A stretch of 64,000 nt of DNA, taken from assembly GCA_937936785.1 (NCBI GenBank), contig CALDDQ010000005.1:62001-126000 (forward strand), written 5' to 3'. Each line of letters starts with the position of its first letter. The first letter of the stretch is position 1. The translations under genes were made by a program, and so were the position numbers. The DNA is from an uncultured Endomicrobiia bacterium (GTDB lineage Bacteria > Elusimicrobiota > Endomicrobiia > DTEH01). Under the pieces are notes generated by a model. The model saw only the letters and a list, made by a program, of their open reading frames with translations, was not told the origin of the DNA and searched no databases. Positions 1 to 64,000 of the stretch are shown here, piece after piece.

Positions 1-592
1 CAAAATTTATTGTTGGAACACCTAATTTTTTCCCTAACCCTTTCCCTTTGACTATTTTACCTGTTATAAAATATTCTCTACCTAACAACCTTTCTACTAA
101 CAAAAAATTTGCTTCTGAAATATATTTTCTTATTACAGAAGAAGAAATTCGTTTTGCCTTTTCGTTTTCGTTATCATTAAAACAAACATCATTTATGACA
201 AATAATAAAACTTTATATCTTTTACACAAAGATTTTAAAACATCAATTGTACCACTTTTTTTATAACCAAAACAAAAATCTTCCCCCACAAAAATTGTTC
301 CAACTTTTTGTGGTAACAAACACTTTTCAAAAAATTTTTCAGGTGAAAACATTTTAATTCTTTCAAAAGACAATATTTTAACTTCTTCTACTCCAAGATT
401 TCTTATCAATTCTACTTTTTTGGCTATAGGATATATCAACCCTTGAGAATTTTTTGCTACTTTATCAAAAGTTATAACTTTTGAAACTAAGTTGTTTAAA
501 CTAGAATACTTTAAAACATGTTTTATTAACCTTTGGTGTCCTAAGTGCATCCCGTCAAAAAATCCTATTGTCAAAACACTTTTTTTTTGCAT
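1..592 (-). CDS. ribF: Riboflavin kinase / FAD synthetase, 3' end cut by window edge
   Basis: I translated this by hand from an ATG at 592; the frame stays open to base 1, giving about 197 residues. The N-terminal adenylyltransferase motif IGFFDGMHLGHQ is at residues 9-20. The final visible residues (GKKLGVPTINF) match the start of the riboflavin kinase domain. The enzyme phosphorylates riboflavin to FMN and adenylates it to FAD in the cytoplasm. It is the last visible gene of the rimP-nusA-infB-rbfA-nrnA run, 12 bp after nrnA. In many bacteria truB lies between rbfA and ribF; it is not present here. The kinase domain lies outside the window, so its integrity cannot be judged. Confidence 0.93.
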   Translation of the reverse strand, partial: MQKKSVLTIGFFDGMHLGHQRLIKHVLKYSSLNNLVSKVITFDKVAKNSQGLIYPIAKKVELIRNLGVEEVKILSFERIKMFSPEKFFEKCLLPQKVGTIFVGEDFCFGYKKSGTIDVLKSLCKRYKVLLFVINDVCFNDNENEKAKRISSSVIRKYISEANFLLVERLLGREYFITGKIVKGKGLGKKLGVPTINF

Positions 593-604
593 AATAAACG
601 AAAA

Positions 605-1594
605 CTAATCTAAATGTTTAATTCTACCTAAAACTTTTCTTTTTACCTCTTCCATATTCCCAAAAACTGTTGCACCACTGGCATTTGGATGTCCCCCACC
701 AGAAAATTGTTCTGCAAAATTACGAACATTGATTTTGTCTGAGCGAAAACTTACCTTTATATAACCATCTTTATCTTCTCTAAAAAATATTGCAATATCT
801 ACATCTTTTATAGATATTGCAAAGTTTATAAATTCTTCAGTATCTGTTGCATTAGTATTAGTATCTTCAAACATCTTCAAATCTGCTTCTATATAACTTA
901 CTACATATCTACCAACTTTTTTCAACTTTATACTTTGCAAAACTTTACCTAATAAAATTGTACTTGCTATACTTTTGTTACCGTAAATGTTTTTGTAAAC
1001 ATAAAATGTATCTACACCATATCTTAAAAGTTTTGCAGAAGTTTCAAACACATGAGCATCTGTGTTCGCCCACTGAAATTTACCTGTGTCAGTTACTATA
1101 CCTACATATAAACATAAAGCAATTTTTTTATCAATAGCAAAATTGTTATTTTCTAATATATCAAAAATTATCTCTGCACAGGATGCATATCTCGGATAAA
1201 TTATGTTCAACCAACTATTTTCATTACTTGTTTTATTTGAATTTTGATGATGATCAATATTAATTATGTTTTTAAAACTTGAAAAATCTAATTTAAATCC
1301 TACTCTTGCAATATCTGAACATTCTAAAATTATTCCTAAGTCATATTTTTTGCTTATATGATTACCAAATTTTATACTTTTAATATTTGGTAAAAAATCA
1401 TAACAATCTTTAACTTTGTCATTCATCACAATATCAATATTTTTTTTACCCAGTTTGTTTAGTACACATTTTAATGCTAATGAACTACCAATAGTGTCAC
1501 CATCAGGTTTTGAATGACCAGTAATAAAAATTGTTTTGCTACTATTTATTAATTCAAAAAACTTTTTTGAAAAATATTCACTTACCTTCTTCAT
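605..1594 (-). CDS. nrnA: DHH-family bifunctional oligoribonuclease / pAp phosphatase
   Basis: A 329-residue protein of normal NrnA length. The DHH domain shows HSKPDGDTIGS at residues 27-37, IDHHQ around 113-117 and VTDTGKFQ around 167-174. The DHHA1 domain shows GGGHPNASGAT near 299-309. These metal- and phosphate-binding motifs all look intact. The family degrades nanoRNAs and dephosphorylates 3'-phosphoadenosine 5'-phosphate. The start codon overlaps the end of rbfA by 17 nt, so translation is probably coupled. The position after rbfA and before ribF matches the conserved nusA/infB operon of many bacteria. Confidence 0.93.
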   Translation of the reverse strand: MKKVSEYFSKKFFELINSSKTIFITGHSKPDGDTIGSSLALKCVLNKLGKKNIDIVMNDKVKDCYDFLPNIKSIKFGNHISKKYDLGIILECSDIARVGFKLDFSSFKNIINIDHHQNSNKTSNENSWLNIIYPRYASCAEIIFDILENNNFAIDKKIALCLYVGIVTDTGKFQWANTDAHVFETSAKLLRYGVDTFYVYKNIYGNKSIASTILLGKVLQSIKLKKVGRYVVSYIEADLKMFEDTNTNATDTEEFINFAISIKDVDIAIFFREDKDGYIKVSFRSDKINVRNFAEQFSGGGHPNASGATVFGNMEEVKRKVLGRIKHLD

Positions 1595-1934
1595 CTTTTA
1601 TCTTGTCTAACAAGTTTATAACTTTCTGCGATTGTTCTAAAAATTCATCATATATAAATCTTACTTCTACAGCTTTTCTTAAAAAAAGTTTTTTAGCTAA
1701 TTGTGATCTAATAAAACCCTTTGCACTTTTAAACATACTCTGAGCATCTAACTTCATCTCTGGTTTTAGTACAGAATAATATATTTTTGCAATATCTAAA
1801 TCTTTTGTAACTTCAACATAAGTAATTGTAACAAAAGCGCTTCTTGGATCGTTCATCTCGTGTAACAAACTTGCCACTTCTTTATGAACCAAACTTTTTA
1901 TTCTATCAGCACGACTATAACTTGCATTTCTCAT
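1578..1934 (-). CDS. rbfA: Ribosome-binding factor A
   Basis: A protein of about 118 residues with the RbfA signature R-A-D-R-I-K-S-L-V-H-K-E followed by NDPR and the alternating strand/helix pattern of the KH-like fold. RbfA matures the 16S rRNA 5' end on the 30S subunit. I prefer the ATG at 1934; an in-frame TTG at 1943 would add three residues, and neither has a convincing Shine-Dalgarno. The gene follows infB by 16 nt and overlaps nrnA. It is a standard member of the transcription/translation operon. Confidence 0.92.
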   Translation of the reverse strand: MRNASYSRADRIKSLVHKEVASLLHEMNDPRSAFVTITYVEVTKDLDIAKIYYSVLKPEMKLDAQSMFKSAKGFIRSQLAKKLFLRKAVEVRFIYDEFLEQSQKVINLLDKIKDEEGK

Positions 1935-1950
1935 CTGTTTCAAAATTTTG

Positions 1951-4128
1951 TTAAATATCTTTCACCATCTGATAACTTTCAACAACATCATTCTCTTTAA
2001 TATCATTCAAATTTTCTAATCCTATACCACATTCATATCCTTTCTCTACTTCTTTTACATCTTCTTTGAACCGTTTCAATGAACTTATTTTGGTTTCTGC
2101 AATAATTATATTATCTCTTAAAACACGCACTTTTGCATTTCGCACTATTTTACCATCTTCAACCACACAACCTGCAACCTTGCCAAATTTTGTTATATTA
2201 AAAACTTTCTTAACCAATGCACGACCTAAAAATTCTTCTCTTTCTTTCTTAACTTCCATACCTTTTAAAATATTTTTAATATCATCAGTTAATTCATAAA
2301 CTGTTCTATAAGTTTTTATTTCTACACCTTCATGTTTTGCAACTTTTATTGCTTGTGTTGTAGGACGAATATTAAATCCTATTATTATTGAATTTCCAGC
2401 TGAAGACAATAAAACATCTGTTTCTTTAATTTCTCCCACTCCAGTATGGATAATCCTTAATTCAACATCAGAATTATCTTTTGTTTCTTTAGATATACCA
2501 TCTAACATTTTCTTTATTGCTTCTAAAGATCCTTGAGTATCAGTTTTTATTACTAAACTTAATATTTTACTTTTCCCTGAAACTATGTCCTCAAAAGATA
2601 ATTTCCGTCTTTGCTCTATAGAACTTTTCTTAACCTTTGCCTGTTCAAGTTCAGCATACTTTTTTGCTTCTCGTTCATCTTTTACACAGATTAAAATATC
2701 CCCTGGTTGTGGTAACGAAACAAAACCCATAATTTCTCCCGGTTCACCCGGGTTTAACTCTGTTAATCGTTCTCCTGTATCTGATATTATTGCTTTAACT
2801 TTACCATAAGTCACACCTACCACAAAACTATCTCCTAACTTTAACTTCCCTTTCAAAATTATCACCGTTGCAGTATTACCTCGTTTGGGATCTAACTTAG
2901 TTTCAATAATTGTTCCTTCTGCAGGAACATCTATTGGAGATTTTAAGTCCATAATCTCTGCTTGTAATAATATTGCATCTAATATTTTATCAATATTTAT
3001 GTTGTTTCTGGCTGAAATTTCTATAAATTCAACTTGTCCTCCCCAATCCGTAGATACTATACCATAATCTGAAAGTTGTTGTTTAACTTTTTGTAAATTA
3101 AATCCCGCAAGATCCATTTTATTAACAGCAACTATTATTGCAACTTTTGCAAGTTTGGCATGGTTAATAGATTCTATTGTTTGTGGCATAACACCTTCAT
3201 CACCAGATACAACTAAAACAACAATGTCTGTAACACTTGTTCCACGTGATCTTAAACTTGAAAATGCTTCGTGACCAGGAGTGTCAATAAAAGTAATGTC
3301 TCCATGAGCTGTCTTGACTTTGTAAGCTCCTATATGCTGAGTAATAAATCCATATTCTTTTTCCACCAAGTTACTTCTGCGTATGGTATCAAGTAAAGTT
3401 GTCTTTCCATGGTCAACATGACCCATAATTGTTACTACAGGAATTTTTTTTACAAAAATTTTACCCTCTACTTCGGGAACTACACGTTCTTTTGTTTTAC
3501 TTACATCTATAGGTTTAACTTTTTTTTCTTCTTCTTTTAAATCTTTAATTTCTTGATTATATTTTATAATTTCTGCTTCAAAACCTAATTCTGAAAGTAA
3601 AATTTCTACAGTATCAACATCAACAATTTTTTGTGTAGCAGAAACAATACTACCTAATCGCATTAGCGTTGTAACAATTTCGCTCACAGGATGTTTTATT
3701 ATTTCAGAAATTTCTTGCGCAGACAACCCTGTCCCAAAATCTATTTTTATTTTTTGTTTTTCTTTAACTTCTGTTTTGGGAAGTTCTTGTTTTTGAACTA
3801 CAGGTTTTGACTCTAAATCTTTTGAAACAGGTTCTGGTATGTCTTTTTGGGACAAAACTTGTGTTTGTAAAACTACATTTTTTTCTAAAACAGTTTTTTT
3901 ATCACTTTTTTTCTTTGTTTCTCTTGTTACTTTATGTTTTTTAACCCCAACTTTTTGTTCTTTAACATTATTTAATTTTAATTTCTTTTTTTGTTTAGAA
4001 GAATCGGTATCACTACTTTTTTTTGACTTTGTAGCTCTTTTTTTTGTTGGAGTTTCTACAATATCTTTTTTTAACAGTTTTTCTACATTTTTTTTGTTTA
4101 AAGCATCTTTCTTTTGTTGTTTTTTCAT
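1951..4128 (-). CDS. infB: Translation initiation factor IF-2
   Basis: A 725-residue IF-2. Residues 1-125 form a lysine-rich low-complexity arm, and an IF2-N-like segment follows at about 133-185. The GTPase domain has G1 GHVDHGKT at 236-243, G3 DTPGH at 282-286 and G4 NKMD at 336-339. Domains II, III and the fMet-tRNA-binding C domain follow and appear complete. IF-2 delivers initiator tRNA to the 30S subunit. The arm is shorter than in E. coli IF-2 alpha but ordinary for many phyla. The gene lies 71 nt after nusA, with no ylxR or rplGA-type gene between them. Confidence 0.97.
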   Translation of the reverse strand: MKKQQKKDALNKKNVEKLLKKDIVETPTKKRATKSKKSSDTDSSKQKKKLKLNNVKEQKVGVKKHKVTRETKKKSDKKTVLEKNVVLQTQVLSQKDIPEPVSKDLESKPVVQKQELPKTEVKEKQKIKIDFGTGLSAQEISEIIKHPVSEIVTTLMRLGSIVSATQKIVDVDTVEILLSELGFEAEIIKYNQEIKDLKEEEKKVKPIDVSKTKERVVPEVEGKIFVKKIPVVTIMGHVDHGKTTLLDTIRRSNLVEKEYGFITQHIGAYKVKTAHGDITFIDTPGHEAFSSLRSRGTSVTDIVVLVVSGDEGVMPQTIESINHAKLAKVAIIVAVNKMDLAGFNLQKVKQQLSDYGIVSTDWGGQVEFIEISARNNINIDKILDAILLQAEIMDLKSPIDVPAEGTIIETKLDPKRGNTATVIILKGKLKLGDSFVVGVTYGKVKAIISDTGERLTELNPGEPGEIMGFVSLPQPGDILICVKDEREAKKYAELEQAKVKKSSIEQRRKLSFEDIVSGKSKILSLVIKTDTQGSLEAIKKMLDGISKETKDNSDVELRIIHTGVGEIKETDVLLSSAGNSIIIGFNIRPTTQAIKVAKHEGVEIKTYRTVYELTDDIKNILKGMEVKKEREEFLGRALVKKVFNITKFGKVAGCVVEDGKIVRNAKVRVLRDNIIIAETKISSLKRFKEDVKEVEKGYECGIGLENLNDIKENDVVESYQMVKDI

Positions 4129-4199
4129 TTTTTATGTTTGATAAAAAATAATCTTTGTGTATAAACTATTTTTTTCTTTTTAAAATAATAGATTTTTTA

Positions 4200-5339
4200 T
4201 TATACTTTATCTTTTTTATTGTTTATGGATTCGTTCTCATCAACACTTTTTTGTTCTTCTGTATTATCACTTTCAACTTCTTGTTCACGTTTATGTTCCT
4301 CAACACGAATCGGTTCTACAGTAATAGTCCAACCTGTTAACTCTTTTGCAAGATTTAAGTTAATATTGTTCTTAGAAATTATAGTATCATAAATCTTTTG
4401 TTCTACAAAAACTTTTGCTATTTTATTATTTTGATCTACAATTTGAGTTTTGTCTGGTTTTATTGGTGACAAAGAATAACTTATTAATTTTTGTGGATCA
4501 TCAGAAAAAGGTATCAAATCAATACGTTCTCCTTGAAGTTCGTCAATAATAGGTTTTATTCTAGTACCTTTCATACCAACACATGCACCAACAGGGTCCA
4601 CTTTTAGATTGTTTGTCTTTACAAGAATTTTTGTCCTATAACCGGGAGCACGAACTATGTTTAAAATTTCTACAATACCTTCCTTTATCTCAGGTATCTC
4701 AGATTCAAACAATTTCTTTATAAACTCTTTATCAAACCGTGAAACTATAACAGTTATACCTCTTGAAGTGTGTTCTACTGATTTCACTAAAACTCGTAAA
4801 TGCTGTCCTATCCTAAACTTTTCTCTAAAAACTTGTTCTCTTTGTGGCAATAATCCTTCTGCTTTGCCTAAATCTAAAATAATAGTCTTGCCACTAATAC
4901 TATAAATTGTTGCAGGAATAATTTGTCCAATTCGACTCTCAAACTCAGTTAAAACGTTCATTTTATCGCTTTCTTTAATACGTTGAACTATTACACGTTT
5001 TGATGCTTGAGCAGCTATTCTGGTAAACACTTCTGAATCTACTAAAATTTTTATTTCATCACCTATCTTTGCATCTTTATTTTTTTCTAAAGCATCTTCT
5101 TCTGAGATCTCTTTGTTTGCATCAGTTACATTCTTAACTACCTTTTTTATAATATAGGTCTTACTATCTGCCGTGTCAATATTTATCTCTGTAACAATCC
5201 TACAATCTGAACCAAAATATTTTTTTGCAGCAGAAGTTATTGCTTCTTCTATTGCGGAAACTATCTCTTCTTTCTTTATTTTATGTATCTTTTCAATCTG
5301 TTCTAACGCAGGCAAAATGCTATTTTTAATTTCTACCAT
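4200..5339 (-). CDS. nusA: Transcription termination/antitermination factor NusA
   Basis: An S1-KH1-KH2 NusA of about 379 residues. The KH region reads VGMKGTRIKPIIDELQGE, followed by a charged C-terminal tail without acidic repeats. NusA binds RNA polymerase and nascent RNA and modulates pausing and termination. The open frame begins at a GTG (5363), but an AAGGAG lies nine bases before the ATG at 5339, so I take the ATG. The gene starts about 28 nt after rimP and precedes infB, the usual order. Confidence 0.95.
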   Translation of the reverse strand: MVEIKNSILPALEQIEKIHKIKKEEIVSAIEEAITSAAKKYFGSDCRIVTEINIDTADSKTYIIKKVVKNVTDANKEISEEDALEKNKDAKIGDEIKILVDSEVFTRIAAQASKRVIVQRIKESDKMNVLTEFESRIGQIIPATIYSISGKTIILDLGKAEGLLPQREQVFREKFRIGQHLRVLVKSVEHTSRGITVIVSRFDKEFIKKLFESEIPEIKEGIVEILNIVRAPGYRTKILVKTNNLKVDPVGACVGMKGTRIKPIIDELQGERIDLIPFSDDPQKLISYSLSPIKPDKTQIVDQNNKIAKVFVEQKIYDTIISKNNINLNLAKELTGWTITVEPIRVEEHKREQEVESDNTEEQKSVDENESINNKKDKV

Positions 5340-5348
5340 ATGATTAAT

Positions 5349-5355
5349 CTCCTTT
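5349..5355 (-). promoter_or_regulatory. Shine-Dalgarno that sets the nusA start
   Basis: On the minus strand this reads AAAGGAG, nine bases before the ATG at 5339. It lies inside the longer reading frame that begins at a GTG (5363), so it argues for the shorter NusA. Confidence 0.75.
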
Positions 5356-5366
5356 AATGACACAAA

Positions 5367-5849
5367 TTACTCTTTCTTAAACAAATCTTTATCATCAGGA
5401 TATAAATTTGCTTTCACAATGTTTGTTATCTCTAATAAAACTGTTTTATTGTTCTCAAGTAAAATTTTTATTATTCCATTCTTATATTCTACCAATTTTC
5501 CTACAAAAACTTTTTGATTTTCTACTAACTCTCTGGTTTTTACTTTTATTCTACTACCCAAAAATCTAATAAAATCTTTCTCATTACGCAATTCACGATA
5601 AAGACCAGGTGAAGATACCTCTAAATAATACTGTTCTTTTATTATATCGTTTGCATCTAATACCGCAGACAAAACTATACTAACATCTTCACAATCTTTA
5701 ATTGATATTCCTTGCGACTTGTCGATGTAAACTCTTAAAATCCTAACACCTTCTTCGTAACCAAACTCTACTCCAAAAACTTCCAATCCTTTAGATTCTA
5801 TTACCGGTGTTATAATTTCTTTTATACTTTTAATTAGTTCAGAATTCAT
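5367..5849 (-). CDS. rimP: Ribosome maturation factor RimP
   Basis: A 160-residue protein with the RimP pattern: an N-terminal alpha/beta domain (VFGVEFGYEEGVRILRVYID), then DCEDVS and the conserved YYLEVSSPGLYREL stretch near residues 75-90, and a C-terminal SH3-like domain. RimP assists 30S maturation. It sits between proS (upstream in the strip beyond 5874) and nusA. Its stop is immediately before the NusA-coding region, so the pair is probably cotranscribed. Confidence 0.93.
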   Translation of the reverse strand: MNSELIKSIKEIITPVIESKGLEVFGVEFGYEEGVRILRVYIDKSQGISIKDCEDVSIVLSAVLDANDIIKEQYYLEVSSPGLYRELRNEKDFIRFLGSRIKVKTRELVENQKVFVGKLVEYKNGIIKILLENNKTVLLEITNIVKANLYPDDKDLFKKE

Positions 5850-5873
5850 TTATAGTTTAATTCTTTAAGTTTA

Positions 5874-7691
5874 TTAAATTTTTTTTAATAATTCAATTAT
5901 ACCAGAAACTTCTTCATCTAACTTATCAACTAATACTAACCGTACTTCTTTCGTTTTTCTTATATAAACTTCTACTTTATTATCTGGCAACAATTTTTTG
6001 CTAACAGTTATCCTTACTGGTATACCTATAAGATCTGCATCTTTAAATTTTACTCCCGGCCTTTCATCTCGGTCATCTAACAAAATTTCTAATTTTTTAT
6101 CTTTCAAATTTAAATAAATTTGATCTGTCAAATTTTTAATATCTAAATCTTTATAATCTATAGGTAGAAGGTACACGTCAAATGGTGCTATCGCAGGATA
6201 CCAAATAATACCATCTTCATCATTTGATTGTTCAATTGATGCCGATACAACTCGTGAAACTCCTATTCCATAACATCCCATAACAAAATTTATCTCTTTC
6301 CCTGTCTCATCTAAAAATGTTGCTTTCATAGATTCTGAATATTTTGTTCCAAGTTTAAATGTATGTCCTACTTCTATACCTTTGGAAAAATTTAACCCTC
6401 CATTACCACATCTAGGACACACATCTTCTACAGTAATGTTACGTAAATCTTCAATTAAATCCGGTTTATAATCACGATATATGTTAACATTTTTTAAATG
6501 AAAATCTTTTTTGTTTGCACCAGTAATCCCATTTTTTAACTCGTATACAGATTTATCAGCAATAATTTTTAAATCATAACTTGCAATTTTTAATTTTAAA
6601 TTCACCGGACCTAAAAAACCTACTTCTATTCCAAAAATATCTTTAACTAAATCATTATCTGCTAACTTAATTTCATTAACCCCCAACTTTTCTTTCAACT
6701 TTGTTTCATTAATTTCCAAATCGCCTCTAACTAAAACTACAAAAATTTTTTTATTATCACTTTTGGTTGTATTAGAAAAATCTTTTTTATTTTTATCAAT
6801 TATTACTTCTTCTGATACATAAATTAGTGTTTTTATAAAATTTTTCGATTCTTGGTTCAAAAATTTTGAAACTTCTTCAACAGTCCTAACAGATGGGGTA
6901 TTTACTTCTTCTAATTTTTTTAATTCCACACCTGAAACCTGTGAACTAAAATTTACACACTCTGCTTTCTCAATATTTGCTGCATAATTACATTTTTTAC
7001 AAAAAACTATAATTTCTTCTCCAGCCAAACTCTCATTGTCCTCTTTCCCAGATACCACCATAAACTCGTGTGAAAATTTACCTCCGATAGCGCCTGTTGT
7101 TGCATCCACTGGCAAAAATTTTAACCCACATCTTGTAAAAATCTTACAATAAGCATCATACACTAATTTATAATAATCTTCAGCACATTTTTCGTCCCTG
7201 TGAAATGAATATGCATCTTTCATATAAAACTCTCTTGAACGAATCACACCAAAACGTGGTCTAATCTCATCTCTAAATTTTGTTCCGAACTGGTAAAACA
7301 TCAATGGTAACATTTTGTATGAACGAACCTCATTACGAATCATACCAGTTATAATTTCTTCTGCTGTAGGAGCAAGACAAAAATCTGAATTTTTTCTGTC
7401 TTTTAACCGAAAAAGTTCTTTACCATAAACGTTCCACCTGCCAGTTTCTTGCCATGGTTCTTTTGGCATTAAATGTGGTAACCACACTTCTAACCCGCCA
7501 ATAGTGTTCATTTCTTCCCTGATAATCTGTTCTACTTTTTTTAATACTCGTAAACCTAATGGTAACCATTCATAAATCCCGCTTGCAACCTTGCGGATCA
7601 TACCAGCCCTAAACATCAATTTCGCTGAAATTGTGTCACATTCATTTGGTGCTTGACGTAATGTTGGTAAATAAAATTGTGTCAGTTTCAT
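5874..7691 (-). CDS. proS: Prolyl-tRNA synthetase (bacterial type with editing insertion)
   Basis: A 605-residue class II synthetase. Motif 2, FRDEIRPRFG, is at 139-148, TAEE at 109-112 and motif 3 GIGVSRVVSA near 480. The editing insertion runs from about 225 to 420 and contains two cysteine pairs (CKKC at 231-234 and CPRCG further on), as in the bacterial type. The anticodon-binding domain is at the C-terminus. The enzyme charges tRNA-Pro and clears mis-charged alanine. Its place upstream of rimP-nusA is like Bacillus proS-polC-rimP-nusA, but polC is absent here. The 317-bp leader upstream contains a large inverted repeat. Confidence 0.97.
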   Translation of the reverse strand: MKLTQFYLPTLRQAPNECDTISAKLMFRAGMIRKVASGIYEWLPLGLRVLKKVEQIIREEMNTIGGLEVWLPHLMPKEPWQETGRWNVYGKELFRLKDRKNSDFCLAPTAEEIITGMIRNEVRSYKMLPLMFYQFGTKFRDEIRPRFGVIRSREFYMKDAYSFHRDEKCAEDYYKLVYDAYCKIFTRCGLKFLPVDATTGAIGGKFSHEFMVVSGKEDNESLAGEEIIVFCKKCNYAANIEKAECVNFSSQVSGVELKKLEEVNTPSVRTVEEVSKFLNQESKNFIKTLIYVSEEVIIDKNKKDFSNTTKSDNKKIFVVLVRGDLEINETKLKEKLGVNEIKLADNDLVKDIFGIEVGFLGPVNLKLKIASYDLKIIADKSVYELKNGITGANKKDFHLKNVNIYRDYKPDLIEDLRNITVEDVCPRCGNGGLNFSKGIEVGHTFKLGTKYSESMKATFLDETGKEINFVMGCYGIGVSRVVSASIEQSNDEDGIIWYPAIAPFDVYLLPIDYKDLDIKNLTDQIYLNLKDKKLEILLDDRDERPGVKFKDADLIGIPVRITVSKKLLPDNKVEVYIRKTKEVRLVLVDKLDEEVSGIIELLKKI

Positions 7692-8008
7692 ATTTTTGTA
7701 TAAATATAAAAAACCAAATACTTATAACCAGTTATTAACCTAATAATAAAATTTTTTATTCGGCAGGATAAAGTGGCTTGATATACGATTACGTACATAT
7801 TATATCAATGTAACCGTATTTTAAACCACCCACTTCCCTGCCAAGTAGTTTTATTATTAAAATAAAGATAATAAATCAATACATAAAATAATAATTTTTA
7901 TACCTCTATAAAAATAAATATAACTATAATAATTGTTTCTATGCTAAAAACGTTTTCTTCCTACTAAAAATTAGAATAGTTTAATAAAAAGTGTGTATTT
8001 AATGTGTG
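7692..8008. other. 317-bp intergenic region upstream of proS
   Basis: No reading frame or RNA gene is supported here. The central third (7741-7859) is an imperfect inverted repeat described separately. The rest is featureless A/T-rich sequence. I looked for a T-box leader because the downstream gene is an aminoacyl-tRNA synthetase. The GGGTGG that occurs lacks the full T-box consensus and an upstream specifier stem. Confidence 0.6.
7741..7859. repeat. 119-bp imperfect inverted repeat with 11-bp perfect ends
   Basis: The ends are perfect 11-bp inverted copies: TAATAATAAAA at 7741-7751 and TTTTATTATTA at 7849-7859. Inside, GGCAGG (7762-7767) pairs with CCTGCC (7837-7842). Further inward, AAGTGG and ATACG-type segments pair loosely with CCACTT and CGTAT, leaving an A/T-rich loop near 7793-7810. 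The layout resembles a small non-autonomous transposon (MITE) or a long structured leader or terminator between the HAD gene and proS. No second copy was seen in the window, and I see no clear target-site duplication. Confidence 0.6.
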
Positions 8009-8644
8009 TCAAAACCTGGACAAACAGTTTAACAACTCACCTGGTTCATCAATAATATAGGAAGGTCCCTGGGCAACAAGAATTTCTCTTGTGTTAAAAC
8101 CCCAACTTACTGCTATTATTGGAATACCAACACGTTTTGCAGCTTCTATATCTCTGGTTTCGTCTCCCACATATACTACATTATCTTTTTTAATATTTCT
8201 ATTTTTTAACAAATGTAAAATATCTTTGTCTTTGCCAAAAACGTTTTTACTAGAATATATAAAATCAAATATCTCTGTTAATTTATTTGCGAATAAAAAC
8301 ATATCAACATTCTCTTTTGAATTTGAAGTTAAAATACCTAAATTATATCCTGCATCCTTTAAATCTTTTAATGCAATAGATATATCTTTCACCAAAGGTG
8401 TGTTAATGATATGTTTTTTTAACTCACCTCGAATATGAATTAATAAAAACGGTAGTTTAAAACTTGTTACACCATAATCTTTGAAAAAATCTTGTGGCCG
8501 TTTGCCTCTTAAAATGTCCTTATCTTCCATCTTAACCGGTTTACAATGATATTTTGGAGCAATAGCGTTGTAAATGTTCACCGCAGCATCAAGTGTATCT
8601 GCTATTGTTCCATCAAAATCAAATATAACATTCTTTTTGTACAT
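8009..8644 (-). CDS. HAD-superfamily hydrolase, phosphoglycolate-phosphatase-like
   Basis: A 211-residue HAD phosphatase. Motif I, DFDGT, is at residues 9-13 with an alpha-helical cap after it. Motif II is the TSNS near 106. Motifs III/IV are represented by the lysine region and GDETRD near 160. The fold and length match Gph/PpaX-type enzymes that hydrolyse small phosphate esters such as 2-phosphoglycolate or pyrophosphate; the substrate cannot be told. It stands alone, with 214 bp upstream and 317 bp downstream, so it is probably transcribed separately. The GGCAGG/CCTGCC stem downstream may end its transcript. Confidence 0.85.
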   Translation of the reverse strand: MYKKNVIFDFDGTIADTLDAAVNIYNAIAPKYHCKPVKMEDKDILRGKRPQDFFKDYGVTSFKLPFLLIHIRGELKKHIINTPLVKDISIALKDLKDAGYNLGILTSNSKENVDMFLFANKLTEIFDFIYSSKNVFGKDKDILHLLKNRNIKKDNVVYVGDETRDIEAAKRVGIPIIAVSWGFNTREILVAQGPSYIIDEPGELLNCLSRF

Positions 8645-8858
8645 AAAAATTTATTTTAATTATAATTTTGTTGGTTTAAATAAAAAAATATTTCAGAATT
8701 TTTTATTTATTATCTTTTTTACTAAAAATTATACAATATTTCAATATAAATTATTTTTTGTCAAAATTTCTAGTATTAACGTTTGTAAAAATTCTCACTA
8801 AATTATCCTGGGAAATAAAAAAATATCGCACAACATTCTTTGGCAAAAAATTTGTATA

Positions 8859-9302
8859 TTAAGGTTCTAACAATTCAAAACCTGTTTTTTTATCTTTTAT
8901 TCTTCTAGCTGAACTATTTTTAAGTTCAAAAATTATTGCTTCTGCCACATACCATATTTTTACTCCTAAACGAACACAACCACATCGCACTTCTTTACCT
9001 CTACCAAAAATACTGTGCATATGTAATACTGCCTCATCTTTAGAATTGGGAAAAATAGTCCCAACACCAACAGTTTCATAAACATTACCTAAAATAACTT
9101 CCATAGGAAAAATTTTTCTTGATCTTACATTTCTCGGGCCAACAACAATCTTACTATCTTTATCTGCAGCACCTAATAAAACTACTACCGCAGATTTTAG
9201 TTTTTTTATCTTAGCAAATCTTTCAATTTCTTTGTGCAAAATTTCGCCTTCTTCTAATCTTAAAATAAATATTCTGCCTAAATTTGCTCGTGAATATTTC
9301 AT
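8859..9302 (-). CDS. PPC/DUF296-domain protein
   Basis: A 147-residue single-domain protein matching the plant-and-prokaryote-conserved (PPC, DUF296) fold. It has the early LRLEEGEILHKEI segment, VVVLLGAA, VVGPRN, and the H-M-H-S-I-F-G-R motif near residues 94-101 that supplies metal-binding histidines. In plants the domain is fused to AT-hooks. Stand-alone bacterial members form trimers of unknown role, sometimes suggested to bind DNA or metal. It directly follows the M23 peptidase gene by 4 nt. No function beyond the fold is proposed. Confidence 0.82.
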   Translation of the reverse strand: MKYSRANLGRIFILRLEEGEILHKEIERFAKIKKLKSAVVVLLGAADKDSKIVVGPRNVRSRKIFPMEVILGNVYETVGVGTIFPNSKDEAVLHMHSIFGRGKEVRCGCVRLGVKIWYVAEAIIFELKNSSARRIKDKKTGFELLEP

Positions 9303-9306
9303 TTTT

Positions 9307-10053
9307 TTATCCTTTTAAAAATTTTATTTCTTTATAAAAATTATACGGTTCCATATCACCATTGTTAAATTTTAAAACCATTATATGTACATGTGTTGGA
9401 CTTTTTTTCTTGTCTGCTAAAAAACCTGTTCTACCAACGGTACCTATCTTTGTCCCTGATTGCAGAATTTGTCCTGGTTCAACAAATATTTTATCCAGGT
9501 GAGCATAATACAAAAAAATTTTTTCTTTTGGATTATATGTCCACACATAATTACCACCACGTACCGTGCTATCATTCTTCCAACTAGTATTTATTGACAA
9601 TACTACACAATCTTTCATTGACAAAACGTTCACAGGCAAACTTGTTTTATCATCTAAACTGTCCTGATTATTATCTTTTATAAAAATATCATGTGCAGGA
9701 TGACCTCCGTGTTTGTTCCCATCATAAAAATTATAACCTTTAACACCATATGGGCCATAAATTATATCAGTTCTAAATCCATCTCCATCTTTACCACCAA
9801 CACTTCTGTAATCATATCCTTCTAAAGGGAAACTCCATCTGTCTACAAAAGTATTATTTTTATACTTTTTATCCAACTGATGAACAATTTTAATCAATTT
9901 TTCTTTAGCAATAGATTTATCTATTTTTACATCACGAATTAAAAGTTCTAATTCTTGCCACTCAACAACAGGATTTGTTTTGTAACTACGACTATAAAAA
10001 TATTGAATAAAAGAAAGTATTATTATTAATAACCCAAAAAATATTCTTTTCAT
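9307..10053 (-). CDS. Membrane-anchored M23-family metallopeptidase
   Basis: About 248 residues from the ATG at 10053; a TTG at 10080 would add nine residues. A single hydrophobic N-terminal segment (KRIFFGLLIIILSFIQYF) acts as signal or anchor. The M23 fold has HPAHD as the HxxxD zinc motif, YYAHLDKIFVEPGQ and the terminal HVH. The zinc ligands are therefore present and the enzyme is plausibly an active peptidoglycan endopeptidase, unlike the EnvC-like protein at 41306-42412. It closes the run that begins with the glycosyltransferase genes and precedes the PPC gene by 4 nt. Confidence 0.85.
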   Translation of the reverse strand: MKRIFFGLLIIILSFIQYFYSRSYKTNPVVEWQELELLIRDVKIDKSIAKEKLIKIVHQLDKKYKNNTFVDRWSFPLEGYDYRSVGGKDGDGFRTDIIYGPYGVKGYNFYDGNKHGGHPAHDIFIKDNNQDSLDDKTSLPVNVLSMKDCVVLSINTSWKNDSTVRGGNYVWTYNPKEKIFLYYAHLDKIFVEPGQILQSGTKIGTVGRTGFLADKKKSPTHVHIMVLKFNNGDMEPYNFYKEIKFLKG

Positions 10054-10091
10054 AACAAATACTTTATTCTTTGAACACAAAATTAAAAAAA

Positions 10092-12260
10092 CTATTTACT
10101 AAACAAAAATATTGTTAAAACTGAAAACATTTTTAACATTATGACAAAATTTATGACATTTAAAATACCTTTAACTGGTAACAAAAATCCTATTATAAAA
10201 ATTCCACCCGTTACACCTCCTAACAAATCGTAATAGTTTAAATCAGCAGAAATATTTTCTATCTTAACACCTTTTATTTTGGAAAGTTTTTTTGCAATTA
10301 AATTAAATTCTAACCCATAAACAAATCCTATTACAAAAGATAACCAATATAGGTATATAACACTTTTTTCTTCTAAGTTTATAAATAAAAATAATATAAA
10401 TATCACCAAAACAAATGTGTCTACAAAAATAATTATTCTTTCTCTAAAATATTTTTTTACTAACCAACTACTCATAAGTGACCCTATAAAAAAAATTGTT
10501 AATAATAAAGAAATATAATGATAAATATAACCTTTAATTATCTGTATAAAAAATGTCACTAATAATAACCCAATAAAACCTGCTATTCCAGTTGAAAAAA
10601 TTGTATATTTATATACAAAAATATTATTCTCTGAAAGTTTTCTGGTTTTAGATATAAATAAAAGGATTATCATAAAAAATAGTATGAAATACATCTTGCC
10701 AAAATCTATCTTTTCCAATATCGTATAAACTTTTAACACATAAGGAAAGTATAATAAATTCCAGTATTTTAAACCGTAAAACATACCTGATAAAGTATAA
10801 TTAGTATTAATTTTTACAGACACATCTTCAACTTGTTTTTTAAACCATTCAATTTTATCTTTATCAAATTTATATTTTAAATATTTTTCATTAATAATCG
10901 TCGTATTGTTTTTTAAACTTTTCTGAGTAATTATTTTCATAAAATCTTTATCCTGCATTGAAACAAAATATATGTTAGTCATATCACCAGGCAAAACAAA
11001 AATATTGTCCCATAAATCTTTTAACGTAACATATAAACTCTTGTTTAACAACTTTAACTCGTTAGATAAATAATTTCTGTTTCCAGGATAAATTATAATA
11101 AATGTTCCATCTTTGGCTAACTTATCTTTTACCAAAAAAAATATTTCTTTTGTAAAATAACGGTTTGAATATAAATTTTTTGGATATTCAGTATTAAAAA
11201 TTATTATGTCATAAACTGTTTTTGTATCTTTTAACCATTTAACAACATCGCTATTTATTATGTTAATTTTTGGATTTTTTAATTTACCCTCTATGTCAAA
11301 ATATAATTTTAACAATTTTTTGTCTTTTTCAACAAAATCTATTTTATAAATTCTTTCATCATCTAACTTTTCTAAAAATCCACCTCTACCAAGACCAAAA
11401 CCTATTACAGCAACATTTGCTCTGTATCTTTCAATTAAACTTTTAGAATAAAAACTAAGTTCTTCATAAAAAATATCTGATTCTATAGGAGAAACTATTG
11501 CTGTTTTCCCGTTAGTAAAAAATGTTTTTTGGTTCTGATTTTGTGCAACCACGATGTTGTTATAAACAGAATTTTTTATTGTTAAAATTTTTTGATTATA
11601 AAATTTTTCTGATAATCTATAATCTATTTTGTTGCTAATAAATATTAAACAAAAGTTTATTATAAAAAAACTTAATATTAAATAACTTTTAGGTTTAACA
11701 CATAAAAATAACACTGCACAAAAAATTGTATTTGAAATAAAAATTATCTCATAAGTTCCAAAGTTTTGTAATAATACCAATGGCAACAAAATACCACCAA
11801 AACATGTCCCTAACAGTTCATAAAAATATGTTTTATTAATTGCATAGTTGTCTTTGTTATTAAACCACAGTATTTCACTTAACACAACAAACAATCCTCC
11901 ATGAAAAAATCCTATCGGTAAAAGAACAAAAAATGATATCATAACTAAACTAAAAAAATCTATCGGTTGACCAACTAAAAAATTAAAAATGTATTTTATA
12001 TCTCTTATCATAAAAATTGAACTACTTAAAAAAAGCATAAATAATATTGTATAAACTTTTAATAATATGGAAGATGTTGTTTTAGCCAATATTTTAGGTG
12101 TAATCTTTGCTCCTATAGCTTGAACTAAAAACCAGTTTGACATTACAACTGAAATTACAAGTTCATTCCCTTCAGAAATAATTAATAACTCTCGCAATAG
12201 TAGTATCTGTGCAACAATACCACTAAAACCTACAACAAAAGTTATTGTTTGAAATGTCAT
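10092..12260 (-). CDS. Multi-pass membrane protein with spermidine-synthase-like domain
   Basis: About 722 residues. Seven or so N-terminal membrane helices (VGFSGIVAQILLLRELLI is typical of the family) are followed by a Rossmann-type domain with NVAVIGFGLGRGG and a carboxylate-rich SAM-binding strand near residue 300. A second membrane block follows. The spermidine-synthase catalytic position, usually an Asp in YDVIxxD, reads YDIIIFN here, so aminopropyl transfer is doubtful. I prefer the ATG at 12260: the longer frame from 12311 would overlap the upstream gene by 46 nt and add a polar tail before the first helix. It is tightly linked to the GT-C glycosyltransferase gene. Confidence 0.75.
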   Translation of the reverse strand: MTFQTITFVVGFSGIVAQILLLRELLIISEGNELVISVVMSNWFLVQAIGAKITPKILAKTTSSILLKVYTILFMLFLSSSIFMIRDIKYIFNFLVGQPIDFFSLVMISFFVLLPIGFFHGGLFVVLSEILWFNNKDNYAINKTYFYELLGTCFGGILLPLVLLQNFGTYEIIFISNTIFCAVLFLCVKPKSYLILSFFIINFCLIFISNKIDYRLSEKFYNQKILTIKNSVYNNIVVAQNQNQKTFFTNGKTAIVSPIESDIFYEELSFYSKSLIERYRANVAVIGFGLGRGGFLEKLDDERIYKIDFVEKDKKLLKLYFDIEGKLKNPKINIINSDVVKWLKDTKTVYDIIIFNTEYPKNLYSNRYFTKEIFFLVKDKLAKDGTFIIIYPGNRNYLSNELKLLNKSLYVTLKDLWDNIFVLPGDMTNIYFVSMQDKDFMKIITQKSLKNNTTIINEKYLKYKFDKDKIEWFKKQVEDVSVKINTNYTLSGMFYGLKYWNLLYFPYVLKVYTILEKIDFGKMYFILFFMIILLFISKTRKLSENNIFVYKYTIFSTGIAGFIGLLLVTFFIQIIKGYIYHYISLLLTIFFIGSLMSSWLVKKYFRERIIIFVDTFVLVIFILFLFINLEEKSVIYLYWLSFVIGFVYGLEFNLIAKKLSKIKGVKIENISADLNYYDLLGGVTGGIFIIGFLLPVKGILNVINFVIMLKMFSVLTIFLFSK

Positions 12261-12265
12261 TTTTG

Positions 12266-14551
12266 TTATTTGCTGAAAAACTGTTGTACAAGCGGTTGAA
12301 GTTTTTGCCAACGTGTCTCAGAATAAAAATTTTTTTCTAAAAAAAAGTTGTATGGTATTTGATGCGGTTTATTTGCTTCTTCTTCTGACATAATCTCATA
12401 AACATAATTATAATTATGAGGTTCAGAAGAATAATTTTTCCACCAGTCTGGAACTTGTTTTTTCATTGAATAAATTTTTTGTTGTGGAAATGAAATGTCT
12501 GGAATATCTCTATAAATTTCTTTTACATACTTGTTCCAAAATTTACTAAATATAATTAAATCTTCTCCTTCCCAATGTATTATATCACCAACACGTTTCG
12601 CTTCATTAGGATTCAAAAAAATGTGTGTCACACCTTCATTTTTTAACCTTTGATATAAATCTTTTTCATCTTTTGATTCGCCAGACCAAATTACTAATGG
12701 TACCCAGTTCGATAAATCGTACATTATTATCTTACGTTCTATGTAATAATTTCTTAACTCTCCCATCATACTAATTAAAGATTCCTTAGGTAGGTTTTTA
12801 TTAATCCAATCTGCAACACCATAATATGGCGTTGGATATGTTGGTCGTATTGTATTTAAGTAATTCTCTCTCGTGTCTAAATTTAATACCACTGCTAAAC
12901 AATTATTCACATATTTTTGCATATTAGTTACAAAAAAGATATTACCTGTGATTATTACTGTAAAAACTAATAAAATAATTTTTTTTATTCCTGCATCAAA
13001 CTTCGTCTCAAATATATAAACAGCACTTAAAAAACTTATTATTGGTAACACAGGGAAAAAATATCTAAAGTATAACTTATGCAAAAAAGACCATATAATC
13101 CAGTATATCAGGATGTATATAAATAAATATTTTGTGGGTTCCCATTTCGATTTAAAAAATAAAAATAATGGTATACATAGCAAAATTGTTATACCTAAAA
13201 ATGCTTCTTCATGTTGTCCCATAGATACTGTCCAAGGAGATTTTAAAATGTTTATAAAATCGTTTTTCCATTCGGATAAATTATAAATCCGTATTGCAGG
13301 ATCAGAATCTACAACTCGTGGTTTTATAAAACCTATATGTTTCGCAAAATATGGATATACAGGATTTCCTGTGTGATAAAAATTATAAACCAACCAAGGT
13401 GATGCAACTAAAAATGTTATAAAAATATATTTAATACTGTGTTTTACAATTTGTTTAATACCTTTTTTTTCTAATAAAAAATATAGAAAAATAATTATCA
13501 AAACAGATAACAAACAATATAATGTTGTATACTTTGTCCCGACACCTAACCCACAATTTATCGCAGAAAGTAATAACCATTTATCATTTTTTTCTTTTAT
13601 CCATAACAAAAATGAAAATATGGTTATTGTCTCAAAAAATGATAAAAACATTTCCATACCACTTCTATAAGACAAAATACCAAAGTATGGCACTGTAAAA
13701 AATAATACCGCAGCAAATAAACCTACTCTATGATTAAAAAATTTTCGTCCCATTGCATATGTGGTCAATGCTGCAAATATTCCAAAAATAAAATGTATCG
13801 ATTTGCATACTGTTTCGTTCAAAAATGATAGTCCTAAAGCATAGATAATATTTCCATTCCCAGGATAAAATCCTGTAATAACTTTTGTTTTGTCTGGAAC
13901 AATTTTTCCACTGTTTAACCAAAAGTTTGGTTTTGCTAGATGGTATACTAAAGAATCATAAAATATTTCTGGAGATAAACAACCTATTAAAATTATAAAA
14001 CTTAAAAATAAAATTAATAAAATCCAAAGTTTTTCTATACCATAAAACTTTATTTTTCCTGATTCTATAAACTCTCTCTTTTCACCTGTTATAAACAAAT
14101 CGTACACACCTAAAAAACTTAATACTATAACAACCCCAACTAAAATATTTTTATAAAATAATCCTGCAATACCAAAAATGTATGACGCTATTATCAAAAA
14201 CAAAAATCCTAGCGATACCGAAAAAATTATTTTCTCTAATAAACTTATTTTAGGAAATTTTAACCATAAAAAAATTTTTTTGCCTATACTATATGCTGCA
14301 AAAAATATTAGCATTGCAAAAAATGGTGAAATGAGATTTTTTATAAAACTTAAAATGTTTCCAAGACCAACTTCTTCTCCAAACTCTTCTAAAGAAAAAT
14401 ATTGTTCTAAAATAAAAATGTTAATATTATTGACACTATAATAATTACTTATTACTAAATAAAACCAAATAATAATACCTATAATAAAAACAAACATAGG
14501 AATTCTTAGAACAAACATATCTTGCAAAATTTCATTTTTTTTCTTTGACAT
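12266..14551 (-). CDS. GT-C membrane glycosyltransferase (ArnT/PMT-like)
   Basis: A 761-residue protein with about a dozen hydrophobic helices and a C-terminal soluble region. The segment SPEIFYDSLVYHLAKPNFW near residue 205 carries the acidic residue after an early helix pair that is typical of lipid-phosphate-sugar-dependent GT39/ArnT-like enzymes. It is followed by HRVGLFAAVLFFTVPYFG. Such enzymes move a sugar from a polyprenyl-phosphate donor to a lipid or protein on the outer face of the inner membrane. A DPM1-like synthase in the same locus (28179-29333) could make the donor. The acceptor is unknown. Confidence 0.82.
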   Translation of the reverse strand: MSKKKNEILQDMFVLRIPMFVFIIGIIIWFYLVISNYYSVNNINIFILEQYFSLEEFGEEVGLGNILSFIKNLISPFFAMLIFFAAYSIGKKIFLWLKFPKISLLEKIIFSVSLGFLFLIIASYIFGIAGLFYKNILVGVVIVLSFLGVYDLFITGEKREFIESGKIKFYGIEKLWILLILFLSFIILIGCLSPEIFYDSLVYHLAKPNFWLNSGKIVPDKTKVITGFYPGNGNIIYALGLSFLNETVCKSIHFIFGIFAALTTYAMGRKFFNHRVGLFAAVLFFTVPYFGILSYRSGMEMFLSFFETITIFSFLLWIKEKNDKWLLLSAINCGLGVGTKYTTLYCLLSVLIIIFLYFLLEKKGIKQIVKHSIKYIFITFLVASPWLVYNFYHTGNPVYPYFAKHIGFIKPRVVDSDPAIRIYNLSEWKNDFINILKSPWTVSMGQHEEAFLGITILLCIPLFLFFKSKWEPTKYLFIYILIYWIIWSFLHKLYFRYFFPVLPIISFLSAVYIFETKFDAGIKKIILLVFTVIITGNIFFVTNMQKYVNNCLAVVLNLDTRENYLNTIRPTYPTPYYGVADWINKNLPKESLISMMGELRNYYIERKIIMYDLSNWVPLVIWSGESKDEKDLYQRLKNEGVTHIFLNPNEAKRVGDIIHWEGEDLIIFSKFWNKYVKEIYRDIPDISFPQQKIYSMKKQVPDWWKNYSSEPHNYNYVYEIMSEEEANKPHQIPYNFFLEKNFYSETRWQKLQPLVQQFFSK

Positions 14552-14563
14552 CGTATTTTTCCC

Positions 14564-15595
14564 TTATTGTAAATTCAACATAATATCTGCTATTTTTTTT
14601 ATAACTACTTGTTGATCAAACAACTTAACTGCTTTCTTACGAGCATTTAGTCCAAGACGTTTAATTTCTGAAGGATTTTGTAACAAATAATTTGTTTTTT
14701 CTTTTAACATACTATAATCTTGTGCTTCTACAAATATACCATCTTCATTATTTATAACATAATCTTCTGTCCCTACAAACCTTGTAACTATAACTGCTTT
14801 ACCCATAGACATACTCTGTGTAAGTACTGTTTGACCACAATCAAAATTTATCTTTTTAAATGGTAAAACAACAAATCTTGCTCCTTGAACAAGTTCTATA
14901 TATTTTTCTTTATTTATTTCAACTAAATATTCTATGTTCTTAACTTTATCAATCTCAGGTTTTAACAATAAATAATCTTTCTTACTACCTATTATTATTA
15001 TTTTAGTTTTTATTTCTTTTGCAAGATTTATTAAAATATCAAAATCACGACCAACTCGTCCTACACTTATGATATAATCTTTATCATTTTTACCACTAAA
15101 ATAAAGTTCTGTATCTACCATTAATGGTATAAATATACAATCATTATTAAATTTTATTTTTTCTTTCCAAAAAGTTACTGTATTTCTGGCATAACACAAA
15201 ATTATTTCTACTGATGAAAAAATAAAGTTGACCATTTTACATAAAAGTTTTCCCGACTTGTTAAAAAATCGTATCGTTGCAACATCTATCATTAAATGTT
15301 TAGGTTTAATAAATTTCTTGCCTAAAATACTTTGTAAAAATGCTATAGTTAGTCCTCCAACAGTGGATGTGGTTATTACAAAATCATAATTGTTAATTTT
15401 AAAAATTATATTTAATGTTTGTAAAAATGCAGGAAATATTTTTTTAAAATCGGACCCATCTCTCGGAAGTTTAAATATGTGAATATTAGTTAAAAAAAAT
15501 TCATTTAAACCATTCCACGGTTTTGTTTCTATTAAGTTGTCATAATTAGATTTACACAATATTAACAATAAAGAAGGTTTTTTGTTAATTTTCAT
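14564..15595 (-). CDS. GT4-family glycosyltransferase
   Basis: A 343-residue GT-B glycosyltransferase. The C-terminal half shows DYIISVGRVGRDFDIL, the nucleotide-binding ARFVVLPFK region, and QTVLTQSMSMGKAVIVT followed by the EDGIFVEAQD-type segment expected of GT4 enzymes. The N-terminal half is more divergent. It probably adds one sugar to a lipid-linked glycan on the cytoplasmic side. Its ATG overlaps the stop of the SDR gene by 4 nt (ATGA), so the two are translationally coupled. Confidence 0.83.
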   Translation of the reverse strand: MKINKKPSLLLILCKSNYDNLIETKPWNGLNEFFLTNIHIFKLPRDGSDFKKIFPAFLQTLNIIFKINNYDFVITTSTVGGLTIAFLQSILGKKFIKPKHLMIDVATIRFFNKSGKLLCKMVNFIFSSVEIILCYARNTVTFWKEKIKFNNDCIFIPLMVDTELYFSGKNDKDYIISVGRVGRDFDILINLAKEIKTKIIIIGSKKDYLLLKPEIDKVKNIEYLVEINKEKYIELVQGARFVVLPFKKINFDCGQTVLTQSMSMGKAVIVTRFVGTEDYVINNEDGIFVEAQDYSMLKEKTNYLLQNPSEIKRLGLNARKKAVKLFDQQVVIKKIADIMLNLQ

Positions 15596-16425
15596 TCTTT
15601 TAAATATTCATATAAAGCTGATTGCCATGGTTGTAAAATGTTAAGTCCTATTTTTTCAAGATTATAGTTTTCCATAGCTTCAGAACACGGCCGTGGTGCA
15701 ACTAATTTAAATTTATCTGAACCTACAGGATTAATTTTTATTTTTTTATTTAATATTTTTACAATCTCTATTGCAATATCGTACCTACTAACTAATCCAG
15801 GATTTACAACATTAAACGTTCCAGTATAATTTTTATCCAACAATATCTTTACACATTTTAACAAATCTTTCGCATATGTTATACTCCCAAACTTATCATT
15901 CACCACATCAATTTCTGTTTTTTTGTTAATTATATCCAAAATTTTTCCGACAAACTTTTTATCTTTATCCTTACCACCAACCATCCATCCTGCACGCAAA
16001 ATTAAATATTTTTTTGTAATTTTTTTTATCCATTCTTCACCCTCTAACTTGCTTTTACCATAAATATTTATAGGTACCATAACATCAGTTTCTTTATATG
16101 TACGAACTTCTTGTCCACCATATACAGCTCCTGAACTAATATATACAATAAATATTCCAAATTTTTCGCAAATTAAAGCTAAATTTTTTGTTGATTCAGT
16201 ATTTACTAAAAAAGCATCCCGACTATCTTGTTCACATCTATCAACATCTGTTTGTGCAGCTAAATGTAAAATTATGTTCGGTTTCATATGTTGAACAATT
16301 TCTAAAACAGAATCTTGTTTTGTTATATCTAGAGTATCTATATCTGTTAAAAACAACTTTTCTTCATTAAACACTTTCTTTACATAACTACCAACAACAC
16401 CATTCGCACCAGTAACTAAAATCAC
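15592..16425 (-). CDS. RmlD-like SDR (dTDP-4-dehydrorhamnose reductase family)
   Basis: A 277-residue extended SDR. The NAD(P) motif VTGANGVVGS is at residues 4-13, LHLAAQTDVDRCE around 52-64, and the catalytic YGKSK near 128-132 with the upstream ISSGAVYGG. This is the RmlD subgroup, which reduces dTDP-4-keto-sugars; no rmlA, rmlB or rmlC gene is in the window, so dTDP-rhamnose is not proven. The start is a GTG with GGAGG six bases upstream. It lies between a B12-radical SAM gene and a GT4 gene in the glycan locus. Confidence 0.82.
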   Translation of the reverse strand: MILVTGANGVVGSYVKKVFNEEKLFLTDIDTLDITKQDSVLEIVQHMKPNIILHLAAQTDVDRCEQDSRDAFLVNTESTKNLALICEKFGIFIVYISSGAVYGGQEVRTYKETDVMVPINIYGKSKLEGEEWIKKITKKYLILRAGWMVGGKDKDKKFVGKILDIINKKTEIDVVNDKFGSITYAKDLLKCVKILLDKNYTGTFNVVNPGLVSRYDIAIEIVKILNKKIKINPVGSDKFKLVAPRPCSEAMENYNLEKIGLNILQPWQSALYEYLKE

Positions 16426-16437
16426 GATTTTCCTCCA

Positions 16438-17844
16438 TTAAGAACTACTTTTTCTTACAATTAAATGTCCTAACTCTCGGATAAGTTTTATCTTAAAAAA
16501 TTTTTTTATTATCCACAATGTAAACTTATTCTTTCTTACCACATAATAAATTATTTTATTTAACAAAATTTTTGTCCTGCTAAGTCCTTGATTATTTATT
16601 TCGTCAGATATTTTTAATAAAAAGTTATAATCAATACCTTTTATTTTATTTCTTCTATATGGATCTCGTCTATAATCATTATGAGATTTTATATCTAACA
16701 AATTTTTTTCTATACAATAATTAAACAACTCGCTCCCAGGAGATGGTGTATAAAATGAACATCCTTGAACTTCTGGTTTAATCTTTTTCATCATGTTAAT
16801 AGTATCCATCATTTCTTCTTTTGTTTCTGTTGGAATACCTAACATATAATTACCCTGAATTTTTATTCCTAAATTGTGACAAATCTCCGCTGCCATCAAA
16901 TTTTGTTCTACAGTAGTGCGTTTATGTAAAAAATCTAAAACTCGTTGGTTTCCACTTTCAAACCCTATTATTATTCCAACAAGTCCTGCCTGTTTCATCT
17001 TTGATATTAGATCAGGCCGTTTACAAATTATATCTGCTCTACCCTGACATATAAATTCTTGATTAAACCCTTCTTCTTTATATTTTATTAAAAATTCTTC
17101 TACCCAAGTTGGATTTTCTATTAAACAGTCATCGTGAAACATAAATGATTTAAATTTATATTTATCTCTCAAAAGTTTCAGTTCTTCAATAACATTTTTT
17201 ACACTACGACGACGAACACGACGACCAAAAATCATTCTTTCTGCTGGCTGACAAAAACTACAATTATATATACACCCTCTCCCAGCAATTATTGTCACGA
17301 AAGGTTTTTTGTCAGTTAACCACCAGGGCTGTTCTTCAACTTCAAAAAGATCCCTATCAGAAAATGGTAAATTATCAAGTTCTGCTGGTTTGCCTAAAAT
17401 TATTTTTTCTTTTGGAAAAACATTATTTTCTATACTATCCAATAATTCTAAAAAACTAATTTCACCTTCACCTTTTACAACATAATCTATATTATCATTT
17501 TTTGCACATTCTTCTGGCATTATTGATGGATGTGGACCTCCAACTACAGTTATAATGTTTTTACTAACCTCTTTTACACAAGATAAACTTTTTATTGCAG
17601 GGTCATAATCTACACTAACCATTGTAACACCAACAACATGCGGGTTTTCTTTTCTTATAATTTTTTTAAACTCTTTCCAACCAGATATTTTTCTCAAATC
17701 TACAAGTTTTACTTCATATCCTTTAAGTTTTGCACATGCACTAATTGAACATAAACCATGATTTATCCAAGACCCTTCTGCTCCAATACCTAAACTGTTA
17801 AATCCTAAACTTGTTATCCCTGGATATACCAAAATTATTTTCAT
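16438..17844 (-). CDS. B12-binding radical SAM protein (paralogue 1)
   Basis: A 468-residue protein. The N-terminal cobalamin-binding Rossmann domain (about 1-150) has VVGGPHPSIMPEE near 100-112 and a KGEGE turn; the DxHxxG base-off motif is not evident. The radical SAM domain has CxxxCxxC at C191, C195 and C198, then an R-RRRSVKNVIEEL segment. Relatives methylate or rearrange unreactive carbons in lipids, glycans and antibiotics. It is one of four such genes interleaved with glycosyltransferases between 16.4 and 27.9 kb. The substrate is unknown. Confidence 0.88.
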   Translation of the reverse strand: MKIILVYPGITSLGFNSLGIGAEGSWINHGLCSISACAKLKGYEVKLVDLRKISGWKEFKKIIRKENPHVVGVTMVSVDYDPAIKSLSCVKEVSKNIITVVGGPHPSIMPEECAKNDNIDYVVKGEGEISFLELLDSIENNVFPKEKIILGKPAELDNLPFSDRDLFEVEEQPWWLTDKKPFVTIIAGRGCIYNCSFCQPAERMIFGRRVRRRSVKNVIEELKLLRDKYKFKSFMFHDDCLIENPTWVEEFLIKYKEEGFNQEFICQGRADIICKRPDLISKMKQAGLVGIIIGFESGNQRVLDFLHKRTTVEQNLMAAEICHNLGIKIQGNYMLGIPTETKEEMMDTINMMKKIKPEVQGCSFYTPSPGSELFNYCIEKNLLDIKSHNDYRRDPYRRNKIKGIDYNFLLKISDEINNQGLSRTKILLNKIIYYVVRKNKFTLWIIKKFFKIKLIRELGHLIVRKSSS

Positions 17845-17854
17845 AAATTTTTTT

Positions 17855-18796
17855 TCACTTAACTTTTTTTAAAACCCATGATTCTAACATAAAAAATCCA
17901 CCAAACAAAACTGTTACACATGTAGCTAAAAAATGCATGCTTAACACCACACTTAATCCAAGATCTTTTCTAACATCAAATATACTTAACACATTTAATG
18001 CAACAAAATCCCATATTCCCCAAAAACCTGGTGTTGATGGTATAGCAGTAACAAATGATGGAACAACAATAAATGATAAAATTCCAATTATAGAAAGTTC
18101 TATACCAAAACCTTTTAAAAACAAATAAACTTGTAAATAAGAACATAACCACATAATTATAGTTATAAAAATAATCTTAAAGAATAGTTTTAGTGAAAAA
18201 AAATTTTTTATTGCTTCATTAATCAAAATCACTTTGTTACTAACATAACTTGATTTATTACAAATAAAACTTATAATTTTTCTATGAAAAACTATCCATA
18301 AAATAATTATTAAAAAAATTAAAAATAAAAAAACCCAAATTTTTTCCATAATAGTTTTAGGAATTATAATGTAAAAAGAAACAAAAATAAATATCACTAC
18401 TATAAAAAAAATGTCTATTAACTGATACAACATCACTGATGATAATACTACTGTTTTGGAAATATTTTCCTTTGTACTTAGATAGAAAATCTGAAACATA
18501 TCACCTGCACGAAACGGTATAACTGCAGAAGTAAACTGCGAAATGCTTAAAACTTCTAACAAATTTTTAAAAGGAATATTTTTTTTGTACGTAAGAATTT
18601 TTTGCCAGCGAAAAATTTTTATTAAAAAAACAAGTATACCAAACATAACAGATATCACCAAAAATAACCAGTTAACTGATAAAAAATTATTTTTAACTTC
18701 TATGAAATTCACATTGCGAAATAATAAATAAACGAAAATAATTAATATACTTAAACTAATAGAAATTCTTAAATAATTATTAAGATGATTTTTCAT
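17855..18796 (-). CDS. Lysylphosphatidylglycerol-synthase-TM / UPF0104 membrane protein
   Basis: A 313-residue hydrophobic protein with about seven to eight membrane helices. It shows the family marks FRWQKIL near residue 62, AVIPFRAGDMFQIFYLS near 93-109 and FVTAIPSTPGFWGIWDF near 250-266. Homologues next to polysaccharide genes are thought to act as flippases or lipid-handling accessories (AglD/MprF transmembrane type). It is tightly packed between two B12-radical SAM genes; its start overlaps the preceding gene's end by 4 nt. The exact cargo cannot be inferred. Confidence 0.8.
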   Translation of the reverse strand: MKNHLNNYLRISISLSILIIFVYLLFRNVNFIEVKNNFLSVNWLFLVISVMFGILVFLIKIFRWQKILTYKKNIPFKNLLEVLSISQFTSAVIPFRAGDMFQIFYLSTKENISKTVVLSSVMLYQLIDIFFIVVIFIFVSFYIIIPKTIMEKIWVFLFLIFLIIILWIVFHRKIISFICNKSSYVSNKVILINEAIKNFFSLKLFFKIIFITIIMWLCSYLQVYLFLKGFGIELSIIGILSFIVVPSFVTAIPSTPGFWGIWDFVALNVLSIFDVRKDLGLSVVLSMHFLATCVTVLFGGFFMLESWVLKKVK

Positions 18797-20295
18797 TTCG
18801 CTATTTTAAACAAAATTCTTTTTATAAAAACTAAACTATACTTTATATCTTGATTAACTATTGTCCTAAAAAAAATTTTCAACTGTCTTAATATCCAAAA
18901 CAAATTCATACATTTATCAATCAACCATTTTTTAAATACGTTTTTATAAAATAGTTCTATCTCTTTATTTGACAAATTTATATAACTAACTACACATTTA
19001 CAACTACCATCATAGTTTAACCAATCAAAATCTTTCAACTCTTTGTTATTTAACACCCTATTATAAAACCTTGTCCCCGGATATGGGGTTGCTATACTAA
19101 ATTGAACACTGTCAATATCTAAACTTTTTGCAAAAGTTAATGTTTGTTTCATACTATTCTTTGTCTCTCCAATAAGTCCAAAGGTAAATGTTGCATGCGT
19201 TCTTATTCCATTTTTTGAACAAAATTTTACTACATTTTTTATTTTGTTGATATTTACAGGTTTACCTATTTCTTTTAAAACATTTTTTTCCACACTTTCA
19301 ACTCCAAACTTTATACCTATACATCCTGACTTTGCCATTCTAAAAATTAATTCTTCATCTAAATTTATCGCATCACACATACAACTCCATTTTATTTTTA
19401 ATTTTCGTCTTATTATTTCTTCACATATTTCTCTAACACGATTTTTGTTAATTGTAAAATCGTCATCATCTATATAAATTTCTTTTGCATCAAATTTTTT
19501 TATAATATACTCTATTTCGTTAACAACATATTTTACACTAAAAGTTCTATATTTACTCTCTTTATATAAAACTTGATTCCATAAACAAAAATAACACCTA
19601 TAAGGACATCCTCTTGAAGTATGTATCTGCACTGCAGGACGTAATTGACAAAAAACATCCCAATAAACTTCTACGCTCGGTCTTTCATTCCAGGGAAAAA
19701 TTTCTCTGTATGGCATAGGCAAATTGTCTAAAGTTTCTATCAAATCAGTATGTTCAATTGTTTTATCTAAACTTTTAGACAAATCTATTACTCCTTTTAT
19801 ATTAACTTCTCTTCCTGCTACTATTTCATTTAACAAATTTAATACTGCAAACTCATATTCACCATTAATACAATAATCAAAACCCTGATTTTCTTTAATA
19901 TATTCTACTAACAACGAAACAAATGGTCCTACTGCTATAACTCTTGTTTGTATATTTTTTTCTTTTATTTTCTTTGCAATTAAAATATCATTTTTTATAG
20001 AAAACGGTGCAATTTCTATAATTACAAAATCATACACTTTTGACAAAACCATATCTAAAAAATTTTTTTCATTAAACTGTAATGCAACACCATCTATAAC
20101 TTCTACTTTATACCCTTCTTTATATAACAATGCCGCAGTATAACCTAAAAAAAATGGAAATGGTCTATATATTGACGGTTCATTAATTTTTTTATATTCA
20201 GAATACGGCCATCTACTCCCAGATCTAACAAAAAATCGTTCATACCCATTAGATTCTTTTATTCTATATGGCGGATTTAATAACAAAACTTTCAT
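18793..20295 (-). CDS. B12-binding radical SAM protein (paralogue 2)
   Basis: A 500-residue protein. The cobalamin-binding-like domain covers about residues 1-165, but the usual GGPH turn reads VGPFVSLL, so it has diverged from paralogues 1 and 3. The radical SAM cluster motif is at C230, C234 and C237 (TSRGCPYRCYFC), with the later GIKFGVESVEKNVL typical of the class. The C-terminal 100 residues are basic and rich in aromatic residues, perhaps membrane-associated. It overlaps the flippase-like gene by 4 nt and follows the frameshifted methyltransferase by 1 nt. Confidence 0.87.
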   Translation of the reverse strand: MKVLLLNPPYRIKESNGYERFFVRSGSRWPYSEYKKINEPSIYRPFPFFLGYTAALLYKEGYKVEVIDGVALQFNEKNFLDMVLSKVYDFVIIEIAPFSIKNDILIAKKIKEKNIQTRVIAVGPFVSLLVEYIKENQGFDYCINGEYEFAVLNLLNEIVAGREVNIKGVIDLSKSLDKTIEHTDLIETLDNLPMPYREIFPWNERPSVEVYWDVFCQLRPAVQIHTSRGCPYRCYFCLWNQVLYKESKYRTFSVKYVVNEIEYIIKKFDAKEIYIDDDDFTINKNRVREICEEIIRRKLKIKWSCMCDAINLDEELIFRMAKSGCIGIKFGVESVEKNVLKEIGKPVNINKIKNVVKFCSKNGIRTHATFTFGLIGETKNSMKQTLTFAKSLDIDSVQFSIATPYPGTRFYNRVLNNKELKDFDWLNYDGSCKCVVSYINLSNKEIELFYKNVFKKWLIDKCMNLFWILRQLKIFFRTIVNQDIKYSLVFIKRILFKIAK

Positions 20296-20296
20296 A

Positions 20297-20897
20297 CTAT
20301 TTTTTACAACTTTCTAAAATAAATTCTATTTCTCCAAAACCACCAACATAATAACACCATAATCTTTCTGCAAAATCTATATTCAAATTTGCTAAATGCG
20401 AAATAATTGAATTAAAAAAATTTATAATTATTTGTCCTTTGTTTTTGCCATGTTTAGGTTCTGGTGGAGACCAAATAAATCTTTTTTTTAATATTTTAAA
20501 TTCCACATTTGTTTTTGCAACAGTTTCTATGTTTGATTTTGTAAAATAATCAAACCAATAAGAAGAAAAAAAATGTTTATGTTCAGGACTAAAATATGCC
20601 ATTCTACTACTAAAATGTGGCACTTTAATAATTAATTTTCCATTCGGTTTTAAAATTTTGTAAAATTCTTCCATAACTTTAATTGGTCGTTCTAAATGTT
20701 CTAAACAATGTGAACAATATATAATATCAAAACTATTTTCCTCTAATGGCCATGGAAATCTGTTTAAATCCCAAACTATGTCTGGTTTAACTTTTTCATT
20801 CCAATCTATGCTAATAACTACCCCCCCCCCGCCACCGCAAAGATAAAAATTTCCACGGACCAGAACCTACATCAAGAATTTTTAAATTTTCATTCAT
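20297..20897 (-). pseudogene. Class I SAM methyltransferase, frameshifted at a C10 tract
   Basis: From the ATG at 20897 the frame reads KILDVGSGPWKFLSL, an intact SAM motif I, then hits TAG just after a run of ten G (C10 on the plus strand). The rest (VVISIDWNEK, FDIIYCSHCLEHLE, then the segment from 20674 to the stop at 20297) is in another frame. Losing one base, or gaining two, would restore a protein of about 199 residues of the type found in polysaccharide loci. The indel could equally be in the neighbouring T-run. Either it is switched off, phase-variable, or a sequencing error. The downstream piece alone (125 residues) lacks the SAM site. Confidence 0.85.
20821..20830. repeat. C10 homopolymer tract inside methyltransferase gene
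   Basis: Ten consecutive C in sequence where C runs rarely exceed five. It lies next to a GC-rich patch (GCCACCGCAAAG). Tracts of this kind change length by slipped-strand mispairing. The present length puts the methyltransferase out of frame. Confidence 0.95.
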
Positions 20898-20927
20898 AGA
20901 ATTTCCCCTTTTACAAAACTTTTTATT

Positions 20928-22526
20928 TTATAAAATCATTAGATTTTTTTTTACTATTGCACCAATGTTATCCCATAAGAAAAATTTCTTTAACTCATTT
21001 CTTACATCCAAAGTTTTTTTTAAATTTTTGTATTCTAGTATCGTTCTAACAATTTTGTCTTTAAAATCTTCTTTTGTAACATCACTACAAATACAATATT
21101 TTTCAAAATCATCTTTCGTTTGACCAACTAAATGCCCTACAACTATTTTGTTCATTGCTAAATATTCACCAACTTTTAAAGATGTCTTCATCTTATTTTT
21201 TATATTATTTCTCATATATATCAATGCTATGTCTATACAACTTAAATACTTTGGCACTTCTTGATGTTTTATTAGTCCAGTAAAATAAATATTTTTCATT
21301 TTAATTTTCTTGCTCAAAGATACATACTCTTCAAACAATGGTCCTCCACCTATAACTAAAAAATCCACATCTACAACTTCTATAACATCTTTTACAACAT
21401 CAAAAATAAAATCTAAATCTCCTACACCACCAGTCGTAAACGATGCCAAAAAACCTAATACTATTCTGTCTTTTCTAATATTTAATTCAAATCGTACTCT
21501 TTCCTCGTCATATTTTCCTGGGTCAAAAATTTCAAAATCTATCCCATGGGGCACAAAATAAATCTTCTTTATTCCAATTTTTTCCCCATATTCCATAAGA
21601 TATTTATTAGGGACAAAAATAATATCAACAAATTTTATAAATATATGCTCACAAAATTTTACCATCATTGCACGAAACCTATTTTTTTGTAATACCCAGG
21701 ACAAATCATCCCAATCAACTACAACTTTTTTACCTTTAAATTTTGCTATTAAAATACTTCCTACTGTTAATGGTGTTATTGTTTGAGTAAATAAAATATC
21801 AAATTTTGTTATTAAAGTTATTAAAACCCTTTTTACACTACCAAACAAAAAACCTAAAAAATTATTTTTTTGTTTTATGTTTATTGCATTTTTTATATCT
21901 GTATTAGACTCAATATATTTCGTTTCAAAATTTGTATCGTCTTTAATAAAACCATATAACTTTCTTATCCTATGTGTTGAACCATATGTACTATCTAATG
22001 AATTTATTACTAAAACTTTTTGTTTTTCTGACAAATTATCTTCAATAAATTTTCTAATGGTTTTGATAATATTCTTTTTTCCTTCATTATTAACTAAAGA
22101 TTTTTGTTTCTTTATTTTTAAAGCTTTATTTAAAGTTTCTTTTAATAAAGACACATTATAAACAACAAATATTTCCTTATCATTTTCTTGCAAATGTCTC
22201 GCAATATCAAGCTGATGATCATCAACATGTTCTTTATACTTTTTCAACCTCGGGACTATAATTGTAACAATCCCATATTGTTTTGCCTGAACAATAGTCC
22301 CAGTCCCTGCATGAGAAATTATTATGCTAGCATTTCTTATATAATAATCTGATTCTTCAAAAGTACAATATTGTAATGATTTTACATTCTTTGACATAAA
22401 ATTATAATTTGTAATTCCTTGTTGAACAATAAAAGTTTCTTGTTTAAATTCCTGTGCAATAACATCAATTTGTGATATTAATCTATAAAAAGGAATTTTT
22501 GAACCGCCAATAGTTACATAAATCAT
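20928..22526 (-). CDS. Fusion: Alg13-like (PssE) domain plus GT4 glycosyltransferase
   Basis: A 532-residue protein. Residues 1-160 match the Alg13/PssE-type GT28 C-terminal domain: VTIGGSKIPF at the start, then IRNASIIISHAGTGTIVQAKQYG and HVDDHQLDIA, the nucleotide-sugar-binding part. From about 170 there is a GT4 enzyme, with VDWDDLSWV, VPHGIDFEIFDPGKYDEERV and LVIGGGPLFEEY. The Alg14/PssD partner is the next gene upstream and overlaps by 4 nt. The Alg13/Alg14 pair normally adds the second sugar to a lipid-linked acceptor, and the GT4 half would add the third. I see no frameshift joining the halves. Confidence 0.85.
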   Translation of the reverse strand: MIYVTIGGSKIPFYRLISQIDVIAQEFKQETFIVQQGITNYNFMSKNVKSLQYCTFEESDYYIRNASIIISHAGTGTIVQAKQYGIVTIIVPRLKKYKEHVDDHQLDIARHLQENDKEIFVVYNVSLLKETLNKALKIKKQKSLVNNEGKKNIIKTIRKFIEDNLSEKQKVLVINSLDSTYGSTHRIRKLYGFIKDDTNFETKYIESNTDIKNAINIKQKNNFLGFLFGSVKRVLITLITKFDILFTQTITPLTVGSILIAKFKGKKVVVDWDDLSWVLQKNRFRAMMVKFCEHIFIKFVDIIFVPNKYLMEYGEKIGIKKIYFVPHGIDFEIFDPGKYDEERVRFELNIRKDRIVLGFLASFTTGGVGDLDFIFDVVKDVIEVVDVDFLVIGGGPLFEEYVSLSKKIKMKNIYFTGLIKHQEVPKYLSCIDIALIYMRNNIKNKMKTSLKVGEYLAMNKIVVGHLVGQTKDDFEKYCICSDVTKEDFKDKIVRTILEYKNLKKTLDVRNELKKFFLWDNIGAIVKKNLMIL

Positions 22527-22993
22527 GCAAGAGAACCTACATATTTAGCCTTTTTACCATATTTATTTGTTAAACTTTTCCACTGAACTAAAAACAAATC
22601 GGTTATAGGATAAATTATTTTTCCTGTTATTGAAGGTGTATTAACTCGGGCATATATTTCTAAAAAAACAAGTTTTGAACCAAAAAATATTTTTGACAAA
22701 TAAAAAAATGGTATTGCAAGTTCTGCACCAGTAGAAATTACAACTCGTGGTTTTTCTTTTAACAAAATTGTTACAATGTTTATAAAATTGATAAATATTA
22801 TAGCCATATTACTAAAAGTCCATTTCAATGCATATGTATTATAAAAAATATCGAACGAATTAAAATCATTATTTATACCTTCATATGTTACAAGAAATTT
22901 AGGATATTCTTTAACAGAATCTACTATCTGCAAAAGTTCCGTAAGATGTCCTCCACCTGAACATACAAAACATATATTAAACTTTTTTTTCAT
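22523..22993 (-). CDS. Alg14/PssD-like glycosyltransferase membrane subunit
   Basis: A 156-residue protein with the glycine-rich CSGGGHLTELL near residues 10-20, a hydrophobic stretch near 60-80 that can anchor it, and PRVVISTGAELAIPFFYLSK followed by YARV, all typical of Alg14, PssD and Cps14F. The subunit recruits the Alg13/PssE catalytic domain to the membrane and binds the lipid acceptor. That partner is encoded next, as the N-terminal half of the fusion protein, with a 4-nt overlap. Confidence 0.88.
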   Translation of the reverse strand: MKKKFNICFVCSGGGHLTELLQIVDSVKEYPKFLVTYEGINNDFNSFDIFYNTYALKWTFSNMAIIFINFINIVTILLKEKPRVVISTGAELAIPFFYLSKIFFGSKLVFLEIYARVNTPSITGKIIYPITDLFLVQWKSLTNKYGKKAKYVGSLA

Positions 22994-22997
22994 AAAT

Positions 22998-24329
22998 TTA
23001 TTTCAATAACCTCAAAAATCTTAACATATCCCACCTAAACTCTAACATCTTTTTTGTTATCATCCTAAAATTTAAATAACTTTTTCTATATGCTTTTTTA
23101 TACATCTTTTCTACTAAATCTTTTTTTACTTCTCCTAATTCAAAATATGCTTTCCCTGAATATGACCCTAATTCTGACCATTTGGTAAATAAAAATTTAC
23201 CCTCTTTTTTTACTGTATCATATAAACGCGTACCAGGATATGGTACTGCTACTGTGAATTGCACAAAATCTAAATCTAAACTTTTAGCAAAATTTATCGT
23301 TTCATTCATTGTTTGTTCGTTCTCACCATAATTGCCTATCATAAAAAAACCTGTTACTTTCATCCCAACTTCTTTTGCCCATTTGACAGCTTGTTTAACT
23401 TTCTCTTTAGTAATTTTTTTATCTACCAACTCCAAAATTCTGTCTGAACCAGATTCTATCCCAAAAGCAATTCGCCAATAACCTGCCTGTTTCATCTTTG
23501 CTAACATTTCTTTGTCAATAGTATCAACCCTACTTGAACCTTCCCAGTAAATAACCATTTTCTCTTTTATCAACCTATCACAAAATTCAATAACCCTTTT
23601 TTTATTCACAGTAAAAGAATCGTCAACTATACCAATTTCATCTGCACCAAGATTTAAAATTTCCTCCCATTCTTGTAACATATTATCTACACTACGCATT
23701 CTATAAATTCTACCTGAAATTCCTTTATAACAAAAATTACAGTTGTTTGGACAACCACGACTTGTTAACATTGTCATAACCTTTTTTCCTTTGTGTAAGT
23801 ATAACTTATATTTTTCAATAGGGAAAAGTTTTCTTTTTGGAAATGGGATCAAATCTAAATTAGTTATGTATTCTCTATCAGGATTATGAAATATTTTATT
23901 ATTTTTAACATAACTTATTCCTTTAATATTTTCTATACTCTCTTTGCCTTCGACTACTTCAACTATAGTATTTTCTGCCTCTCCTCTACACACAATGTCT
24001 ACAAAACCACTACTTAAACTTTCTTCAGGAAATACTGAAGGATGTGGTCCACCTAATATTACTAGTTTATCATATCTTTTTGCAATTTTAGCAATTGATA
24101 TTGCTTGTTCTATATTCGGTGTTAAAGCTGAGATACCTATTATATCATTATCTTTAATTTTATCTTCTAAAACTTTATTATCTTCTACTTGTAAGTCTAA
24201 ACAACTAACATAATGACCATTTTTTGTAAGCATCGCTGATAAATAACCTAAACCTAACGGCATTATTTTACCATTTGCAAGTGTGTATGCTACATTTGAT
24301 GGATTTATAAATAAAACTTTTTTTGACAT
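22998..24329 (-). CDS. B12-binding radical SAM protein (paralogue 3)
   Basis: A 443-residue protein. The cobalamin-binding domain has ILGGPHPSVFPEE near 91-103 and a CRGEAE turn. The radical SAM motif is at C193, C197 and C200 (SRGCPNNCNFC), followed by YRMRSVDNMLQEW and IAFGIESGSDRIL. It is the most canonical of the four paralogues and ends soon after the core, without a large extra C-terminal domain. It lies four nt after the SPASM radical SAM gene and four nt before the Alg14 gene. Confidence 0.88.
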   Translation of the reverse strand: MSKKVLFINPSNVAYTLANGKIMPLGLGYLSAMLTKNGHYVSCLDLQVEDNKVLEDKIKDNDIIGISALTPNIEQAISIAKIAKRYDKLVILGGPHPSVFPEESLSSGFVDIVCRGEAENTIVEVVEGKESIENIKGISYVKNNKIFHNPDREYITNLDLIPFPKRKLFPIEKYKLYLHKGKKVMTMLTSRGCPNNCNFCYKGISGRIYRMRSVDNMLQEWEEILNLGADEIGIVDDSFTVNKKRVIEFCDRLIKEKMVIYWEGSSRVDTIDKEMLAKMKQAGYWRIAFGIESGSDRILELVDKKITKEKVKQAVKWAKEVGMKVTGFFMIGNYGENEQTMNETINFAKSLDLDFVQFTVAVPYPGTRLYDTVKKEGKFLFTKWSELGSYSGKAYFELGEVKKDLVEKMYKKAYRKSYLNFRMITKKMLEFRWDMLRFLRLLK

Positions 24330-24333
24330 TTTA

Positions 24334-25434
24334 TTATTTTTTAAATTTTAATGTTTCTTTAAAATAATTTGGAAATGTAAAAACTGAGTTAGTAATTGTA
24401 TTAAAATCCATTGGTAAACAATTTTTACAATCTGAATTTCTTTTATAATTATCTAAACTTTTACATAATATTCTCATATCTACTATTTTTTTACTATTCC
24501 AGATATCTTTAAACTCACAATCAAACACATTTCCAAATGTATTGTCCTTTCTAGGATATATTGCACAACAAGGTGACGTTTCCCCGCTTATGGAAATAAA
24601 CATACTTAACCATGGTAATAAACATACCCGTCTTTTAATCGTTAAACTTTTGTTTGTAGAATATAAATTTTCTATTACAAAATATTTTTTAATTAAAGTC
24701 TCAAGATTAGTTTTTATTCCATATTTTTGGGCAACTTTTTCTGCTTCTTGAATTATTCTTTTTAATTTCTCTATTTCAATATCCGAAATAATTTCATTTT
24801 TCTTTTTTTCATCATATCCTCGTATATCTATTGGATGAAAATAAATATGGTTAACATTATATTTTTTTGCAAATTCTATATAATCTAAGATTTCTTTATA
24901 ATTATATTTCATTATAACAAAATCAAATCTTATCTGTAAAACATTTTGTTGTAAATTTTTATTAATTTCAGTTATTAAACTTAAATTTTTTGTTAATATC
25001 TCATAATTTTTACCACGAATTTTTTCATAAGTTTCTTTCCTTGCTCCATCAATAGAAACTTTTAAAATGTTTAAACCACTATAGGGTATCTGTCGAACAA
25101 TTTTTTCTGATAAGATGAGATTTGAAGATATTATGGTAGTAATTTTTTTTTCTGAAGCATATTTTAACATATCAAATATCTGCGGATTTAAAAATGGTTC
25201 ACCATTGGCAGCAAGATTTATAGATCTTGGTCTTATTTTATCTACTATAATTTTAAATTTTTCAAATGTTAGATGTTTATTGTTTTCCGAAGAAGAAATT
25301 ATTTTTTTTGAGTTACACATCTTACAACTTAAGTTACACATCGTTGTAACATCTATTTGTATATGCAACGGATATTGTTTAACAATATTCGGCAAAAATA
25401 ATATAGTTTTTATTGTTTCAAGATAATTTATCAT
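24334..25434 (-). CDS. Radical SAM protein with SPASM-like C-terminal domain
   Basis: A 366-residue protein. The radical SAM motif CxxxCxxC is at C33, C37 and C40 (TTMCNLSCKMC), followed by SINLAANGEPFLNPQIFDML. The C-terminus has the SPASM-type cysteines, with CCAIYPRKDNTFGN and a final CKNC pair. There is no cobalamin domain. Related enzymes modify peptides or act as sugar and lipid oxidoreductases in polysaccharide loci. No small precursor-peptide gene was seen beside it, so a glycan or lipid substrate seems more likely. The 4-nt overlap with the upstream GT2 gene indicates coupling. Confidence 0.85.
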   Translation of the reverse strand: MINYLETIKTILFLPNIVKQYPLHIQIDVTTMCNLSCKMCNSKKIISSSENNKHLTFEKFKIIVDKIRPRSINLAANGEPFLNPQIFDMLKYASEKKITTIISSNLILSEKIVRQIPYSGLNILKVSIDGARKETYEKIRGKNYEILTKNLSLITEINKNLQQNVLQIRFDFVIMKYNYKEILDYIEFAKKYNVNHIYFHPIDIRGYDEKKKNEIISDIEIEKLKRIIQEAEKVAQKYGIKTNLETLIKKYFVIENLYSTNKSLTIKRRVCLLPWLSMFISISGETSPCCAIYPRKDNTFGNVFDCEFKDIWNSKKIVDMRILCKSLDNYKRNSDCKNCLPMDFNTITNSVFTFPNYFKETLKFKK

Positions 25435-26405
25435 TTACTAAAACCTTTAAATCTTATCACTCCAAACAAAAAACCTATGTTCCAACAAATCATTGTTACA
25501 AAAAATAATACTAAAAACCTTAACCATTCAACAATATTTTTTGTCCTAAACATAGCATATAAAATAACAACATTTAATATTAACAAAAAAAGTCCAAAAC
25601 TAAACTTAAAAGAAATTATTATTGACCAACAAAAAATTGTCACTAAAGGAAAAAATATTATTGGCACAAAATGTATTTTTCTAAAAAAACTATGTATGCG
25701 AACTAATATTCCTTGTGCAACACCATATCTAAACATCATTTTTATAAACTTTATCATATTGTCAACTCTATAATGATACACCACTGCATTTGGATTAAAA
25801 ACTAGCTTATATCCTGATTTAATTATTCTATAATCGAGTTCTACATCTTCCCCAGGCCATAAGCCTTCTCGAAAACCTTTCATTTGAACAAAAATTTCTT
25901 TCTTATACATAACATTGCATGATGGATTATGTTGTGTAAAATTTATTTCTTGTTTATTATTTTTCACATAATCTACCATACCAATTGAATGCATAAAATC
26001 ATTTATTATTTTCCCAAATTCAGTTTCATCTTCGGGACTAAGTTGATCACCACCAACCCCAACCACACTTTTTAACTGTTTCTCTTTAAACCCACTTAAT
26101 AATTCATCTAACCAATTTTTTGATACTATACAATCAGCATCAGTAAATGCAACATATTCTCCTCTTGATTGTTCCACAGCAAGATTTCTCGCTTTAGAAG
26201 GGCCTACCACTTTAGTTTCTATAATTTTAATTCTATCCTTATAATCTAATAAAATTTTTCCTGTATTGTCTGTTGAACCATCATTTACAACTATAATTTC
26301 ATAATTTGAATAATTTAAAGACAATATACTATCTAAACATTTTCTGATAAAATTTTCACCGTTATGAACTGTAATAATTACTGTAATCAGTGGTTTATGT
26401 TCCAT
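25431..26405 (-). CDS. GT2-family glycosyltransferase with C-terminal membrane helices
   Basis: About 324 residues from the ATG at 26405; the longer frame starts at TTG 26420. The GT-A domain shows ITVIITVHNGENFI, IVVNDGSTDNTG, FTDADC with the metal-binding DxD-type motif, and a GEDVELDYRI segment. Two or three hydrophobic helices follow residue 230, as in chain-elongating or membrane-attached GT2 enzymes. It is flanked by a SPASM and a B12-binding radical SAM gene with overlapping ends, so it belongs to their transcription unit. The sugar is not predictable. Confidence 0.85.
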   Translation of the reverse strand: MEHKPLITVIITVHNGENFIRKCLDSILSLNYSNYEIIVVNDGSTDNTGKILLDYKDRIKIIETKVVGPSKARNLAVEQSRGEYVAFTDADCIVSKNWLDELLSGFKEKQLKSVVGVGGDQLSPEDETEFGKIINDFMHSIGMVDYVKNNKQEINFTQHNPSCNVMYKKEIFVQMKGFREGLWPGEDVELDYRIIKSGYKLVFNPNAVVYHYRVDNMIKFIKMMFRYGVAQGILVRIHSFFRKIHFVPIIFFPLVTIFCWSIIISFKFSFGLFLLILNVVILYAMFRTKNIVEWLRFLVLFFVTMICWNIGFLFGVIRFKGFSK

Positions 26406-27846
26406 TTTTTTTCTCAACAAGGTACAGAATAAAATTTATTGCACCACGAATTTTTCTATATAAATCAGAAATATTCCTACTTTTAAACAAGAATCTTAAC
26501 ATATATCCTAACCTAAAATAAAATTTTTTTAAACCTAAATCTACATAATAGTTAATTTTTTCTAAACTTATCGTAGGATACTCAACGACACCTTTCTGTT
26601 CACCATCATCTAACCATTTAGACCAATCTTTTGTTTTCAACCACTTGTTGTGATCACATTCAATAAAAAATTTTGTCCCCGGGAATGGTACCGCACCAGA
26701 AAATTGTATCGTATCAACACCAAGTTTTAACGCAAAATCTATTGTTTCTTTAGCCGAAACTTCTGTTTCTCCAGGAAGACCTATAACAAAACACCCATGA
26801 ACTTCTAACCTATTTTCTTTTGCAAGTTTTACAAAATTCAATGATTGTTCTAAAGTAATATTTTTGTTCATTTTATTTAAAACTTCTTGATTGCCAGACT
26901 CAAACCCTACAAGAAGTTCTCTGCACCCTGCTCTTTTCATAATTTTAAACATCTCATCATCGGCAGTATCTACCCTTGCATTTACAGAAAATGTTATGTT
27001 CAAATTACGTCTTAGAATTTCTTCACATATTAAAATTGCTCGTTCTTTGTTAACAGTAAAAGTATCATCTTCAAAAAAAAATTCTCCCCCTTTCAAAACT
27101 TTTGGACATAATTTTATATCATACTCAATTTCATCAACAACATTTTTTGCACTACGGAACCTGTATCTCATACCATGCATAACCTGTGGCCATAAACAAA
27201 ATATACATCTATTTGGACATCCACGACCTGAAATTATATCAATATATGGATATAATTTTCCTCCATCAAAATATTTCATTAAATCTAAATGTTGCCAGGC
27301 AGGAAACGGTAGCTCATCAAGGTTTGATATTAATTCTCGTGGTGCAGTTTTTATCACTTTTTTATTACCATCCAAATAACAAATTCCTTTCACTATAGAA
27401 AGATTATTGTAATTTAAAATTACATCTCTAATAGTATAATCATACTCACCAATACAACCAACATCCACAGAACCTGAAGAATTTAATATTGTTTCCTCTG
27501 GCAAAGCAGAAATATGTGGTCCTACCATTATTATTTTCGCGTTAGAGTTTTCTTTTATAATTTTTGCACATTCTATGTCAGAAAAAATTGATGGTGTAGT
27601 TGAATCTAATACCACAAAATCAGGACTTTCATTGGAAATTATATTCTTAAGGTCTTTTTTATCCCAATTCATTGCAGGAAAATCATATAATTTCACCTCT
27701 GCACCCGGAATGTCTTTTTCTAAAACAGCAGTTGCATATGCTAACCAATCAGGTGCACGTAAAACTCTACCACGAGTACGTGCTGCCCAACGTTGTGTCC
27801 TACAAAAACCTGTAACAAAAGGTTCGTTAATTAGAATTATTTTCAT
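26395..27846 (-). CDS. B12-binding radical SAM protein (paralogue 4)
   Basis: A 483-residue protein. The cobalamin-binding domain shows IIMVGPHISALPEE near 105-118 and CIGEYDY. The radical SAM motif is at C210, C214 and C217 (SGRGCPNRCIFC), followed by FRFRSAKNVVDEI and LLVGFESGNQEVL. The early RTQRWAARTRGRVLRAPDWL is basic, and this segment distinguishes it from the other three. It overlaps the ArsR-type regulator by 20 nt, so the regulator and this enzyme are probably translated from one message. Confidence 0.87.
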   Translation of the reverse strand: MKIILINEPFVTGFCRTQRWAARTRGRVLRAPDWLAYATAVLEKDIPGAEVKLYDFPAMNWDKKDLKNIISNESPDFVVLDSTTPSIFSDIECAKIIKENSNAKIIMVGPHISALPEETILNSSGSVDVGCIGEYDYTIRDVILNYNNLSIVKGICYLDGNKKVIKTAPRELISNLDELPFPAWQHLDLMKYFDGGKLYPYIDIISGRGCPNRCIFCLWPQVMHGMRYRFRSAKNVVDEIEYDIKLCPKVLKGGEFFFEDDTFTVNKERAILICEEILRRNLNITFSVNARVDTADDEMFKIMKRAGCRELLVGFESGNQEVLNKMNKNITLEQSLNFVKLAKENRLEVHGCFVIGLPGETEVSAKETIDFALKLGVDTIQFSGAVPFPGTKFFIECDHNKWLKTKDWSKWLDDGEQKGVVEYPTISLEKINYYVDLGLKKFYFRLGYMLRFLFKSRNISDLYRKIRGAINFILYLVEKKNGT

Positions 27847-28129
27847 ACCTTGTACGCTGGATTTTAATCATTTTTAATAATAATCTATTAAAACGATAAT
27901 GTTTTGACTTTTTGTTCAAAGAATAATAAACTTTTTTTCCTTTTTTGTAAGAAACTATAATTCCAACATTTTCTAATTTTTTTAAATGAAAACATGTTGT
28001 AGAAGAAGTTATTTTTAACTTTTTTACTACAGTATCAATAGAAATCATGTCTCTTGCTAACAACAATTCTATAATTCCTAACCTTTTACTATCAGAAACT
28101 GTTTTAAATATTTTTAACAACAATTTCAT
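27827..28129 (-). CDS. ArsR-type winged-helix regulator
   Basis: A 100-residue protein with the ArsR/SmtB winged-helix pattern: VSDSKRLGIIELLLARDMISIDTV, then the recognition helix region SSTTCFHLKKLENVGIIVSYKKGKKVYYSL. The lysine-rich tail is unusual. The cysteine near the recognition helix (C46) could be a sensor residue, but no metal-binding pair is obvious. It is the first gene of the B12-radical SAM part of the glycan locus. Inverted repeats lie just upstream at 28158-28177, which suggests autoregulation. Confidence 0.82.
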   Translation of the reverse strand: MKLLLKIFKTVSDSKRLGIIELLLARDMISIDTVVKKLKITSSTTCFHLKKLENVGIIVSYKKGKKVYYSLNKKSKHYRFNRLLLKMIKIQRTRYENNSN

Positions 28130-28157
28130 TACTTTATAATTTTATTATTTTATAATT

Positions 28158-28177
28158 TTATAATTATCGAATTATAA
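28158..28177. promoter_or_regulatory. Palindrome upstream of ArsR-type gene (candidate operator)
   Basis: TTATAATT and AATTATAA are perfect 8-bp inverted copies separated by four bases, in the 49-bp gap before the ArsR-type gene. More A/T repeats follow toward the start codon. A near-identical palindrome occurs at 49358-49376. In sequence this AT-rich, chance is a real alternative. Confidence 0.45.
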
Positions 28178-28178
28178 T

Positions 28179-29333
28179 TTATCTATATTTTATTTGTAAC
28201 ATACTTGTAAGAAAAGCAGTAAAAATTGTTTGAAGCCCCATAATGATAAAAGTTAATGCAAGTATAGCAGTTTTAACTTCTGTCAATGGACCAAAATTGT
28301 TTTTCCACCAGACATAAAAAATATAAAATATTATAACTAATCCTAACAATATCAAAGTTAAACCAAAAATCATTGCACGCTCTAAATTCACAAATTTAAC
28401 AATTTTATTAAAAATTTTTCCTTGTTCCAAAAATATTGATTGAACAAAACTTTTTGCTGACAAACCTAAATTTAACAACTGCCAACCTAAAAGTGTAAAC
28501 ATTGAACTAAACACTAAAACATGCATTCCCCAATTCCTTCCACCAAAATAAATATCTCCACGAACAAGATTAATTGTTAATAAAAAACTCACTATAAAAA
28601 TTATACTTCCGGGTAAAATAAATACATATCCTGGAGAATAAATTAACATAAATCTTAGATGTCGCCATGCATCTTTAAAACTTTCCAGTTTTGATACACC
28701 CTTTCTTGGATAATATGTTATTGGCACTTCTATAATTTTTAAATTTTTTTTCAATGAATGTATCACCATCTCAGAAGCAAATTCCATCCCTGTTGTGTGC
28801 AACCCCATTTTTTCATATGCGACCTTACTAAATCCTCGAATTCCACAGTGAGAATCAGAAATTTTCCCACCAAAAAATAGTCTTAGTATCCCTGAAAGAA
28901 TAGGATTACCAACATATCTATGAGACCAACTCATCGCTCCGGGTAAAATTTTTCCTTTAAATCTTGTGCCTATAACTAAATCGTAACCTTGTCTTAAATA
29001 ATTCATAAATTTTGGAATTTCTAAATAATCATAAGTATCATCTGCATCTCCCATAATAATATATTTTCCTTGTGCTTCCTTTATCCCACGACGTAATGCA
29101 GAACCATACCCTTTCTCTGGCTCTACAAATAACCTTACATAAGAATATTTTGTTTTAACAATATCTACACTTTTATCAGTAGAACCATTATCTACAACAA
29201 TAATTTCACCTAAAATTTTTTCATCCTCAAAAACTTTTTTTATTTTTTCTATACAAATTCCTATTGACAACTCTTCATTTAAACACGGCAACACTACTGA
29301 TAATTCATAAACATCTAATTTTTTTTCCTTCAT
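28179..29333 (-). CDS. GT2-family polyprenyl-phosphate sugar synthase (DPM1-like)
   Basis: A 384-residue GT2 enzyme. The GT-A domain has LSVVLPCLNEELSIG, IIVVDNGSTDKSVD, IIMGDADDTYDY with the DxD motif, and VIGTRFKGKILPGAMSW. This matches dolichol/undecaprenyl-phosphate mannose or glucose synthases. Four C-terminal hydrophobic helices follow residue 240. It likely makes a lipid-phosphate sugar for a GT-C enzyme such as the one at 12266-14551. It lies just upstream of the ArsR-type gene, separated by an AT-rich palindrome, and 26 nt after hemW-type genes end. Confidence 0.88.
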   Translation of the reverse strand: MKEKKLDVYELSVVLPCLNEELSIGICIEKIKKVFEDEKILGEIIVVDNGSTDKSVDIVKTKYSYVRLFVEPEKGYGSALRRGIKEAQGKYIIMGDADDTYDYLEIPKFMNYLRQGYDLVIGTRFKGKILPGAMSWSHRYVGNPILSGILRLFFGGKISDSHCGIRGFSKVAYEKMGLHTTGMEFASEMVIHSLKKNLKIIEVPITYYPRKGVSKLESFKDAWRHLRFMLIYSPGYVFILPGSIIFIVSFLLTINLVRGDIYFGGRNWGMHVLVFSSMFTLLGWQLLNLGLSAKSFVQSIFLEQGKIFNKIVKFVNLERAMIFGLTLILLGLVIIFYIFYVWWKNNFGPLTEVKTAILALTFIIMGLQTIFTAFLTSMLQIKYR

Positions 29334-29358
29334 ATTATTTACCTAAACTTAGTTTTAC

Positions 29359-30465
29359 TTAAAAAAATTCTGAAATTATTGCATTGGACAAAAACATATA
29401 TTTAGGGTCAATCTTTATTCTATCATTTTGTATAACTAAATATCCTTGACACACAAGTTTTTTTACAATATTTCCATATTTATCACTATCAATATCTTGC
29501 AAACTAACCCCTTGTATTGTCCTTAGTCCTAACATTATTTTTTCTTTAACTTTTTGTTCTTCAGACAATATTTCTTCTTCATAAGAATATTTTTCTTCAA
29601 TATATTCTTCAATATTAGAAATATTTTTTATTCTTTTGTTGTCATAAAAAGACACTGCACTACAACCCAACCCTAAATATTCTCCATAATTCCAATAGTT
29701 TAAGTTATGTTTACTCTCGAATCCTTCTAAAGCAAAATTTGAAATCTCATATCTATTATATCCATTTTTAGCCAAATTTTCAACAATAACATCATACATC
29801 TGTGCTTGTAAATCAGTATCTATATTATAGCCAATTTGATAAAACTTTGTATTTTTTTCTATACTCAATGAATAACAAGAAATATGTGGTGGAAATATCT
29901 TTTTTATCTCTAAAATATCATTTTCTACACTTTTTATATCTTGTTCTTTAAAACCAAAAATATAATCTAAACTATAATTTTTCAAGCAATTTTTTTTAAT
30001 AATATTTAAAATCTTAAATATGTGTTCTAAATTATGAACTCTACCTGCAATATTTAATATCTTATTGTCAAAACTTTGTATTCCAACACTGATTCTTAAA
30101 ACATTATCTTTAATTTTATTTGAACAATTTAATAAAATACTTAACTTTTCTTCATCAAAACTTTCCGGATTAACCTCAAAATTTATCTCTTCAACATAAG
30201 ATAAATTGAAATTGTTTATCACTATATCAAATACTTTTTTAACTTGTTTGCTGGTTAAAATAGAAGGTGTTCCACCACCAAAATATAATGTTTTTACATA
30301 TCGTCTTTTAGTAAACTCAATATCTAAATATTTTATCTCTTTTTCTATAGAATCTAAATAACAGTCTATTAGGTATTCACTTTTATCTTTAGAATAAAAA
30401 TCGCAATAATTACACTTTTTTTTACAAAATGGTATATGTATATACAAAGAAAAGTTTTTCGTCAT
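29359..30465 (-). CDS. hemW: HemW-like radical SAM protein (heme chaperone family)
   Basis: A 368-residue protein. CxxxCxxC is at C14, C18 and C21 (IPFCKKKCNYCDF), the GGGTPS motif follows near 63-68, and HNLNYWNYGEYLGLGCSA near 255-272 is the HNxxYW signature of HemW, distinguishing it from HemN. HemW transfers heme to target proteins and is not a coproporphyrinogen dehydrogenase. Its start overlaps the stop of the DUF116 gene by one base (TAATG). Confidence 0.87.
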   Translation of the reverse strand: MTKNFSLYIHIPFCKKKCNYCDFYSKDKSEYLIDCYLDSIEKEIKYLDIEFTKRRYVKTLYFGGGTPSILTSKQVKKVFDIVINNFNLSYVEEINFEVNPESFDEEKLSILLNCSNKIKDNVLRISVGIQSFDNKILNIAGRVHNLEHIFKILNIIKKNCLKNYSLDYIFGFKEQDIKSVENDILEIKKIFPPHISCYSLSIEKNTKFYQIGYNIDTDLQAQMYDVIVENLAKNGYNRYEISNFALEGFESKHNLNYWNYGEYLGLGCSAVSFYDNKRIKNISNIEEYIEEKYSYEEEILSEEQKVKEKIMLGLRTIQGVSLQDIDSDKYGNIVKKLVCQGYLVIQNDRIKIDPKYMFLSNAIISEFF

Positions 30466-30977
30466 TAGACAATTTTTTGTAATATATCTTCTATCTCTTC
30501 AACTTTTACATCTGTGTTTATACACGGTTGGTTCACTATAATATTTGCTACTGCTAAAACTTTATATGGATAAACTTCCTTTATCCCTAACATTAACTCT
30601 ACCCAACAAGCCACTGCTATAATATAATCAGGATTTATTTGTTTTATAAAAACTTTTGCTAAACTACCTCCAGGCGCAACTTTTAAATTCACACAATATT
30701 TTTCACTAAGTTTTATTATATCTTTTATTTTACATTTTCCACAACTCTTACAGTTTTCCACTGAAGAAATTATATTATGACTACAATCAAAATACTGCAA
30801 ACATCTTGGTAACAAAATCAAAACATTCCTTGCTTTATTTTTTTGACTGTTCAACACTATCTTATTGTTTAAATTTATCAACTTATTGAGTATAAAATAT
30901 TTTTTCTTAGTATTTTTAAAGTTTATCAGCCAAATAATTATTGGCAAAAAAATTTTGTAGAAAAAATAATTTCTCAT
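30465..30977 (-). CDS. DUF116-family protein
   Basis: A 170-residue protein of the DUF116 family. The N-terminus is hydrophobic and basic. The conserved core runs ILLPRCLQYFDC, CKSCGKCKI near 86-94, VAPGGSLAKVF and IIAVACWVELM, with NT near 150. The cluster of six or seven cysteines suggests a metal or iron-sulfur site. DUF116 genes often neighbour fmt, as here. Function is unknown; the cysteines suggest a redox or Fe-S role (inference). Confidence 0.82.
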   Translation of the reverse strand: MRNYFFYKIFLPIIIWLINFKNTKKKYFILNKLINLNNKIVLNSQKNKARNVLILLPRCLQYFDCSHNIISSVENCKSCGKCKIKDIIKLSEKYCVNLKVAPGGSLAKVFIKQINPDYIIAVACWVELMLGIKEVYPYKVLAVANIIVNQPCINTDVKVEEIEDILQKIV

Positions 30978-30980
30978 TTC

Positions 30981-31937
30981 CTAACCAAAAATATCTCCTA
31001 CTGAAACTTTATACCCACAAAGAAATTCTTTTACTGTCATTTCTTTTTTATTCTCAGGTTGAACAGTTAATATTTTAATCAATGTATTATTAGCACATTT
31101 AACTATTATACCATCTTTTTCAATTTTTATTATACTTCCTTCTTTATAAAATAATTCACATCTTTGGTTAATTATAGAAGTTTTTAAAATTTTTAGTGAT
31201 ATAAATTTTTCCTTAGTTTTAAGTTTTGTTGTTGCTTTTGGCCACAAAACTATTCCCCTAACTAAATTATGTATCTGCATATTATCTTTTTTCCAATCAA
31301 TAATTGCTAAATCTTTTTTTATTACTGGAGCATAACTTGCTTGACCAATTTGCTCTTCTTTTATTATCTGGTTATTTAATATTCTGTTTATACAAATACC
31401 ACATAAATAAATTCCAACTTTAACTAACTTTTTTGATAATGTTAAATAATTATCTTCGTATTCAATATTTATTCTTTCTTGTAAAAAAATTTTCCCCTCA
31501 TCCAATTTTTCATTCACCCAAAAAACTGTAACACCACTATGTTTCTCTCCGTTTATAAGACTCCACTGTATCGGTGCAGCTCCACGATATTTTGGTAAAA
31601 ATGAAAAATGAACATTTAAAACACCAATTTTGTGTAAATCAAGAATTACTTTTGGAAGAATCTTGCCATATGATACGATTAAACTTATATCTGGATTTAT
31701 TTCTTTTATCTCTTTTAAAAATTCTGATGAGTTAATATCCTGAGGTGAAAGAACCTCTATCCCAAACCTTTTAGAAAATATCTCAACAACTGTAGATGAG
31801 AATTTTAGCCCACGACCTTTTGGTTTTGCTGGTTGTGTTATAACTTTTTTTAATTGAATTTCTTTTTTTTCTCTTAGAAGGTCTAAAAAAGGTATTGATA
31901 AATCTGATGATCCCCAAAAAATTGTATTTAAATTCAT
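30981..31937 (-). CDS. fmt: Methionyl-tRNA formyltransferase
   Basis: A 318-residue protein. The formyltransferase core carries NVHFSFLPKYRGAAPIQ at about 108-124, with the catalytic N108 and H110, and LDEG near 146-149 supplying the catalytic Asp. The C-terminal tRNA-binding domain begins near 205. The enzyme formylates Met-tRNA-fMet using 10-formyl-tetrahydrofolate. It follows def by 8 nt, in the common def-fmt arrangement. Confidence 0.95.
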   Translation of the reverse strand: MNLNTIFWGSSDLSIPFLDLLREKKEIQLKKVITQPAKPKGRGLKFSSTVVEIFSKRFGIEVLSPQDINSSEFLKEIKEINPDISLIVSYGKILPKVILDLHKIGVLNVHFSFLPKYRGAAPIQWSLINGEKHSGVTVFWVNEKLDEGKIFLQERINIEYEDNYLTLSKKLVKVGIYLCGICINRILNNQIIKEEQIGQASYAPVIKKDLAIIDWKKDNMQIHNLVRGIVLWPKATTKLKTKEKFISLKILKTSIINQRCELFYKEGSIIKIEKDGIIVKCANNTLIKILTVQPENKKEMTVKEFLCGYKVSVGDIFG

Positions 31938-31945
31938 TAACTTTA

Positions 31946-32440
31946 TTATTCAAATTTTTTCTTATGTACTAAAAACTTTAACATTCTAATAAATGTCATT
32001 CTTTGAACAAATACTATTCCATTTAAATGATCAACTTCATGTTGGACAACTCTTGCAATTAAATCAGTCATAACAACTTTTTGCTTTTTTCCAGACACAT
32101 CATAAAACTCAACTTCAATCTTTTTGTTTCTTGAAACTTTGTCATAATATCCAGGAAAAGATAAACAACCTTCTTCTGCAACTTCCTTTTTTTTATCTAA
32201 AAATTTTATTTTAGGATTTATTAATACCATAGGTTCATAATTTTTGTCTTTGAGATCAACTACCACCACACTCTGAGATACTCCAACTTGATTTGCAGCT
32301 AATCCTATGCCCTTATAATTATACATAGTTTCAAACATATCTTTTACAAGTTTTTTTAGTTCGTTATCAAATTTTTTTACAGAAACAGTCTTCTGTCTTA
32401 ATACTTTCGCAGGATATTTATAAATTTTTAGTACAGGCAT
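31946..32440 (-). CDS. def: Peptide deformylase
   Basis: A 164-residue enzyme with all three signature motifs: GIGLAANQ at 44-51, EGCLSFPG at 90-97 and HEVDH at 134-138 (metal ligands Cys91, His134 and His138, with catalytic Glu135). It removes formyl groups from nascent proteins. It is followed by fmt, as in many bacteria, and preceded by cutA. Confidence 0.96.
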   Translation of the reverse strand: MPVLKIYKYPAKVLRQKTVSVKKFDNELKKLVKDMFETMYNYKGIGLAANQVGVSQSVVVVDLKDKNYEPMVLINPKIKFLDKKKEVAEEGCLSFPGYYDKVSRNKKIEVEFYDVSGKKQKVVMTDLIARVVQHEVDHLNGIVFVQRMTFIRMLKFLVHKKKFE

Positions 32441-32462
32441 AAAAATCTTTCCACAAAAAAAC

Positions 32463-32786
32463 TTATTTTGTTACTTTAGATATCCAATTTAAATATTCTT
32501 TACTACCAAAAAATATTGGTATTGCAATTATCTCTGCAACAGAATATGGATGAACTTTTTTTATTTCTTTTTCTAATCTTTTAAATAAACTTCTTTTGGT
32601 TTTCATTATCAGCAGAATTTCGTTGTCTTTACAAAGTTTTTCTTGCCAAAAATAAAATGATTTAATGTTTTTAATAACGTTAACACAAGCAACAAGTTTT
32701 AAACTTAAAACTTTATCCACTATCACATCAAAACTTTTTTTTGGTACTGTAACAAAAACTATTATATAATTTATCCTTTCAACCAT
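32463..32786 (-). CDS. cutA: CutA-like protein
   Basis: A 107-residue protein with the CutA trimer pattern: VFVTVPKKSFDVIVDKVLSLKLVACVN near the start, then FYFWQEKLCKDNEILLIMKT and HPYSVAEIIAIPI near 78-90. CutA has been linked to divalent-ion tolerance, but its molecular role is unsettled. The start overlaps the end of the nucleotidyltransferase fusion gene by 16 nt, so they are in one operon. Confidence 0.88.
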   Translation of the reverse strand: MVERINYIIVFVTVPKKSFDVIVDKVLSLKLVACVNVIKNIKSFYFWQEKLCKDNEILLIMKTKRSLFKRLEKEIKKVHPYSVAEIIAIPIFFGSKEYLNWISKVTK

Positions 32787-35293
32787 TGTTGTAGTTTGTT
32801 TGTATATTCATTTAAATATTTTTGTGTATCTTTTTCTTTCTGTGTTTCTACATAAATGTGAATAAAAGCTTCATTTGAATCAGGTAAAAATAATACCCAA
32901 CTTTTATCACCTAACCAAATTTTTACTCCATCAATTAAATCTAAATTATACTTTTGGTGTTCTTCTACAAGTTTTCTTATAATAAAACCTTTTTTATCCC
33001 AAGGACATGGTAGTTTATTGTGTAAAATATTAAAATCTGATATTTCACGTTTTATTCTTGAAAGTTTTGTTTCTTCTTTAGATAATAATTCTAACACTTT
33101 CCCTATTGTAAACATCCCATCAAAAGCTGTCTGAAACTCTGGAAAAATGTAGCCCCCCAAACCATCACTGACAAATTTTACTCCTTTACTTTTGCTTTCT
33201 TCAACAATATATCGTGGTAACGTTTTTGTCCAAACAATATCTACATCTTTTCTAACATTGCTAATAACTTCTTTCACAACATTAGATGAATATACCGGAA
33301 CAACTATTTTATGTCTCTCATCTTTTGCTAAACTACTGAGTTGTAAAAACATTATTATCATCATACTTATTTGTGAATCTAAAATTTTCCCTTTATCATC
33401 AACCAGATAAACCTTCTCAGCACTGTTGTCAATCATAAATCCTGCATCTGCATCTAATGTTGTAACAATGTTAGACAATTGTTCTAACGCATTGTTAAAC
33501 TCTAATTCTGTTCTAACTATTTTAGTAGAATCTATATAAGCATTTAGAGATACTACTTCAACTCCAAGTTCGCCCAAAATACTTGGAAAAATACTTACTG
33601 CAGGAGAATATGAATAATCTAAAACTATTTTTAATTTTGCTTGACGAATTTTTTCTACATCTAACGATTTTAAATATCCATCCTTATAATATTCACTTGC
33701 ACGTGGTGGCATTATAATTTCACCAATTTCTTCCAGACTTGCTCTTGGAAAATCTTCTCTTAAAAAAAGTTGTTCTATACTTTTTTCTTGTGCTACAGAA
33801 ATATCGTTACCGTTTTTGTCAAAAAATTTTATTTCTAAAATTTCCGGATTTTTTGGTGATAATCTTACATGTATACCACCGGCATCTCCTTCTTTCCCGA
33901 GTTCGTACCTTACCACAGGTATTGGAGAAGTACGCAAATCACCTACTTTTACTCCAGAAGACAATAATCCACTAATCATCGTCCTTTTAATCATACGAGA
34001 TGCTTTATGCGAATCACGAGATGTTATTACATATTTTCCTTTCCCTATTAACGCACCAAACGCAGCACCAAGTTTTGTTGCAAACTCAGGAGTTATCTCA
34101 ACATTTACTAAACCTGTAACACCACTTGAACCAAATAATATTCTTGACCATTTTTCTTGCCAAATTAAACTCGTAGATAAAGTTGCACCTTTCTCAACGG
34201 TTTTTTTAGGCCATAGTTTTAAATTTGTTTTTATATGTACCCAGTCGTCAATAATACATTTTTCTCCTATAACAGTATTCACTTCTATTACTACATTTGA
34301 CCCAATTTTACATCCTTGTCCTATAACATCTTCTTTTATTGATGTATTTTTTCCAATAACAACATTGTCCATAATAACACTACCAAAAATTGTGCACCCA
34401 TCTTCAATTATACAATTATTACCAATTATTGTTCTATTAATATTTACATTATTCCCAATCTTTGTATTGTTACCAACAATAACATATCCATCACAAATAA
34501 TATTCTCACCAATTTGTGTATTATGGCCTACAACAATTTCTTTCTCACCACATTTTATTTTTCTACCATCTATGTGAACCTTAATTTTTTGTTCCAAAAT
34601 ATCATAGTGACTAAACCTATACTCTTGCAAAGTCCCAACATCTTTCCAATAACCATCTAAAACACATGCATATAATTTTTCTTTTTCTTCTAACATCTTT
34701 GGAAATAAATCTTTTGAAAAATCATAAAGAACTTTTTGTGGGATATAGTCAAATATCTTTTTATTCAACATATAAATCCCAGTATTAACCTTATCTGAAA
34801 AAACTTCCCCCCAAGTAGGTTTTTCTAAGAACCGTTTTATTCTATTTTCTTCATCATAAATAACTATTCCATAACTTAACGGATCTGCAACACTTGTTAA
34901 TGCTATTGTTACCATCGCTTGTTTTTGTTCATGAAAAGATATAATTTTTCTTAGTTCAAAATCTGTAATAATATCCGCTGAGATTACTAAAAAATTTTCG
35001 TCTTTAATACAATCTCGCGCAAACCCTACCGAACCAGCAGTTCCCAAATCACCCTCTGGTAATAAATATTTTATGTTTACTCCAAGTTTACTTCCATCAC
35101 CAAAATAACCTGTAATATATTCGTGTTGGTATAATAACAAAACTATTAAATCATCAATACCAGAAAATTTTAATAATCTTATAACGTGTTCCATCATTGG
35201 TTTGTTAACTACAGGAACCATCGGTTTTGGGATAATGCTTGTAAGTGGTCTCAACCTTGTTCCAAAACCGCCTGCCATAATTATTGCTTGCAT
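32771..35293 (-). CDS. Fused nucleotidyltransferase / hexapeptide / phosphomannomutase-like protein
   Basis: About 840 residues from the ATG at 35293, chosen because GGAGGAGG lies just upstream; the longer frame at 35320 lacks a site. Residues 1-235 are a sugar-nucleotide pyrophosphorylase with GGFGTRLRP at 8-16 and KPMVP at 23-27. Residues 250-380 are hexapeptide beta-helix repeats. From about 385 there is a phosphohexomutase domain with SRDSHKASR (425-433). Its metal loop, normally DGDxDR, reads DADAGFMIDNSAEK near 614, so mutase activity is doubtful. It likely makes GDP-mannose or another NDP-sugar for the glycan genes. Confidence 0.87.
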   Translation of the reverse strand: MQAIIMAGGFGTRLRPLTSIIPKPMVPVVNKPMMEHVIRLLKFSGIDDLIVLLLYQHEYITGYFGDGSKLGVNIKYLLPEGDLGTAGSVGFARDCIKDENFLVISADIITDFELRKIISFHEQKQAMVTIALTSVADPLSYGIVIYDEENRIKRFLEKPTWGEVFSDKVNTGIYMLNKKIFDYIPQKVLYDFSKDLFPKMLEEKEKLYACVLDGYWKDVGTLQEYRFSHYDILEQKIKVHIDGRKIKCGEKEIVVGHNTQIGENIICDGYVIVGNNTKIGNNVNINRTIIGNNCIIEDGCTIFGSVIMDNVVIGKNTSIKEDVIGQGCKIGSNVVIEVNTVIGEKCIIDDWVHIKTNLKLWPKKTVEKGATLSTSLIWQEKWSRILFGSSGVTGLVNVEITPEFATKLGAAFGALIGKGKYVITSRDSHKASRMIKRTMISGLLSSGVKVGDLRTSPIPVVRYELGKEGDAGGIHVRLSPKNPEILEIKFFDKNGNDISVAQEKSIEQLFLREDFPRASLEEIGEIIMPPRASEYYKDGYLKSLDVEKIRQAKLKIVLDYSYSPAVSIFPSILGELGVEVVSLNAYIDSTKIVRTELEFNNALEQLSNIVTTLDADAGFMIDNSAEKVYLVDDKGKILDSQISMMIIMFLQLSSLAKDERHKIVVPVYSSNVVKEVISNVRKDVDIVWTKTLPRYIVEESKSKGVKFVSDGLGGYIFPEFQTAFDGMFTIGKVLELLSKEETKLSRIKREISDFNILHNKLPCPWDKKGFIIRKLVEEHQKYNLDLIDGVKIWLGDKSWVLFLPDSNEAFIHIYVETQKEKDTQKYLNEYTNKLQQWLKG

Positions 35294-35300
35294 AAAAAAT

Positions 35301-35308
35301 CCTCCTCC
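35301..35308 (-). promoter_or_regulatory. Strong Shine-Dalgarno setting the nucleotidyltransferase start
   Basis: Minus-strand GGAGGAGG ends seven bases before the ATG at 35293. It is the strongest ribosome-binding site I saw in the window and decides against the longer frame. Confidence 0.8.
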
Positions 35309-35351
35309 AAAATAAATCAATTATTATAAAAATTTTGTAGTTATAAATATC

Positions 35352-35765
35352 TCACGGAGGGTAAGCCGGATTCTGTATTTTTTACTGGTGTCATTTATCT
35401 AATGCGACCTACCTAAAATTTTTAGTAGTTTAGATATTGGTGATTAAAATAAATAGTTATATACTAATCACTACACTAAACTTACTAAACTTGGTCTTGC
35501 TTTCTGTAAGGATTTAGCCGTTTCAATCCTGCATTTTCTTGTTATATAAAGCAGGAATAATCCATAATAATTTATGGATTTAATCTTGTTTTCACAAGAT
35601 TACGTCACTGTTCGCACCTCTGTTCGACATTTAAGTCGTAACGGTTTGTTTCTTCTGAATAACCCAGAATAACAAACTACAGTTTTTTCCGATTATTCAA
35701 TAATCGGAAGAAAGTCCGGACTTTCCTCTCTGACAACTTATCAGAGCGACACCAACCCTCCAGAA
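35352..35765 (-). ncRNA. rnpB: RNase P RNA, class A-like
   Basis: Read on the minus strand, the 5' half has GAGGAAAGTCCGGACT (the conserved P4 region) and the 3' half has ACAGAATCCGGCTTA. GGAGGGT near the 5' end pairs with ACCCTCC near the 3' end to form P1. Between them are GAAACGGC and GCAAGACCAA blocks typical of the specificity domain. Length is about 414 nt. Boundaries are estimated from the P1 pairing. The RNA lies between the zinc-ribbon gene and the nucleotidyltransferase gene on the same strand, with no obvious terminator on either side. Confidence 0.95.
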
Positions 35766-35833
35766 AAATTTTATTGTCAATAAGACAAGTTAGTTTATGT
35801 TAGTGATTATCTTTTCAAACATCAAACAATATA

Positions 35834-36562
35834 TTATTTTTCTAAATCTTCTTGAATATACAATATTCTTGAACATGACTCACAAAGTATAAATTCTTCA
35901 TACTTTGAAACTTCATTTATCTCTTGTTGTGTTAATCGCATATTACAAACACCACACGCTTTGTCTTTCACAATTGCAAGTGCAATACCATCCCTGTTTT
36001 TCCTAACATGTTCATAAATTTCAAGATATTTTGGATTAATATCATTGCTTAAAGTCTGTCTTTCAGATTCTTTTTGTAATATTTGCTGTTCAATAACTTG
36101 TTGCTGGGTTTTTAATTCAACAATTTGTTTTTCTATACCAGATTTTTTTTCATTAAGTTCTTTATCAAAAATTTTTATCTTGTTATTAGCATCATCTTGT
36201 TTTGACAATAATTCCAAAATTTCAGTCTCAATTTTATCTTTTTCTAATTTTAAACTTTGTATTTCATTTAATAATGCTTTATATTGTTCATTTGTTTTTA
36301 CACTATTAAGTTCACTATTGTGCTTGTTAATTTTCTCTTCTATGGACCGAATATCTCCTTCCTTCTGTTTCAACTGCAACTGTATTTGTTTTAAATCAGA
36401 TTTATTTATTTCAACAGATTGTTGTAACTGTTGAATTTGTTGGTTCAATTTTTCAATAGATATTGGAATGCTCTCCAACTGTTCTTTTAAAGAAGATATT
36501 TCAATATCTTTATTCTGTAAATTAAAAAGTTTTTTTAACTCTAATAAAAATTGTTCCTTCAT
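35834..36562 (-). CDS. Coiled-coil C4-type zinc-ribbon protein (CdsZ/DUF164-like)
   Basis: A 242-residue protein. Residues 10-180 form a long coiled coil rich in Q, E, K and L. The C-terminus is a zinc ribbon with CGVC near 203-206 and CESC near 227-230. This matches the CdsZ/DUF164 family, whose members are suggested to bind nucleic acid or mediate protein contacts. It lies 25 nt after rpe and about 70 nt before rnpB. The exact role is unknown. Confidence 0.82.
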   Translation of the reverse strand: MKEQFLLELKKLFNLQNKDIEISSLKEQLESIPISIEKLNQQIQQLQQSVEINKSDLKQIQLQLKQKEGDIRSIEEKINKHNSELNSVKTNEQYKALLNEIQSLKLEKDKIETEILELLSKQDDANNKIKIFDKELNEKKSGIEKQIVELKTQQQVIEQQILQKESERQTLSNDINPKYLEIYEHVRKNRDGIALAIVKDKACGVCNMRLTQQEINEVSKYEEFILCESCSRILYIQEDLEK

Positions 36563-36586
36563 TGTTTTTAGTTTATAAAAAAAAAT

Positions 36587-37261
36587 TTATTTTATCAATG
36601 TTTTAAAATACTTTATTTTTGATTTAATGTCTTTTTTGCTAAAAATTGCACTTCCTATAACTGGTAAATCACATCCTCGACTAACTATTTCACAAACGTT
36701 TTTTTCATTTATTCCACCATCAGCAGATATTATAAAATTTAATTTTTTTTCTTTCTTATAAATCCTAAAAAAATCAATTTTAGATAAACATTCTTTAATA
36801 ATTTTTTGCCCGCCAAAACCTGGTTCAACTGTCATAATAAGAACTAAATCAATGTATTTCATATACTCTAAAATTTTTAATGGACTTGTTTTTGGTTTTA
36901 TTGATATCCCAGCTAATCTATTTTGTTTTTTTATACTCCTAATTAAATTTATGATATCACTTTTTTTCAATGATTCATAATGAATTGTTATTATATCCGA
37001 ACCACAATCAATATATTGTTGTAAAGTTTTTTGTGGGCAATTTACCATCAAATGCGTATCTAAAATAAATTCAGTATTTTTTCTTATAGAATCTATCATC
37101 AATGGACCAAAAGTTAGATTTGGCACAAAATTTCCATCCATTATATCCAAATGTAAAAATTTTATTCCACAGTTATCTAAAATTTTTAAAGTTTTTTTTA
37201 TTTCTAACAAATCACTGTTTAATATAGACACAGTCATTTGTGGAAAATTATTTTTCATCAA
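36587..37261 (-). CDS. rpe: Ribulose-phosphate 3-epimerase
   Basis: A 224-residue TIM-barrel enzyme with LDIMDGNFVPN at 38-48 and MTVEPGFGGQK near 145-155, followed by the SADGGIN phosphate-binding loop. It interconverts ribulose 5-phosphate and xylulose 5-phosphate. The start overlaps the PASTA-protein gene by 14 nt. A PASTA-bearing gene next to rpe recalls the Bacillus prkC-cpgA-rpe order. Confidence 0.95.
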   Translation of the reverse strand: MMKNNFPQMTVSILNSDLLEIKKTLKILDNCGIKFLHLDIMDGNFVPNLTFGPLMIDSIRKNTEFILDTHLMVNCPQKTLQQYIDCGSDIITIHYESLKKSDIINLIRSIKKQNRLAGISIKPKTSPLKILEYMKYIDLVLIMTVEPGFGGQKIIKECLSKIDFFRIYKKEKKLNFIISADGGINEKNVCEIVSRGCDLPVIGSAIFSKKDIKSKIKYFKTLIK

Positions 37262-38198
37262 TCAAAACTCCATCAATAAAAATTCTTACCTTAGCATTTT
37301 TTTTAGGCAATATGTATAAGGCTATTTTACTTCCAGGTAAAGTAAGTTGATTATATAAATTTTTCTCTCCATCAGTACTCACTTGAACTATCTTAACATT
37401 TTTGGCAGCTGTTCCAATTGGAGGAATTTCATAAATAAAATTTGGTTCTTTTGTTTCTCCTGAAATTTTTGTATCTTCAAAAATTTTTGGTACAACTATC
37501 TCTATTATGTCATTACTTGTGACAACAGTATCAGGCAAAGGTTTCTGAGATATAACAAAGTTTGATTGACCATAATCAGAAATAGTTTCCACTATCCTAA
37601 TTTCTAAACCATAAGTTTGTGCCCATTTCTGTGCATCTTCAACTTGCCTTGCAACAAAATCAGGCATTAAAATAATATTTTCTGGTGGTATTCCTCGTGA
37701 TATAACAAAGTTTACTGCAGTATTTCTATCTACAACAGAACTTTCTGGAGGGTCTTGTGACATAATTTTGTTTTTTTGGTACTTTAAAGAATATGTTTCT
37801 GTAACAGTTCCTACTATCAAATTATATTGTCGTAACAAAATCTCTGCTTTACGCCGTTCCTCGCCTATTAGATTGGGAACAAAAACTTTTTCTCCACCTA
37901 AACTTACAATCACATTAATATATCTTCCTTCTCTAACAACCATACCAAATTTGGGATTCTGAGTAATAACTGTTCCCATTGGCAAATTTGGATCAAAACT
38001 TTCTCCAATTTTTTTTAGTCCTAACCCAGATCTGGAAACAATATTAAGTGCGTCAATAATCGACTTACCTTCAACATTTGGTACTACTACTTCTTTGTTT
38101 GAATGAATAAAATTTTTTACAGATATATCTAGCAAAACAAAACTTACACCCAATACAATAAACCAAAAAAAAATTTTTATTATGAGTTTATATTTCAT
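37248..38198 (-). CDS. Membrane-anchored PASTA-domain protein without kinase
   Basis: About 316 residues from the ATG at 38198 (TTG at 38216 is the alternative). One N-terminal membrane helix is followed by three PASTA repeats at about 30-95, 97-165 and 170-240; each begins with a V-P-N or M-P-D-F motif. The C-terminal 75 residues are not recognised. PASTA domains bind muropeptides or peptidoglycan precursors. No kinase domain is present, in contrast to PrkC/PknB, whose usual place next to rpe this gene occupies. It may be a peptidoglycan-binding envelope protein. Confidence 0.87.
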   Translation of the reverse strand: MKYKLIIKIFFWFIVLGVSFVLLDISVKNFIHSNKEVVVPNVEGKSIIDALNIVSRSGLGLKKIGESFDPNLPMGTVITQNPKFGMVVREGRYINVIVSLGGEKVFVPNLIGEERRKAEILLRQYNLIVGTVTETYSLKYQKNKIMSQDPPESSVVDRNTAVNFVISRGIPPENIILMPDFVARQVEDAQKWAQTYGLEIRIVETISDYGQSNFVISQKPLPDTVVTSNDIIEIVVPKIFEDTKISGETKEPNFIYEIPPIGTAAKNVKIVQVSTDGEKNLYNQLTLPGSKIALYILPKKNAKVRIFIDGVLIDEK

Positions 38199-38272
38199 AT
38201 TTTTACACTCAAACAAATTTGTTAGTTTTTCTATATAATTTTAAAAAAATATACAATACTATTATCGTAAGT

Positions 38273-41056
38273 TTATATCCCAACATTAATCATAAAATAT
38301 GGTACCAGTCTTGTTTTTTCATCTACCTGTTGTGCATATGTTAATATAAAATTTAACGGATACGATTGAATAATAAAAGTATAAAGTTTTAAACTAATCC
38401 CAGATGAAAATATTTTTTGCACAGTTTTTACATCTATTCCATAGTCAAAAAATATTTCTAAATATAATCCTTTAAAAAACAAATCTGGAAACATAAACCA
38501 CATATAATAATTAATGTCATAAACCAACGGCATTCTAAAACCAACCGTGCCATACAATATTTCTCTTGAATAAATATCTCTTTCAACTCCACGAACCGCA
38601 TTGTAACTGTTAAGTTTAAACAAAACTTCATCTCTACCAGTGTTTAAATTATAGTTTATCTTAGTAAACAAACTATACTCTTTCCCTAAATCAAAATAAT
38701 TAATAAAATTGTATTTAAATATTTTATATGAATAATCACCATCAAATATTTTATCTGAAATTTGTATCATAAATCTCTGATAATTACCTTGGGTAGGTTC
38801 AAGATATTTTCTTACAAGAGTATAATATGCATAAGTTAAAGTAACAATATTTTCTTTAAAAAAATTTTTTTTGCCATATAACTCATAATTATGCTCTATA
38901 ATTGGATATCCTAAAAATACGCCAAAATCAGAGTTTTTATTTATAGGATAAGATACACCAAAATTTATCTCATTATATTTTCTAAATATTTTTTCGTAAT
39001 AATTATAATAATTATTTTCACCCAATAGCCCTAAAAAAAATTTTGTCCTAAAACGCGAATATTGATAACTTAAATTGTACGAAAAATTTTTATCCCCTAA
39101 CATTAAAGAATATAAACTCAAATTATTTTCGCCTATCATATCAGACCCTTGCCAATAAATAATTGCTGCAAGTCCATCTAAAGACGAATAATATAAAAAT
39201 GGTAAAAACAAATCTGTTGAAAAATTAAATTTATATTTCTTTTGAAAATATTTTTTTTCTACCAAATTTTTTAACTCAAAATCTTTATTTTCAACAATAA
39301 ATCCTAATGTATTATTATATAAATTTTCATAGTTAAACTCTTGAACAAAAATTTGGCTTTCAAAATTTCTATAGTAACAAAAATAAATTTTTCCATCATT
39401 ATAATGAGGATGATATATCCCTCCTATAACATTTGTTAATTTATTATTTTTATCATTATTTAATTCTTTATAAAAAATATTATAAACACCAAAAAATTGT
39501 TTTTCATAATTTTCATGATAATCACTTATAAACAAAATTTTATCTTCAGAAATAAAATTTGGATAATATTCATCAGATAAAGTTTTAGAAATATTTTGTT
39601 GTAAATTATTTTCAATGTCAAGAACAACAATATCTGTCTGATATGTATGTAACCCATTCTCATATTCTTTTATATTTTTTACACAAAAAAATTCTTTTGC
39701 ATAAGCAATTTTTTTTTCGTTAGGTGAAACTGTAACGTGGAATTTATATTCTCCATCAAAAGTTATTTTCCTTAATTCTAAACTGTTTAAATTATAAAAA
39801 TATATATCTGTCTGACTATTTTTTGTGCCAACTACTGCAATCAAATCACTATATGGAAAAATATACTGAGAATTTATAAAATCTAATCCTTCAATTCTAA
39901 TCATTTTCATTTTTTTATTTTTAATATTATATAGATATAAGTAACTCGTATTATTTTTTATCCCAGAAAAACATAACAATCCATTTTTAGAAACTGAAAT
40001 TCGTTCTAAATTTATATAATCAACATAACTTTTTAATTTTTCTCTGTTTATTAACACATTTTCTTTCCCTGTTGTAAGTGATTTTATATAAAAAACTTGT
40101 TGTCCTGATGGATCACCTAAATAAATTAATTTGTCCTCATAAGTTATAGGTAAATTATATTTAGTCGGAAATATTGTTTTTTTAGTAATTCTATATTTTT
40201 CATCAAAATCTGTCATTGAATTTATCTTAACTTCATAATTGTATTGCATAATCATTTCTTCTTTAAATTTTCTATCTAAACTTTTTATATCAGTTCCACA
40301 AACTATGTTTAAAACAGTATTTGGATCAAATTTGTCTCTAAAAACATATAATAAATCCACAACACGTTTATCACCATACTCTTTAGCAATGTACTCCATA
40401 AGTTTTGCTGATTGTTCATAGGCAGGTAAAATAGTATGTGGTTTTAAATGTGCAAAATTATGCAAATGTTCTATTGGGATAAGTTTCCCTGAAACTGCCA
40501 TATCACGAACCATCATTTCTTGTTCTGTACGTACAAAATCTCGTGAACGATATTCTGCAAGTCCTTCCATTAACCAATACGGATAAAATACAGATTTTAA
40601 TAACCGTGGTGTACGCCAAAAACCTGAATATAGAATATTAAACTGTATTTCGTGTATAAATTCATGATTTATAACATGTTGAAACTTTTTCTTAGAACCT
40701 TCAAACGGTAGCAAAATCCTATTTTTAAACGCTTCTGTTACACCACCAGTTCCTTCAGAAACATCTAAAATTGTGTTTTGAAAAAAATTTTTCTTACCAT
40801 AGAATAAAAAGAATGGTATCCTATTTTCAAATTTAGTTCTAAAAAATTCTGTCTCTTTTACAAATGTGGTTTCTAAAAAATCTTCAGTTAAATTAAAAAT
40901 TGGTACAACTTCATCCCTGGAAAAATATACTTCAAAATTGTCAGTAGTGAATATTTTATAATTTAAAACTTCTGTCTTTATAGAATAAACTTTTTGTTCA
41001 GAAAAAATAATAATGAACAAAAATATCAGCAAAATTATTTTTTTACTAAACTTCAT
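38273..41056 (-). CDS. Gluzincin (MA-type) peptidase with propeller and C-terminal beta-barrel-like region
   Basis: A 927-residue protein. It has a signal peptide (about 1-25) and an MA-clan peptidase domain with HEFIH at 131-135 and the downstream glutamate in WLMEGLAEY (E164). Residues 300-620 contain repeated strands resembling TolB/PD40 propeller blades (YLYNIKNKKMKMI, IYFYNLNSLELRKITF, KIAYAKEF). The last 280 residues are rich in alternating aromatic and polar strands (NYNLNTGRDEVLF) and end like an outer-membrane barrel. It is probably an outer-membrane-anchored protease or a degenerate relative; substrate unknown. Confidence 0.78.
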   Translation of the reverse strand: MKFSKKIILLIFLFIIIFSEQKVYSIKTEVLNYKIFTTDNFEVYFSRDEVVPIFNLTEDFLETTFVKETEFFRTKFENRIPFFLFYGKKNFFQNTILDVSEGTGGVTEAFKNRILLPFEGSKKKFQHVINHEFIHEIQFNILYSGFWRTPRLLKSVFYPYWLMEGLAEYRSRDFVRTEQEMMVRDMAVSGKLIPIEHLHNFAHLKPHTILPAYEQSAKLMEYIAKEYGDKRVVDLLYVFRDKFDPNTVLNIVCGTDIKSLDRKFKEEMIMQYNYEVKINSMTDFDEKYRITKKTIFPTKYNLPITYEDKLIYLGDPSGQQVFYIKSLTTGKENVLINREKLKSYVDYINLERISVSKNGLLCFSGIKNNTSYLYLYNIKNKKMKMIRIEGLDFINSQYIFPYSDLIAVVGTKNSQTDIYFYNLNSLELRKITFDGEYKFHVTVSPNEKKIAYAKEFFCVKNIKEYENGLHTYQTDIVVLDIENNLQQNISKTLSDEYYPNFISEDKILFISDYHENYEKQFFGVYNIFYKELNNDKNNKLTNVIGGIYHPHYNDGKIYFCYYRNFESQIFVQEFNYENLYNNTLGFIVENKDFELKNLVEKKYFQKKYKFNFSTDLFLPFLYYSSLDGLAAIIYWQGSDMIGENNLSLYSLMLGDKNFSYNLSYQYSRFRTKFFLGLLGENNYYNYYEKIFRKYNEINFGVSYPINKNSDFGVFLGYPIIEHNYELYGKKNFFKENIVTLTYAYYTLVRKYLEPTQGNYQRFMIQISDKIFDGDYSYKIFKYNFINYFDLGKEYSLFTKINYNLNTGRDEVLFKLNSYNAVRGVERDIYSREILYGTVGFRMPLVYDINYYMWFMFPDLFFKGLYLEIFFDYGIDVKTVQKIFSSGISLKLYTFIIQSYPLNFILTYAQQVDEKTRLVPYFMINVGI

Positions 41057-41058
41057 TT

Positions 41059-41289
41059 CTATCTACATGTAGAACAACTATTTCCTGAACAACTTCCACA
41101 ACTACTTGATGAAAATGTAGAATTATCACTAGAATTTTTTTCCGAATAACCACAAGATGAATTAAACAAAGACATCTTTTTTATCAATTCTTTACTTTTG
41201 CATTTAGGACATTCAGCCACTTCGCCCGAATATAACAATAATTCAAATTCTTCATTACATTTTTTACATTTATACTCATAAATCGGCAT
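41059..41289 (-). CDS. FmdB-like zinc-ribbon protein
   Basis: About 76 residues from the ATG at 41289, chosen because AAGGAGG lies just upstream. The N-terminal zinc ribbon MPIYEYKCKKCNEEFE and AECPKCKS match the FmdB family. The C-terminal third is Ser- and Cys-rich (SSSSCGSC, SCSTC), which could bind additional metal. FmdB proteins are suggested regulators, but function is not established. The gene overlaps neither neighbour and is between the EnvC-like and protease genes. Confidence 0.87.
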   Translation of the reverse strand: MPIYEYKCKKCNEEFELLLYSGEVAECPKCKSKELIKKMSLFNSSCGYSEKNSSDNSTFSSSSCGSCSGNSCSTCR

Positions 41290-41297
41290 ATTTTTAT

Positions 41298-41304
41298 CCT
41301 CCTT
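41298..41304 (-). promoter_or_regulatory. Shine-Dalgarno setting the FmdB-like start
   Basis: Minus-strand AAGGAGG sits eight bases before the ATG at 41289, supporting the short form. Confidence 0.7.
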
Positions 41305-41305
41305 T

Positions 41306-42412
41306 TTATTCAAAATATAATTCAGGATTTACAGGAATTAAATTTTTTCTTAATTCAAAATAAACCTGACCAAAAGAATTGGTTTTACCAATAACCTGTT
41401 TTTTTAAAACTTTTTGTCCTTCACTAACCAATATTTCTCCAAGCTGACCATAGACAGAATATACTTCATCTTTGTGTTCAATAATTACCATTTTACCATA
41501 ACTACGAAAATTGTTTGATACAAAGATAACTTTACCACTCTCTACCACAAAAATATCTATATCTGCCATTGACTGGAACGTTACTCCGTTACGTATTATT
41601 GCAGTATCTTCTTTAACATTTTTTTCTTTACCGAATCTATTTACTATTTCTCCCACAACTGGTTTTGGAAACTTTCTATCAATAACAGGTAAATCTATTG
41701 CGCGAATTGTAGTTTGTCTTTGTTGTTGCTGTTGTTGACGTTGTAATTTTTTTAACAAATCTTCTAAACTATTCTGTGTTTTTTTTAACTGTTCAATTTC
41801 TTGTTCTATCTTTACCTTGTCTCTTCTAAGTTGCGTAAGCAAATCGTTTTTTTTTATAAACAAATCGCTTTGTTGTTTACGTTTTTGTACAAGATCATTT
41901 TTATATTTCTCAAGTTCAGATTTCTGTTTTGTATATTCTTTGCTTATTTTAATATTATATTCTTGTTTTAGTTTTATATTTTGTAGTTCTTCATACCTTT
42001 GTTTTATTGCAAGCTTTTTTATTTTTTTTATCATATTATCTTCATAAAATGGTGTTTGTATTACATGTTCTAAAACATATCTGTTCAATTCAATACCTAA
42101 AAATTTTCTGTAAAATTCAATATCATTGTTTAATATTTCTATTTGATTTGAAATAACGATTAGCCTTTTTTCTATATTGTCTATCTTTTGTTTTAACGAT
42201 TGTTCTTCCATGTCAATCTTTTTAATCTCTAAATCTAACTTTTTCAACTCTTTTGATATATCTGTTTCTTTTTTTACATATCTGTCTTTTGTAACAATTT
42301 TTTCTGTAATTAAATCTTTTGTTTTTTTAAGTTCTTCTTTTGTTTTTTCGACTTTACCATTAAATAAAAAAGATACGAAAAAAATCAATATTATTATTTT
42401 AATAATTTTCAT
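41306..42412 (-). CDS. EnvC-like coiled-coil protein with degenerate M23 domain
   Basis: A 368-residue protein with an N-terminal hydrophobic export signal, then coiled coil from about 20 to 230 including a Q-rich patch (QRQQQQQQR). The C-terminal M23-like domain keeps the fold (IIEHKDEVYSVYGQLGEILVSEGQKV) but lacks the zinc ligands: the HxxxD position reads RNGVTFQ and the HxH position reads VYFEL. This is the EnvC pattern: an amidase activator acting with FtsEX. The gene follows the FtsX-like gene by 2 nt. Confidence 0.82.
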   Translation of the reverse strand: MKIIKIIILIFFVSFLFNGKVEKTKEELKKTKDLITEKIVTKDRYVKKETDISKELKKLDLEIKKIDMEEQSLKQKIDNIEKRLIVISNQIEILNNDIEFYRKFLGIELNRYVLEHVIQTPFYEDNMIKKIKKLAIKQRYEELQNIKLKQEYNIKISKEYTKQKSELEKYKNDLVQKRKQQSDLFIKKNDLLTQLRRDKVKIEQEIEQLKKTQNSLEDLLKKLQRQQQQQQRQTTIRAIDLPVIDRKFPKPVVGEIVNRFGKEKNVKEDTAIIRNGVTFQSMADIDIFVVESGKVIFVSNNFRSYGKMVIIEHKDEVYSVYGQLGEILVSEGQKVLKKQVIGKTNSFGQVYFELRKNLIPVNPELYFE

Positions 42413-42414
42413 TT

Positions 42415-43140
42415 CTATTTAGTTAAATTCAAACTACTTATACATACTAGTATTATTGCAAAATAAGTAATTAGTAAATTGAAGTTAAACACAATCTCTA
42501 CATTAATAATTTTCATAACTTGAAAACCAAAAATCTCTACTATTAGACCAATTATAAAAACAAAAACACTCTCTAATAAAAATATTTTTTTAGTAACATA
42601 TATATTATATAAAAAATATCCAACAATAAACATCCCTGTTACAATAATTACCACTTTTAAAATCAAGAAATATTTTTTTATCAAAGTCAATCTATTTAAA
42701 TATGAAAAAAGATTATAATCATAGATTATCTCTTTTATATCTTTTATTTTTTTGCCTTCTTCCAAAAACATCTGTAAACTTATATAATCAAAATTCAATA
42801 GTTTTAACTTAATAATATCAGGAAACGGATTTTTTGTAATCAAAGTTGATAAATGTTTTAATTCTTCTCTACTATAAACTATTTCCCACACATCTTTCTT
42901 GGTTAAAAGTTTTTTTTGATCAAATTTTAATTTATCATACTTGTTTACTAGTTCTGATATTATATTAACACTCTTTTCTAAATCTTTACTTTCAGTAATT
43001 ATAATATTAATTTCAAACTTTTCTAATAACCGTTTTTCTAACCACGTATACACTCTTTCAATATTATGAAAAATTAGCAAACTAAATAATACAATTAAAC
43101 CCAAAAATATTCTAAAAAAAACATTAAATATTTCTTTCAT
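42415..43140 (-). CDS. ftsX: FtsX-like permease subunit
   Basis: A 241-residue protein with one N-terminal membrane helix, a periplasmic domain of about 120 residues, then three C-terminal helices. The NPFPDIIKLKLL segment near 103-114 is the NPLPxSF-type motif of FtsX. It is short (FtsX is usually near 300) and the C-terminal membrane domain is divergent. FtsX works with the ATPase FtsE, whose gene is not in this window. GGAGG lies nine bases before the start. Immediate linkage to an EnvC-like gene is the main support. Confidence 0.65.
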   Translation of the reverse strand: MKEIFNVFFRIFLGLIVLFSLLIFHNIERVYTWLEKRLLEKFEINIIITESKDLEKSVNIISELVNKYDKLKFDQKKLLTKKDVWEIVYSREELKHLSTLITKNPFPDIIKLKLLNFDYISLQMFLEEGKKIKDIKEIIYDYNLFSYLNRLTLIKKYFLILKVVIIVTGMFIVGYFLYNIYVTKKIFLLESVFVFIIGLIVEIFGFQVMKIINVEIVFNFNLLITYFAIILVCISSLNLTK

Positions 43141-43173
43141 TAAAAAATTCCTCCAAAATAAAATTATTAAAAT

Positions 43174-44232
43174 TTATATATATCCCTGCTGTTTAAAACT
43201 TAATATTTTATTAACTATAATTGTTTTATATTTTTTACAAACATTTTCATATTCTATGTCAACTCCATGAATAAATCTTCTTATCAAATCTAAATTTATA
43301 TCATTCATATTTACTACATATTCATTATAATTATTAAAATCATACATAAAATTTTTTAATTTATTTTCATTAGAAATACACAAAAATTTTGTCCCACAAA
43401 CAATACATCCTAACATCGCATGAAATCTTGAAACAATAGCAACATGAATCTGTGAAATAATATTAAACAAACTATTCGTATTATCCCATACAAAACAACT
43501 TACCCCTCTTAAATTACTCATAACATCTAACACAAACTTATAATCTTCACTACAAAAATCCGTTCCTATATGCATTGGAACAAAAACAATACCAAAATTT
43601 TTTTTCAATTTATCACACAACTTTATCACATTTTCTAATTCTTTTTTATAAACCTTTCTATCTGGAATCTTTAAAAATAAACCTATTACACCATCTTTAT
43701 TTTTTTTACTAAAATTTTTGTGTTTAGAGAAAATTATATCAGGAAAAAATTCAACATTAATTTTTTTTGACAAAGATTTAATCTTTTTTACTTCATTATA
43801 ATTTCTCACCCCAAGAAAATCTATTTTTTCAAACACCTTCATAACTTTCCTTTTATTTCTTTCACCAACATCCATTTCTGTCCCCAACACTAACACCTTT
43901 TTTTTAAACATTTTAGCTAAATTTATTATCCATAAGTAATATAACAAACTCTTATTACTCGTTTTATCTTGAAACAATCCTCCACTACAAACTAAAGTAT
44001 TTGATTTTAGTATTACAAAAAATATCTTAATCCAATTCCAACGATTAACAAAACTTATACCTTTATATTTATGACATAAATCATTTCTATGAACAAAATT
44101 ATTTTTGTTTAAATTGTACAATATGTAAACTTGATTTTTTTCTTTTACCAAGAAACCTAACAATGTTTCTAACAATAATTCGTCGCCATAATTGTTAAAT
44201 CCAAAATATCCAAAAACTACAACTTTTCTCAT
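43174..44232 (-). CDS. csaB: Polysaccharide pyruvyl transferase, CsaB-like
   Basis: A 352-residue protein with GYFGFNNYGDELLLETLL at the start, GGLFQDKTSNKSLLYYLW near 83-100 and GVRNYNEVKKI near 140-150, as in CsaB. In Gram-positives and some deep-branching bacteria CsaB adds ketal pyruvate to a secondary cell-wall polysaccharide that anchors SLH-domain proteins. Its start overlaps the DUF5693 gene by 4 nt, and those two families are commonly paired. Confidence 0.85.
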   Translation of the reverse strand: MRKVVVFGYFGFNNYGDELLLETLLGFLVKEKNQVYILYNLNKNNFVHRNDLCHKYKGISFVNRWNWIKIFFVILKSNTLVCSGGLFQDKTSNKSLLYYLWIINLAKMFKKKVLVLGTEMDVGERNKRKVMKVFEKIDFLGVRNYNEVKKIKSLSKKINVEFFPDIIFSKHKNFSKKNKDGVIGLFLKIPDRKVYKKELENVIKLCDKLKKNFGIVFVPMHIGTDFCSEDYKFVLDVMSNLRGVSCFVWDNTNSLFNIISQIHVAIVSRFHAMLGCIVCGTKFLCISNENKLKNFMYDFNNYNEYVVNMNDINLDLIRRFIHGVDIEYENVCKKYKTIIVNKILSFKQQGYI

Positions 44233-45689
44233 AATGTCTTTCTAAAAAACAAAATAATCTGTTTATACAAAACTATTAAAAATTTTCCTAAAACTAACCC
44301 AATTAACATTCCTGTTATAGTTCTCAAAATATTAATATGTATAGGAGTATGAACATGTAAAAAAGTATTCAATATTGATACTTGTCCTATCACACTTAAC
44401 CATAAAAACATTTTTCCAAAAATATTTTTTGGCGCTTTCTTTAACAAAAACAATGCAAAAACCAATATTGGCTGTCCAAAAAATACTTCTTTAAATCTTG
44501 GACGAAATAAAATTATATTTTCTATAAAATTTCTAAACATAAGTTCATAAGACAAAACCAAATCACGACTTATATTCCCCATCCTTATAACAATATAATA
44601 AATCCCTAAAAAAGCAAAAAAACTTATAATTAAATCTTTTATTTTTAAATTATAATTTAAAATTATTTTTAAATCCTTAAGTTCAAATATTGTCAGTGAT
44701 AAAATAATTATTGGTAACAAAAACATGAATTTAATACCACTTATGTTTTCATTTAAGACTACATAATCGTAACTTTGTAATAAACCATAACTTAAAATAC
44801 CAATAAAAATATTAACAAAGTTTATTGCAAAAAAATTTATTTCCTTAATCTTTATTTTTTTTGTAAAATATTTATAACAAAAAATTAGTCCTACCATGTG
44901 TAAAAAAAATACTATAATATTTGTTATCTTATATATTTTACCAAAATTTATTGTTGAATATTTTTTAAAATTAAACTCCTGACTAAAAACATTTTTATTT
45001 TGAAGCACAACATTTCTAATGATATCACTCTTTTCTTCTAAAGATAAAAATTCAGAAGTGACAATATAAATTACTTTACAACTTCGTTCCTTGATAGCTT
45101 TTCGAACTTTTAAAAGATAATCTTTATCTAACAAATTAGTATCTAAAACAAATGTTCTTGCAACATTTTGTTTTATTTTTGCAACTTTACCTAATGTTTC
45201 TTTGTTAAACTCAAAGTTTAAACATATCAAATCATTTTTTCTAACTAAATCACCAATTTTAGGTAATAAAAAATTTGTACCTATATTAATAATTCTTGAA
45301 TTAGAAATTTTATAGTTTATAGGTTCCACTAATACAGTAAATATTTTATCACGATTTTTTCTTATAAAACTTTCTATTAGTTTGAAATCATAATTTTTAT
45401 CTGGAATAACTTTTATCCCTATATTAAATCCTTTTTGTGACAAAAAATTAAAATTATCTATAAATCTTTCATCCCAGTTTAATATAATAGATTTTATTCC
45501 TAATTCAAAAATTCTATTAAAAAATTCCTCTTTGTTAACTTGTTCATAAACATTTTCATCAATATCTAATAAAAAAGTTATACTTTGTGTTTCTTTATCC
45601 CACACATAACGGTTTTTAATGTTTATGGCAGCAAAGTAAGATAAAAATAATAACAATGCAATAACCAAAATTTTAAGAAAAGATTTCAT
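44229..45689 (-). CDS. DUF5693-family membrane protein
   Basis: A 486-residue protein with one N-terminal helix, a soluble region with a TIM-barrel-like strand pattern up to 240, and about six C-terminal helices. The conserved RMGNISRDLVLSYELMFRNFIE and FRPRFKEVFFGQPIL segments match DUF5693. The family is unstudied; the constant link with csaB suggests a role in pyruvylated envelope polysaccharide. It lies 10 nt after the GlgM-type gene. Confidence 0.8.
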   Translation of the reverse strand: MKSFLKILVIALLLFLSYFAAINIKNRYVWDKETQSITFLLDIDENVYEQVNKEEFFNRIFELGIKSIILNWDERFIDNFNFLSQKGFNIGIKVIPDKNYDFKLIESFIRKNRDKIFTVLVEPINYKISNSRIINIGTNFLLPKIGDLVRKNDLICLNFEFNKETLGKVAKIKQNVARTFVLDTNLLDKDYLLKVRKAIKERSCKVIYIVTSEFLSLEEKSDIIRNVVLQNKNVFSQEFNFKKYSTINFGKIYKITNIIVFFLHMVGLIFCYKYFTKKIKIKEINFFAINFVNIFIGILSYGLLQSYDYVVLNENISGIKFMFLLPIIILSLTIFELKDLKIILNYNLKIKDLIISFFAFLGIYYIVIRMGNISRDLVLSYELMFRNFIENIILFRPRFKEVFFGQPILVFALFLLKKAPKNIFGKMFLWLSVIGQVSILNTFLHVHTPIHINILRTITGMLIGLVLGKFLIVLYKQIILFFRKTL

Positions 45690-45698
45690 TGAAAGATT

Positions 45699-46838
45699 TT
45701 ACACTAGTTTTTCATACAACCTTTTTGTCTTTTTTGCAATATAATCCCAACCAAAAAACTTTTCAACCCGTTCCTTACCTTTTTGACCAAACTTTTTAGC
45801 CATAGATTCGTTTTTAATTAACAAATTTATATGTTTTGCAATTTCTTTTGGTTTTCCTGGTGGGACTAAAAATCCTGTTTGGTTATTCACAACTATTTCT
45901 TTAATTCCACCTACTGCACTGGCAACTACAGGCACTTCACAACTCATAGCTTCTAAATTTATAATTCCAAACGGTTCATAAATTGATGGACAAACAAAAA
46001 CTTTTGCACCACTATATAACTCAATACTTTCTTTTTCATCTAACATTTGATTTATCCAGATAATATTTTTTTTTGTCTTAGCTAACTTTGTTATTTCGTC
46101 CAAATATTCTTTCGTATCTGCTCCACTAGTACAAATTACAATTTTTATCCTATTATCAATATAATCAGCTGCATTGATTAAAACTTCAATTCCCTTTTGT
46201 TTTGTTGTTCGGCCAAAAAATAAAATATAATCTTGTTCAATGCCAAACTTTTTTTGTGCGGAACGTGTGTTTACCCGTTTCCATTTTTTTAAATCTATCC
46301 CGTTATGAATAACTTCAACATTTTTTTCTTTAACATTAAAATATTTTAGTATATCTTTTTTCATATCTTGTGACACTGCAATAACTTTGTCTGCATTTTC
46401 AATTGCTAACTTTTCTACCCAAACACTCAAATCATATCCACGCCCAATCTGTTCAACTTTCCATGGTCGTAACGGTTCTAAAGAATGGCATGTTACAACT
46501 AATGCAATATTATATAACTTTTTAATCACATAACCAGCAAATGCGCTATACCATGTATGTGTATGAACAATCTCAGAATCTATTACATCATTAGAAATTA
46601 GTAAATCAGCAGATAATGTTGCTAAAACAGAAGAATGTTTCTCTCTACTATTTTTCAATAAATTCCATTCTCTATAACCCTTAACTAACAAATTTTTACT
46701 CTGACTTTTTTGATTTCCAAAACACCTAACCTCAACTTGCATCAAATTTGATAATTCTTTTGCAAGATTTTTTACATGAACCCCTGCTCCACCATATACA
46801 TATGGCGGGTATTCTTTTGTTACAAAAGTTACTTTCAT
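45699..46838 (-). CDS. glgM: Actinobacterial-type alpha-glucan synthase (GlgA/GlgM family, GT4)
   Basis: About 379 residues from the ATG at 46838, chosen because TTGGAG lies just upstream; the ORF start is TTG. The YPPYVYGGAGVHVKNLAKEL start, VVTCHSLEPLRPWKVEQ and PSIYEPFGIINLEAMSCEVPVVAS match the corynebacterial GlgA family, including mycobacterial GlgM, which makes maltose 1-phosphate for GlgE. GlgE is encoded five kilobases away, so that reaction is likelier than chain elongation; sequence alone does not separate them. Confidence 0.87.
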   Translation of the reverse strand: MKVTFVTKEYPPYVYGGAGVHVKNLAKELSNLMQVEVRCFGNQKSQSKNLLVKGYREWNLLKNSREKHSSVLATLSADLLISNDVIDSEIVHTHTWYSAFAGYVIKKLYNIALVVTCHSLEPLRPWKVEQIGRGYDLSVWVEKLAIENADKVIAVSQDMKKDILKYFNVKEKNVEVIHNGIDLKKWKRVNTRSAQKKFGIEQDYILFFGRTTKQKGIEVLINAADYIDNRIKIVICTSGADTKEYLDEITKLAKTKKNIIWINQMLDEKESIELYSGAKVFVCPSIYEPFGIINLEAMSCEVPVVASAVGGIKEIVVNNQTGFLVPPGKPKEIAKHINLLIKNESMAKKFGQKGKERVEKFFGWDYIAKKTKRLYEKLV

Positions 46839-46866
46839 TTCAAACTCCAAATTAAATAAAAATTAA

Positions 46867-48087
46867 TTACTTAATCTCTTTCACCTGTGTTGGTAAACCC
46901 ATCTTGTCTAACAATTCTATAAATGGATCTGGATCAAGTTCTTCTACATTAACCATTGTTTTAGGATTCCAGACACCTTTCGCTACTAAAATTGCTGCAG
47001 CAACAGGTGGAACACCAGCTGTGTAACTTATTGCTTGAGATTCTACTTCGTTATAACATTCTTTATGATCAGAAATATTGTAAATAAAAATTTCTTTTTC
47101 TTTACCATCTTTGCTCCCTTTTACAAGTGTTCCAATACATGTCTTTCCAGTATAATCTGGTGCTAACGATTTCGGATCGGGCAAACATGCTTTCAAAACT
47201 TTAAGCGGAACAACTTCTAACCCCTCTGCCGTGCGAACAGGTTTTTCTGATAACAAACCAATATTTTTTAACACAGTAAAACAATTGATATAATGATCGG
47301 AGAACCCCATCCAGAATCTAATAGACTGAGCATCAATATTTTTTGACAACGAATGAAGTTCATCATGACCTGTTAAATAAACTGTCTGTTTGCCAATAAT
47401 AGGAAAATCATAAACCATTTTTTCTGAATGAACTTCTTTACAAACCCATTTTTTATCAATCCATGTCCACACTTTACGAAATTCTCTAAAATTTATCTCT
47501 GGGTCAAAATTAGTTGCAAAATATTTTCCATGGTTACCTGCATTTACATCCATTATATCTATTGTATCAATTTTATCAAAATAATGTTTAACAGCTAAAG
47601 CACAATATGCGTTCACTACACCAGGGTCAAACCCTACCCCTAAAATTGCATTTACACCTCTTTCTTGACATCTATCTTTTCGTTTCCACTCATAATTTGC
47701 ATACCAGGGTGGATTTTCACAAACTTTATCCGGTTCTTCATGAATTGCAGTATCCATATATGTTACACCAGTTTCAATACATGCTTCTAAAACATGCATA
47801 TTAACAAACGCAACACCTAAATTTATCACTATGGCAGTATCTGTCTCTCTAATGAGTTTTACTACTTCAGAACTTTTCATCGCGTCAACTTGTCTTGAAT
47901 AAATTTTTTTTGTTTTATCTTTTATGCTGTTTTTACGTTTTATACTATCAATTATTTCATCACATTTTTTAAGCGTCCTTGATGCAATACAAATATTGCC
48001 CAAAATATCATTGTTCTGGGCACATTTGTGTGCTGCTACATGCGCAACACCTCCTGCTCCTATAATTAAAACATTATTATTTGTCAT
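46867..48087 (-). CDS. Carboxynorspermidine / carboxyspermidine dehydrogenase
   Basis: About 406 residues from the ATG at 48087. The longer frame starts at a TTG within the GGAGG. The NAD(P) motif GAGGVAHV is at 10-17, with GVGFDPGVVNAYCALAVKHY near 150-170 and YTAGVPPVAAAILVAKG near 360-376. It matches the saccharopine-dehydrogenase-like carboxynorspermidine dehydrogenase, which joins aspartate semialdehyde to a diamine. The next gene upstream is the matching decarboxylase, which makes the pathway call firm. The polyamine (spermidine or norspermidine) is undetermined. Confidence 0.9.
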   Translation of the reverse strand: MTNNNVLIIGAGGVAHVAAHKCAQNNDILGNICIASRTLKKCDEIIDSIKRKNSIKDKTKKIYSRQVDAMKSSEVVKLIRETDTAIVINLGVAFVNMHVLEACIETGVTYMDTAIHEEPDKVCENPPWYANYEWKRKDRCQERGVNAILGVGFDPGVVNAYCALAVKHYFDKIDTIDIMDVNAGNHGKYFATNFDPEINFREFRKVWTWIDKKWVCKEVHSEKMVYDFPIIGKQTVYLTGHDELHSLSKNIDAQSIRFWMGFSDHYINCFTVLKNIGLLSEKPVRTAEGLEVVPLKVLKACLPDPKSLAPDYTGKTCIGTLVKGSKDGKEKEIFIYNISDHKECYNEVESQAISYTAGVPPVAAAILVAKGVWNPKTMVNVEELDPDPFIELLDKMGLPTQVKEIK

Positions 48088-48147
48088 AATACTATTTACC
48101 TCCAAAAAAAGATAAAAATTTTTTAATATAAAATTAAATAAATTTAT

Positions 48148-49248
48148 TTAAGACAAACTATCCAAAAAATCTTTATACCCAAACTTTCTAATAATTTCCA
48201 TCCTGCCATTTAACCTTTTTACAACAATTGAAGGCATGTTAAGTCCATTAAACCAATTTTTTTTTACCATAGAATATCCTGCCGCATCAGAAATTTTTAT
48301 CACATCACCAACTTTTAACATTTTTTTAAAATTATATACTCCAAAAATATCCCCCGCCAAACACGATCTTCCTGCAATAATATATCTATACTTTCCACCA
48401 ACATTTTCCATTTTTGCAGGTGTTCTATAAATTAACAAATCTAACATATGTGCTTCCACAGATGCGTCTACTATGGCAATATTCAATTTATTTTTAACAA
48501 CATCTACAACTTTTGTAACTAACTGAGCAGATTTTGTAATTGCTGCCTCACCAGGTTCTAAATATACATCAACACCATGTTTTTTACTAAACTCTCTTAA
48601 TTTATTAGCAAACAATTTTACCGGATAATTGTCTAAAGTAAAATAAAACCCACCACCTAAACTTACCCAATCCAACTTTTCCAGTATATCAGCATAATTT
48701 TTTTCTATAATATCTAAATTTTTTAAAAAATTTTTAAAATCATCATTCTCACAATTATAATGAAACATCACTCCACTTATCATTGATAAAACTTTTTTTA
48801 ACTCTTGTTTATCAACAACACCAAGACGAGAAAATTTTCGTGCTGGATCTGCTAAGTCAAAATGTGAATAACTTATTCCGGGATTTACTCTTAACCCTAT
48901 TTTTAAACCTTTAACTTCATTATAAAATCTTTTCAGTTGAGTAATAGAATTGAAAATAATTTTATCAGCAAACTTTTTTATCTCTAAAATTTCATCTTGT
49001 TTATATCCCACACAATATGCTTGGGTTTCTTTACCAAATTTTTCATATCCTAACCGTGTTTCATATAATGAACTACTTGTGGTACCATCCATATATTTTT
49101 TCATTAAACTAAACACACTCCAAGTAGAAAAACATTTTAATGCCAAAACTATTTTTATCCCTGAGTTCTCTCTAACATATTGAATGATTTTAAGATTTCT
49201 TAACAACTTTTTTTCATCAATTAAATAATATGGAGTCTCTAAAAACAT
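48148..49248 (-). CDS. nspC: Carboxynorspermidine decarboxylase
   Basis: A 366-residue PLP enzyme of the alanine-racemase fold. LALKCFST near 35-42 holds the PLP lysine (K38), HYNCEN near 163-168 and SLGGGFYFT near 193-201 follow, and YLEPGEAA near 233-240 contacts PLP. It decarboxylates carboxynorspermidine or carboxyspermidine, completing polyamine synthesis without S-adenosylmethionine decarboxylase. The following gene encodes the matching dehydrogenase. Upstream, 201 bp contain a candidate promoter and a palindrome. Confidence 0.92.
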   Translation of the reverse strand: MFLETPYYLIDEKKLLRNLKIIQYVRENSGIKIVLALKCFSTWSVFSLMKKYMDGTTSSSLYETRLGYEKFGKETQAYCVGYKQDEILEIKKFADKIIFNSITQLKRFYNEVKGLKIGLRVNPGISYSHFDLADPARKFSRLGVVDKQELKKVLSMISGVMFHYNCENDDFKNFLKNLDIIEKNYADILEKLDWVSLGGGFYFTLDNYPVKLFANKLREFSKKHGVDVYLEPGEAAITKSAQLVTKVVDVVKNKLNIAIVDASVEAHMLDLLIYRTPAKMENVGGKYRYIIAGRSCLAGDIFGVYNFKKMLKVGDVIKISDAAGYSMVKKNWFNGLNMPSIVVKRLNGRMEIIRKFGYKDFLDSLS

Positions 49249-49299
49249 AAATAAAATTCTCTCTGTTGGAAAAAAAATATTTTTCTAAAAATTTTTTTA

Positions 49300-49329
49300 T
49301 TTATACTTAATTTTTTGATAAGAAATCAA
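49300..49329 (-). promoter_or_regulatory. Candidate sigma-70-type promoter for nspC
   Basis: Minus-strand TTGATT (49324-49329) and TATAAA (49300-49305) are 18 bp apart, about 50 bp before the nspC ATG. The -35 overlaps TCAAGTCTTGA (49327-49337), an 11-bp odd palindrome. AT richness makes chance matches common. Confidence 0.4.
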
Positions 49330-49357
49330 GTCTTGAAAAGTTTGTTCAGGATATAAA

Positions 49358-49376
49358 TTATAATTTGCAATTATAA
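49358..49376. promoter_or_regulatory. Palindrome upstream of nspC (candidate operator)
   Basis: TTATAATT and AATTATAA flank three bases. The half-sites are the same as in the palindrome at 28158-28177. It lies in the 201-bp gap before nspC. Confidence 0.4.
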
Positions 49377-49449
49377 GCGCTAAAATCCTTGTTTATTTCT
49401 ATTAGACATTTTATATATGTTATATATATGCAACTAAACTTTTTACAAT

Positions 49450-51438
49450 TTAATGTCCTGGTGTTGTATAATACGCATGAGCAATATTTCTAAACCCATT
49501 TTTTTTAGCTTCTATATTTATTGCAACAACATAACTTTCATCATAAGTATCTGAAACAAAAATTTTTGGTACAATAACTTCTTTATAAAACCTTTCCAAA
49601 TCTTTTCTCGCATAAACATCATTATGTCTAACAACTTTATCTCTAAGTTCAAAAAATATTTTTGCATTATCTTTTGCCAAAGACACCATCTTAACATCTT
49701 TTTCTCGTTTCACAATTTTTGTTTTATTCAAATCTGTTATAACTTTAAAAATATACGCAGGAGTAGTGTTGGGATTTAAACGAACATAGTTTTCTGCCCC
49801 TGACCATATATAAGTTTTTTCAGTGATCAACTCTTCAACCACATACTCTGCATCAGATGGAATACCAAAATCTTCCAAAGGAACAGTTATTCTTGAATCT
49901 TGTAAATTATGCGGATCTAAATTCACTGTAACTAAAATTATATTTTTTTTATCTTGCGAAACTTTACTGTAACAAACAACATTATCATTTGTAGAATTAC
50001 AAAACTGCAGATTTTTATAATAGTGTAACGCAGAATTCTCTTTTCTAATTTTATTAAGTTTGGTAATATAATCTTTAATATTTCCTTCTCTGTCCCAATC
50101 CCAAACTTTATATTCATACTTTTCAGAATTTAAATATTCCTCTTTTCCTGGTATTGCAAGGTTCTCGCAAAGTTCATATCCATTATACATTCCATATACA
50201 CTTGACAATGTTGTTGCCAAAGCTATTCGCATCAAAAATGCTGGTCTACCACCAGTTTGTAATATGAAAGGTAAAATGTCCGGTGTGTTAACAAACAAAT
50301 TTACACGCAAAAATTGGTTCAAATAACTTTGTGTTAATTTTAAAAAATATTCTATTAACTCATTTTTAGTATTCCTCCAAGTGAAGTAACTATAACTTTG
50401 ACTAAAACCTATTTTGGCCAATTCTTCTAATTTTTCATAATAAGTAAACGCTTCTGAAAGAAATATTGTATTAGGATACTTCTTTTTTATTTCAGTAATT
50501 AACCAAGCCCAAAATTCTGTTGGTTTTGTATGCGGATTATCAATTCTAAATATACTCACTCCATGCCTTATCCAAAATTCTATTATACTTTTCATCTCGT
50601 TCCACATCTCTTTTCTATCTTCTGGATAAAAGTTTAACGGATAAACATCTTCATACTTTTTTGGTGGATTTTCTGCACATTTTATAGTTCCGTCAGGTTC
50701 ATGATGAAACCACCCTGGATGTTCTTTTACATAAGGATGGTCTGGAGAACACTGTAAACCAATATCTAACGCAACTTCAAATCCCATCTCTTTAGCTTTT
50801 ATTACTAGTGCACGAAAATCTTCAATAGTTCCAAGATCCGGATGAACAGATTTATGACCACCAAACTGATTCCCTATCGCCCAACAACTACCAGGATCGT
50901 TTGGTCCTGCAACTAAAGAATTATTGGGACCTTTTCTATGCGTAAAACCTATTGGATGAATAGGTGTCATATATAATACATCAAAACCTAAGTTTTTTAT
51001 GTACGACAAACGTTTTTCTACATCTTTAAATGTAGCACTTTTATTTTGTTCTGTACCTTGTGATCGAGCAAAAATTTCATACCAGGCAGAATATCTGGCA
51101 TACACAGGGTCAACAACTACTGTTAAAATTTTGTTGTAGTTGATAACTTTTTGTTTTTCTGTTATAACTGAAACTGTGTAGTTGTATAGTCCAGTTTTTT
51201 CAAATTTTATTTCTGAAATAAAACATCTTACTTCGTCAATATTTTCCGTATATATTGGCAACATCTCAACTTTTTTCCAGGTCTTTTCATTATATAACTT
51301 ATACTTCAAAAATACATTTATAGATTCATCTGTTACAATAAATGCCTTAACACAAAAAAATACATCAATCTCAGTTTTTACTGGATAAGAACCACCTTCA
51401 AGTTCCGGATAAACCATTTTAATGACCGTTTTAGACAT
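49450..51438 (-). CDS. glgE: Alpha-1,4-glucan:maltose-1-phosphate maltosyltransferase
   Basis: About 662 residues from the ATG at 51438, preceded by AGGGAGA. An N-terminal beta-sandwich is followed by the GH13-type barrel, with DVLYMTPIHPIGFTHRKG and the GFxVALDIGLQCSPDHPY region. The catalytic Asp is in FRIDNPHTKP (about D300) and the acid Glu in FLSEAFT (about E329). The enzyme extends alpha-glucan from maltose 1-phosphate. It points to the GlgM/GlgE route. GlgB and TreS are not in the window. Confidence 0.95.
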   Translation of the reverse strand: MSKTVIKMVYPELEGGSYPVKTEIDVFFCVKAFIVTDESINVFLKYKLYNEKTWKKVEMLPIYTENIDEVRCFISEIKFEKTGLYNYTVSVITEKQKVINYNKILTVVVDPVYARYSAWYEIFARSQGTEQNKSATFKDVEKRLSYIKNLGFDVLYMTPIHPIGFTHRKGPNNSLVAGPNDPGSCWAIGNQFGGHKSVHPDLGTIEDFRALVIKAKEMGFEVALDIGLQCSPDHPYVKEHPGWFHHEPDGTIKCAENPPKKYEDVYPLNFYPEDRKEMWNEMKSIIEFWIRHGVSIFRIDNPHTKPTEFWAWLITEIKKKYPNTIFLSEAFTYYEKLEELAKIGFSQSYSYFTWRNTKNELIEYFLKLTQSYLNQFLRVNLFVNTPDILPFILQTGGRPAFLMRIALATTLSSVYGMYNGYELCENLAIPGKEEYLNSEKYEYKVWDWDREGNIKDYITKLNKIRKENSALHYYKNLQFCNSTNDNVVCYSKVSQDKKNIILVTVNLDPHNLQDSRITVPLEDFGIPSDAEYVVEELITEKTYIWSGAENYVRLNPNTTPAYIFKVITDLNKTKIVKREKDVKMVSLAKDNAKIFFELRDKVVRHNDVYARKDLERFYKEVIVPKIFVSDTYDESYVVAINIEAKKNGFRNIAHAYYTTPGH

Positions 51439-51489
51439 ATCTCTCTCCCTACATTTCAAATAATATCTAAAAATATTTTTATAAAAAAT

Positions 51490-52488
51490 TTATCTAACTT
51501 TAATTTCTCTCAAAAACTTTGCATCATTTTCTGGAAAAGAAGAATTTATTGACATCGCAGTACCAATTTCAAACCCGGCTGTTTTTATCAATCTCGGCAT
51601 AATTGTAATATACCAATGATAATATTCTCTTCCTTTTTCGTTCACGGGAACACTACGAATTACAAAATTAAAATCTGGATTATTAAGACCATAATAAAGT
51701 TTTGATAAAGTTAGTTTTAGATTTTTTGCTAAATCCGAAATTTCGTTTTCGTTTATATCACTAAATGATTCCATATGTCTTCTTGGCAAAATCCACATAT
51801 GAAACGGTGATAACGCAGCATATGGCACAAATGTTACAAAAGAACCTGTTTCAACAACTATCCGTTCTGCACTTTTAAGTTCTTCATTTAATATTTTACA
51901 AAAAACACATTCTCCCGTCTCATCATAATATCTCATTGCTTCCTCAATCCTATATCTAATATGAAACGGCACCACAGGTATAGCAATTAATTGAGAATGT
52001 GGATGTTCAATTGAAGCACCAGCTGCTTCTCCATAATTTTTAAATACAATAATCATTTTTACTCTTTTATCTTTTTCTGCTGCCTGGTACCTTTCTTTAT
52101 AAGTGTAAACTATCTGCTGAACATCTTTTTCTGGCATCAAGGGTATAATTTGGTTATGTATTGCAGATTCTATTATAACCTCTGCAATACCTACACCGCT
52201 TACTGTGCGTTTAATACCTTCCATTTTATATTGAACAGTTCCTTCAGGAATAACTGCAGGATATTTGTTTGGCACTACACGAATTTTCCATTTGTTATTT
52301 TCATCATTTATTACAAAACTTTCATATGGCGTCATATGTTCATTCCCAGGACAAAATGGACACTTGTCCGATTTTTCTGACAAAACTTTTTTTTCTTTCT
52401 CAACTTTAAAATCTTCGGGCCGTTTCGCACGTTCAGTAGAAATTACTACCCATTCTTTTGTAGCTAAATTCTGTCTTATTTCTGGCAT
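51490..52488 (-). CDS. galT: GalT-family nucleotidyltransferase (HPHSQ type)
   Basis: A 332-residue HIT-superfamily enzyme. Zinc-type cysteines CPFC are at 43-46, with NKYPAV near 74-79, HPHSQ at 162-166 and the second CVFC at 194-197. PFHMWILPRRHMESF follows near 230-245. Classical GalT has HPHGQ at the active site, and HPHSQ also occurs in the related ADP-glucose phosphorylase. Its position beside glgE makes either a galactose or an ADP-glucose reaction possible. AGGAG precedes the start. Confidence 0.87.
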   Translation of the reverse strand: MPEIRQNLATKEWVVISTERAKRPEDFKVEKEKKVLSEKSDKCPFCPGNEHMTPYESFVINDENNKWKIRVVPNKYPAVIPEGTVQYKMEGIKRTVSGVGIAEVIIESAIHNQIIPLMPEKDVQQIVYTYKERYQAAEKDKRVKMIIVFKNYGEAAGASIEHPHSQLIAIPVVPFHIRYRIEEAMRYYDETGECVFCKILNEELKSAERIVVETGSFVTFVPYAALSPFHMWILPRRHMESFSDINENEISDLAKNLKLTLSKLYYGLNNPDFNFVIRSVPVNEKGREYYHWYITIMPRLIKTAGFEIGTAMSINSSFPENDAKFLREIKVR

Positions 52489-52526
52489 ATTTTTTCTCCT
52501 AACATAGATAAAAAAATTTTATAATT

Positions 52527-52859
52527 TTAACTATGTCTATATTTTATAACTTTCATTTTTTCTAAAGTTACCAATCCTTCAACAACCGTTTCATCAATAA
52601 ATGGTAACAATTTATTTATATTCTCTTCAGTATCAACAATTTCAATAACTATAGGCAAATCCTCTGACAATTCTAACAACTTTGCTGAATGCATCCTACT
52701 GTCTGCACCAAAACCTAAAACACCTTTTAAAACCGTTGCTCCAGCTAAGTTAAGTTCACGTGCTTTCAACACAATCTGTTCATATAAAGGTTTGCTTTTA
52801 TATTTATCGCTCTCACCAATAAAAATTCTTAGCAACATTGCTTGTTCTGGCAATTTCAT
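52527..52859 (-). CDS. DUF190-family protein
   Basis: A 110-residue PII-like-fold protein with LLRIFIGESDKYKSKPLYEQIV and the following LAGATVLKGVLGFG, typical of DUF190. These proteins commonly sit next to crcB, as here (12 nt apart), and may respond to fluoride or nucleotides, but the role is unproven. A good GGAG lies upstream of the start. Confidence 0.87.
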   Translation of the reverse strand: MKLPEQAMLLRIFIGESDKYKSKPLYEQIVLKARELNLAGATVLKGVLGFGADSRMHSAKLLELSEDLPIVIEIVDTEENINKLLPFIDETVVEGLVTLEKMKVIKYRHS

Positions 52860-52871
52860 ATTTTACTCCTC

Positions 52872-53258
52872 TTATTTTATAACTCTAAAAAAAAATTTTG
52901 CTGAATAGAAACCAAAAAAAACACATATTATACCTAAAATGTTACTCAACAAAATGTTTGTAACAAAAAATTTATATTCTCCTTCCCTAAACAAATTAAA
53001 ACTTTCCAAAGTAAATGTAGAAAATGTTGTAAATGCACCTAGAAAACCTATCATTATAAAATTTCTAATTTCGACTGATACTATATTAATATCAAAAATT
53101 TCATAAAAAAATCCTATAAGAAAAGAACCGCACAAATTTATTACCAGTGTTCCCCAAGGAAAAATTTCATTAACAAAAATATATATCCGTTTAGACATAA
53201 CATATCTTGCCAATGTACCTAAACCTCCTCCAAACAAAATCAATCCTATCTTTAACAC
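52872..53258 (-). CDS. crcB: Fluoride channel CrcB/Fluc
   Basis: A 128-residue four-helix protein with GGGLGTLARYVMS near 10-21, WGTLVINLCGSFLIGFFYE near 35-53 and GFLGAFTTFSTFTLES near 72-87, the Fluc signature with the channel asparagine and phenylalanines. It exports fluoride as an antiparallel dimer. The start is a GTG preceded by AAAGGAG. No fluoride riboswitch is possible in the 24-bp gap upstream. Confidence 0.93.
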   Translation of the reverse strand: MLKIGLILFGGGLGTLARYVMSKRIYIFVNEIFPWGTLVINLCGSFLIGFFYEIFDINIVSVEIRNFIMIGFLGAFTTFSTFTLESFNLFREGEYKFFVTNILLSNILGIICVFFGFYSAKFFFRVIK

Positions 53259-53282
53259 GAAAATCTCCTTTTCACAAAATAC

Positions 53283-53693
53283 TTAATCAGAGACAATTTT
53301 TACCCAAACTTCACGATCTCTTGGACCATCAAATTCACAAAAATATATCCCTTGCCAACATCCAATCTTTAATTTATTTTCAGTAACAAAAATTGTTAAA
53401 CTGTTTCCCATCAATGTCGTTTTTATATGAGAATCAGAATTACCTTCAAGATGTGAATAAAATTCATCTTCTGGAACTAAGTCATTTATTTTTCTTAAAA
53501 TATCTTTCACTACTGATGAATCAGCATGCTCGTTAATTGTAAGTCCTGCTGTTGTATGAGGAACATAAACATAACAAAGGCCAGTTATAATTTTGCTCTC
53601 TTTGACTAAATTATTGATTTGAGTTGTAATATCTTTAAATTCTACACGTAGATATGTTGAAACCTTTATTTCTTTATAAAAATTTTTTGTCAT
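53283..53693 (-). CDS. YjbQ/UPF0047-family protein
   Basis: A 136-residue protein with YVPHTTAGLTINEHADSSVVKDI near 43-65, HLEGNSDSHIKTTLMG near 81-96 and WQGIYFCEFDGPRDREVWV near 113-131, the UPF0047 fold. The family has been tied to secondary thiamine-phosphate synthase activity in E. coli, but that is not certain. It precedes crcB and follows the ttcA-like gene by 35 nt. Confidence 0.87.
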   Translation of the reverse strand: MTKNFYKEIKVSTYLRVEFKDITTQINNLVKESKIITGLCYVYVPHTTAGLTINEHADSSVVKDILRKINDLVPEDEFYSHLEGNSDSHIKTTLMGNSLTIFVTENKLKIGCWQGIYFCEFDGPRDREVWVKIVSD

Positions 53694-53728
53694 TTTAACA
53701 TATTGCAGTATCTCAACTTTTTAGATTT

Positions 53729-54466
53729 TTATACTAAATGGTTAAGTTTAATTTTTTTCATACTATTAAATATATTAATTTTTACAAACTTATTTTTTTT
53801 CTCAAGTTCGTTAACAAAATCATGAATATGTTTTCTATACGAAAACTGTTTTTCTTTGCCATAATATGGACATGAACAACCTACTACTGGCAACTTTTTT
53901 AGTTCTGCATACTTTTTTGTCTCTTCTTCTGTTACATAAACTAATGGTCTGATTATATTAAACTCTCCTTTAAACATAGAAATATTTGGTGACATAGAAG
54001 AAACTTCTCCATGATAAAACAAGTTCATTAAAAATGTCACCACAATATCATCTTGATTATGTCCTAAAGCAACCTTGTTGCAACCAAGTTTTCCTGCTAA
54101 CAAAAAAATTTCTTTTCTTCTATTCCAGCTACACCAAAAACAAGTAATTTTTTGTTTTGTTTCAGGCAACTTTTTTTTTATTAAATGAAATCTTGCACCT
54201 ATTGATTTCACATTAGATTCTAAACCAGACACACAACATTGTTGGTCACAAAAACCAAAATCTATATGAACAACATCTAAAAAAAATTTTATTGGGAAAG
54301 ATTTTTGTTTCTGTGCTAAAATATCTAACATTGTAAGACTATCTTTCCCACCAGAAACTCCAACCAATATCTTGTCACCATCTTTTATCATTTCATAATC
54401 AGAGATAGCTTTCCCAACTTTTTTAGATATCTTAGTCAAAAACTTTCTTTTTTCTGTAGTATTCAT
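53729..54466 (-). CDS. TtcA-like tRNA thiolation ATPase
   Basis: A 245-residue PP-loop protein with SGGKDS at 38-43. CxxC at C109/C112 (TCFWCSWNRRKE) and a cysteine-rich CSCPYY near 200 give the iron-sulfur-type cysteines of TtcA; LGHNQDD near 130 completes the family pattern. TtcA makes 2-thiocytidine at tRNA position 32. It is shorter than E. coli TtcA, and a related sulfur-transfer target is possible. The start follows the 5'-nucleotidase stop directly (TAAATG). Confidence 0.83.
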   Translation of the reverse strand: MNTTEKRKFLTKISKKVGKAISDYEMIKDGDKILVGVSGGKDSLTMLDILAQKQKSFPIKFFLDVVHIDFGFCDQQCCVSGLESNVKSIGARFHLIKKKLPETKQKITCFWCSWNRRKEIFLLAGKLGCNKVALGHNQDDIVVTFLMNLFYHGEVSSMSPNISMFKGEFNIIRPLVYVTEEETKKYAELKKLPVVGCSCPYYGKEKQFSYRKHIHDFVNELEKKNKFVKINIFNSMKKIKLNHLV

Positions 54467-55945
54467 TTATTGCTTAATAGTATCAAAAATTATTCTACCT
54501 TCTACTTTATAACTTATAGGCGAGTTTTTCTCAAAATATTTTTTTATAGCATCACGTAAATTTATTTTTGTGTCAACAACCTTTTTGTCCAAAAACCATT
54601 TATAACCATCACCACCTGAAGATACAAAATTGTTTGTTGCAACTAAATATTTTTTTGTTTCTGAAATCGGATTACCTTTAATTTTTATATAAGCATTTTT
54701 TTCTTTATCATAACTAATTTGTATATCTTTTGACACTTGCAAAATTCCATACATACTCTTTACACTATACTCAAACATCTCTTTAACTTCTTTACCACTA
54801 AGTTCTGCAAAAGTTATAGTATTATCAAAAGGCATAACCATATAAATATCTCTATAAGTTACATTTCCTTTTTTTAAATCAGCCCTTATCCCACCAGAAT
54901 TTGTAATTGCAAAATCACACTTAACATTTTGTGCGATGATGTCTGCAATTAAATTTCCTAATGACGACTCTTGTTCTCTGTTTCTATCCAGCATAACTTC
55001 TAATTTACCAATTTCAACATCGTATACATTAGAAGTTTCTTGAATATAGTTGTTAACTAAGATTTCTATCTCTTTATGTTTACTTTTAATTTTTTTAGTT
55101 TCAACAAACTTATTTTTTATCCACCAAATTTTTCCATAACGTTTGTTATACCACAAAGTTAAATGACCAAAACTTTTTCCATAAGCCCCTGATTGAACTA
55201 TCAAAGTTTTTCCCACAAATTTTTTATACTTCTGGTGCGTATGTCCACCAAAAATAATGTTTATTCCAGAAACTTGTTTTGCCAATTCTAAATCTGAAAA
55301 TTGTAATTCATATTTTATTTTTTCTTTTTCTGGTACCCAACCAATGTGCGAAACACAAAAAATAATTTTTACTCCGTTATTGTATAGTTTTTTCACTACA
55401 TCATTTGCTATCCTTACTTCATCTAAAAAATCTATATATTTTAAATTTTCTTTTAAAACTATATTTTTTGTCTTAGTAGTAATTAAACCAAACACGCCAA
55501 TGTCTAAACCATCAAAAGTTTTTATTACATAATTTTTTAGATAAGGTTTTATTTGGCCATTTTTGTCCACAATGTTGCTACCGAGAAAATTGAATCTTGA
55601 ATTTAACGATAACGAAATCAAGTTTTCTTCACCAAAATCAAATTCATGATTTCCAATCTGAACAAAATCATATCCAATAAAATTAAATGTCTCAACTACA
55701 CTCACTCCTTTAAAAAAATCGCTCTCAGGCGTTCCTTGAATAAAATCTCCACTGTCTATTAAAATTAAATTTTTATTTTTAATTTTTTTCACATAATATG
55801 CAATCTTAGGCAAAACTTCTATATTCCCGTGCAAGTCGTTTGTATAAACTATATCAACTCTAACAATGGAAGGTTTGTAATAATAAATAACAGATACTAG
55901 AAATGCTAATACAACAAATATTAAAAAAAAATATTTTTTTTTCAT
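54467..55945 (-). CDS. Exported 5'-nucleotidase (UshA-like)
   Basis: A 492-residue protein with an N-terminal signal or anchor (FFLIFVVLAFLVSVIYYY). The metallophosphatase domain has YTNDLHGN, DSGDFIQG, IGNHEFDFG and GGHTHQKYKKF. The C-terminal substrate domain has ITNSGGIRADL, VMPFDNTI and ATNNFVSSGGDGY. These enzymes hydrolyse nucleotides, or 2',3'-cyclic ones, outside the cytoplasm, giving phosphate and nucleoside. The gene leads the ttcA-like gene with zero spacing. Confidence 0.92.
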   Translation of the reverse strand: MKKKYFFLIFVVLAFLVSVIYYYKPSIVRVDIVYTNDLHGNIEVLPKIAYYVKKIKNKNLILIDSGDFIQGTPESDFFKGVSVVETFNFIGYDFVQIGNHEFDFGEENLISLSLNSRFNFLGSNIVDKNGQIKPYLKNYVIKTFDGLDIGVFGLITTKTKNIVLKENLKYIDFLDEVRIANDVVKKLYNNGVKIIFCVSHIGWVPEKEKIKYELQFSDLELAKQVSGINIIFGGHTHQKYKKFVGKTLIVQSGAYGKSFGHLTLWYNKRYGKIWWIKNKFVETKKIKSKHKEIEILVNNYIQETSNVYDVEIGKLEVMLDRNREQESSLGNLIADIIAQNVKCDFAITNSGGIRADLKKGNVTYRDIYMVMPFDNTITFAELSGKEVKEMFEYSVKSMYGILQVSKDIQISYDKEKNAYIKIKGNPISETKKYLVATNNFVSSGGDGYKWFLDKKVVDTKINLRDAIKKYFEKNSPISYKVEGRIIFDTIKQ

Positions 55946-55975
55946 TATCTAAAATTTAAATCAAGATAAACTTTT

Positions 55976-57370
55976 TCACTTTGATTTTTTATACTTGTTG
56001 TACAATTCAGGCAAGTGTGTCTTTACCAAGTCAAACATCTCTTCATCCGTAATATCACTAATTCTATCGTGAACATTATACTGATTATCAATCCATTCCT
56101 TAATTTTTAGTACACCTTCATTGTCTTTACCAATCCATTCTGTTTCTGGTATTTTAAGTTTTGTGTTAATCCAATATGATATCCCTGCAAGACCAGATTT
56201 ATCGCTAATTCCAACTTCAGGTTTTCTGTTTAAAATTTTTTCTGTATCAAAAATGTTATAAATTTCTTCATACTTCATTAGACCATCTGCATGTATTCCT
56301 GCTCTGGTTTTAGCAAAATTACTACCTACAAAAGGTTGGTTTGGCGGAATTTGATACCCAAACTTTTCTGTAAAATAATGTGCTATCTCTGTAATTTTTG
56401 ATAAATCAAGACCGTTCAATTTACCTCTTATAGAAACATATTCTATACACAAAGCTTCAATTGGTGTGTTACCAGTACGCTCCCCAATACCTAATAAAGA
56501 ACCATTTGCAGCAGAACAACCATATAACCATGCAGTAACAGGATTCACTACTCCACAATAAAAATCGTTATGTCCATGCCATTCTAACCATTCCGATGGT
56601 ACTCCAGCTAACCTTGTTAACCCGTAAACTATCCCTGCAACACTCCGAGGTAAAGAAGCACCAGGATGAACAACGCCATAACCTAATGTATCACAAGCAC
56701 GAATCTTTACCGGCATTTTTGCTTGGTGAGCAAGTTTCATAAGTTCTCTCGCAAACGGTATAACAAAACCATAAAAATCTGCTCTTGTAATATCTTCAAA
56801 ATGTACTCTTGGAATTATTTTTTCTTCTAACGCTTTTGACACAATCTTTAAATACTGGTCCAAAGCTTTTCTGCGATTAAGTTTTAACTTTAAAAATATG
56901 TGGTAGTCAGAAACAGATGCTAATATTCCTGTCTCTTTAATGTTCATCTGTTTAACTAATTCAAAATCTTTTTCACTGGCACGAATCCACGAAGTAATAA
57001 CTGGAAATTTTAAACCCAATTTTTGACATTCTTCAACAGCTTTTTTGTCCTTGTCAGTATAAATAAAAAATTCTGATTGTCGTATAACACCTTTAGGACC
57101 ACTTAATTCTGACATAAGTTTGTACAAATCTACAATTTGTTGCACGGTGAAATTTGAAAATCCTTGTTGACCATCCCTAAACGTAGTATCTGTTATCCAA
57201 ATCTCTTCTGCAGGAACCATTGGAACTAATCTGTGATTAAAAACTATTTTTGGTACTTCACTATAAGAAAAAATGTCTCTGTACAAATTTGGTTCTTCTA
57301 CATCTTGTAACTCATATCTATATTCGTCTTGTTCCAAAGTTCTTCTGTGCTTGTTATATCTCAAAACCAT
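55976..57370 (-). CDS. Re-citrate synthase / homocitrate-synthase-like enzyme
   Basis: A 464-residue HMGL-like TIM-barrel protein. DTTFRDGQQ is at 61-69, GVIRQSEFFIYTDKDK near 95-110 and VHFEDITRADFYGFVIPFA near 193-211. EWHGHNDFYCGVVNP near 268-282 supplies metal ligands, and LGIGERTGNTPIEAL near 300-314 is family-typical. This subgroup resembles the Re-citrate synthase of Clostridium kluyveri more than LeuA or NifV, but sequence alone does not give the substrate. AAAGGAG precedes the start. It follows the long class II aldolase by 40 nt. Confidence 0.7.
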   Translation of the reverse strand: MVLRYNKHRRTLEQDEYRYELQDVEEPNLYRDIFSYSEVPKIVFNHRLVPMVPAEEIWITDTTFRDGQQGFSNFTVQQIVDLYKLMSELSGPKGVIRQSEFFIYTDKDKKAVEECQKLGLKFPVITSWIRASEKDFELVKQMNIKETGILASVSDYHIFLKLKLNRRKALDQYLKIVSKALEEKIIPRVHFEDITRADFYGFVIPFARELMKLAHQAKMPVKIRACDTLGYGVVHPGASLPRSVAGIVYGLTRLAGVPSEWLEWHGHNDFYCGVVNPVTAWLYGCSAANGSLLGIGERTGNTPIEALCIEYVSIRGKLNGLDLSKITEIAHYFTEKFGYQIPPNQPFVGSNFAKTRAGIHADGLMKYEEIYNIFDTEKILNRKPEVGISDKSGLAGISYWINTKLKIPETEWIGKDNEGVLKIKEWIDNQYNVHDRISDITDEEMFDLVKTHLPELYNKYKKSK

Positions 57371-57410
57371 ATTTTTCTCCTTTAGAAAATTAAATTATAC
57401 AAGTTCGTTT

Positions 57411-58820
57411 TCAATCTGCACCTTCAAACTGTTCTTCCTGTTTTTTTGATGCTATAGATGAAAGTTTAATGTCTACTTTTATCGGTTTAATATATTTCTT
57501 TATTATATCTTTTGTGTTTACAACATTCAATTTTGAAAATAAAAATTCAAACTTTTTCTCTAATTCAGAACTAATTGACAATTTTACTTCATTTGGCAAC
57601 AACCATAATTCTTTTTTGAACATTCCTAACGCTTTTTTACGTGTTTTATATATAAACTGTGCTTCAGTATCTGTATCTTTGCGTTCATCTTTACATTTTT
57701 CAAGTAAATAATCATAAATCTGCTTTTTTAATTCTTGAGGAAAATTTTTGTTATCAAAAATCATATTTTGAAACTCTGTCGCTAAATGAATTTCTAAAGT
57801 GTTAACTTTGGGAAACTGGTCAAACAATTCCGCAGGAAGAGTGCTGGCTCCATGTTGAACACAACCTGCTAACTTATATTTCTCACGAGCAAGTTTGGTA
57901 AGGTTTAAAATTGTATTAAAATCAATTTTAACTTTTGCCATAGTACCATCAGGTAGTGGTATTCCACCATGTGAAGTGCCGGTTTGTATTGCTAATTTTG
58001 TTATACCTTTCATATCTTTTGGAAGTAACCTATTATATCCTTCCATATAAGCAATTAAATCTTTCTCATCAGAATTTTTTGTCCCTATCTCACCAATTTC
58101 TCCTCCTAAGTTTATCTCTATATCTTTTGGTTGTATACTTCTAATATATTTTGTCAATTCTACTGCTACAGAATAATTATCCTTTTGCTGTTCATCTAAA
58201 GTTGGTCTACTTTCATCAACCAAAGTTGATGTGTCTAAATCAATATTGTAAAATCCTGCTTCAACTGATTTTTTTATTAGATCTCTTATACTACTAATTT
58301 CTTTTTGTGCATCTTCCTTATACTTTTTGCCATTAACTTGAAAATGGTCTCCTTGAATAAATACGGGTAATTCATACCCTTCTTTAATTGCAGCTGCTAA
58401 AATTACTGCTGAATATTCTTCTGGCGGTTGAGCAGTATAGCCCATCTCAGACCGTGCGATCTCAAGCAACAATGCGCCTACATTCAATTTATTTGCAGCA
58501 CGAAAAATTGCTCTTGCAGTATCATAAGCCATCCCACGAACATTTATTGCTGGGACAGAAAAACCTTTAACCTCACCGTTCCCTATAGCAACATACAAAT
58601 CGTAAATACTTGCCGGACCAAGATTAAGTTCTTGCCCAAGTTTACGAATCAATACACAACAAAATTGTTTAACATCTTCTTTTCCAAAAACTGCTTCCCA
58701 AACTAATTCGTCAATAAATTTTGACACTAACAAATTTTTATTTTTTATTACTACCTTATCTTCTTCATACAACACCGCTGGACTGATTTTTTCTATTATT
58801 TCTTTTATACTGTCGTTCAT
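57411..58820 (-). CDS. Extended class II fructose-bisphosphate-aldolase-family enzyme
   Basis: A 469-residue protein. The class II aldolase core has GFSVPAINVRGM near 80-91, FIQGDHFQV near 162-170 with the zinc His, NLGGEIGEIG near 240-249 and TGTSHGG near 282-288. Length far exceeds the usual 285-350; residues 1-75 and the C-terminal 100 are extra. Relatives act on fructose- or tagatose-bisphosphate, so the substrate is open. AGGAG precedes the start. It lies between accA and the citrate-synthase-like gene. Confidence 0.8.
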   Translation of the reverse strand: MNDSIKEIIEKISPAVLYEEDKVVIKNKNLLVSKFIDELVWEAVFGKEDVKQFCCVLIRKLGQELNLGPASIYDLYVAIGNGEVKGFSVPAINVRGMAYDTARAIFRAANKLNVGALLLEIARSEMGYTAQPPEEYSAVILAAAIKEGYELPVFIQGDHFQVNGKKYKEDAQKEISSIRDLIKKSVEAGFYNIDLDTSTLVDESRPTLDEQQKDNYSVAVELTKYIRSIQPKDIEINLGGEIGEIGTKNSDEKDLIAYMEGYNRLLPKDMKGITKLAIQTGTSHGGIPLPDGTMAKVKIDFNTILNLTKLAREKYKLAGCVQHGASTLPAELFDQFPKVNTLEIHLATEFQNMIFDNKNFPQELKKQIYDYLLEKCKDERKDTDTEAQFIYKTRKKALGMFKKELWLLPNEVKLSISSELEKKFEFLFSKLNVVNTKDIIKKYIKPIKVDIKLSSIASKKQEEQFEGAD

Positions 58821-58882
58821 ACTTTTTCTCCTATTTAGTAATTTTAAAATTATTAAAGAAAAGATATTACTCTCAAGATAGA

Positions 58883-59866
58883 TTATTTATTTTTACCTGT
58901 TTTAAACTCACCAAAACTTCGGAATTTTTTATATCTTTTATAAACAATTTTAGATATATCTTCTTCTATCAAATCTAAGATATTTTTTATAAAAGTTTTT
59001 CTCATCATCTCAACTACAAAACCAAAATCTCTATGTGCCCCACCTAAAGGTTCTGGAATTATTTCATCTATAACATTTAATTCTAACAAATCTTTTGCAG
59101 TAATTTTTAAAACTTCAGCTGCATGTTGCCATTTAGTTGCATCTCTGTATAAAATCGAAGCACAACCTTCAGGTGTAATAACTGAATAATACGAATTTTC
59201 TAACATTAACAACCTATCTGCAACACCTATACCTAACGCACCACCACTACCACCTTCACCAATTACAACACTTATAACTGGAGTTTTTATTATTGACATT
59301 TCATACAAATTTTTTGCAATAGCTTGCGCTTGACCACGTTCTTCTGCTCCTATCCCAGGATATGCACCAGGTGTGTCAATAAAAGTTATTATTGGCATAC
59401 AAAACTTTTCTGCAAGTTTCATCACACGCAACGCTTTTCTATATCCTTCAGGATGCATCATACCAAAATTGCGTATAACATTTTCTTCCAAGGACCGACC
59501 TTTTTGTTGTGCAACAATGCATACAGATATTGTTTTATCTTGTTCTATGTCCATTGCTGCAAAACCACAAATTACCGATTTATCATCACGGAAATTTCTG
59601 TCTCCATGGAGTTCTATAAAATCTTTAAAAATTGCGTTAATATAATCTAAAGCATACGGACGGTTTGGATGACGAGCAATTAAAACTTTCTGTGCAGGAG
59701 TAAGTTTTGTATAAATCTCTTTTTTTAAATTTTCACACTGTTTTTGTAACTCAATAATTTGTGTTTTAATAACCGTATCAGGATGCGGTAATTGTTGTAA
59801 CTCATTAATTTTTTTTGTCAGTTCTTCAATCGGCTTCTCAAATTCTAAAAAATATTCTTTAGTCAT
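58883..59866 (-). CDS. accA: Acetyl-CoA carboxylase carboxyltransferase subunit alpha
   Basis: A 327-residue protein with the AccA pattern: FEKPIEELTKKINEL at the start, ARHPNRPYALDYI near 66-78 and ELHGDRNFRDD near 88-98, then TPGAYPGIGAEERGQAQAIA and GEGGSGGALGIGVADR near 200-216. The enzyme transfers carboxyl groups to acetyl-CoA for fatty-acid synthesis. AccD, AccB and AccC are not in the window. It sits 16 nt after the outer-membrane-type gene. Confidence 0.95.
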   Translation of the reverse strand: MTKEYFLEFEKPIEELTKKINELQQLPHPDTVIKTQIIELQKQCENLKKEIYTKLTPAQKVLIARHPNRPYALDYINAIFKDFIELHGDRNFRDDKSVICGFAAMDIEQDKTISVCIVAQQKGRSLEENVIRNFGMMHPEGYRKALRVMKLAEKFCMPIITFIDTPGAYPGIGAEERGQAQAIAKNLYEMSIIKTPVISVVIGEGGSGGALGIGVADRLLMLENSYYSVITPEGCASILYRDATKWQHAAEVLKITAKDLLELNVIDEIIPEPLGGAHRDFGFVVEMMRKTFIKNILDLIEEDISKIVYKRYKKFRSFGEFKTGKNK

Positions 59867-59881
59867 ATTTTTAAGTAATTT

Positions 59882-60577
59882 TTAAAAAAATTTGTAACAA
59901 TAACTAACTTTTATCTGCCTATTAAATTCAGTTTCTGTATCCAAAGGAATATTTTTGAACACAAAGTCTATGTTCAAATATTCTGACACAGTAAATCTTA
60001 ACCCAGCATTTAATTTTTTAACATCATTGTTGTTACCAATGTTTTCATACTCAACCATAAATGCTAACATTTCCTCTACCATATACCTTAAACCAAAAAA
60101 ACCAAAAGTTTTATTTTCCTGCCCATATTTTACCAGGTTGACACCAAAATCTGTAAATAATCCTGAAACAAAAATGTTTAAAGTAAAAGTTAAAAATATC
60201 CCTTTTGCTGGTAAAGTATAACGGTTTAATACAGAACTAAACTCATACCCTTGACCATCATAACCCAACGCCAACGCAGGAAAATTTTTTGTCCCGTCAA
60301 AAACGCGCCATTTGAAATAAAACTGCGGATCACGAATTGTTGGTGTATCTTTGCTAATAATTTTTTCAATATCTAAACTTCCACCAAAATTAAACCTGTT
60401 AAACGGAGCAAAAATTATTCTCGTAACCATACCGCCAGAATGATATAATCGCACATTTATTTCGCCTACACCATAATCTACCACCTCTGCTGTTGGAATG
60501 TTTATAAGATCAATCATTGCAGATTTTAATTGGTTTGCAAACAATCCTATTGCAATAATAAATAATATTTTTTTCAC
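59882..60577 (-). CDS. Predicted outer-membrane beta-barrel protein, unrecognised
   Basis: A 231-residue protein with a signal peptide (KILFIIAIGLFANQLKSA) and alternating strands (FNFGGSLDIEKI, GFFGLRYMVEEML, LNAGLRFTVSEY) ending in phenylalanine, as outer-membrane proteins do. The early LINIPTAEVVDYGVGEINVR resembles the start of YjbH-type small barrels. No function is proposed. It lies between the HEAT-repeat gene and accA. Confidence 0.7.
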   Translation of the reverse strand: MKKILFIIAIGLFANQLKSAMIDLINIPTAEVVDYGVGEINVRLYHSGGMVTRIIFAPFNRFNFGGSLDIEKIISKDTPTIRDPQFYFKWRVFDGTKNFPALALGYDGQGYEFSSVLNRYTLPAKGIFLTFTLNIFVSGLFTDFGVNLVKYGQENKTFGFFGLRYMVEEMLAFMVEYENIGNNNDVKKLNAGLRFTVSEYLNIDFVFKNIPLDTETEFNRQIKVSYCYKFF

Positions 60578-60629
60578 TTTTTTACTCCATGAAAATTTTT
60601 TTCATTCTCAATAACTCTCAACTAAAAAA

Positions 60630-61598
60630 TTATTGTTTTGTCCCAGAAGCAGGTTTTGACAATGAAGATTCTATCCTTGAAATTGAAATCTTTAACATTT
60701 CTTTTGTATAAAAATCTGTTTCTTCATCAAACATTTTTTTTAATATCATTAAAGTTTCTCTATCTCCAACAAATCCTACCGCTTCTATAACCATATTTTT
60801 TATCACCACATTAGCATTTTTTAAATTTTTTCTCAATATTGGTAACGCAGCAGTGTCCTTGCTCAACTTTGCAATACCAATAGCAGCATATGTTTGAATC
60901 TTCTCCTGGTTAGAATTTAAATATGTCTTAATCTTTGGCAAACTTGTTAAATCTTGACGATTGGTTAAATACATTATTATTTCAGAAACAAAATCTTCAT
61001 CTTTTTCGCTATCCAACAATTTCCTTAAAGTTAAAATAACCTCAGGATGATCAATTGAATTTAACGACATAGTAACAGAACGTCTTAATTTTACATCCGG
61101 TTCTTCTAACAAACTAATCAATACAGGAACAGATGTTGTTGACCTAAAAATTCTAAGTTTTTCACAAATCGCATACCTAACAAAAACTGCCGTAGTAGTG
61201 GTCTTTAATACTTGGTGCATTGCAGATAATGCATCCGGCGAACCTATCACTCCTAACGCACCTACAGCCGATTGTTGAACAGCAGGATCTTTGTCTTTTA
61301 ACAAAATCTCAACAATATCTTTCACTGATTCAGTTGACCTTAAAGAACCAAGTGCATCTATTGACCTTTGACGAACAAATGTGTTGTTGTCTTTCAACCC
61401 TTTTTTTAAATATGAGACTGCTCTCTTGTCTTTTAATAAAATAAAATTGTCAATAGCAGAAATTCTTGTGTAAGGATCTGAACTATTAAAACTTTTTACT
61501 GCTTCATCAAACGGATCTACAGTTTTATTCTTTTGTTGTGCAAAAGTTTCTATTAAAAAAAATGAAACTATTAAAAATAATATACCTAATTTTTTCAT
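60630..61598 (-). CDS. Exported HEAT-repeat protein
   Basis: About 322 residues from the ATG at 61598, preceded by GGGGGT; the frame itself begins at a TTG. A signal peptide (LGILFLIVSFFLIETFAQQ) is followed by at least six HEAT or PBS-lyase-type repeats (DPAVQQSAVGALGVIGSPDAL, DVKLRRSVTMSLNSID). Such solenoids mediate protein binding. It is the first gene downstream of the promoter at 61649-61677, so it probably heads the accA unit. Partner unknown. Confidence 0.83.
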   Translation of the reverse strand: MKKLGILFLIVSFFLIETFAQQKNKTVDPFDEAVKSFNSSDPYTRISAIDNFILLKDKRAVSYLKKGLKDNNTFVRQRSIDALGSLRSTESVKDIVEILLKDKDPAVQQSAVGALGVIGSPDALSAMHQVLKTTTTAVFVRYAICEKLRIFRSTTSVPVLISLLEEPDVKLRRSVTMSLNSIDHPEVILTLRKLLDSEKDEDFVSEIIMYLTNRQDLTSLPKIKTYLNSNQEKIQTYAAIGIAKLSKDTAALPILRKNLKNANVVIKNMVIEAVGFVGDRETLMILKKMFDEETDFYTKEMLKISISRIESSLSKPASGTKQ

Positions 61599-61648
61599 TT
61601 TATGTTTTACCCCCAAGTATAATATATAACCACAAAATATTTTCTTTA

Positions 61649-61677
61649 AGTATATTATTTTTGGTTTAATATGTCAA
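61649..61677 (-). promoter_or_regulatory. Near-consensus sigma-70-type promoter
   Basis: Minus-strand TTGACA (61672-61677) and TATACT (61649-61654) are exactly 17 bp apart. Transcription would start near 61642, giving a leader of about 44 nt before the HEAT-repeat gene. It lies in the 102-bp gap after the glucanase gene and is the best promoter I found in the window. Confidence 0.75.
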
Positions 61678-61700
61678 CATTGATAATAAACGATTATTTT

Positions 61701-64000
61701 TTACTTTACCAGTTGCATTGTGCCAAGATATATCTTGTTGTCAAAATTTTTGAATGCAAAATTAATTTTTTTATCTGTTTTGTTTTCGTTATCATCTACA
61801 TCATGAACAGCAACAGAAAAACCTATTTCTTTCACTTTATCAATATCAACATTTAAATATTCCCAATTGATACTTGCTTCCACTACATATCCATTATCAA
61901 CTTTTTTTGTAACAAAATTAACTTTATTTTTTTCTACAGGATTTTCATTTTGAAACCATGCATATGATAAATTTTTGGTAATACTATTTGTAGCAGAAAA
62001 ACCTATTTGAAAATTATTTTTATCTCCCCAGAATAAATTATTCCCTTTTGGGTTAAAATATATCTCAACACAATCGTTTAAATAAATTTCTTTCCCTTGA
62101 TATTCTGAAAATATAACATCGTCTTTTACAATAATTGCAAAATATAATTTTTTGTTATCGTAATAAAAATTAAATTCTGCTCCTAAATCATTCTCATCTC
62201 TAACAGTTCCATATTCAAGATCGGTATCTAAATCATACTTATAAAACTCTGACAAATTCCATTCTGTTAAATTCCCATCAATTACTATCTTTCTTGGCAA
62301 ATACTTAACTTCTATACTTTTTAGTTTTATTTCTACATTTTGACCTTCTTTTGACAAAAGTTCATCCAAATTAAGTTCTCCTTTGCCCGGTTTAAATCCT
62401 ATCTTTTTTAACCCGTTCTGAATAATACTGTTTTTCATAAATTGTTTCCAAACAAATCCCGTCCTATAATTTTCTATCATAAGAATTGTTATACCTAAAT
62501 CTATTCCCACAAACTCGTCTGAAAAATAGTTCTTGTCTAAATTTATTGCAGATACAAATCCATATTTGCCAAAAACTTTTGTTCCTAAATTTAAAATCAT
62601 TTTTCTTAAATAATCTATTGCTTTATTTTCTAAAAACGGTACCGAAGCACAAATTGCATACGGTGCAATTGTCCCATCCTGAGAAAAAATTGTTGCACCA
62701 TAATTTTTATACCCATAAGGACCATCTGATGCAGATATTCCCCAATATTCTTTATAAGTTTTTGATTTGTCAGCCATGTCTTTACAAAAGTTGTATCCAT
62801 GAACAATTGCTTTTAAAGAATTGTCCCAATAGTTAGCATATTTATCTTGGATATCTCTAAAATCAACAAAAGCGTGCGAATACTGGTATACAAACATAGA
62901 TTCTCCCGCAGAATATATGTAAGAATGGCCTTTATACCTTTTTACAGGACGTTTAATCTTGTCCCATACTTCTACTGGTAACGAATTTTTTTCTGCACCA
63001 ATTGCCATTATGTACATAACTAACATTTCTGCATATGTATCCCATAAAGGATAATTTTTAAACCCATTCTCTGGGTCCCAACCCATATATAACAACCCAG
63101 TTTTTTTATCTGTCATCCACGGCCATTCAACTCTATTTATAATTTTATCTGCTAAAAGTTTTACCTCTTGCTCATCAAAATATTCTCTTGCAACAATAAT
63201 GCCTGCAAGTAATAAAGATGTATCTATGGTAGATAACTCACAGTCCCATACACGTTCTCCAGTATCCCTGTCTACAAAATGATAATAAAAACCTTTCAAC
63301 TCAGCCTTATTTGATAATATAGATTTTAAAGTTTTTAACACTATGCTAACACCTTCTTCGTAAGTTATCCATTTCCGTTCTACTCCAATACATATCGCAG
63401 CTAAACCAAACCCTGTCGCTGCAATACTTGAAGGAGAATCTTTTGTACTTCTGTCTTTTACAAACCCTGTTTCTTTACCAGCCTCTTGTATGAAATAATC
63501 AAATGTTTTTCTCTGGATAAAATCTAACAATTCGTCGTTAGACATATCTTTTATAAAATTAAATATTCCCAACTGTTCATCTTTTATTTTAGATGTGACA
63601 TCATTATAATATTTTTCGTCTGAAACAAAATTTATTTCTTTAATAAACAACTCTCCCTCACTATATCCTAACAAACTACCATCAAAAACTATTACAAACT
63701 CTTTCATTTTATCATATTTTGTTAAACCACTAAATTTGTCTATTGGAATTACATATTTTTTAAAATTTTTATTTATTTTTTCTATTATATAAACTCCTTT
63801 CTCAGAGACGGATTTTAACTCAAGTTTTAATTTGGGAAGTGGATTTGAGGATTTTAAAACTATCTCTAAATTTTTATACGGTCGTAAATCAAAATCTTGT
63901 AGTTTAGTAAAATAACCGTTAAACCCCTGTTTTGAGACTAAATATTCTAATTTTAACACTGTTGTTTTTTTCTTGTCAGGAAGTTCTACAAAAGACAGTT
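61701..64000 (-). CDS. Glycoamylase-domain glucanase with CBM9-like C-terminus, 5' end cut
   Basis: The frame has no stop or clear start up to base 64000 (LSFVELPDKKKTTV continues upstream of the GTG at 63959), so the true start is outside the window. The visible part begins with a carbohydrate-binding-like beta-domain to about residue 115. A glycoamylase-type (GH144-like) alpha-barrel follows to about 525, with TGFGLAAICIGVERKWIT, ELSTIDTSLLLAGI, YSAGESMFVYQYSHAFVD and WGISASDGPYGY. The C-terminal 200 residues resemble CBM9 or DOMON. GH144 members cleave beta-1,2-glucan; substrate is inferred. Confidence 0.82.
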   Translation of the reverse strand, partial: LSFVELPDKKKTTVLKLEYLVSKQGFNGYFTKLQDFDLRPYKNLEIVLKSSNPLPKLKLELKSVSEKGVYIIEKINKNFKKYVIPIDKFSGLTKYDKMKEFVIVFDGSLLGYSEGELFIKEINFVSDEKYYNDVTSKIKDEQLGIFNFIKDMSNDELLDFIQRKTFDYFIQEAGKETGFVKDRSTKDSPSSIAATGFGLAAICIGVERKWITYEEGVSIVLKTLKSILSNKAELKGFYYHFVDRDTGERVWDCELSTIDTSLLLAGIIVAREYFDEQEVKLLADKIINRVEWPWMTDKKTGLLYMGWDPENGFKNYPLWDTYAEMLVMYIMAIGAEKNSLPVEVWDKIKRPVKRYKGHSYIYSAGESMFVYQYSHAFVDFRDIQDKYANYWDNSLKAIVHGYNFCKDMADKSKTYKEYWGISASDGPYGYKNYGATIFSQDGTIAPYAICASVPFLENKAIDYLRKMILNLGTKVFGKYGFVSAINLDKNYFSDEFVGIDLGITILMIENYRTGFVWKQFMKNSIIQNGLKKIGFKPGKGELNLDELLSKEGQNVEIKLKSIEVKYLPRKIVIDGNLTEWNLSEFYKYDLDTDLEYGTVRDENDLGAEFNFYYDNKKLYFAIIVKDDVIFSEYQGKEIYLNDCVEIYFNPKGNNLFWGDKNNFQIGFSATNSITKNLSYAWFQNENPVEKNKVNFVTKKVDNGYVVEASINWEYLNVDIDKVKEIGFSVAVHDVDDNENKTDKKINFAFKNFDNKIYLGTMQLVK

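Follow-up and report, generated by a model that had tools for sequence, protein, structure and literature searches.

Slipped-strand mispairing in poly-G tracts, with expression that depends on the reading frame, is an established mechanism of phase variation, described chiefly in host-adapted Campylobacterota and in Neisseria. In Campylobacter, for which G/C tracts of at least 7 bases have been counted, lengths of 9 and 10 are the commonest, and tracts of at least 8 have been shown to switch genes (PMC6321876). We analyzed a methyltransferase gene in a 64-kb stretch of DNA (hereafter the window) from an uncultured Endomicrobia bacterium, a gene that shares several features with these Campylobacter contingency genes: a coding-strand G tract of 9-10 bases in an AT-rich genome, a likely role in modifying a surface glycan, and ON/OFF expression that is here predicted to depend on frame. 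The window genome differs from Campylobacter in belonging to another phylum, in having one tract as against 5-81 phase-variable genes per strain and in carrying mutS, and switching of its gene is a candidate read from sequence alone (PMC6321876). Unlike phase-variable restriction-modification genes, such as the type IIG gene of Campylobacter jejuni (PMC4889913), the window gene is of the small-molecule or glycan type and does not encode a DNA methyltransferase.

An initial annotation had called a run of ten C in the window exceptional, and the genome agrees. The run lies at exactly 20821-20830 and is the sole C/G run of at least 8 bases in the 1,557,867 bases (1.56 Mb; 25 contigs, 95.9% complete) of the window genome, which otherwise holds 16 runs of length 6, three of length 7 and none of length 8 or 9. 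A first-order Markov model trained on the window predicts about 0.1 C10 tracts per genome; because this model yields roughly fourfold too many C/G runs of at least 6, the adjusted expectation is about 0.03 per genome. A chance origin of the tract is unlikely, though not impossible. Its length falls in the hypermutable range for G/C tracts, 7-8 bases or more, and beyond what chance would give (thresholds from PMC6321876). Among other simple repeats in the 64-kb window, with units of 2-8 nt, none reaches 14 bases. Missing mismatch repair was ruled out as an explanation, as a 913-aa open frame in the genome matches MutS_I; with mutS present, slippage may be slow and its rate perhaps modest.

Table 1. 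Features of the methyltransferase gene and its neighborhood (positions within the 64-kb window)
Feature	Position	Strand	Basis
Homopolymer tract, C10 on + strand and G10 on coding strand; proposed slippage switch	20821..20830	-	
SAM-dependent methyltransferase gene (Methyltransf_11/23), frame broken at tract, ~199 aa if read through	20297..20897	-	
5' fragment translated at assembled length, 28 aa, ending just past motif I	20811..20897	-	
3' remnant ORF from internal ATG, 125 aa, without SAM-binding motif	20297..20674	-	
T5 run (coding strand), alternative location of one-base lesion	20845..20849	-	
~19-nt G-rich insertion relative to homologues (coding strand CGGTGGC-G10-TA), boundaries approximate	20819..20837	-	
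AAGGGG, likely ribosome-binding site of methyltransferase gene	20905..20910	-	sequence inspection
PMT-type membrane glycosyltransferase	12266..14551	-	
Glycosyltransferase group 1	14564..15595	-	
RmlD-like dTDP-4-dehydrorhamnose reductase, NCBIfam score slightly under cut-off	15592..16425	-	
B12-binding radical SAM protein	16438..17844	-	
LPG_synthase_TM-type membrane protein	17855..18796	-	
B12-binding radical SAM protein, begins 1 nt past methyltransferase stop	18793..20295	-	
Fused PssE-like + group 1 glycosyltransferase, upstream neighbor	20928..22526	-	
Alg14/PssD-like glycosyltransferase subunit	22523..22993	-	
B12-binding radical SAM protein	22998..24329	-	
Glycosyltransferase family 2	25431..26420	-	

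The methyltransferase gene starts at the ATG at 20897, with AAGGGG ahead of it, and the tract occupies nucleotides 68-77 of the gene. In the frame of the start codon it encodes MNENLKILDVGSGPWK, which carries motif I, and then runs into the tract; a second frame continues as ISIDWNEKVKPDIVWDLNRFPWPLEENSFDIIYCSHCLEHL to the stop at 20297. Two predictions of the initial annotation concerned this arrangement and both held when we translated tract lengths from 7 to 13. The assembled G10 yields 28 aa that end just after motif I, and the loss of one base (G9) gives a single open frame of 199 aa in which the rest of the gene is conserved. Only lengths 9 and 12 leave the frame open, G12 giving 200 aa; G11 gives 26 aa, so that G10 and G11 alike end translation within four codons of the tract. 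As in contingency genes, the tract lies inside the open reading frame, its length sets the frame and the gene is otherwise intact. Between the last upstream stop and ISIDW, the body frame contains no ATG, GTG or TTG, so that by itself it could not encode an enzyme carrying motif I.

Pfam assigns the segments in both frames to a class I SAM methyltransferase, and the read-through protein matches Methyltransf_23 (3.7e-12) and Methyltransf_11 (3.8e-12). Its AlphaFold2 model (mean pLDDT 79) finds methyltransferase folds as its best PDB matches. Pfam domain, motif I and Rossmann-like fold together are those of a class I SAM-dependent methyltransferase.

The position of the lesion within the gene is less certain. 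As the initial annotation had cautioned, a one-base indel in the neighboring T5 run would also restore the frame, and it joins the two frames equally well, so that the lesion is not assignable to the tract from sequence alone; codon usage leans weakly toward the tract, by 2.4 nats, on scores whose correct-frame and wrong-frame values overlap too heavily to separate the two sites. A related concern is that a genuine tract was called at the wrong length and is in truth in frame, or that the T5 run was miscalled, either of which would mean an intact gene. No positions are harder to call than long G/C runs, and here one base decides the frame. Against such a consensus error, 192 A/T runs of 7-9 bases lie inside intact ORFs of the window, which implies that ordinary homopolymer errors are rare here, a comparison that includes no second long G/C run. 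We think a miscall rather improbable. The 56 other ORFs of the 64-kb window, closely packed on one strand, show no sign of a second frameshift.

The tract sits within a G-rich insertion that sets the window gene apart from its relatives. The codon spacing from GPWK to ISIDW is 34 nt in the window gene as against 12-15 nt in homologues, and six or seven loop residues of the window protein are missing from all seven aligned homologues. In the AlphaFold2 model the insertion falls in the loop that links strands 1 and 2 (predicted at 5-10 and 25-31), where added residues should be tolerated. The insertion could itself be an artefact of sequencing or assembly, absent from the genome: by inspection, removing 19 nt leaves the frame open with the loop length of the homologue in G003, a genome of the same family, and noise-like poly-G runs occur at contig ends of some relatives. 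In one of these, G044, 13 of 53 tracts are in the first 100 bp of a contig, where 0.6% would be expected, and the sequence resembles poly-G read tails. The window tract, however, lies at 82.8 kb in a contig of 132 kb and is flanked on both sides by proper coding sequence, and poly-G read tails should not get bridged inside an assembly. We accordingly hold an artefactual insertion to be quite improbable.

Intact homologues share 58% (G003, in a syntenic position), 52% (G004), 51% (a paralogue in G001) and 45% (G049) identity with the window protein, and no viral relatives were found. In its Pfam matches, motif I and the WCYYVGGFGE C-terminus common to homologues, the protein is like Methyltransf_11/23 methyltransferases of polysaccharide loci; it differs in its Gly/Arg-rich loop insertion, which is in no homologue. 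Two further explanations were weighed. In the first, a dispensable methyltransferase was inactivated by a G-rich insertion or by gain or loss of one base in the tract or the T5 run, and the homopolymer is incidental. The tract's occurrence once in the genome and in no homologue, together with the presence of mutS, would fit an ordinary pseudogene. So would the orthologous copy in G001 (L006, G001:C2:42392-42892), which has an independent stop codon, one in-frame TGA, in an otherwise intact gene without a tract; the gene can thus be lost in ordinary ways. A pseudogene would be expected to carry at least two disabling lesions or to show weakened conservation, whereas here there is a single frame break and the body is 58% identical to an intact homologue. 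Moreover, a tract of such length at such a place is rare by chance, and similar tracts recur in similar genes of the class, as described below. A young pseudogene is possible; overall we judge pseudogenization unlikely, while giving it more weight than any other alternative. In the second, transcriptional slippage or ribosomal frameshifting at G10 would give some full-length enzyme in every cell. Long homopolymers can in principle act as slippery sites, but no homologue has such a site and the tract is not conserved, and we regard recoding as very improbable.

The gene lies, as first annotated, amid glycosyltransferase and B12-binding radical SAM genes. The radical SAM gene that directly follows it has a homologue next to the methyltransferase in G001 and G003 as well, and a homologue of the PMT-type gene comes after the methyltransferase in G001, which indicates that the locus is conserved. 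The surrounding glycosyltransferase, RmlD and PMT genes place the methyltransferase among genes for surface structures and glycan modification, the kinds on which contingency tracts act. Because the operon encodes glycosyltransferases, an RmlD-like reductase, several B12 radical SAM proteins and a PMT-type transferase, the substrate is most likely a sugar or a lipid-linked glycan. With the next gene only 1 nt past the methyltransferase stop, the OFF state may also reduce translation of that gene. The locus has an unusual density of B12-binding radical SAM proteins, the three of Table 1 and a fourth at 26395-27846; for the three of them scanned against NCBIfam, the nearest models are of HpnJ type, with scores far under cut-off.

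The initial annotation had suggested comparing the tract among related genomes, which were available as one genome per species, and the outcome depends on the scale of comparison: similar tracts occur in similar genes across the class Endomicrobia, whereas no homologue of this particular gene has one. A G/C run of at least 9 is present in 75 of the 100 genomes searched (the window genome counted) and in none of the four other genomes of the window family (G001-G004), one of which, G004, has an in-frame G8 run in the apparent motif I of a methyltransferase gene. Genes with poly-G tracts in the class encode FkbM and other methyltransferases, glycosyltransferases, sugar epimerases, type I restriction specificity (S) subunits and a D12 DNA methyltransferase, and several are out of frame. 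Tracts also occur in genes read as DnaJ, PilT, YidC and LarC, and the enrichment in contingency-type genes is impressionistic rather than statistical.

The finished, single-contig genome G019 (~1.6 Mb) has eleven tracts, six of them in genes. These are an FkbM methyltransferase gene, which is out of frame, a GT2 gene, an NAD-dependent epimerase gene, a gene whose product reads as sugar-nucleotidyltransferase-like but has no Pfam match, and a pair of genes for mutually related proteins, likewise unmatched in Pfam, of which one is out of frame. The FkbM orthologues in G029 (74% identity) and G065 (59%) are intact, 297 aa long and without a tract, the same picture as for the window methyltransferase. 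For the epimerase, sister genomes offered no close orthologue for comparison of the tract (best 28% identity). Tracts of this genome (L110, L111, L113, L116 and L117) fall in clustered glycan genes at 421-426 kb and 1486-1490 kb and, at 730-737 kb, in the two genes for related proteins. Three others (L107, L109 and L114) are apparently non-coding and have mutually similar flanks; they may represent copies of a regulatory region whose spacer varies.

In G020, tracts of 17, 14 and 9 bases (L074, L076 and L068) break two type I S subunit genes and a D12 DNA methyltransferase gene. These match phase-variable restriction-modification genes such as that of C. jejuni (PMC4889913) and are candidate phasevarions. 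A G33 run in the same genome (L069) looks noisy and was given little weight. G044 has tracts in genes for a DegT aminotransferase, UDP-glucose dehydrogenase, a sulfatase-fold membrane enzyme, GT2, GT61 and two methyltransferases, one of these out of frame; its contig-end tracts were left out of the argument. G062 has an out-of-frame FkbM methyltransferase gene with a tract, and a tract locus of G094 without a Pfam match looks, by eye, like a methyltransferase. G017, with many tracts in non-coding or decayed sequence, was not counted as support. Poly-G/C runs concentrate at contig starts in G044 and G089, where they look like sequencing noise or breaks from length heterogeneity.

We favor the reading that the window methyltransferase is a slipped-strand, translational contingency gene caught in its OFF state, with a probability of about 0.52. 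Slipped-strand mispairing at replication would lengthen or shorten the G10 tract, which lies early in the gene. Tract lengths divisible by three would allow synthesis of the full enzyme of ~199 residues, whose target is probably a sugar or some other component of the surface glycan or lipid that the operon makes; other lengths would stop translation just after SAM-binding motif I and leave no active enzyme, and the assembled sequence would represent such an OFF length. The data establish the tract, the break in the frame, the enzyme family, the glycan context, the placement of the insertion in a loop and the comparable tracts in comparable genes of the class; high-rate change of tract length, the substrate and any benefit are inferred. 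The reading rests on the coincidence of the genome's sole C/G run of at least 8 with the window's only apparent frame break, on both wrong phases stopping within four codons of the tract, on a gene body that is intact and 58% identical to its syntenic homologue, and on an insertion in a loop where length change should be tolerated. It also rests on the length of the tract, which fits Campylobacter, where 9 and 10 are commonest (PMC6321876), and on the recurrence of tracts in similar genes across the class (G019, G020, G044, G062 and G094). Counted against it are that this is the only long tract in the window genome, with none elsewhere in its family, that mutS is present, that the T5 run is a possible lesion site and that the G001 orthologue has a stop codon without a tract. 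The proposal of phase variation made in the initial annotation is supported in part and is the best available reading: it gains from the anatomy of the gene, its glycan setting and the class-wide tracts, and loses from the solitary tract in the family, its absence from homologues and the presence of mutS.

At the level of the class, we see about an even chance that poly-G slippage serves Endomicrobia (Elusimicrobiota) generally as a means of phase-varying surface glycans and restriction-modification, with the window gene a single, perhaps recent locus in a family otherwise devoid of them. The mechanism is already known, and its occurrence in this lineage is apparently new. The initial annotation had noted no report for the lineage, and as far as the open-access literature goes this stands: we found there no relevant report joining Endomicrobia or Elusimicrobia with phase variation or slipped-strand mispairing, subscription journals lying mostly outside this scope. 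The class includes a cultured and sequenced member, Endomicrobium proavitum (PMC4505116). If the class-wide reading is true, some apparent pseudogenes in Endomicrobia genomes would be explained, the system would span free-living and protist-associated gut members of the class, and uncultured gut and protist-associated bacteria would diversify their surface and DNA methylation by poly-G phase variation.
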